Shown here piece by piece: positions 1 through 34,927 of a stretch of 34,927 bases of DNA. The DNA is taken from the NCBI GenBank assembly GCA_016867415.1, contig VGJO01000004.1, positions 1 through 34,927 of the forward strand, read 5' to 3'. Below the pieces are notes generated by a model, which saw only the letters and a list, made by a program, of their open reading frames with translations, was not told the DNA's origin and did no database searches. Origin of the DNA: Candidatus Harrisonbacteria bacterium (GTDB lineage Bacteria; Patescibacteriota; Minisyncoccia; UBA6257; UBA11618). Position numbers and translations under genes: made by a program. How positions within the stretch are numbered: position 1 is the stretch's first letter; each line of letters starts with the position of its first letter.

Positions 1-179
1 GATCAGAGGGTATTGTTGAATATTGTTAAGGTCTATATTCCTGATAGTGATATCTTCTGGCTCATTACACAAATTGTCACGATTTTTCATTCGACCAAAT
101 CAGATGTTGGTTTACCGCTCGGCAATCCCACGTCGCCTACGGCCCGTAAGGACGATATACCCACGCGACCTACGGGGGG

Positions 180-704
180 TTATTTTTGTTTAAGGAGGAA
201 GCGGTAGGGTTTTTGGGACCAGATGGGACCGGCGTAGGCGACGCCAATGCGGGGAGTCATGATAATTTGCCTCTTTTCTTTTTCTTCTGCATTTAAAGCA
301 TCTTCTATCCAGAGGCCGGATTTTTTAGCGAGAATTTCACCATTTACATTTTTATCTATAAGAAATTTCTTTGTGACGCGACCGGGTCCGAGGCAATCCT
401 CTACCCCACGAATTAAGACAGCGGCGGGATAATCTTTTGGTCCACAGACGAGATTAAGCATCCAGTGCATACCGTAAACGAAGTAGACGTAAATAATACC
501 AGGTGCGCCAAACATAGGCGTGTTGCGTGGAGTGCGACCGCGGCTCGCATGGGAGGCGAGATCATCAAAACCCTCGTAGGCTTCGATCTCGATAATCGTG
601 GCGGAAATATAATCGTCTCCTATCTTACGGACAAGACGCGTACCGAGGAGGTCGGGGGCGACGAGGAGAGAGGAACGGTTGAAGAAGGATGATTTTAGTA
701 CCAT
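180..704 (-). CDS. DNA-3-methyladenine glycosylase (AAG/MPG family)
   Basis: Translation has SSFFNRSSLLVAPDLLGTRLVRK...EIEAYEGFDDLASHASRGRTPRNTPMFGAPGIIYVYFVYGMHWMLNLVC, typical of the AAG fold family; ORF track starts at 890 but homology starts at internal Met 704. Confidence 0.93.
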   Translation of the reverse strand: MVLKSSFFNRSSLLVAPDLLGTRLVRKIGDDYISATIIEIEAYEGFDDLASHASRGRTPRNTPMFGAPGIIYVYFVYGMHWMLNLVCGPKDYPAAVLIRGVEDCLGPGRVTKKFLIDKNVNGEILAKKSGLWIEDALNAEEKEKRQIIMTPRIGVAYAGPIWSQKPYRFLLKQK

Positions 705-783
705 GCGAAAAGGTCGCGACTCCGCGATTGTTTGGTATATTGCATTTAGTAGATCCTGATAGCGGACAAATCTAAGATAAAAA

Positions 784-1131
784 CTACTCCAGATCGGAGT
801 CGGATTTGAGGTGCTCAATGAATTCTTCGTTGGTGATATCGATCGAAGAGGAAGGAATGGGAGACTTGGAACGCTTTTTAATCTTTTCATTCAGATAGGT
901 GTCGAGCTTTAAGACGAGGAGACGGACACGACGGAGAAACTTGTCCCAGTGACGGCCAAAAGTGGAGTCGAGCTCATCGAGCGGAAGGCGGTTTACTAGG
1001 CGTTCAAAAAAAATGACGAGATGAGCACTCCCTTCATCTTCATCTTGGATGCGCGGGAGGGCGCGAGCAAGAAGAAAAATAATTAAGGACAAAGAGGAGA
1101 AGAATAGTATTTGGAGGATGAAATCGTACAT
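784..1131 (-). CDS. hypothetical protein with one N-terminal transmembrane helix
   Basis: 115-aa ORF; MYDFILQILFFSSLSLIIFLLARALP is a hydrophobic segment followed by charged cytosolic tail. Confidence 0.6.
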   Translation of the reverse strand: MYDFILQILFFSSLSLIIFLLARALPRIQDEDEGSAHLVIFFERLVNRLPLDELDSTFGRHWDKFLRRVRLLVLKLDTYLNEKIKKRSKSPIPSSSIDITNEEFIEHLKSDSDLE

Positions 1132-1193
1132 AATTCCTTTATAAGGTCACGGGTATGTGAGTGTTTAAAATAATACATTTACTGGATTCTGAC

Positions 1194-1228
1194 TCCCGCC
1201 TTCGTGAGTGCACTATGGCGAGGCAAAA
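1194..1228. repeat. 35-nt dispersed repeat, shared with 13651-13685
   Basis: See 13651-13685; 33/35 identity. Confidence 0.75.
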
Positions 1229-1254
1229 TAAAAACAGGGAAAACCCTGTTTTTG
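1229..1254 (-). terminator. rho-independent terminator after tsf
   Basis: AAAAACAGGG-AAAA-CCCTGTTTTTG symmetric hairpin with A/T runs on both sides; directly downstream of tsf stop. Confidence 0.8.
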
Positions 1255-1704
1255 TTATAACTCAAAACGAACGAAGCGGGCAAGGGAGATGTTTTCGCCG
1301 GTCTTTGCGATTACCGACTTAATAAGCTCACTTATACTCATGCTTTCATCTTTCATAAAAGGCTGCGTAAGGAGCTCTTCAACGGATTCGGCGCCAATAC
1401 CGGCAATATGAAGAGCGAGATCTTGAGCTAAGGACTGAAAAAGATCACCTTTTGCAACAAAATCAGTCTCACAGCGGAGCTCAAGAAGGACGCCAACGCG
1501 ATTCAAATGAATGTAGGACTTTAAGAGACCGGCGCCAGTGGCACGCTCGGACTTCTTATCGGCTTTTGCAATTCCGCGTTCGGCAAGAAGAGCTTCGGCT
1601 TTAGTAAAGTCACCGGCAGCATCAGTCAAAGCTTGCTTGCATTCCATAATACCAGCACCGGTCTTTTCGCGGAGAGTTTTGATATCGGAGGGAGAGAAGG
1701 ACAT
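1255..1704 (-). CDS. tsf: elongation factor Ts (short form, 149 aa)
   Basis: Contains [33 protein letters not shown] and [16 protein letters not shown]-Ts signatures. Confidence 0.95.
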
Positions 1705-1791
1705 AGTTTTTTATTTAATTATAAAGATATTGATAAAAATAGACCTGGATCCCGAGCTTTACTCGGGAATGATAATACCAATGACGCGGTC

Positions 1792-2529
1792 TTACTTAGC
1801 GGACTGAGCAATTTTTTCGAGTTCGGCGAGGAGGAAGGAAACAGAGAGGCGGGAGTTATCATTGGCAGGAATGAGATGAGTAACAAGATCAGGATTACAA
1901 TCAGAACTCGCAATACCGATCACGGGAATCTTCAAAAGATTGGCCTCGTGGACCACAGTGCGGTGCTCAATCGGATCGACGACAAGAATTGCCGCGGGAA
2001 GTCCGCCCATATTTTCAAAACCAGAAAAAAGAGTGTTCATTTTTTCCATTTTGCGATCAAGCATAAGCCGCTCCTTTTTGGTATAGCGAGTAAGTTCGCC
2101 TCGCTCTTTTTCCATCCGAAGTTTTTTCATAGTCTCGATCCGCTTACTGATCGTCTTCCAGTTGGTGAGCGTACCACCAAGATAGCGCTCAGTTACAAAG
2201 GGAAAATTATTTTTCTTAGCAAAGTCTTCGATAATGTCTTTGATGGCTGGTTTGCCGCAGACGACAAAGATGGGCTTCTTGCCGTCAACAAGAGTTTTCA
2301 AAAATTCACCGGCGGATTTCAAAAGTCGCATGGTTTCCAAAAGGTCAAAGATATCTACTCCGCGGCGAGTGCCCCAGATGTAGGGATTCATCTTTGGATT
2401 GGTGCGGCTGTGCTTGCGGCCCCGAAGGACGCCAGTTTCGACCATTTTATCAAGAAGAGCTTTTTCTTCGACGGGGAGAGTGATCTCACCGAGCTCTTCT
2501 GTAGTAGCTTTCACAGTTTGTTCTGTCAT
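1792..2529 (-). CDS. rpsB: 30S ribosomal protein S2
   Basis: GVLRGRKHSRTNPKMNPYIWGTRRGVDIFDLLET...FVTERYLGGTLTNWKTISKRI...PVIGIASSDCNPDLVTHLIPANDNS. Confidence 0.96.
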   Translation of the reverse strand: MTEQTVKATTEELGEITLPVEEKALLDKMVETGVLRGRKHSRTNPKMNPYIWGTRRGVDIFDLLETMRLLKSAGEFLKTLVDGKKPIFVVCGKPAIKDIIEDFAKKNNFPFVTERYLGGTLTNWKTISKRIETMKKLRMEKERGELTRYTKKERLMLDRKMEKMNTLFSGFENMGGLPAAILVVDPIEHRTVVHEANLLKIPVIGIASSDCNPDLVTHLIPANDNSRLSVSFLLAELEKIAQSAK

Positions 2530-2563
2530 TTACTTATATTATTACGATTTTTTTGATTTGATT

Positions 2564-2592
2564 AGTATAAAGGATAAAATTTTATTTGACAA
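2564..2592 (-). promoter_or_regulatory. sigma70-like promoter for rpsB-tsf
   Basis: On minus strand TTGTCA - 17 nt - TATACT upstream of rpsB. Confidence 0.65.
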
Positions 2593-2658
2593 GGGTTTTA
2601 ATTTATATGCTTTACAGAAAAAAGTTATTCCCAATAGCCTATGTGATACAATGAGAGC

Positions 2659-3741
2659 GTGAGCCGACAGAAGCAAAATAGTGGATATACCTTAATTGAG
2701 GTTTTAATTTCTATCTCTATTTTTGCGATGATCGCGGTGGCTTTTGCCTCTCTTTTTATAAGCTTTTTACGAATTTCGGAGTCAGACAAGACGCAGAGCG
2801 AGGTGACTTCCCAGCTTAATTTCATCATGCAGCGGATCACGGGGATCATACAGGGAGCCTCGGCTTACTATGTGCGGTGCGATTCTTCTCCATCGAATCC
2901 ATCAACTAACGACAGAGATACTCAGGGCGATGAAAGTGATCAAGATTGTGATTCGAGTCAGCCGGGGATTCAAGGGGAACGACTGGTGGTGCGGGTAAGA
3001 AATGAGACGACGAATGCAATCGATGACTCTAATGGACCGATTGAGATCTATCGAGACTCCATTGATCAGAGTCTCAAAATCACTATCGGCCGAGGCACGA
3101 TGAAAAAGCCTTATACTTTATCAAACTCACAAATCACGCTCGATAGCTTGAGTTTTAGCAAGAGCACATCTGAAAAAAGCCCGAACCCACTGTCTGTGAC
3201 ACTTACCGTGAGCTCGAAGAAAACATTTCCCAGCAAGATCACTCGAATGATTACGAGCGGTATTTTACGATCGAATGCGGCGGTCTTTGATACCGAGGTG
3301 ATCCCAAGTGAAGGGAGCAATGGAATCACTGGGACAGATCTCGGGCAAAACAGTATGCGGTGGCGAAAGGGATACTTTGCTGATGGGGATTTTTCCGGCA
3401 CCGTGACGGCGGGAGCAGTGACCACAAATAGTCTCACTCTAGGGAGTGGTGGTGCATCGATTGGAAAGGTATATAGAGGAAGCTTTTCAGTGGAACTAAC
3501 GGTCCCTATTGCCGCTGGTAATGAAATAGTGGGAGATACAGTAATAACCATCTCGGGGGCAAGAGACTTAGTGAATACGGATATCGTAATCGTCACTCCA
3601 CAGACCAATCCCAGCTATCTCGTCACCGAAGGATGGCGAGTCACGAGCGGGAGCCAGATCTCGGGGAGAGTTAGAAACTCATCGGTCAACGGTGTGGTGA
3701 GGCCGGGGATTTATACATTTAATTATCTTATTATTAAGTAA
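2659..3741 (+). CDS. prepilin-type N-terminal methylation domain protein with long C-terminal region
   Basis: GTG start; SGYTLIEVLISISIFAMIAVAFASLF is a class III signal/pilin helix. C-terminal part has DLGQNSMRWRKGYFADGDFSGTVTAGAVTTNSLTLGSGG. Confidence 0.85.
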   Translation: MSRQKQNSGYTLIEVLISISIFAMIAVAFASLFISFLRISESDKTQSEVTSQLNFIMQRITGIIQGASAYYVRCDSSPSNPSTNDRDTQGDESDQDCDSSQPGIQGERLVVRVRNETTNAIDDSNGPIEIYRDSIDQSLKITIGRGTMKKPYTLSNSQITLDSLSFSKSTSEKSPNPLSVTLTVSSKKTFPSKITRMITSGILRSNAAVFDTEVIPSEGSNGITGTDLGQNSMRWRKGYFADGDFSGTVTAGAVTTNSLTLGSGGASIGKVYRGSFSVELTVPIAAGNEIVGDTVITISGARDLVNTDIVIVTPQTNPSYLVTEGWRVTSGSQISGRVRNSSVNGVVRPGIYTFNYLIIK

Positions 3742-3786
3742 TTAATAATTCCGAAGAGGTTGATAGGAAATAAATCTTGCCCCGTT

Positions 3787-4484
3787 TCAGGATCTTCGCT
3801 TCGCTGCGAGATTCCGGGTCAAGTCCGGAATGATAAGCAAATAATTTTTTCTTTGGGATTGCAGCCAGAGGATAAGAGAGGTGAGAAGAAGGGGAACAGT
3901 GAAGATGGCGAAGAGATAGTAGCTAAAACTTGAGGTAAGGCCCCCAAAGTAGAAGAAGGCGAGATTGACCGGAATATCAATAATCAGAGTGACGATAATG
4001 AAGATACGAAAAGAGAGACTGGAAAGACCGGCGGCGTAGCTTATAACATTAAAAGCAGAGAGAGCAAAGAAGCGGAGACCGAGAAAAGCCCAGAATTGAT
4101 TTTTGGCATCTATGGTGCTTTGCCACTCGCGGATTTTTTCAAGCGGAGAGAAGAAGCGAATGACGAGATCGCGAAATCGGCGGGCAATGAGGAAGGTGGA
4201 GATTGCACCGATTTCGGCACCAATAAAATTGTAGATGAAGGCCTGCTACCAAGGGAAAAGGGAGATGCTTTCAAAGGCGACCGGCGCGCCGGGGAGCGGA
4301 GTGATGACCACTCCTAAAAATCGGAAGAAAATAATAACAAGAGGCGCGAAAAGAGGGTGGATCCGGAAGGCTTCGAGCACCGCAGTCTGAAAATCCGGCA
4401 GGAAAATCGGCGAGAGGAAGAGAATGGTGATGAGGGTGCCGGGGATAATCCAGACTGTTTTTATGAATTTAGACCAGAAGTTCT
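3787..4484 (-). pseudogene. VTT/TVP38 (SNARE-associated, DedA-like) membrane protein, disrupted
   Basis: Manual minus-strand translation: KFIKTVWIIPGTLITILFLSPIFL...VVITPLPGAPVAFESISLFPW*QAFIYNFIGAEIGAISTFLIARRFRDLVIRFFSPLEKI...FWAFLGLRFFALSAFNVISYAAGLSSLSFRIFIIVTLIIDIPVNLAFFYFGG. In-frame TAG at 4246-4248; no ATG/GTG/TTG between the upstream in-frame TAA and the conserved part. Confidence 0.7.
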
Positions 4485-5257
4485 TTTAGAGCGCGGTCTT
4501 CCACTATGACATGACCACCACCGAAGACGGCAAAGATGCTTTGACCTTCCTGCCAAAACTTTAGAATTCCAGAAACAATAGTTGCATCCCGGAAGGTGCT
4601 TAATGCTCTGGGAATTTTATTAATTACAGAATAATCTTTTGTGGGATTTATGATGGTGGCAAAAAATTCTTTATCGTCTTTATTAAAATCAGTATTAAAT
4701 ATTTTTTTATGAATCTCTTTAAGAGAGATGATGGAGAAATAAAACTCTTCCCAACCAGAGGCCTTTTGATCGGCTTTTAGGTAGGAATTCATGTACTCCT
4801 CAAAATCAGGGATGTCTTTGAGATGCCTGTGCCACTGATTAATAACTCGGGCGAAAAAATAATAGGCGATTTCTTCTTTAGAATACTCTTTTAAAAGCTC
4901 TGCATATTCTTCACTCCGCTTGGGTTCGGGGCAAAAAATAGGAGTTTCTAGCTTTGAGGCCCATAGAGTCACTAGATCCCCTTCAGATCCTTTTCTTATT
5001 GCTTCTTCTTCATTTGCACGAACAGCTCTCACACCACCTTCTACTAAAAAAACTCTTTTATTGCTTTTGGTCTTTTGTAAAAAATCCTCCCAATACTTGC
5101 GGAGTCGAGGATACTGTTCATCTTGCGGGTCACGGGAGTGATTAGCGCCAAAATAATAAAAGATTTGATCATCTTTTATTATTTCTAAAGTGGGATTATG
5201 GCGGGCGATTTTGTTCCAATCGGCGTAGGAATAGAGAAGAGAATAGATCTTTTTCAT
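4469..5257 (-). CDS. TraB/PrgY/TIKI-like putative hydrolase
   Basis: 262 aa with GANH and GGGH (two Gx2H motifs), VEGG acidic motif and a conserved-looking FRDATIVSGI; resembles the TraB/TIKI arrangement. Confidence 0.5.
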   Translation of the reverse strand: MKKIYSLLYSYADWNKIARHNPTLEIIKDDQIFYYFGANHSRDPQDEQYPRLRKYWEDFLQKTKSNKRVFLVEGGVRAVRANEEEAIRKGSEGDLVTLWASKLETPIFCPEPKRSEEYAELLKEYSKEEIAYYFFARVINQWHRHLKDIPDFEEYMNSYLKADQKASGWEEFYFSIISLKEIHKKIFNTDFNKDDKEFFATIINPTKDYSVINKIPRALSTFRDATIVSGILKFWQEGQSIFAVFGGGHVIVEDRALKELLV

Positions 5258-5269
5258 ATTTAGTAGGAA

Positions 5270-5437
5270 TTAAAGTCCCCTAAGGGATACATATCTAATG
5301 CAATTTCCTTTTGAAGAAAAACTGCGAAGCGTATAATTCCCAATTTTTCCAGCTCCAGCCTTACCTAGCGCTTCACAAACCATGTCGGCGTGCCACTCTG
5401 GGACGAAAACAACAATTTTTACGTTTTTACTTGCCAT
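5270..5437 (-). CDS. 55-aa NIF3/YqfO insert-like (CutA-like) peptide
   Basis: MASKNVKIVVFVPEWHADMVCEALGKAGAGKIGNYTLRSFSSKG resembles the PII/CutA-like insert of NIF3 proteins; start codon overlaps end of secA. Confidence 0.55.
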   Translation of the reverse strand: MASKNVKIVVFVPEWHADMVCEALGKAGAGKIGNYTLRSFSSKGNCIRYVSLRGL

Positions 5438-7826
5438 GACACTTCTTAAACTTCTTTGCCGAACCGCAGGGACAGGGGTCGTTGCGGCCAACGTTCTTGA
5501 AATCGAGGAGGGTGTCGGAGTGGGTACCGGGGGCTTCGGGGTTATCGGTGCCGGCGCCGATCACAAGGCCGGTTACTGTGCCTTCGGCTTGAGCTTTTGC
5601 GAGGCTTGCGCGGACTTCCTTGACGCGGAGACCAGAGGTGATTAAGGCATCTTTATTTTTCTCGGTCCAGGATTCGTAATCAGTCATCATAGTCTGGTAG
5701 AGGCGATGAGCTTCACGGCGAAACTCAAGGAGGGGGTCTTTCTGGCCGTAGCCTTGGAGCTGGACAGATCCTTTTAAGGCATCGATATTTTCCAAATGAG
5801 TCATCCAGAATTGATCGAGCATGGCGAGCGCTTCGGGAGCGGTAGCTTCGCCCACGAGGAGCTCTTGGCGCTTCTTATAAACGGTGAGCCGCTGACGATT
5901 GATCACATCATCGTACTCAAGAAGGTGCTTGCGGGAATCAAAATGAAGCCCTTCGATCTTGCTCTGGGCTTGCTCGACAGAACGGGAGACGAGATTGGCG
6001 CTAATCGGGAGATCCTCGGGGATATTGAAGGCGGTCATCATATTTTTTAGCTTGTCACCGCCGAAGATGCGGAGAACATCATCCTCCAGAGAGAGAAAAA
6101 ATTGCGACGAACCAGGATCGCCCTGACGGCCGGCGCGGCCGCGGAGCTGATTGTCGATGCGGCGAGCTTCGTGGCGCTCAGTACCGATGACGTGGAGACC
6201 ACCGGCATCTCTCACCTCTTTTGACTCTTCTTCATCCGGTGGATTGCCGCCAAGAATGATGTCAACACCACGACCGGCCATGTTAGTTGCGACCGTGACT
6301 GCACCTTTACGACCCGCTTGGGCAATGATCGCACCTTCGCGTTCGTTATTTTTGGCGTTTAGGACCTCGTGACGGATACCTTCTAAGGAAAGACTGAGAG
6401 AGAGGGCTTCGTTTTGCTCGATCGAGACCGTACCAATAAGGATGGGCTGGCCAGTGGCATTGACCCGCTTAACCTCCTCGATGATGGCGCTCATTTTGGC
6501 ATCTTTACTCTTATAAATAAGATCGGGGTTGTCTTTGCGGATGTTTTTCCTATGTGTGGGGATCTTAACCACCTCAAGATGGTAGACCTTATCGAATTCT
6601 TCGGCGGAGGTCTGTGCTGTACCAGTCATACCGGCGAGCTTTTTGTAGAGGCGGAAATAATTTTGAATGGTGATCTCGGCGTAGGTGCGGGATTCATTTT
6701 TCACCTCTACGCCTTCTTTGGCTTCGAGCGCCTGGTGGAGACCGGCGGAGTAGCGACGACCAGGAAGCATGCGACCGGTGAATTGGTCGACGATCAGGAT
6801 CTCTCCATTTTTTACCACATAGTCCTTATCGCGGGTGAAGAGACCATAGGCTTTGAGGGATTCATTCAAATAATGAGAGAGGCGAAGATTATCACTGCCA
6901 TAGAGATTGTCGATGCCAAGAGCCTGTTCGACTTTATTAATGCCAGACTCAGTGATCGTGGCGCTCTTATGCTTCTCATCCACTTCATAGTCCACACCGG
7001 CCTCGAGACTAGCGACAAGGCGGGCAAAGGTCTTGTAAAAGCCGCTCGATTCTTGATCAGGAGCACTGATGATGAGCGGGGTGCGGGCTTCATCAATCAA
7101 GATGCTGTCGACTTCGTCGATGATGGCAAAATGAAAGTCGCGCTGAACTTGAGCGGGAGTCTGGTAGGCGAGATTATCGCGAAGATAGTCAAAACCAAAT
7201 TCATGATTGGTGCCATAGGTGATGTCGGCCCGATAGGCGTCGCGACGGGAAATAGGCCGGAGATAATCCATCTGCACGAGGAAGGAGCCGGTCTTATCCC
7301 GCTCGTCGTCGATCAAGACATCACCTTCTTTTTTTATCTTATAGTCAGGGTCGTAGATGTAGGCAGACTCATGCGAGAGGCAGGAGACAGTGAGGCCGAG
7401 CGCGTGATAGACCTGACCCATCCAGACAATATCGCGCTTTGCTAAATAGTCGTTGACCGTGATGACGTGGACACCCCGGCCGGTCAAGGCATTGAGATAG
7501 ATGGGAGAGGTGGAGGTGAGCGTCTTACCCTCACCGGTCATCATCTCGGTAATTTTTCCTTCGTGGAGGGTAATGCCGCCCAAGAGCTGGACGTCGTAGT
7601 GGCGCTGGCCAAGCGTACGGGTGGCGGCTTCGCGGACGAGGGCGAAGGCGCGCGGAAGAAGGGCATCGAGAGATTCTCCTTGATGAGCATGGTCTTTAAG
7701 CTTCAGGCTTTCCTCTTTAAGTCCAGTATCAGAAAGCGCCGCAATTTCTTCAGAAAGAGCGTTGATTTCTTTTATTTTTTTTCGAGATTTTGCGAGAGGA
7801 TCTCCAAAGCCAAATAGATTAAACAT
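5427..7826 (-). CDS. secA: preprotein translocase subunit SecA (799 aa)
   Basis: MMTGEGKTL, DEVDSILIDEARTPLIIS, TNMAGRGVDIILGG, RGRAGRQGDPGSSQFFLSLEDDVLRIFGG, C-terminal CPCGSAKKFKKCHGK SEC-C motif. Confidence 0.98.
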   Translation of the reverse strand: MFNLFGFGDPLAKSRKKIKEINALSEEIAALSDTGLKEESLKLKDHAHQGESLDALLPRAFALVREAATRTLGQRHYDVQLLGGITLHEGKITEMMTGEGKTLTSTSPIYLNALTGRGVHVITVNDYLAKRDIVWMGQVYHALGLTVSCLSHESAYIYDPDYKIKKEGDVLIDDERDKTGSFLVQMDYLRPISRRDAYRADITYGTNHEFGFDYLRDNLAYQTPAQVQRDFHFAIIDEVDSILIDEARTPLIISAPDQESSGFYKTFARLVASLEAGVDYEVDEKHKSATITESGINKVEQALGIDNLYGSDNLRLSHYLNESLKAYGLFTRDKDYVVKNGEILIVDQFTGRMLPGRRYSAGLHQALEAKEGVEVKNESRTYAEITIQNYFRLYKKLAGMTGTAQTSAEEFDKVYHLEVVKIPTHRKNIRKDNPDLIYKSKDAKMSAIIEEVKRVNATGQPILIGTVSIEQNEALSLSLSLEGIRHEVLNAKNNEREGAIIAQAGRKGAVTVATNMAGRGVDIILGGNPPDEEESKEVRDAGGLHVIGTERHEARRIDNQLRGRAGRQGDPGSSQFFLSLEDDVLRIFGGDKLKNMMTAFNIPEDLPISANLVSRSVEQAQSKIEGLHFDSRKHLLEYDDVINRQRLTVYKKRQELLVGEATAPEALAMLDQFWMTHLENIDALKGSVQLQGYGQKDPLLEFRREAHRLYQTMMTDYESWTEKNKDALITSGLRVKEVRASLAKAQAEGTVTGLVIGAGTDNPEAPGTHSDTLLDFKNVGRNDPCPCGSAKKFKKCHGK

Positions 7827-7949
7827 TCTTCATTAAGCAATTTTGCTTATTGTATCATAAAAAATGTGGTTTTTCTAGGGTATTTTCTTTTCTCTTGCAA
7901 TTTATTAAGCTCAAGAAAAGTCCTAAACCAAGATTTATTTTTAAAACAG

Positions 7950-8273
7950 ATGAAGATCATAGTGAGAGCAACAAATATCGAACTTACTGAGCCGCTGAAA
8001 GAATATATCAATATGAGAATTGAGCCGCTTAGCAAATTTTTGGGGAAGATGGATCTTGAAGGGGCGGTGGAGGCACAGGTAGAGGTGGGGCGAATGACGC
8101 ACCATCACCATAAAGGAGATGTCTTTCGAGCGGAGGTAAATTTACACTTACCAAAGAAGTCGCTCCGGGCGGAGAGTGAAACGTATGATGCGAGGGTGGC
8201 GATTGATAATGTGAGAGATACATTAGCACGAGAAATTAAGGAATATAAAGAACGTATCTCTGAAATGGCATAA
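7950..8273 (+). CDS. hpf: ribosome hibernation promoting factor / sigma54 modulation protein family
   Basis: MKIIVRATNIELTEPLKEYINMRIEPLSKFLG...VEVGRMTHHHHKGDVFRAEVNLHLPKKSLRAES; internal Met 7950 is the natural start. Confidence 0.92.
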   Translation: MKIIVRATNIELTEPLKEYINMRIEPLSKFLGKMDLEGAVEAQVEVGRMTHHHHKGDVFRAEVNLHLPKKSLRAESETYDARVAIDNVRDTLAREIKEYKERISEMA

Positions 8274-8275
8274 AC

Positions 8276-8368
8276 TTGTCTTTTTCATTTAATTTCTATT
8301 TTTTCTTACGCTGAGCTCCTCACATACTTTCTTGAGTATGCTCCAGTGCCCGCTCGCGATCAAAAAGA
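8276..8368. repeat. palindromic dispersed repeat, copy A
   Basis: CTTTTTCATTTAATTTCTATTTTTTCTTACGCTGAGCTCCTCACATACTTTCTTGAGTATGCTCCAG..GCTCGCGATCAAAAA, divergent match to copies B, C and D. Confidence 0.6.
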
Positions 8369-8380
8369 TGATCAGGAAAT

Positions 8381-8407
8381 AAAAAACCCGGTGATAATCA
8401 CACCGGG
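8381..8407 (-). terminator. rho-independent terminator
   Basis: Minus strand CCCGGTG-TGATTAT-CACCGGG followed by TTTTTT. Confidence 0.85.
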
Positions 8408-8524
8408 CAGAGCCTTCGGGCCGATGCAGACTCCCTCTCTCCAGTAAGTCTGCAGACCAGGAGCTTGATTGGAAGCGGGCAACTCTTACTTCAACGCTTC
8501 GTAATCTCTCTCTGAAGGACTCAT
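8381..8524 (-). ncRNA. candidate structured small RNA of unknown family
   Basis: No ORF; minus-strand promoter TTAACA-17-TATAGA at 8559-8531; stem GCAGACT/AGTCTGC and GCC-CGAA-GGC; ends in CCCGGTGtgattatCACCGGG-TTTTTT. Confidence 0.55.
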
Positions 8525-8530
8525 AGCGTT

Positions 8531-8559
8531 TCTATACTTTCAACATTCTTAATTGTTAA
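8531..8559 (-). promoter_or_regulatory. candidate sigma70-like promoter of the small RNA
   Basis: Minus strand TTAACA, 17-nt spacer, TATAGA. Confidence 0.5.
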
Positions 8560-8749
8560 TTAATTTTAGCAAATCTATTGATAAAAGTCAATCGTGGCAA
8601 AATCTTGTAAAACAAGGTTTTCAATTAAAAAACCCCTACCTCCTCCGCCTAGGAGTACCAATAATGCATTTTAAAAAGTTGATAGCTGATGAGACTCACT
8701 AATTTTACCTTTCCTAAGGCAATGCTTAGCTTTTTTACTTTATTCTAAA

Positions 8750-9697
8750 TTAATTTACAACAATCACTTCTTCTTCAAGGGAGATGTCGAAGCGTTGCAA
8801 AGAATCAGATTTGACTGCGGCTATCAATTCCCTCACTTCCCGGCTTGTGGCGGCGCCGGCGTTTATTATAAAGCTGGGATGCTTCGTGGAGATCATAGCA
8901 TCACCCTCGGCGCGTCCTTTGAAACCCGCATGATCAAAAAGGACGGCGGTGGGAAGGACGGGGAAGGGATCATTTTTTTTCTTTTGTAAGAAAAAAGGAT
9001 TTTGCTGATGGGTAGACGGGACTTTTTCCCAGGGGATATTTTTGAAAATACTGCCGATATTTGGATATTCAAGGGGTTGGCGGGTGATGCGGTAGTCGAT
9101 TTTTTCCTGAATGGCTTTTTTCATTTCTTCTTGATTACCAGGGCGGAGACGAAAGATGACTTCGGTGATGATCTCATCGGGTTTCTTTTTATAGATACTG
9201 TCGCGATAGCTGAAGGAGCAGGCGAAATTATCTCGAATAATTTTTTCCTTAGGATCAAGACTGCTCACGCTTACCACTTCATACACAGTATCTTTGCACT
9301 CACCATGAAAGGCGCCAGCATTTCCGCGTACTCCCCCACCAACAGAGCCAGGTAAGCCGCCTGCCCATTCGAGACCAGAGAGAGAATGAGTGGCGCAGTA
9401 ATCGAGAAGAGTAGCAAAAGAAACTCCGGCGGAGACGCGGACAAAAATATCATCATTTATTTTTTTGTGAGAGAGGGTAGTGGAGATATCGCGGATTACG
9501 ACAGCCTTAAGACCTTCATCAGGAAAGAGAATATTCGTACCTCCACCAAGAATAAAAAAAGGGAGAGAAACTTCTTTAGAAAAACTAATCGCAAAAGAAA
9601 GTTCATCGAAACTACCATAGTCTATGAAAAAGCGGGCAGGACCACCGATTTTAAAATGGGAGAAATCTTTGAGAGGAATATATTCGCGGATGGTCAT
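8750..9697 (-). CDS. murB: UDP-N-acetylenolpyruvoylglucosamine reductase
   Basis: FSHFKIGGPARFF, LGGGTNILFPDEG, GLEWAGGLPGSVGGGVRGNAGAFHGE, SFSYRDSIYKKKPDEIITEVIFRL, NIGSIFKN, HPSFIINAGAATSREV. Confidence 0.96.
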   Translation of the reverse strand: MTIREYIPLKDFSHFKIGGPARFFIDYGSFDELSFAISFSKEVSLPFFILGGGTNILFPDEGLKAVVIRDISTTLSHKKINDDIFVRVSAGVSFATLLDYCATHSLSGLEWAGGLPGSVGGGVRGNAGAFHGECKDTVYEVVSVSSLDPKEKIIRDNFACSFSYRDSIYKKKPDEIITEVIFRLRPGNQEEMKKAIQEKIDYRITRQPLEYPNIGSIFKNIPWEKVPSTHQQNPFFLQKKKNDPFPVLPTAVLFDHAGFKGRAEGDAMISTKHPSFIINAGAATSREVRELIAAVKSDSLQRFDISLEEEVIVVN

Positions 9698-9715
9698 AAA
9701 GTGTTTAACGTTTGT

Positions 9716-9829
9716 CTTTTTCGGTTAATTTCGATTTTTTCCCTGTGATTTCTCCTCGCATGCCCAGCTCTTAGAATGCTGCGGCGCCTCCTTGGAAAGA
9801 AAAACGAAATTTCCTCGAAAAATCCTGCG
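9716..9829. repeat. palindromic dispersed repeat, copy B
   Basis: CTTTTTCGGTTAATTTCGATTTTTTCC (27/27 identical to copy D) ... AGAAAAACGAAATTTCCTCGAAAAATCCTGCG (31/32 to copy D). Confidence 0.85.
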
Positions 9830-9870
9830 CTTAGATTAACCGCAGAAAAAATAAATGTAAAAAAGAGGAA

Positions 9871-9995
9871 TTTGAGTAGATTCACTTTCTTAAAAAATAA
9901 ATCTACTCAAACACCCCCGGGAATGTGATTGAGGGAGCCGCGACGGTGACCTCCAAATATTATATGTTTAAAATGAGTGCTCTGTACGCGGCTCC
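9871..9995. repeat. two consecutive perfect inverted repeats in intergenic DNA
   Basis: TTTGAGTAGATT/AATCTACTCAAA (9871-9882/9900-9911) and GGAGCCGCG/CGCGGCTCC (9934-9942/9987-9995). Confidence 0.7.
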
Positions 9996-10154
9996 ATTAG
10001 GAAGTATAGCAGAAAAATTTTTTGAAATGGGGATAGCTCTGCCATGTACAGATAAAAAGATTATTTTTTATCTATTTAGTATGCAAATACTTTGATTACA
10101 AGGCATTCTTGGTTGCATTTTTTATCAAAATCGGTACAATAATATGGCTATATT

Positions 10155-10229
10155 GCAGCCGTGGTGTAGCCTGGTTAACATGTCTCCCTGTCACGGAGAA
10201 GATCGCCGGTTCGAATCCGGTCGGCTGCG
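10155..10229 (+). tRNA. tRNA-Asp(GTC)
   Basis: GCAGCCG...CGGCTGC acceptor, anticodon loop CTGTCAC, T-arm CCGGTTCGAATCCGG; CCA not encoded. Confidence 0.95.
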
Positions 10230-10262
10230 CCCTGAACCAGACGAAGTTTTTATACAACTAAC

Positions 10263-10555
10263 TTGTTTATAGATTTTTTTAAAAAATATAGGCGGGAGAT
10301 TGCGGGGTTTGTGGGGTTATTTATTATTGCAGCTCTCGTTGAATGGTGACTGGGGCGATCGGCTTTGGGGCCGGATGGACGGTTTGGATTATGGGATGGA
10401 AATATCTGGGGTAATGAGAGCTCACAGCGAGTGGCGGACACATATTCTTTTTCTCATATTATTCACGGAATTCTTTCTTTGCGGGTCTATGGCTTTTTAG
10501 ACGGTGGATCCCAAGGGAATATTGGTTTTTGATTGCGACGGTGATTGAGGCGGCT
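10263..10555 (+). pseudogene. DUF2585-like membrane protein, multiply disrupted
   Basis: LFIDFFKKYRREIAGFVGLFIIAALVEW*LGRSALGPDGRFGLWDGNIWGNESSQRVADTYSFSHIIHGI / frame change / FFAGLWLFRRWIPREYWFLIATVIEAA*. Confidence 0.65.
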
Positions 10556-10650
10556 TAGAGGCCGGAATGACGATGAAAGAGAATTATGAGTACATAATTC
10601 TTACGTCGCCTGCGACCCTTGAAAAGTATCTATACTTTTTAATGCCGTAT

Positions 10651-11217
10651 TTAAATTAAACCAAAGGATTTGTAGGCTTGGGTCATGACGTAGATGGCCT
10701 CGTCGGCTTCGTCGCGGGAGAGCTCGTAGGTCTCCTCTTTCTTTACCTTTTTGGAGAGGGCGGCAGCATGGAGGAGCTCGCCATGATAGACGCCAAGGCG
10801 CTCCGGGTCGAGATTACTCAAGCGTTCGTCGGTAGTCTTCCCTGGGACACTATCTATCTTCATGAGCTCATCTAAAAGATCAAGAGAATCTTTGACCGCG
10901 GCAGACCAATTTTCGGGTTTGCTGGATTTGATATTTTTCATAATGCCTTTGTAGACAAGAATATTTTTATGATGGGCGAGGTCACCAATCATAAATTTAT
11001 CCATATATTCCTCAAGCTTGAAATTAAAATATCGGGAGACAAAAATGATGCGGATAATTAGAAAAAAGAAAAAAAGAGAAATAATAAAAGAAACGATTTT
11101 TATTATGGGAAGATTGGCGATAAACCAGGTATAGGGACCGGGGAAAAATTTGAGCGATAAAGCGGCGGCTCTATCAGGAATCAGGAGAAGAAAATCAATT
11201 ATTCGAAAGGCGTTCAT
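10651..11217 (-). CDS. hypothetical membrane-anchored protein
   Basis: 188 aa with TM segment IVSFIISLFFFFLIIRIIFVSRYFNFKLEEYM; overlaps gatA end. Confidence 0.65.
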   Translation of the reverse strand: MNAFRIIDFLLLIPDRAAALSLKFFPGPYTWFIANLPIIKIVSFIISLFFFFLIIRIIFVSRYFNFKLEEYMDKFMIGDLAHHKNILVYKGIMKNIKSSKPENWSAAVKDSLDLLDELMKIDSVPGKTTDERLSNLDPERLGVYHGELLHAAALSKKVKKEETYELSRDEADEAIYVMTQAYKSFGLI

Positions 11218-12616
11218 AGTAATAGCCGAGGCCTAAGATATCGGCTTCTTTGAAATGACGGCCGATGAGTTGAAAACCGGGAGGGATGGAGATCGCCGGG
11301 AGGCCGACGAGGTTTGCCGGGATAGTCATGATATCGGCGAAATAGAGTTCCATCGGGTCCTCAACTTTTTTACCCAGCGGGAAAGGTGGAATGGGAGAGG
11401 TGGGCGTGAGAATGACATCGACTTCCTCATAAGCCCGGGCAAAATCATCGGCGATCAAGGAGCGGACTTTTTGTGCTTTTTCATAGTAGGCATCATAGTA
11501 GCCCGAGGAGAGCACGAAGGCGCCGAGAATGAGACGGCGCTTAATTTCTTTACCAAAACCAAGCGAACGATTTTTCTCATAGCAGTCGAGGAGATTTTTC
11601 ACATCATCATCAAGGAGCGGGGCGTAGCGGAGGCCGTCGAAACGGGAAAGGTTTGCCGAAAGCTCGGCCGGCATGATGATATAGTAGCATGAGATAGCAT
11701 ACTTCACGTGGGGAAGAGAGATGGATTTGGTGCGAATGCCAAGGGATTTGATATTTTTTACTACCTCAGTCATTTGCGACTGAATGTCAGGATGAATATC
11801 GGCGCCAGCAAACTCAGCAGGCAGGCCGACGACGAGCTCTTTGACTCGTTCAAGTTTTGGCCGATAGAGATCATCACCATAGAAGGTCTCGCGAGAAGTG
11901 GAATCTTTTGAGTCAACTCCCGCAATGCTTTTAAAAAGAATACCGGCATCCTCGACGGTCTTCGTGAGCGGGCCAATGCAATCAAGAGAGGAGCCAAGAG
12001 CGATGAGGCCAGAACGAGAGACGGCGCCGTAGGTGGGCTTCAAGCCCACAACTTCGCAAAAAGCAGCGGGTTGGCGGATGGAGCCGCCAGTGTCGGAGCC
12101 AAGAGCGGCGAGGCAAAGATTAGCCGCAACTGCAGCGGCAGATCCGCCGGAACTACCACCGGGGACGAGAGAAGTATTGTGCGGGTTGCGCGTCTTTTTA
12201 TACGCCGAGGATTCGGTGGTGGAGCCGCAGGCAAACTCATCGAGGTTGGTCTTACCGAGAAAGATAGCGCCTTCGGAGCGGAGTTTTTTTATTACCGCCG
12301 CGTCGTAACTCGCTTTGTAGCCTTCGAGGACTTTGGAAGCGGCGGTCGTAGGCGTGTTTTTTACTAGGATATTGTCTTTAATCGCGAGCGGGGCGGCGGA
12401 GAGAAGATCGAGACGCTCCCCTCTTTTTATCCTAAGGTCAGCTTCATCGGCAGAAAGAAGGGCGGCTTCCTTATCAAGGGAAAGGTAGGCGCCGATTTTG
12501 TCATCGTGCTTATCAATTTCTTTAAAATATGATTCGACCACTTCGCGGGCTTTGAACTCGCGATTAATGAGGCCATCGTGAAATTTTTTGAGGGTGAGCT
12601 TAGGAAGAGGAACCAT
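11195..12616 (-). CDS. gatA: aspartyl/glutamyl-tRNA amidotransferase subunit A
   Basis: AIKDNILVKNTPTTAASKVLEGY, LVPGGSSGGSAAAVAANLCLAALGSDTGGSIRQPAAFC amidase signature. Confidence 0.97.
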   Translation of the reverse strand: MVPLPKLTLKKFHDGLINREFKAREVVESYFKEIDKHDDKIGAYLSLDKEAALLSADEADLRIKRGERLDLLSAAPLAIKDNILVKNTPTTAASKVLEGYKASYDAAVIKKLRSEGAIFLGKTNLDEFACGSTTESSAYKKTRNPHNTSLVPGGSSGGSAAAVAANLCLAALGSDTGGSIRQPAAFCEVVGLKPTYGAVSRSGLIALGSSLDCIGPLTKTVEDAGILFKSIAGVDSKDSTSRETFYGDDLYRPKLERVKELVVGLPAEFAGADIHPDIQSQMTEVVKNIKSLGIRTKSISLPHVKYAISCYYIIMPAELSANLSRFDGLRYAPLLDDDVKNLLDCYEKNRSLGFGKEIKRRLILGAFVLSSGYYDAYYEKAQKVRSLIADDFARAYEEVDVILTPTSPIPPFPLGKKVEDPMELYFADIMTIPANLVGLPAISIPPGFQLIGRHFKEADILGLGYYYERLSNN

Positions 12617-12619
12617 AGA

Positions 12620-12940
12620 TTATTCAAACACTTTAGGTACTTTAATATAGCCTTTTTCGGCGCGAGGGAAGGCATCGCGAACTGCAGCGGAGTCGGCGCG
12701 GCTTTCGGAGGGAGAGATGGCGGGCATATCTTCGCGAAAAACGTTTTCGGCCTCGACACCACTTACTTTTATTTTTATTCCGTCGGTGTTGAGCTCATTT
12801 AATTCATTAAAGTAGCCTAAAATAGCTTCAAGATCTCGCTCGAGGACTTCGGCTTCTTTTTCTTTGAGGGTAATGCGGGTGAGAGAAGCCAGCTTTTTGA
12901 TCGCTGATTTATTGATGATTATCTCTTGCTTTTTTGCCAT
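12620..12940 (-). CDS. gatC: aspartyl/glutamyl-tRNA amidotransferase subunit C
   Basis: KLASLTRITLKEKEAEVLERDLEAILGYFNELNELNTDG...FREDMP; immediately upstream of gatA. Confidence 0.9.
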   Translation of the reverse strand: MAKKQEIIINKSAIKKLASLTRITLKEKEAEVLERDLEAILGYFNELNELNTDGIKIKVSGVEAENVFREDMPAISPSESRADSAAVRDAFPRAEKGYIKVPKVFE

Positions 12941-13135
12941 TTGTTATCGGTATATTAATAAAAAATGAGTGTAATAGCAAAAAGGGAGATTCCTTAAGAG
13001 TGTAGCGTTTGATGAGGTCAAGGTCGTCTTTTCTCAGTACTAAATATGGGTATATATATAATGCTACTATTTTTAAAGAAAAGAGGCTCATCCCGATGGT
13101 AGGCCTACGGTCTTTTAATTTATTAGAAAGAGTTA

Positions 13136-13531
13136 TTATCGGACTTTGGAGCCGGGGGTGGCGGAGGGGCACTCGAGGATGGCGACCGCGCCTTCCATGG
13201 TGTCCGTTGCGAGGACCATGCCCCAGGACTCTTCGCCCATCATCTTGCGGGGAGCAAGATTGACTATAGCGACCACATTTTTACCAAGGAGGGAGTCGGG
13301 AGTGTACCACTTTTTGATGCCAGAGAAGATGACTCGGTCGCCGAGACCGCCGGCTTCTTTCGCGCCAAAATCAACTAAGAGACGAAGGAGCTTTTCCGAA
13401 CCCTCAACTTCTTTACACTCCTTCACTCGGCCGATGCGGAGATCAGAGAGGAGGAATTGATCGATGGTGATGGTGGGGATTTCGGGCTTTTTTTCTTCGG
13501 CTACCGGATTAATTTCTTTTACTTCATCCAT
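13136..13531 (-). CDS. stand-alone tRNA-binding (MetRS C-terminal/Trbp111-like) OB-fold protein
   Basis: ITIDQFLLSDLRIGRVKECKEVEGSEKLLRLLVDFG...FSGIKKWYTPDSLLGKNVVAIVNLAPRKMMGEESWGMVLA. Confidence 0.88.
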   Translation of the reverse strand: MDEVKEINPVAEEKKPEIPTITIDQFLLSDLRIGRVKECKEVEGSEKLLRLLVDFGAKEAGGLGDRVIFSGIKKWYTPDSLLGKNVVAIVNLAPRKMMGEESWGMVLATDTMEGAVAILECPSATPGSKVR

Positions 13532-13650
13532 ACGTTTAGTGCTTGCTATTATCTAGTTTATTCAGTATTTTGTAAAGGCACGTTGAGAATGATTTTCACT
13601 CCTTTTTATGAAAGTGAGGTAAAAATGCTCATTCTGATTAATCAACAATG

Positions 13651-13685
13651 TCCCGCCTTCGTGAGTACACTATGGCGAGGTAAAA
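13651..13685. repeat. 35-nt dispersed repeat, shared with 1194-1228
   Basis: TCCCGCCTTCGTGAGT[G/A]CACTATGGCGAGG[C/T]AAAA, 33/35 identity between the two sites. Confidence 0.75.
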
Positions 13686-13690
13686 CAAGT

Positions 13691-15742
<2,052 letters not shown>

Positions 15743-15783
15743 TTATTATAGCAGAAAAAAGGGAATTTTAGTAGGGATTTTAA

Positions 15784-15827
15784 TAAAAAAACCGGCAAGG
15801 GGCGCGAGGCGCGCCACACATGCCGGT
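15784..15827 (-). terminator. rho-independent terminator of the minor pseudopilin operon
   Basis: Minus strand ACCGGCA...nested CGCGCC...TGCCGGT followed by TTTTTTT. Confidence 0.85.
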
Positions 15828-15902
15828 GATTTTTGAAAGAGACAGATTTATTCGTACTCTTCCACGATATCCTTTATTACTTGGCCCATGATTTATTGTA
15901 TT

Positions 15903-16463
15903 TTAAATGGTTTTGAAGAAAATTTCGAAGGAGCGGTTGATGGCGCGGGGGCAGGAGCGGGTGGAAATGGCCTTGGTGAACGGGCCAGAACAGCCGACGG
16001 AACGAAGCTCGATATCCCCTCCTTCGGTCAGGATTTGGGTCTTGAGACTCACAGGTATAGTAAAACTAGGATCGGGAATAGTGTCGTCTTTAAGAAGCTT
16101 ATAAAGCTCAAACTCAATACCGGCGTCGGCGGCGTAGAGGGCTTGGAGGGATTGGCCGATGTTGGTCGCACTGCGGATTTGGTTGCGCATAAGAATACCA
16201 GCGATCATAGTGGCGGAAAGGATAGTTGATGAGACGATGAGGACCGTTAGCAACATCACCTGGCCGCGCGCTCGTACTTTTGGCTCGCTGACCTTTTCTA
16301 GCTTTTTTACTATTGCTTGTGGAGGCTCCTTTTCGATTTTTTTCTTGCGCTCGGCGCTCACATACCCTTTTAATGTATGCTCCGCTCCGTACTCAGAAAG
16401 AAAATCAAAAAATCCTCCAAAATTACTTTGCTCACGTTTTTTAGATCGAAGAAATAAGAACAT
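15903..16463 (-). CDS. PilX-like pilus assembly protein with long N-terminal extension
   Basis: RGQVMLLTVLIVSSTILSATMIAGILMRNQIRSATNIGQSLQALYAADAGIEFELYKL resembles PilX/minor pilin helix; last gene in minor pilin operon. Confidence 0.6.
   Translation of the reverse strand: MFLFLRSKKREQSNFGGFFDFLSEYGAEHTLKGYVSAERKKKIEKEPPQAIVKKLEKVSEPKVRARGQVMLLTVLIVSSTILSATMIAGILMRNQIRSATNIGQSLQALYAADAGIEFELYKLLKDDTIPDPSFTIPVSLKTQILTEGGDIELRSVGCSGPFTKAISTRSCPRAINRSFEIFFKTI
16315..16430. repeat. palindromic dispersed repeat, copy C (inside coding region)
   Basis: CTTTTCGATTTTTTTCTTGCGCTCGGCGCTCACATACCCTTTTAATGTATGCTCCGCTCCGTACTCAGAAAGAAAATCAAAAAATCC aligned to copy D. Confidence 0.7.
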
Positions 16464-16493
16464 TTTTTAGGAAAATTTATTCATTTTTTATTT

Positions 16494-17147
16494 TTAGCTA
16501 TCAAGTTGGCGGGAGCTTACCGTGGTTTGCATGTGGGTCTCGATGGAGCTGATGCGGCTGTCACGGGCGGAGATGGAGATGAGGATTGTGACGCGGGATG
16601 ATTTACCATCGCGAGGCTCTTCTCCTTGGAGAAGGAATTGGAGCTTTTTCACCTCGACATTACTACTCGTCATCGCTTCGCCATTTCTTTCTATCCTGCC
16701 GGTCTCGGGATCAAAGCGATAGGTAATATCGCCAGAACGAGTGGAGGAGAAATGAAGCTCTTTACCATCGACAGCGGTAGTAAAATCACTACCAATACGA
16801 ATCTCGCGAGACATAGTTTCGATGGCGCCACTCACACTATCATTTGCGCCCATTAAAGCGACGATCGCGCGCTCGGTACGGAGAGATTGGACAAAGATAG
16901 AAGCGGCGGTGCCGATGACTACTAGAAATAAACTAGTAGCAACCATTAATTCGATAAGAGTGAACCCGGCTAGAGCTTGTCTTTTTCGGTTAATTTCGAT
17001 TTTTTCCTTGCGCTGCGTGCTCACAGACTTGGCTCCAGTATGCTCCGCTCGCTGCTCAGAAAGAAAATCGAAATTTCCTCGAAAAATCCTGCGTTTGGCG
17101 ACGCTCAATAATTGAAAGAGAGAGTTTTTTTGGAAATTTTTTTTCAT
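16494..17147 (-). CDS. prepilin-type N-terminal methylation protein (PilW/GspJ-like) with unusually long leader
   Basis: ALAGFTLIELMVATSLFLVVIGTAASIFVQSLR preceded by ~57 residues; DFLSEQRAEHTGAKSVSTQRKEKIEINRKRQ encoded by repeat copy D. Confidence 0.85.
   Translation of the reverse strand: MKKNFQKNSLFQLLSVAKRRIFRGNFDFLSEQRAEHTGAKSVSTQRKEKIEINRKRQALAGFTLIELMVATSLFLVVIGTAASIFVQSLRTERAIVALMGANDSVSGAIETMSREIRIGSDFTTAVDGKELHFSSTRSGDITYRFDPETGRIERNGEAMTSSNVEVKKLQFLLQGEEPRDGKSSRVTILISISARDSRISSIETHMQTTVSSRQLDS
16981..17093. repeat. palindromic dispersed repeat, copy D (inside coding region)
   Basis: 12-bp perfect arms AATTTCGATTTT (16992-17003) / AAAATCGAAATT (17064-17075) enclosing a 60-nt variable core. 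Confidence 0.85.
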
Positions 17148-17159
17148 AATGACAATTAG

Positions 17160-17636
17160 TTACCGCCAGTCATAAAAGATGTCTTCTAAGTTTACTTCGA
17201 AGCTGCCGCCGCCTCGAGTGGTATAACGGACGATGGAATTCACCCGGAGGGAGTAATTGGCTACAAGGTCGAGTTTGATCTCCCGGATCATTTTAGTGGG
17301 CTCGCCGCGATCGTAGGAGTAGATACCGGTTTCTTTATTAAGGAGGAGGGAGTCGGAGCGGAGAGAGAGGAGTGAATCGCTTTTATAATCAACAGAGTAG
17401 GAGCCGCTTCCGAGATTTGCATTAAAAGCCCGGCCCTCGATGACATTTTTATCTATAATATTTTTTACTACTTCAATCCCCTCTTCGGCGAGGAAGCTTG
17501 CGATATATCGATCGGAAACAACTCTATTAAGAGATAAAGAGTTTGAAAGAAGGGAAAAGATACCAAATAAACCAATCATAATTATTGAAATGGCGACGAG
17601 AGATTCTACCAGTATATAACCCTTTTTTGTGTTCAT
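17160..17636 (-). CDS. PilV-like prepilin N-terminal methylation protein
   Basis: MNTKKGYILVESLVAISIIMIGLFGIFSLLSNSLSLNRVV; in pseudopilin operon. Confidence 0.8.
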   Translation of the reverse strand: MNTKKGYILVESLVAISIIMIGLFGIFSLLSNSLSLNRVVSDRYIASFLAEEGIEVVKNIIDKNVIEGRAFNANLGSGSYSVDYKSDSLLSLRSDSLLLNKETGIYSYDRGEPTKMIREIKLDLVANYSLRVNSIVRYTTRGGGSFEVNLEDIFYDWR

Positions 17637-18157
17637 AGAGTAAGTTCACCGCGACTGTTGAGCGGAAGAGTGAAAGTGATAGCGGGATCGGAGGCATCCT
17701 GCAGGATAATAGAACTACTTTCTGGAGCTTCACCGCCGTCTATATAGATATCGGGCGTGGGGGGTTCAAAAAAAATATTGGAAATAGAATCAGCGGCGAG
17801 ACGGAAGCGGCCACGGAGTGTGTAGGAATAGGAAGCGATCTTTTCTTCGCTACTGTCACCAGAGTAGCTATGATCGGTGGTCTCGCAGGAGATAGCGAGA
17901 TCGCGGAAGATGAAGAAATTTAGTTCATTAAAGTGGACACCATAACCACAAACAAGCTCTGTATCACTTCCTTCAATGAGAGATCCAAGAGCTAAGTTTC
18001 TCGCAGTAGCAATCGCGGAAATGATTTTTGCTTTTTCTTCAAGAAGGATGATCTGACGCTCACTGGTGCGATTGTAGAGGATGAGAAAACCGGACATTAC
18101 CGAAAGTATTCCGATTACTATCATGCTTTCAATCAGAGTAAATCCTGCTTGATTCAT
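17633..18157 (-). CDS. FimT/GspH-like prepilin N-terminal methylation protein
   Basis: MNQAGFTLIESMIVIGILSVMSGFLILYNRTSERQIILLEEKAKIISAIATARNLAL. Confidence 0.85.
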   Translation of the reverse strand: MNQAGFTLIESMIVIGILSVMSGFLILYNRTSERQIILLEEKAKIISAIATARNLALGSLIEGSDTELVCGYGVHFNELNFFIFRDLAISCETTDHSYSGDSSEEKIASYSYTLRGRFRLAADSISNIFFEPPTPDIYIDGGEAPESSSIILQDASDPAITFTLPLNSRGELTL

Positions 18158-18251
18158 CTTTTTTTAATTTTACCATAATAAATAAGAAGAATAGCTTTTA
18201 TTTTTGCTTTATAAGATAAAAAAAACTATGCTTATAGAACATTTCAAATAT

Positions 18252-19643
18252 ATGCAGAAAGTGCTTTTTTTCAATACAAAAAGCTTGGAGAAGGAAGAGT
18301 TTCGGCCGATTACGGAGGGTGAGGTGGGAATGTATACTTGCGGACCAACGGTCTACGACTATTCACATATTGGAAATATGCGGGCATATGTGACGGCCGA
18401 TATTTTGAAGCGTATTTTGTTGCAGGATTATAAGGTTCGGCATGTGATCAATATCACGGACGTCGGCCATCTTATGACGGATGAGGATAATGGGGAAGAT
18501 AAGATGGAAGTGGCGGCAAAGAGGGAAGGAGTGGATGCCTGGGCACTGTCTAGAAAATTTACGGAGATTTTTTGGAAAGATTTTTCTGATCTAGGATGCT
18601 TACCTCCAGAGGAAAGGCCAAAGGCGACGGACCATATTAGCGAGCAGATCGAACTAATTAAAAAGTTGGAGAAAAAAGGATATACCTATCAGATTGCTGA
18701 CGGAGTGTATTTTGATACGAGGGCATTCCCCCGCTATAAGGATTTTGGCCGATTGCCGAATGAGGAAAAGGGAAAGGCGCGGGTGGAGGAGAATCCAAAA
18801 AAGAGAAATCAGTCCGATTTTGCCTTATGGAAGTTTTCCCAAAAAGAAGAAAAACGGCAAATGGAGTGGGAAAGTCCGTGGGGAGTAGGTTTTCCCGGGT
18901 GGCATATCGAGTGTTCGGCGATGGCGATGAAATATCTAGGCAATCACTTTGATATCCACACAGGCGGCGTGGATCATATCCGTGTACATCACACAAATGA
19001 GATAGCCCAGTCAGAGGCGGCGACGGAGGAGATATTTGTAAATTATTGGGTGCACACGGAATTTCTTCTCGTGGAAGGGAAGAAAATGTCGAAGAGTTTG
19101 GGAAATATCGTCACTCTCTCTGATATTAAGCAAAAAGGCTATTCTTCCGCTGATTTACGAGCTCTTTTTCTTATGACTCACTATCGGACGCAGATGAACT
19201 TTACTTGGGAGGCGCTTTCGGGAGCGAAGGCCGCACTTTCTAGCTTACTCTCTCGGCTTGCAGGAGAGGAGGTGAAGCAGGATGATGAGATAGATATGAA
19301 GACACTGGAGGAATTTTTATCACTTCTAAATGACGATATTAATACTCCACAGGCATTTGCCCATCTTCTCTCTTTTGTGAAAAAGAAAGAGAAAGGAGAA
19401 GGAAGGCTTGCAACGGTGGCAATTATGGGGGAATTTTTGGGATTAGATATTATTACTCTTCTTAACGAACAAAAAAAAGAAAGAGAAGAGGCACCGGAGG
19501 AAGTGATGAAGCTTATTGAAGAACGAGAAGGGCTGCGAAAGAAAAAAGATTGGGGGGCGGCAGATATGATGCGAGAAAAAATTGAGGCGATGGGATATGA
19601 GGTAAGCGATACTGAAGAAGGACCGAGAATTCAGAAAAAATAA
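18252..19643 (+). CDS. cysS: cysteinyl-tRNA synthetase
   Basis: MYTCGPTVYDYSHIGNMRAYVTADILKR, GWHIECSAMAMKYLG, FDIHTGGVDHIRVHHTNEIAQSEA, KMSKSLGN. Confidence 0.97.
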   Translation: MQKVLFFNTKSLEKEEFRPITEGEVGMYTCGPTVYDYSHIGNMRAYVTADILKRILLQDYKVRHVINITDVGHLMTDEDNGEDKMEVAAKREGVDAWALSRKFTEIFWKDFSDLGCLPPEERPKATDHISEQIELIKKLEKKGYTYQIADGVYFDTRAFPRYKDFGRLPNEEKGKARVEENPKKRNQSDFALWKFSQKEEKRQMEWESPWGVGFPGWHIECSAMAMKYLGNHFDIHTGGVDHIRVHHTNEIAQSEAATEEIFVNYWVHTEFLLVEGKKMSKSLGNIVTLSDIKQKGYSSADLRALFLMTHYRTQMNFTWEALSGAKAALSSLLSRLAGEEVKQDDEIDMKTLEEFLSLLNDDINTPQAFAHLLSFVKKKEKGEGRLATVAIMGEFLGLDIITLLNEQKKEREEAPEEVMKLIEEREGLRKKKDWGAADMMREKIEAMGYEVSDTEEGPRIQKK

Positions 19644-19766
19644 AAATGCCGGAGGTAGTCTGGATTTTTATTTTTTTTCTTTCATTGCCAGGGAAGAATT
19701 ACACCCATATTCTGGGTTCATAATATTTATTATTTTACCAAAGACCTCTTTTCTGGGTAATTAAAA

Positions 19767-19794
19767 TTGACAAAATATATAATTGTTATAAAAT
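19767..19794 (+). promoter_or_regulatory. sigma70-like promoter
   Basis: TTGACA - 16 nt - TAAAAT upstream of 19851 ORF. Confidence 0.5.
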
Positions 19795-19850
19795 ATGGAA
19801 ATTAGGTTTATTTAATCCCTCTTTGAAAATATTGAAAGGAAACACTAACT

Positions 19851-20156
19851 ATGAACGCCATGGTCGAAGGGAACGTAATGCACGTGAGAAAACTCCCTGC
19901 GGCAGCAAGTGGAGAGATGACGATTGATTTTTATACCACATTCTCTCTTAGGGCAGGTACTTGGCAATCGAAAGCTGATCATATAGAAGGTGTTATCGAG
20001 ACTGAGATCATTAATCGCTACCGGCTCAAGGCGGTTATCGGAGCACTTTTCAAGACTGAGCCAATCATTCATCAAATCCAACTAATCCTTGGCAAGGAAT
20101 TCAATGACGGGAAAAAGGTGGATTTGGTCACGGAGGTGAACAATTTGAAAATATAA
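19851..20156 (+). CDS. hypothetical protein
   Basis: 101-aa ORF with upstream promoter-like sequence, AAAGGA Shine-Dalgarno-like motif and downstream terminator. Confidence 0.65.
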   Translation: MNAMVEGNVMHVRKLPAAASGEMTIDFYTTFSLRAGTWQSKADHIEGVIETEIINRYRLKAVIGALFKTEPIIHQIQLILGKEFNDGKKVDLVTEVNNLKI

Positions 20157-20195
20157 TCTATCTTGAAGAGAGTTGAAAACTAAATTCTGCTCATC

Positions 20196-20224
20196 AAAAG
20201 CCCACTTACGAGTGGGCTTTTTTA
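20196..20224 (+). terminator. rho-independent terminator
   Basis: AAAAGCCCACT-TACG-AGTGGGCTTTTTTA. Confidence 0.92.
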
Positions 20225-20773
20225 ATAGGCTTTGAGGGCTTGGCGAAGATTTTTATAGTCGGGCAAAGTGCGGGCGACGAGAGCCCAGAATTTTTGCGAA
20301 TGATTAAATTCTCCTAGATGGCAAAGCTCATGGACGATGAGATAATCCCGAAGCGCCGGAGGAAGAAAGAGGATGCGATAGTTGAAATTAAGATTCCCTT
20401 TCCGAGAGCAGCTCCCCCAGCGAGTATGACCCATGCGGATAACGACTTTGCTAATTGTATAATTATAAAAGTCATTAAAGTGAGCTAGGCGAGAGAGAGC
20501 AAGAGAAAGAGCGGCGGATTTATGAAAGAGAAAATCTTTGCGGTTACTTTTTCCGAGAAGAGGAGGATTTTTATCTTTTAATTTTTGAACGTACTTTTTT
20601 ATCCAAAGAGATTTCTTTCGTACAAAGTGAAAAGCGTGAACTTCCGATAAAGTTTGAGGGGTGATTATTGTGAGAAATCCGCCAGGACGAATCTCAAGAC
20701 GGAGACGTTTGGCGCGAGAACTTCTTATTAATTCGTAGGAAATAGAGAGATTATCAAAATAGAGTTGAGGCAT
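20222..20773 (-). CDS. YgjP/WLM-like (M48-type) metallopeptidase domain protein
   Basis: RWGSCSRKGNLNFNYRILFLPPALRDYLIVHELCHLGEFNHSQKFWALV: HELCH zinc motif and family context. Confidence 0.9.
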   Translation of the reverse strand: MPQLYFDNLSISYELIRSSRAKRLRLEIRPGGFLTIITPQTLSEVHAFHFVRKKSLWIKKYVQKLKDKNPPLLGKSNRKDFLFHKSAALSLALSRLAHFNDFYNYTISKVVIRMGHTRWGSCSRKGNLNFNYRILFLPPALRDYLIVHELCHLGEFNHSQKFWALVARTLPDYKNLRQALKAY

Positions 20774-21659
20774 GGTTAGGAAGAGAAAAGTAGGTCTGGA
20801 GAATGGGAATAGCAAGGGTAATAGTGACAAGATAGCCTAAGGCGAGGAAAGGGCCAAAAGGGACGGAGTGAGAGAAGCGGTAATCAGGGAAAAGGAGGTG
20901 CCGGAGGATAAGAAAAATGCTATAGAGGCCACCAATCAAGAAAGAAGAGGCAAAAAATATGAGACAATCCGGATAGCCAAGGAGAAAAGCAACAGCGGGA
21001 GCAAGCTTCACATCACCAAAACCAATCCCCCGGCCTTTAGTGAAAAGAAAAAGAGCGAGAAAGATGAGGCTGATTAAGCCCGCGGCAAAGAGATGATTGA
21101 GAAGAATATTCTGCGGGGCGAGAAAGAGCGAAGCGTAGTCGCGAGTAAAAGAGATTGGATTAAAGAAGAAAGAGATAAGAGCGAGCAAGATAATGAAGAG
21201 GATAGATTGATCAGGGATAATCCGATCACGAAGGTCAATCAGAGAGATAAAAAAAAGAGTAATAAGGGTGAGGAAGTGAATACCGGCAAGCATAAGAAGG
21301 GAATAATTAATAGTCTCGTGAAAAAAGAAAAAGGGATCAAGCGAGTAGAGAATAGAAAGAGGAGTAAGGAAAAGCAGGCCAGAAGTGAGCTCGACTAGAA
21401 AGTAACGAGGAGAGATTTTCTTTTGGCAGAAATGACAACGACCGCGAAGAAAAAGATAGGAAAAAAAAGGGACAAGGTCGAGAGAGCGAAGATTTTTGAG
21501 ACAGTGAGGACAGCGGGAGCGGCCGCCGATCTTTTTACCACTAAAGAAGGGGGATTCTCCATCATAGCGGAGAGCAACGACATTAAGGAAACTACCAAAG
21601 ATAGCACCTAGAATAAAAAGAAGTATTTTAAAACTAAAGCTGGATGCAATAGTAAGCAT
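20754..21659 (-). CDS. pilD: prepilin peptidase (A24 family)
   Basis: FILGAIFGSFLNVVALRYDG, CPHC...CHFC, ISLIDLRDRIIPD, KGRGIGFGDVKLAPAVAFLLGYP. Confidence 0.93.
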   Translation of the reverse strand: MLTIASSFSFKILLFILGAIFGSFLNVVALRYDGESPFFSGKKIGGRSRCPHCLKNLRSLDLVPFFSYLFLRGRCHFCQKKISPRYFLVELTSGLLFLTPLSILYSLDPFFFFHETINYSLLMLAGIHFLTLITLFFISLIDLRDRIIPDQSILFIILLALISFFFNPISFTRDYASLFLAPQNILLNHLFAAGLISLIFLALFLFTKGRGIGFGDVKLAPAVAFLLGYPDCLIFFASSFLIGGLYSIFLILRHLLFPDYRFSHSVPFGPFLALGYLVTITLAIPILQTYFSLPNHASTLF

Positions 21660-22092
21660 TAGGCTCATCGTCACAGTTGATGCTATAGGTCTCTCCACCG
21701 CTACCGTCTACGTCGTCATTTAAAAGTGTATTACTTACGTCTTCAAGCTCAGCACGGAGAATATAGCGCTCATTATCGGAGCTCACTGCATAGTCGTAGC
21801 TAGCGCCTTTCTTTGGGTCATTAGGAACACCGCTCAGGCCAATGCCGCCACCCACCAAAATAGAAGTGAGTTCAGACCAGCTCGTAGCGGTGGGATACAT
21901 CCCTTCTTTCTGATAATAGAGCTCAAGAGCGTTTTGGATAGAGCGGAGGTCAGCGGCCCGGCGGGCATCACGACCACGGGCGCGGAAGGTACCAAGACCA
22001 ACTAAGACGACAGAAGAAAGGAGACCAATAATAAACACTACAACAAGCACTTCAATTAATGTGAAGCCAAAAGATTTTTTAGCGAAGGCCAT
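21634..22092 (-). CDS. type IV pilin / type II secretion major pseudopilin-like
   Basis: KKSFGFTLIEVLVVVFIIGLLSSVVLVGLGTFRARGRDARRAADLRSIQNALELYYQKEGMYPT. Confidence 0.92.
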   Translation of the reverse strand: MAFAKKSFGFTLIEVLVVVFIIGLLSSVVLVGLGTFRARGRDARRAADLRSIQNALELYYQKEGMYPTATSWSELTSILVGGGIGLSGVPNDPKKGASYDYAVSSDNERYILRAELEDVSNTLLNDDVDGSGGETYSINCDDEPNAYYCIQL

Positions 22093-22211
22093 AATATATT
22101 TAGTGTAGCATTTTTAAATCAATATAAAAAGGAATATCCCATAAGATAAATCATATATTCAAAATTTCTGACAGAATTCATTTAATTCTCTAATTATTTT
22201 AAATAAATACA

Positions 22212-23420
22212 TTAAAAGACTTGGACGAGATTATAAATAGGGAGAAGAATGGAGGCGAAGAGGAGGCCGACGAGAGCGCCTATAAAGAGGATGAGCGCAG
22301 GCTGAATGAGCTCTACGAGACTATCTACTAGAGAATTAATTTCCCGACTAAAGAAGTCATATACTTTAGAGAGCATTTCATCGAGGCGGCCAGTAGACTC
22401 ACCTACCGCCACCATCTGACTCACAAGCGGAGGAAAGAGAGACTCCTCCCGATAAAGCGCATCGGAAAGCGGTTCACCACTCCTTACGGCATCCGAGACG
22501 GAGTAGAGGGCATCGCGATAGATAGCAGAGCCGATCGTATGAGCGCCAATCTCGATCGCCTGAGCGATTGGGACGCCACCTTTGATCAAGACACTGGTCG
22601 CTTCTGCAAAGCGGGCGACATACGCCTGACGAAGGAGGCGGCCAAAGACCGGAGTAGAAAGGATAATTTCATCGAGAACGACCCGGCCCTCTTTAGAACG
22701 GAAATAATCAAAGAGAATAAAGAAGAGAATAATGGCACTAATGATGATTGCTATGTACCAATTAGCAATAAAAGTGCCGAGATTTAAGAAAATTTGAGAG
22801 ATCCAGGGAAGCGGAACTTTGGACTCGGCAAAAATCGGCTCAAGCTGAGGAAAGACGACACCAAGAAGAACGCCGGAGACAATTACGAAAAGAACAAGAA
22901 CGAAGACAGGGTAGATTAAGGCGTTTCTTACTTTGCTTAACAAAATACTTTCCTTTTCGAGGTAGCCGGCAAGAAAAGTGAGCGCAGTCTCAATCTCACC
23001 GGTGATTTCAGCGGAACGGATGAGATTGATGTAAAACTCCGAGAAAATTTCAGAATGTTTTTCAAGCGCTTGCGAGAGGGAGAGTCCGGAGTCGATGTCG
23101 GTCAAGATTTCGTAGATAGCCTCCTTTAAGGATTCGTTGCGGGTCTCGCGGTAGAGAGACTTCAAAGCATCAGAGAGCGGGATTGAGGCCTCAAGCATGG
23201 TGGCAAACTGACGAGTAAAGACCATAAGGTCTTGATTACGGACCCGATTAAAGAAATAAGAAAAGGAATGAAAAAAACCGGAGGTGGCTTTTTGCTCAAT
23301 AGAGAGAATATAAAGATCGTGGCCATTTAGAATATTAATCGCCGCCGATTTATTCATGGCTTCGATATTGCCGACCTGCAATTCTCCATTCTTGGTGCGC
23401 GCGGAATAAGTAAACTTCAT
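22212..23420 (-). CDS. pilC: type IV pilus inner membrane platform protein
   Basis: 402 aa, two T2SSF repeats (FTRQFATMLEASIPLSDALKSL; RFAEATSVLIKGGVPIAQAIEIG; VGESTGRLDEML). Confidence 0.95.
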   Translation of the reverse strand: MKFTYSARTKNGELQVGNIEAMNKSAAINILNGHDLYILSIEQKATSGFFHSFSYFFNRVRNQDLMVFTRQFATMLEASIPLSDALKSLYRETRNESLKEAIYEILTDIDSGLSLSQALEKHSEIFSEFYINLIRSAEITGEIETALTFLAGYLEKESILLSKVRNALIYPVFVLVLFVIVSGVLLGVVFPQLEPIFAESKVPLPWISQIFLNLGTFIANWYIAIIISAIILFFILFDYFRSKEGRVVLDEIILSTPVFGRLLRQAYVARFAEATSVLIKGGVPIAQAIEIGAHTIGSAIYRDALYSVSDAVRSGEPLSDALYREESLFPPLVSQMVAVGESTGRLDEMLSKVYDFFSREINSLVDSLVELIQPALILFIGALVGLLFASILLPIYNLVQVF

Positions 23421-23422
23421 AC

Positions 23423-24496
23423 TTAACTAGTTTTGTCGACGAGGATGCGAAGCTCGCCTGGATTAATAGAGTAACTTTCCGCGACTTCAAAGGAGACGAT
23501 GCGGCGATTAATAAGATTGGCCATAGAGCGATTGAGAGTCATCATGCCGTCTTTAAGAGAAGTCTCGATAACAAGATCAATCTGGTGTGCTTTGCGCTCG
23601 CGGATTAAGTTTCTAATTGCGGCATTAGCCATCATGATTTCGGTCGCGGGGACGCGGCCGCCATCAATGCGCGGAATGAGCCGCTGAGAGACGATAGCGA
23701 CTAAAGTAGCGGCAAGCTGGGAGATGACTTGACCCTGCTGTTCGGCGGGGAAGCTATCGATGATGCGATTGATAGTCTGGGAGGCGGAATTCGTATGAAG
23801 AGTAGAGAAGACAAGGTGACCGGTCTCGGCAGCGGTCATGGCGGTGGAGATAGACTCTGGATCGCGCATTTCACCGATCATTAGAACATCCGGATCTTGC
23901 CGAAGGATAGAGCGTAGGCCATTCTTGAAAGCGAGGGTATCGGAGCCGACTTCCCGCTGAGAGATGATTGCTCGATCTTGCACGAAGAGATACTCAATTG
24001 GGTCTTCGATGGTGACAATATGGTCGGTGCGAGTCTTATTAATCTCATCAATAATTGCGGCAAGAGTGGTGGATTTGCCATGACCGGCGGGACCAACGAC
24101 GAGAATAAAGCCTTGGCTAAGTTTTGTGAAATCGTGAAGAATGGGGGGAAGAGAGAGATCTTCCATGGTACGAATTTTGGCGGGGATGAGGCGAAGGGCG
24201 GCGGCGAGAAAACCTTTTTGAAAAAAGGCGTTTACTCGAAAACGGGCTTTATCTTCGAAGCTGTAAGAGAAGTCCAGTTCACGCTCAGTGAGGAATTTTT
24301 TCTTCTGCTCGTCAGTGAGCATCGCGCCCAAGAGACCTTCATTAAGCTCGGGGGTGATGATGGGGACGTTTTCCAAAGGGAGTAACTTACCATCGACACG
24401 AATCGACGGATGACGACCGACAGAGAGATGAAGATCAGAGGCGTTTTGCTTAGCCGTCGTTAACAGAAGCTCTTTGAGGGCTTGCTTATAGTCCAT
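23423..24496 (-). CDS. pilT: twitching motility ATPase
   Basis: ASDLHLSVGRHPSIRVDG, GPAGHGKSTTLAAIID, ITIEDPIEYLF, LRQDPDVLMIGEMRDPESISTAMTAAETGHLVFSTLHTNSA. Confidence 0.96.
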   Translation of the reverse strand: MDYKQALKELLLTTAKQNASDLHLSVGRHPSIRVDGKLLPLENVPIITPELNEGLLGAMLTDEQKKKFLTERELDFSYSFEDKARFRVNAFFQKGFLAAALRLIPAKIRTMEDLSLPPILHDFTKLSQGFILVVGPAGHGKSTTLAAIIDEINKTRTDHIVTIEDPIEYLFVQDRAIISQREVGSDTLAFKNGLRSILRQDPDVLMIGEMRDPESISTAMTAAETGHLVFSTLHTNSASQTINRIIDSFPAEQQGQVISQLAATLVAIVSQRLIPRIDGGRVPATEIMMANAAIRNLIRERKAHQIDLVIETSLKDGMMTLNRSMANLINRRIVSFEVAESYSINPGELRILVDKTS

Positions 24497-24562
24497 TAAG
24501 CTAAGAATAACATAGAAAACAAAGGGGCGGTGTGGAGGGTTTATTTAAAAAAAACTTATATC

Positions 24563-26305
24563 TTACTCGGTGGTTTCACGGAGGACATCTTCAAGGGGGA
24601 TAAGGCCTTCGAGAGCCTTAATGACACCGTCAGCGCGGAGTGGTATCATCCCCTCTTTTAAAGCGAGATCACCTATCTTTTGCTCACTGGGATTGCCGCT
24701 GCCAATCAGTTCCGCTAGGGCGCGGGTAACTTTTAAGACTTCGAAGATGGCGAGGCGGCCCGCGCGGCCTTTACCACCACAGACTTTGCAGCCGGGAGCT
24801 TCATAGATTTGGAAAGGGGCTTTGAATTTATTTTTTAAGGCAGATTGGGATTCGGGGAGACTAGCTAAAGAACGCTCGATCAAAAGCTCGGCGTCTTTAG
24901 GAGCATAGACCTTGTGCTTGCAGGCGTCACAGAGGCGAGAGACGAGGCGCTGGGAAATGATGAGATTGATAGTCGAGGGTAGAAGGAAGGGTTCAATTTT
25001 CATATCGATCAAGCGTGGGATGACACCAGTGGCAGAATTAGTATGCAAAGTAGAGAGGACGATGTGACCGGTGAGCGCAGAGTGGACGGCAAGATCGGCG
25101 GTCTCGATATCGCGAATTTCACCGACCATAATAACGTCGGGATCTTGACGAAGAATTTCTCTAAGACCAGAAGCAAAGTCGTAGCCGATTTCGGGGCGGA
25201 CCTGAGATTGATTAACACCTTCTATATAGTACTCGACTGGATCTTCTAAGGAGACGATATTCACCTCTTCGTGATTAAGCTTCTGCATCAAAGCGTAGAG
25301 GGTGGTGGACTTTCCAGATCCGGTGGGACCGGTGATCAAGATCATGCCATAGGGGCGAGAAAGACTCTCATCAACGAGCGTGGCGTTGGCACCCGAAAGA
25401 CCAAGATCAGAAAGAGATCGGAGGCCGACTTCGGGATCAAGGACACGGAGCGCTACTTTTTCACCTGCAGGGGTAGGGAAAGTACTGACACGAAAGTCAA
25501 TGTCACGGGCAAAAAGCTCGGCGCGAAATCGACCGTCTTGAGGAATACGGGTTTCATCGATTTTAAGATTGGATAGGACTTTGACGCGGGAGATAATCGG
25601 TCCATGAAGCTCAGGAGGGAGAGACTGGGCTTCTATAAGATTGCCGTCGACACGAAATCGGATGCGAGTGCGGGACTTTTGAGGCTCAATGTGAATATCG
25701 GAAGCACTAAGAGTAACAGCTTCTTTTAAGGTAGCGGCGACAATTTTGATAATTGGAGCTTCCTCTCCGCCTTTCCCGGCTTCATCGAGGCGGACACGGC
25801 GGGTAGGCGAAGCGGAATCTTCACCAGACTTTACTTTAATAGAACGGAGAGCATCTTTAATATCTCCACTAAAAGGTGAATAACGCCGGCGGACAGCTTC
25901 TACTACAGATGGGACTACAAGATACAGGCCAAGCGTGACTTTGAGCTGTTTGGCTAAAAAACGGAGCGCTTCTTCTGCTCGGGGATCTTTTGGATGAACA
26001 ATACCGAGGACGAGCATGTCCCCATCTCTATTTAAAGGGACAGCTTTATAATTATTAATAAGTTCTTCGGGGACAGACTTTAAAAGATCTTCGGGAATTT
26101 CTTTTACCTCAACTTTTTTCCAAGGGATTCCAGAAAGAGCGCTTTTCACCTTTACGACATCATACTCATCGGCAAGACGACGCTCATAGAGAAGATCTTC
26201 GGCGCGCTTACCGGAAAAAGACCCATCTTCTAGAAGACGCTTCGCATCGCGCTCTGTTACCACTCCGGCATTTACTAATTTTTCGAAAAGTAAGCGTTCG
26301 TCCAT
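24563..26305 (-). CDS. pilB: type IV pilus assembly ATPase
   Basis: ASDIHIEPQKSRTRIRFRVDG, ITGPTGSGKSTTLYALMQKLN, LRQDPDVIMVGEIRDIETADLAVHSALTGHIVLSTLHTNSA, CxxC zinc motif. Confidence 0.96.
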   Translation of the reverse strand: MDERLLFEKLVNAGVVTERDAKRLLEDGSFSGKRAEDLLYERRLADEYDVVKVKSALSGIPWKKVEVKEIPEDLLKSVPEELINNYKAVPLNRDGDMLVLGIVHPKDPRAEEALRFLAKQLKVTLGLYLVVPSVVEAVRRRYSPFSGDIKDALRSIKVKSGEDSASPTRRVRLDEAGKGGEEAPIIKIVAATLKEAVTLSASDIHIEPQKSRTRIRFRVDGNLIEAQSLPPELHGPIISRVKVLSNLKIDETRIPQDGRFRAELFARDIDFRVSTFPTPAGEKVALRVLDPEVGLRSLSDLGLSGANATLVDESLSRPYGMILITGPTGSGKSTTLYALMQKLNHEEVNIVSLEDPVEYYIEGVNQSQVRPEIGYDFASGLREILRQDPDVIMVGEIRDIETADLAVHSALTGHIVLSTLHTNSATGVIPRLIDMKIEPFLLPSTINLIISQRLVSRLCDACKHKVYAPKDAELLIERSLASLPESQSALKNKFKAPFQIYEAPGCKVCGGKGRAGRLAIFEVLKVTRALAELIGSGNPSEQKIGDLALKEGMIPLRADGVIKALEGLIPLEDVLRETTE

Positions 26306-26423
26306 TTATAGAAAGTATAGCATTATGTTTTTTACTACCTTGGGAAAAAGGTAAGGAAATTTTTAATGCCTCCGTGGGAGGCAAAATTCTGGATCCCAGG
26401 TCAAGCCCAGAATGATAGCCCCC

Positions 26424-26714
26424 CTAAAAGCTGGAAAACGGATTACTACGACCGAGGTCACCGGGCTCTGGCGGGGCGCCGAATTGGCGAAGATTTTTTA
26501 GTACTGGGTCCCCGATGACACTGCCGGGATCAAACTTCACATCAGCAATCTCCTCGGAGCTCTGCAAGGAAGAGGGAGCAACAATTTCTATCCCGGGAGT
26601 AGGCGCAAAAAAGAGATAGTAAGCGCCACCAATTACCACGAAAAAAAGAAAGATAAAAAAGAGGAAGGTAAAGAAATTAAAATTAGATTTCCGATTTTCA
26701 ATAATGATAGCCAT
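26424..26714 (-). CDS. small membrane protein in pilus operon
   Basis: 96 aa, one TM helix FNFFTFLFFIFLFFVVIGGAYYLFFAP, located between pilO and pilB. Confidence 0.6.
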   Translation of the reverse strand: MAIIIENRKSNFNFFTFLFFIFLFFVVIGGAYYLFFAPTPGIEIVAPSSLQSSEEIADVKFDPGSVIGDPVLKNLRQFGAPPEPGDLGRSNPFSSF

Positions 26715-26732
26715 ATGCCTAATATATGAAGA

Positions 26733-27296
26733 TTATTCTTGATAGTAGGTTCGGATAGTAATATTATAGCTTAAAACATCACTCTTTTCGGAACCGAGGC
26801 GACCAATAGAAAGGTTAGTCACATCCATAAGGCGAATATTAGTCTCAACACTTCTCAAAAATTCTTCGAGATTCTCATAACGGCCGGAGAGACGGAGAGA
26901 GAGCTCGATCGTACCAATATTTTTTACCAAATCCCCCTTCACAAGCTCTTTACTAGGCAGATTCTTTACAGAAAAAAGCTCAATTACGAGACTAGAAAGA
27001 GTGGCTATTGATTTTAATTGAGCAAAGATACTGCTCAAATCTTCTTTTTGTGGAAGGGAAAGAGAAATAGTTTCTTCGAGGCGAGCAGCGCCGCGATATT
27101 TCATTACTAAATCATTTACTTTCTTCACTGCGTCACGCTGACTTTTGTAGAAGCTGGCTTTTGATTCGAGAATGCCGCGGTAGCGGAGGATTTCATCGAT
27201 CTTTGGGCGGATAAAGGAGGCATAAGTGATGAAACCTAAGATAAGAAAAAATCCCGAAACAAGAAGAGATAAAGTTCTTTTAACAGTAGGTTTCAT
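26733..27296 (-). CDS. pilO: type IV pilus PilO-like protein
   Basis: N-terminal TM, coiled coil, LSGRYENLEEFLRSVETNIRLMDVTNLSI, position after pilN. Confidence 0.8.
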   Translation of the reverse strand: MKPTVKRTLSLLVSGFFLILGFITYASFIRPKIDEILRYRGILESKASFYKSQRDAVKKVNDLVMKYRGAARLEETISLSLPQKEDLSSIFAQLKSIATLSSLVIELFSVKNLPSKELVKGDLVKNIGTIELSLRLSGRYENLEEFLRSVETNIRLMDVTNLSIGRLGSEKSDVLSYNITIRTYYQE

Positions 27297-27842
27297 TTAT
27301 TTAAATAAAGACTCATCGAGGAGAAGATACATCTGAAAATTGATTCGGCCACCAACGTTTTCAGAGCTCGTCACTACAATCTTTTTTACTCCGGCGGCGC
27401 GATTCAAAGCTTCGAGCTCGGCGGAAAATACTTCATACGAAGCGGCTTCACCTATAAGATTAACTCGGCCTTCGGAGGCGCGAAAATCGAGGGATTTATA
27501 GGCAATTTTTTTATTTGTATTGTTTTCAAGAAATGGGAGGAGGGAGGCAATGTTGCTTTTATTTTTTAGTAAATGTTCGAGATTTAAGAGTTGAGAATAG
27601 AAAGAAATAAATTTTTCTCGGTCAGAGTCACTCACTGCGGAGGCCAGATTATTAATCGCTTTATCTTGAGCGGCAATGGCGGACTTTAAGAAAGGCTTAT
27701 AGCCGAATTCGAGACCAGCGTAGAGAACGACGGTAGTGGTAAAAACAAGCAAGGAAAAAATGAAAAGCCGCCAAGGCCACATCGTTTCGGGAATGTTTCT
27801 TCCTAAACGTTCTTTAATATTTTCTGGAATGGGCGTTGGCAT
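27297..27842 (-). CDS. pilN: type IV pilus PilN-like protein
   Basis: TM segment WRLFIFSLLVFTTTVVLYAGLEFGY, coiled coil, between pilM and pilO. Confidence 0.7.
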   Translation of the reverse strand: MPTPIPENIKERLGRNIPETMWPWRLFIFSLLVFTTTVVLYAGLEFGYKPFLKSAIAAQDKAINNLASAVSDSDREKFISFYSQLLNLEHLLKNKSNIASLLPFLENNTNKKIAYKSLDFRASEGRVNLIGEAASYEVFSAELEALNRAAGVKKIVVTSSENVGGRINFQMYLLLDESLFK

Positions 27843-27844
27843 TT

Positions 27845-28921
27845 TTATTTAAAATATTTAGCAGTCAGTCCTAAGGCTACGGAGAGAGAGGCGCCAAGCT
27901 CTGAGGAAAGTGGAGACAAATCCTCTCTTAAAGCGATGGATTGCCAGGGATTTGCCCGGTGGACTTCGAGACCCAACTCTCGGCCAATGTACTTCTCGAG
28001 ACCAATGAGATTAGCACCATTGCCGGTCAGAATTATCTGGCCAATAGGAAGAGAATATGCACTTTCAAAGCGCTCGCGAAGACGCTTTGCTTCCCCTAGT
28101 ATAACACTCAGAATTGGCAGCATTTGTGTGGATAACTCGCGATCGGCAGGGTTATCGAGGCCACTGAGACCCTTTTGCCGCTTTAAGTCTTCTGCGCGGC
28201 GGACATTAATACCAAGGCCGGAGGCGAGGGAGACGGTCAGCGAACTCCCTGCATAATCAGTCTGACTCATGAGGCGAAGCGAGCCATCTTTTACGGCAAG
28301 AAGGCTCGTGGAGCGGGAGCCAAGATCAATGATAAGAGCAGGTTTTTGGTCGGAGCCGAGGAGCCGGGCAAGACTTACACCTTCAAGCTCGAGAGAAAAG
28401 AGAGAGAGGCCGACGAGATTAAATATTTTTTTGTAGTGTTCGATGACTTCATTGGGGTAAGAAATTAAAAAATACTGATCAGTCTTTATACCATCCATGA
28501 GTTTTTCCCCTACTTTCACCCAATCAAGAGCGACAGAATTAATCGGGAGTGGAATATATTGCTCAGCTTTAAAACGGATAGTGCGGTCGGCATCCTCTTG
28601 CGACATTTGTGGCAGATCAAGTATGGTGGTAAAGGCTTGAAAAGCGGGAATAGAAACGATAGCTTCGCGGGCATTGAAGCCGGCTCGGCGGATAATAAGC
28701 CGGAGATAACTCGCAATTTCATCCTCAAAGAGTTTAAGGGTACTTGTCTGAAGGGCAGTATTTGATCGTTCGAGATGACCGAGCGTCTCAAAGAGGGCAT
28801 AGTTTTTGAGCGTGACGACGCCTTTTTCGAGGCCTACTTCAGCAATTTTGATACTGGTCGTCCCAATATCAATACCGAGGTGATCAGAAGGAGAAGTAAA
28901 TTTAGAAAAAATTCCATTCAT
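27845..28921 (-). CDS. pilM: type IV pilus assembly protein PilM
   Basis: LGIDIGTTSIKIAEV, ALIIDLGSRSTSLLAVKDGSLR, IILTGNGANLIGLEKYIGRELG actin-like fold. Confidence 0.94.
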   Translation of the reverse strand: MNGIFSKFTSPSDHLGIDIGTTSIKIAEVGLEKGVVTLKNYALFETLGHLERSNTALQTSTLKLFEDEIASYLRLIIRRAGFNAREAIVSIPAFQAFTTILDLPQMSQEDADRTIRFKAEQYIPLPINSVALDWVKVGEKLMDGIKTDQYFLISYPNEVIEHYKKIFNLVGLSLFSLELEGVSLARLLGSDQKPALIIDLGSRSTSLLAVKDGSLRLMSQTDYAGSSLTVSLASGLGINVRRAEDLKRQKGLSGLDNPADRELSTQMLPILSVILGEAKRLRERFESAYSLPIGQIILTGNGANLIGLEKYIGRELGLEVHRANPWQSIALREDLSPLSSELGASLSVALGLTAKYFK

Positions 28922-28975
28922 GTCTTCTTTTAGTATATCAAATTTTGTAATTCAAAATGTTGAAGCGATAGAAAA

Positions 28976-29743
28976 ATGTTTATCTCAGCAGAAAAATTTT
29001 TTACAGGAGCGAGGCGAGTGCTTTCTACTGGAAGAGGACTTCTCACACTCATGCTATTTCCACCAATATGCGAAGTGTGCGGGCGGGAAGCAAAAAAGAC
29101 GATATGCGAGGAGTGTCTTATGGGGATCGAAGTCTTCCCTTTTGCCTACTGCCCGCAGTGCTATAAAAAACTCACAGAAGAAGAGGTCTTTCGAGGGCGG
29201 CCGCGGTGCCATAAGGAGGAGCAAGCAATCCTCTACTCACCACTTGATTTTCAGGAGCGGACGGTGCGAGAGATCATTCACACTTTGAAATATCAGGGAG
29301 GGCGCGGGCATGCGGAGCGGCTTATGGCGCTGATAGAGGCGGGGATGAGAGAGGAATTACCGCAGATCGTAGGAAAAGAAGGGGTAATTATCCCGGTGCC
29401 AATGCATTTTGTGAAAAAGATACGGAGAGGATACAATCAAGCGGAATTATTTGCTGAGAAATTAGGAAAAAATTACGGGGCGCCGATCATAAAACAATTT
29501 TTGAAAAAAGTGCGGGAGACTAGACCGCAGGCCGAGCTTCTTAATCGAGAAGAGAGACTTATGAATATGGTTGGAGCAATAAGCGGGCAAGAAAAATATA
29601 AAGGAATGATAGCGGGAAAGACGGCAATTATTGTAGATGATGTGTATACTACTGGGGCGACGATGCGGGAGTGCGTGAAAGAACTAAAAAAAGCGGGGGC
29701 GAAAAAAGTGATTTTATTTTCTATCGCGCGGTCTCGTTCATAG
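28976..29743 (+). CDS. comF: ComF-like amidophosphoribosyltransferase
   Basis: FPPICEVCGREAKKTICEEC zinc finger, IPVPMHFVKKIRRGYNQAELFAEKLG, AIIVDDVYTTGATMRECVKEL. Confidence 0.94.
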   Translation: MFISAEKFFTGARRVLSTGRGLLTLMLFPPICEVCGREAKKTICEECLMGIEVFPFAYCPQCYKKLTEEEVFRGRPRCHKEEQAILYSPLDFQERTVREIIHTLKYQGGRGHAERLMALIEAGMREELPQIVGKEGVIIPVPMHFVKKIRRGYNQAELFAEKLGKNYGAPIIKQFLKKVRETRPQAELLNREERLMNMVGAISGQEKYKGMIAGKTAIIVDDVYTTGATMRECVKELKKAGAKKVILFSIARSRS

Positions 29744-29744
29744 A

Positions 29745-29774
29745 TAAAAAAAACCGCCTTTTGATAGGCGGTGT
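29745..29774 (-). terminator. terminator (serves convergent comF and acetyltransferase)
   Basis: Minus strand ACCGCC-TATCAAAA-GGCGGTTTTTTTT. Confidence 0.85.
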
Positions 29775-29791
29775 AAATAGAAATTGTTGTT

Positions 29792-30286
29792 TCACTTTGA
29801 GACTTGGGGAATGGATTTGGAGAGAAGGGCTCTTAGTTCTTCTTCACCGTTTCTTTTTTCTTTTGGCACAGAGTAACCGATGGACTCAAAGAAAGAACTG
29901 TTATTGGCAAGAACAGAGAGAGAAAAAGATGAGGGAGGATGGTCGGACTTGCCTAGTCTTAAACGATTGCTCTCAAAGAATTCGATCAACTTTTCGATAC
30001 GGGAGGTGGGACCGCGAACAACAGATATTTCCAAGTGATAGCGAACGCGAGGAGCAGTAAGAGGATTAAAAATCTTGACCCATAGAGCAAAGCCAATCAC
30101 TTCCTGCTCATCATCAATCAAGACAGTGGAATAGTAATTTTGATTTTTGAGGAGATCTCCAAAAGATTTAATGAAAGCATCTTGAATGAGACTGCCTTCT
30201 GAAACGCATTCAAGAAATAAGGCTAGGACAATTTGTGCGTCCTCTTGGGTGGCTAAGCGGACAGAGAGATTCTTTCTTGGTTTCAT
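29792..30286 (-). CDS. GNAT-like acetyltransferase
   Basis: VRLATQEDAQIVLALF...STVLIDDEQEVIGFALWVKIFN...YHLEISVV...FFESIGYSVPKE pattern. Confidence 0.55.
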   Translation of the reverse strand: MKPRKNLSVRLATQEDAQIVLALFLECVSEGSLIQDAFIKSFGDLLKNQNYYSTVLIDDEQEVIGFALWVKIFNPLTAPRVRYHLEISVVRGPTSRIEKLIEFFESNRLRLGKSDHPPSSFSLSVLANNSSFFESIGYSVPKEKRNGEEELRALLSKSIPQVSK

Positions 30287-30431
30287 AGAGATGCCTTTAA
30301 TCTAAGAGATGTGGGGGTTAATATGTTTTCAAATTACGGTGAGTAATGTAGCACTAAAACAAACGGAGAAACAAGGAAAACTTGGCAAAATAGATAATTT
30401 ATATCATAATTTGGGGAATAATTTTTAAAAA

Positions 30432-31571
30432 ATGATTGGGTTTAGGGCGGAGAAGATGTCGGGGAAGAGTCGGGCGAGACTGGGAGTGCTTGAGACACCA
30501 CATGGAGTGATAGAGACGCCGGCTTTTGTGCCAGTGGCTACTCAAGGGACGGTGAAGACGCTTACGGCGGAACAGGCGCTCGCGACTGGGAGTCAACTGC
30601 TTATCTGCAACACATTTCATCTCCATCTGAAGCCCGGAGAGGAAGTCGTGCAGGCGCAGGGTGGGCTGCATGAGATGATGAAGTGGCCACGGCCCTTGAT
30701 GACTGATTCCGGTGGGTATCAGGTGTTTTCACTCGGGTTTGGGATGGATCACAATGAGCGAAAGGTAATGAAGGCGGAAATAGAGAACAAGGTGAAGGCA
30801 GGGGCGAAGCCAAAAAATATTAAGATCACTGAGGATGGAGTCTATTTTCGGTCACCTATAAATGGAGATGAGATTTTTATCTCACCTAAAGAATCAATAA
30901 GGATCCAAGAGGTCTTGGGAGCAGATATTATATACGCGTTTGATGAGTGCACTCCCCCATCAGCCAACTATGAGTATACAAAGAAGTCGCTTGTGAAAAC
31001 GCATCGCTGGGCGAAGGAGTCGCTCGAGGCGCGGCGGGGAGAGCAGGCCATCTATGGGATCGTGCAGGGAGGAAAGTATATGGATCTGCGAGAAGAGAGT
31101 GCGCGGCATATCGCTTCACTCGGCTTTGATGGTTTTGGGATCGGGGGTGAATTTGGCGCGGATAAGGAGACGATGCGGCAGATGATTGAGACCGTAGTCA
31201 CTCACCTCCCAGAAGAGAAGCCACGGCACTTGCTGGGTATTGGCTATCCGGAAGACATTCCAATCGCGATTGCGGCGGGGGTGGATACCTTTGACTGCAT
31301 AGTGCCGACGCACTTTGCCCGACACGGAGTGGCCTTTACTGCGGTGGGGAAACTAGATCTCAATAAGACAGTACATCTCAAAGATGCCAGCGTGATTGAG
31401 GCGGGGTGCGGGTGCGCAACGTGCGCGGCGGGATATTCCAAGGGATACATCACTCACCTACTCCGGGCGAAGGAGATCCTTGGATTCACTCTCATCACGA
31501 TGCACAATCTTCATTACTTTAATATGCTTGTGGCCGGATATCGGGAGAAAATCAAGAATGGAGAATTATAG
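30432..31571 (+). CDS. tgt: queuine/preQ1 tRNA-ribosyltransferase
   Basis: GVIETPAFVPVATQGTVKTLT, PLMTDSGGYQVFSLG, YGIVQGGKYMDLREESARHI, GIGYPEDI, C-x-C-x2-C zinc motif. Confidence 0.96.
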   Translation: MIGFRAEKMSGKSRARLGVLETPHGVIETPAFVPVATQGTVKTLTAEQALATGSQLLICNTFHLHLKPGEEVVQAQGGLHEMMKWPRPLMTDSGGYQVFSLGFGMDHNERKVMKAEIENKVKAGAKPKNIKITEDGVYFRSPINGDEIFISPKESIRIQEVLGADIIYAFDECTPPSANYEYTKKSLVKTHRWAKESLEARRGEQAIYGIVQGGKYMDLREESARHIASLGFDGFGIGGEFGADKETMRQMIETVVTHLPEEKPRHLLGIGYPEDIPIAIAAGVDTFDCIVPTHFARHGVAFTAVGKLDLNKTVHLKDASVIEAGCGCATCAAGYSKGYITHLLRAKEILGFTLITMHNLHYFNMLVAGYREKIKNGEL

Positions 31572-32595
31572 TGAGTTTATAAATCGGTACGATTATGCGG
31601 TGCCGAAGGAGCTCATCGCTACGCGGCCCGAGGAGCCGCGGGAGAACGCGCGACTCCTGACCTATAGAAAGAAGACGGGAGAGATAAGCCTTGGACATTT
31701 TTATGATTTACCTCAGATCTTGGGGCCTAAGATGGTCTTAGTCTTTAATGAGACTAGGGTGATTCCGGCGCGGATAACGGGCACTCTGTCGACGGGCGGG
31801 AAAGTGGAGATCACGGTCGTGGGAATACAGGATTTATTCATCAAAACTCTTTCATCGCGGCGAGTCGATGAAGGGGCGGAGGTGATGGTGGGAGAAGAGG
31901 TGTTTGTTGCGAGGAAGCGGGAAAAACAATTTACCTACTACACGACGCGGATGAAGGCGGATGAGGTACGGTCGTTTCTTGATGCTCATGGCGAGGCACC
32001 ATTGCCGCCATATATCAAAGATACGCCACTTTCTTCAGAGGAGGCAAAGGCACTCTACCAGACGGTGTTTGCCCGAAATGACGGGTCGGTCGCGGCGCCG
32101 ACGGCTTCGCTTCACTTTTCGGAGAAGCTGATGACAGAGCTAAAGGTGCGGGGAGTACAGATAGAGTTTGTGACGCTCCATGTGGGACTCGGGACATTCC
32201 TCCCCGTCACAGAGAAACACATAGCGGAAGGAAAGCTCCATGAAGAGGAATATTTCATCAATAGCGAGACAGCGGATCGGATCAATGAGGCGAGGCGATC
32301 GGGAAAGAAAATTATTCCTGTGGGCACTACATCGCTGCGGACGCTGGAAAGCGCGGCCGATGAAAGTGGCCTGTTGACTCACCTCTCTGGCGCGACTCGA
32401 CTCTTTATCCGGCCGGGATATAAGTTTAAGGTTACTGATGGCCTTATTACTAATTTTCATGTACCAAAGTCATCGCTCTTGATGCTCGTTGATGCTTTCC
32501 TAGGTGACGAAGAGAAGTGGCGTCGGGTCTATAAGACGGCGATGAGGAATCAGTTGCGGTTTTTCTCGTTTGGGGATGGGATGTTGGTTTTGTGA
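31558..32595 (+). CDS. queA: S-adenosylmethionine:tRNA ribosyltransferase-isomerase
   Basis: YDYAVPKELIATRPEEPRENARLL, LVFNETRVIPARI, TASLHFSEKLM, HVGLGTFLPV, RPGYKFKVTDGLITNFHVPKSSLLMLVDAFLG; overlaps tgt by 14 nt. Confidence 0.96.
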   Translation: MENYSEFINRYDYAVPKELIATRPEEPRENARLLTYRKKTGEISLGHFYDLPQILGPKMVLVFNETRVIPARITGTLSTGGKVEITVVGIQDLFIKTLSSRRVDEGAEVMVGEEVFVARKREKQFTYYTTRMKADEVRSFLDAHGEAPLPPYIKDTPLSSEEAKALYQTVFARNDGSVAAPTASLHFSEKLMTELKVRGVQIEFVTLHVGLGTFLPVTEKHIAEGKLHEEEYFINSETADRINEARRSGKKIIPVGTTSLRTLESAADESGLLTHLSGATRLFIRPGYKFKVTDGLITNFHVPKSSLLMLVDAFLGDEEKWRRVYKTAMRNQLRFFSFGDGMLVL

Positions 32596-32663
32596 GACTT
32601 TTCAAAAGACATAATTGAAAAATTTTGAAAAATTTGATATAATTTTTTCACAATTTCTGTCAA

Positions 32664-32748
32664 GGAGGGGTCGCATAGTGGTCTAGTGCACCGTCTTGGA
32701 AAGGCGGCATATCGAAAGGTATCGAGGGTTCGAATCCCTCCCCCTCCG
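32664..32748 (+). tRNA. tRNA-Ser(GGA)
   Basis: GGAGGGG/CCCCTCC acceptor, anticodon loop TTGGAAA, long variable arm, GGGTTCGAATCCC T-arm. Confidence 0.95.
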
Positions 32749-32782
32749 CAATTTTTCGAAAAGGGTTTCAGAACGCAAAATG

Positions 32783-32805
32783 GTGTCGGCGCGAAGCGCC
32801 GACAC
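32783..32805. repeat. perfect 10-bp hairpin with GAA loop
   Basis: GTGTCGGCGC-GAA-GCGCCGACAC, followed nearby by CCGC-GAA-GCGG. Confidence 0.8.
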
Positions 32806-32990
32806 TAATGCATTCCATCCGCCGCGAAGCGGAAAAAGAAATATAAAGGAAATTTTTGGTTTTTCTTTGCCGTTTCATAAAAAATTTTTTTTACAACCTT
32901 TTTTATTTGAAAGGTTGCAAGAGACCTTTTAAAACAGGGTCTCCAAATCCACTCACAGGGGTTCAATTCCTGGTACCAAATCTACTCATG

Positions 32991-33023
32991 ACTCCCGGAT
33001 TCGTAAGGGTCCGGGAGTTTTTT
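32991..33023 (+). terminator. rho-independent terminator
   Basis: ACTCCCGGA-TTCGTAAGGG-TCCGGGAGTTTTTTA. Confidence 0.9.
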
Positions 33024-33052
33024 ATGGATAACAATACTTGTAATATTGACAA

Positions 33053-33081
33053 ATGACAAAGCTTTTACAGTTTGCTATAAT
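33053..33081 (+). promoter_or_regulatory. sigma70-like promoter of tRNA-Pro cluster
   Basis: ATGACA - 17 nt - TATAAT (consensus -10). Confidence 0.65.
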
Positions 33082-33134
33082 ATAAACATAAAGGATGAAA
33101 TAGGCCTTCCGAACATTGAAAAAATGACCAAAAA

Positions 33135-33207
33135 CAGAGTGTAGCTCAACTTGGTAGAGCGCCAGCTTTGGGAGCTGGATATATCGGTTCAAATCCGATT
33201 ACTCTGA
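33135..33207 (+). tRNA. tRNA-Pro(TGG)
   Basis: CAGAGTG/TACTCTG acceptor, CCAGC-TTTGGGA-GCTGG anticodon arm, ATCGGTTCAAATCCGAT T-arm. Confidence 0.93.
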
Positions 33208-33213
33208 TTCTAT

Positions 33214-33284
33214 CCCGGTAGTAGCGTATCGTTGCGCACCCTCTAGTCAGAGGGAAGAATTGAGGTGACGCTCAGTCTACCGGG
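33214..33284 (+). ncRNA. cloverleaf-like structured element between tRNA-Pro genes
   Basis: CCCGGTAG/CTACCGGG closing stem, GCG/CGC, CCCTCT-AGTC-AGAGGG, TGAG-GTGACG-CTCA arms; no TTCRANY T-loop. Confidence 0.45.
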
Positions 33285-33297
33285 GCCCTTCTCCTTT

Positions 33298-33370
33298 CAC
33301 TGTGTAGCTCAACTTGGTAGAGCGCGAGCTTCGGGAGCTCGATATACCGGTTCAAATCCGGTCACGGTGA
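33298..33370 (+). tRNA. tRNA-Pro(CGG)
   Basis: CACTGTG/CACGGTG acceptor, GAGC-TTCGGGA-GCTC anticodon arm, CCGGTTCAAATCCGG T-arm. Confidence 0.93.
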
Positions 33371-33402
33371 CTGTTTCCAAAATTTCTTTGGAAACAAATT
33401 AA

Positions 33403-33428
33403 CAGAGTGTAGCTCAACTTGGTAGAGC
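33403..33428 (+). pseudogene. truncated tRNA-Pro 5' half
   Basis: CAGAGTGTAGCTCAACTTGGTAGAGC identical to 33135-33160, then unrelated sequence with no T-arm. Confidence 0.8.
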
Positions 33429-33523
33429 AGCGGCAGGGAATATTGTGCCGTCAACAACTAAATATTGTTAATGTATTTAATAGTGGCAGATGAAAAACAG
33501 CTCTTTTTTCAAAGGATGTTGCC

Positions 33524-33733
33524 ATGAAGCGAGTGCGTAATCACAAGCAACGAAATGCGGTCCGCAAGATGTATCGTAGTCATCGTGCGGCACAGAAAAA
33601 GCAAGTGCAGTTGATTCGTGAATTTGCCGAGAAAGAGTTTTGGCTTGATGATGAGGATTGGAATGCACGGGTTGAAGCCTGTATTATTCCGGAACTTCAG
33701 CAAGACGCCGAAACCGAAGACCGTTCCTTGTAG
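33524..33733 (+). CDS. small basic hypothetical protein
   Basis: 69 aa, MKRVRNHKQRNAVRKMYRSHRAAQKKQ...; AAAGGA upstream; terminator overlaps its stop. Confidence 0.65.
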   Translation: MKRVRNHKQRNAVRKMYRSHRAAQKKQVQLIREFAEKEFWLDDEDWNARVEACIIPELQQDAETEDRSL

Positions 33734-33746
33734 GAACGGTTTTTTA
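33721..33746 (+). terminator. rho-independent terminator
   Basis: CCGTTCC-TTGTA-GGAACGGTTTTTT; stop codon lies in the loop region. Confidence 0.92.
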
Positions 33747-33768
33747 TTTTTTGCTATACTTTATATAT

Positions 33769-34673
33769 ATGAAATATGCCTTTTAGGGACAACGGTATTT
33801 TTTCTTATTGTGTCGGCTGCACATTCCTCTATTCCTGAAATAATTCTTTTAAATAAATTAAAGGCGGATATTGCCGATGCTCAAAGGACAGTATTTCGCG
33901 CATCACAATTTCCTGAAAAAAGGGATTTATTGCGGGATTTGAATTCTATATAAAAACAATTTGTAAGTCCGACTGAGGGCATAAAAAAGGCATTAGCAAT
34001 TTTAGAGGATATTTCTAAAATGACACCATTCGAACAAGGTGCAGCTATACAAAAAGCAGTTAATGAAACTCTTGAGGCATATAAAAAAAGAGTCGCTGAA
34101 AGCGATAAAATAAAAGCAAATATAGATAAGACACCAACCTATGTTAGTGCATATCCTAAAAAGTTTGGAAAATTAGAAAAGGTACATGAGGATCTTGCTA
34201 GTTTATCTGCAGAATCAGGTGTTTTAGATGATGCGCGTCGTAATGGTGTTCCGTCTGCAATGGATGCTGCTTATTCACAGGCAGGTAGACTTGTAAAGCT
34301 AGGAGCGGATGGACTTGCTGAATTAAAGCGCAGGCCAGAATTTCTTCGTCTTAAGCCGGTACCTCCTTTTCTCCTCCCAACAAACACTCAAAAACCTGAT
34401 CCTAGCTCTAAGCCTCCGAATCCAGGAGAATTGCCTATTAAATTTCCTCAACGGGAAGGAGGGGCTAGTATACAAGGTCCCCACTTCATCACTTTTGATG
34501 ATTTCGGTCGCGCCTCCTCTTTCCCTCTCACACTGGACGTCGATGCAGCTCCTAAGCAACCACCTGACTCCCCCCCTTTGTCCACCTTCCCTACCGCTGC
34601 CAAAAACCCGTGTTTTAAAGAAGCTCCCCCTCTGGTAAATCCTGGAGAATTTAAAATAAAAGAAATAAAATGA
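33769..34673 (+). pseudogene. secreted protein of unknown function, disrupted by frameshift and stop
   Basis: ATGAAATATGC | LLGTTVFFLIVSAAHSSIPEIILLNKLKADIADAQ...LRDLNSI*KQFVSPTEGIKKALAILEDISKMTPFEQGAAIQKAV...; frame is continuous through TAA 33951-33953 into ORF 34020-34673. Confidence 0.6.
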
Positions 34674-34817
34674 CGTAGGGTCAGAAAGAAATAAACCAAA
34701 ATAATCATTAAAAAAAGAAGGCGAGGTGGTGGAGCCGCTCATTTTTTCCATCCACTTAATCCGAGCTCGCCAAGCGAAGTAAGGAAATTCTATAAGATAT
34801 GAGCTTTTAAAATAACT

Positions 34818-34927
34818 ATGAGTACGCCTTGGCATACAAAATCATCATTAGCCGTCATTAAAGAACTGCGTTCCAGCGAGCGCGGTTTGAGCAATACAGA
34901 GGTAACTCTCCGGCTGAAACAATACGG
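34818..34927 (+). CDS. P-type cation ATPase, N-terminal fragment (runs off window)
   Basis: MSTPWHTKSSLAVIKELRSSERGLSNTEVTLRLKQYG matches the cation ATPase N-terminal domain pattern (GLs..E...RL..yG). Confidence 0.7.
   Translation, partial: MSTPWHTKSSLAVIKELRSSERGLSNTEVTLRLKQY

Follow-up and report, generated by a model that had tools for sequence, protein, structure and literature searches.

The window, which is the whole stretch of DNA analysed here (34,927 nt), constitutes the entire contig C4 of the 631-kb genome of a Candidatus Harrisonbacteria bacterium. Two extra tRNA-Pro genes in it enclose a 71-nt cloverleaf-like element, and the features of the locus are as follows.

32664-32749: tRNA-Ser(GGA), near the contig end (ARAGORN)
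33053-33081, + strand: promoter-like site upstream of the array, ATGACA-17-TATAAT with a TG preceding the -10 (11 of 12 matches in a consensus scan)
33135-33207, + strand: extra tRNA-Pro(TGG) (ARAGORN; RF00005, 66.2 bits by cmscan)
33214-33284, + strand: 71-nt cloverleaf-like element (fold, pair probabilities, linkers, and shuffle test)
33298-33371, + strand: extra tRNA-Pro(CGG) (ARAGORN; RF00005, 64.0 bits by cmscan)
33373-33395, + strand: hairpin GTTTCCAAAATTTCTTTGGAAAC, 3' of tRNA-Pro(CGG) and without a T run (fold of 33371-33540)
33401-33428, + strand: exact 28-nt copy of the tRNA-Pro(TGG) 5' end plus 2 nt upstream (direct repeat, 100%)

The element is separated from tRNA-Pro(TGG) by 6 nt and from tRNA-Pro(CGG) by 13 nt, and the whole spacer between the two tRNA genes is 90 nt long. 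Since these gaps leave no room for a further promoter outside the element, the array and the element would naturally be co-transcribed from the single promoter-like site, and the proposal of co-transcription made in the first-pass annotation holds in this sense. The hairpin at 33373-33395 was absent from the terminator listing. The 28-nt copy, which reads as a truncated tRNA and a relic of the array, is followed by unrelated sequence able to form two hairpins.

Directly downstream of the array, positions 33524-33733 encode a basic 69-aa protein that had no match among 242 other genomes of the order. Positions 31552-32595 contain a gene for QueA (queuosine pathway), which adjoins a Tgt-like ORF. 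No tblastn match to this QueA was obtained at an E value of 1e-10 in the six other genomes of the family, so the contig stretch around it may have been acquired. Contamination by a foreign contig was judged unlikely, because contig C4 holds the only tRNA-Asp(GTC) and tRNA-Ser(GGA) genes seen in the genome.

Possible tRNA remnants were also observed outside the array. Positions 32899-32985, upstream of the array, resemble a tRNA 3' half with GGGGTTCAATTCCTGGTACCA at ~32958; ARAGORN called this region only at the 80% threshold, and Rfam gave no match. In the contig C1 stretch 165000-165700 (~254-400), two adjacent weak tRNA-like genes scored 35.9 and 39.7 bits, one of them being tRNA-Phe(AAA) according to ARAGORN, and this pair is perhaps another decaying array.

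The surplus tRNA-Pro pair

In total, 51 tRNA matches above the cut-off were found genome-wide, and almost all anticodons are represented once, as judged by ARAGORN on nearly all of these matches. The genome has its own tRNA-Pro genes elsewhere, with TGG on contig C1, CGG on C3, and GGG on C2, and the window's tRNA-Pro(TGG) and tRNA-Pro(CGG) are therefore surplus. The surplus pair, 86% alike, belongs to a different sequence type from the genome's other TGG and CGG genes. This type was present in none of the 379 other sampled genomes of the phylum, and the D-arm motif of the surplus genes (at most 2 mismatches) occurred in one other genome of the 380 in the phylum set, there in a tRNA-Trp. Phages and other bacteria have tRNA-Pro genes similar to the surplus ones, the identity to phage tRNA-Pro being ~80% over 73 nt. 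The best reading of these similarities is that the array was acquired and is foreign to the genome's own tRNA set. The interpretation in the first-pass annotation, which left three options open for the element, was partly supported: its view of the shape, the missing T-loop, and co-transcription holds. It had overlooked that the flanking tRNA-Pro genes are surplus and foreign in type.

Cloverleaf fold without tRNA loop signatures

The element at 33214-33284 has a fold energy of -33.9 kcal/mol, with the structure ((((((((..(((((....))))).((((((....))))))....((((((......)))))))))))))), and the description of an 8-bp closing stem and three hairpins between two tRNA-Pro genes was thus confirmed. 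Its helical parts are as follows.

33214-33221/33277-33284, + strand: closing stem, 8 bp
33224-33237, + strand: arm 1, 14 nt
33239-33254, + strand: arm 2, 16 nt
33259-33276, + strand: arm 3, 18 nt

The junction linkers are 2/1/4/0 nt, all 25 of the 25 pairs are intact, and the pair probabilities are mostly at least 0.9. Shuffled sequences had a mean energy of -19.8 kcal/mol (sd 3.3; z score of -4.29), and none of the 200 equalled the element. The alternative AGCGT/ACGCT stem pointed out earlier does exist, but at -29.3 kcal/mol it is 4.6 kcal/mol less favourable than the cloverleaf, and the opposite strand also folds more weakly (-26.9 kcal/mol). Inspection by eye showed that GTCA (33246-33249) in the arm 2 loop is complementary to TGAC (33266-33269) in the arm 3 loop.

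The element outfolds all 3,486 71-mers sampled from both strands of the window. The energy of the 90-nt spacer as a whole is less extreme (z score of -3.1; 16 of 3,000 shuffles equally stable). Stable structures often follow the tRNA genes of this genome, and 2 of its 60 tRNA 3' flanks are more stable, both being plain stem-loops. The unusual feature of the element is its topology, its energy being only moderately special.

Class I tRNAs have junction linkers of 2, 1, 4, and 0 nt. The 90-nt spacer was shuffled 80,000 times with its dinucleotides preserved. Linkers of 2, 0-1, 3-5, and 0 nt counted as tRNA-like and arms of 12-20 nt as tRNA-sized; these limits, which allow some slack around the canonical tRNA values, were fixed after the element had been seen. 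A three-armed junction closed by 6 bp or more formed in 1,023 of the shuffles; tRNA-like linkers were present in 5 and three arms within the 12-20 nt range in 124, with no overlap between the 5 and the 124. Because no shuffle combined tRNA-like linkers with tRNA-sized arms, a chance origin of the element's tRNA shape is unlikely. In addition, the element is the top-ranked closed three-hairpin 71-mer in ~215 kb of sequence from its own genome, where most of the other top-ranking 71-mers are tRNA genes.

Compared with the general cloverleaf layout (a 7-bp acceptor, linkers of 2/1/4-5/0 nt, and arms of ~15-18 nt), the element has the corresponding linkers, an acceptor of 8 bp (7 + 1), and arms of 14, 16, and 18 nt, and its size and topology are like those of a tRNA, as was first noted. 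It is not a standard tRNA. The T-loop motif TTCRANY is absent, the arm 3 loop being GTGACG, no GG was found in the D-like loop, and there is no 7-nt anticodon loop with T33, the corresponding loop having 4 nt (AGTC) or 6 nt (TAGTCA). The absence of a T-loop and of a recognisable D-loop had been read correctly, and a known tRNA assignment, which the first-pass annotation had proposed to check for, is excluded: ARAGORN at its default threshold made no tRNA call on the element, and Rfam, its tRNA covariance model included, gave no match on the element at the gathering cut-off or even at an E value of 5. Only at a threshold lowered to 87% did ARAGORN call a tRNA at 33215-33284, giving it an unassignable anticodon loop of 6 nt and the two-letter anticodon GT; at that setting, false matches arose about once per 9 kb in sequence of the spacer's composition and once per 29 kb in window-like sequence. 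Local alignment of the element with 448 tRNAs did not score above shuffles (113 of 200 equally good). Several residues agree with the tRNA consensus, including T8, A9, G10, C11, pairs 10-25 (G-C) and 11-24 (C-G), purine 26, and a G-C pair closing the T-like arm, and the first pair in the 7-bp register is C-G (C1-G72), as in both flanking tRNA-Pro genes. Taken individually, each of these agreements appears weak.

Relatives were sought with a covariance model built from the single sequence in 244 genomes of the order, 384 of the class, and 380 of the phylum, sets that overlap. Below an E value of 0.1, only the element itself was recovered from the order, class, and phylum genomes. The order search gave two matches at E values of 0.19-0.28, and the one that was inspected lacked a tRNA-array context. 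No useful DNA similarity to the element was found in phages and plasmids, its stem pattern was not found in viral contigs, and a QueA-anchored genome scan yielded no relative. In a BLAST search of its own genome the element is single copy, with other matches of 17 bases or fewer.

A search of viral and genome contigs for the tandem tRNA-Pro pattern recovered many loci with many kinds of spacer. Among the tandem tRNA-Pro spacers that were folded and inspected, none resembled the element, and the covariance model matched one tRNA-Pro gene weakly. In Saccharibacteria loci, the spacer between tRNA-Pro TGG and CGG contains a third, GGG-type tRNA-like sequence, as read from the sequence. Only 4 of the 157 distinct folded tRNA spacers close a three-armed junction, namely, that of the element and three viral spacers, two of which contain the T-loop-type sequence GGTTCAATTCC. 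With these findings in Saccharibacteria and viruses, the simplest reading of the element is a middle member derived from a tRNA, although its sequence no longer reveals such an origin. The viral array spacers between tRNA-Lys and tRNA-Ala (97 nt) and between tRNA-Pro and tRNA-Phe (172 nt) fold as cloverleaves with GGTTCAATTCC, and the spacers bearing it are probably tRNA genes missed by ARAGORN at its default setting.

Origin of the element and comparison with known systems

We give about an even chance to a reading in which the element is the non-decoding, tRNA-shaped middle member of an accessory tRNA-Pro array, having most likely begun as a third tRNA gene and been stripped of its loop signatures. 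Such a gene would have kept its cloverleaf while losing the anticodon-loop, D-loop, and T-loop signatures. A single transcript would start near 33090 and extend across both tRNA-Pro genes and the element between them; cleavage by the 3' tRNA endonuclease on the first tRNA and by RNase P before the second would then free the 90-nt spacer containing the folded element, which might act as a self-folding module separating the two real tRNAs or might be an inert by-product. The class I linkers, the shuffle test (0 of 80,000), the spacing of 6 and 13 nt typical of an array member, and the tRNA-rich ranking in its own genome argue for this reading. Against it, tRNA descent does not appear in the sequence, 113 of 200 shuffles being as similar to tRNAs as the element is, and simple pseudogene decay would not predict 25 intact pairs. 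Intact pairs together with lost loop signatures would fit selection on shape, or else a recent origin.

A structured spacer of non-tRNA origin is the main, though rather doubtful, alternative, in which a processing or insulating hairpin cluster, kept or merely present, would be released as a 90-nt piece and possibly serve as an sRNA. The shuffle-level tRNA similarity, the complementary GTCA/TGAC loops of arms 2 and 3 seen by eye, and the strong folds that commonly follow tRNA genes in this genome are consistent with it, and a precedent is provided by the leuZ-type sRNA sponge (PMC5222698). However, it leaves the exact tRNA linker geometry unexplained (0 of 80,000 shuffles), and the other strong flanks in the genome are simple stem-loops rather than cloverleaves. 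The same combination of tRNA-like linkers and tRNA-sized arms, together with the element's first place among closed three-hairpin 71-mers in 215 kb, where tRNA genes account for most of the other top entries, makes a chance fold of the G+C-rich spacer improbable, although the energy of the whole spacer is moderate (16 of 3,000 shuffles as stable) and the element was picked out of a 35-kb window in one genome only.

A dedicated tRNA mimic is quite improbable; such an RNA, under selection for its shape and devoid of anticodon and T-loop signatures, would be made together with the accessory tRNA-Pro pair and would act as a decoy, or compete, for enzymes that bind or cut tRNAs. An expressed atypical tRNA with a short anticodon loop, aminoacylated and used by the ribosome, such as a putative frameshifting tRNA, would account for the tRNA geometry and the two-letter anticodon GT of low-threshold ARAGORN, but it is made very unlikely by the missing T-loop motif, D-loop GG, and T33 context, by the lack of a covariance match at an E value of 5, and by a genome that already has a full tRNA set with nearly always one gene per anticodon. 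There is similarly little chance that a copy of a small mobile palindrome with inverted repeats of 8 bp at its ends was inserted between duplicated tRNA genes. Its 8-bp ends are perfect and the locus contains local duplications, but there is only a single genomic copy, no target-site duplication at the ends, no worthwhile phage or plasmid match, and no match to the stem pattern in viral contigs. On these grounds, both the mobile palindrome and an independent tRNA were rejected.

If the cloverleaf of this tRNA-shaped array member is maintained, the shape of a tRNA would here have come apart from its sequence and its decoding role, in a bacterial genome that ranks among the smallest and within an accessory tRNA set whose anticodons are already represented elsewhere in the genome, and T-loop-reliant tRNA gene finders would overlook such members of tRNA arrays. 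If it is only a relic, the element would document the decay of an acquired tRNA array.

YrlA, a bacterial Y RNA (RF02553), contains a tRNA-mimicking module. The Y RNA model, which was suggested for checking at the outset, does not apply to the element, since its two weak matches (24.2 and 14.6 bits; cut-off 69) fell on the flanking tRNA-Pro sequences.

In enterobacteria, an sRNA sponge is cut from a polycistronic tRNA precursor as the leuZ 3' external transcribed spacer, a 3' trailer that is matured by RNase E (PMC5222698). The element would likewise be a structured segment of a polycistronic tRNA transcript, distinct from the tRNAs and freed by processing, but it lies between two tRNAs and is tRNA-shaped. 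Phage-type tRNA arrays with degenerate or missed tRNAs contain tRNA-Pro genes resembling those of this locus (~80% identity over 73 nt), and spacers of viral arrays can conceal cloverleaf-forming tRNAs. In contrast, no phage genes were identified next to the array described here, and two viral examples keep a T-loop motif that is missing from the element. From bacterial class I tRNAs (RF00005), the element differs in its missing T-loop and D-loop GG, its 4- to 6-nt instead of 7-nt anticodon loop, its 8-bp closing stem, and the absence of a covariance-model match or visible sequence relatedness, but it shares with them the size, the four-helix cloverleaf, the linkers of 2/1/4/0 nt, residues 8 to 11, pairs 10-25 and 11-24, purine 26, and the position in an array.
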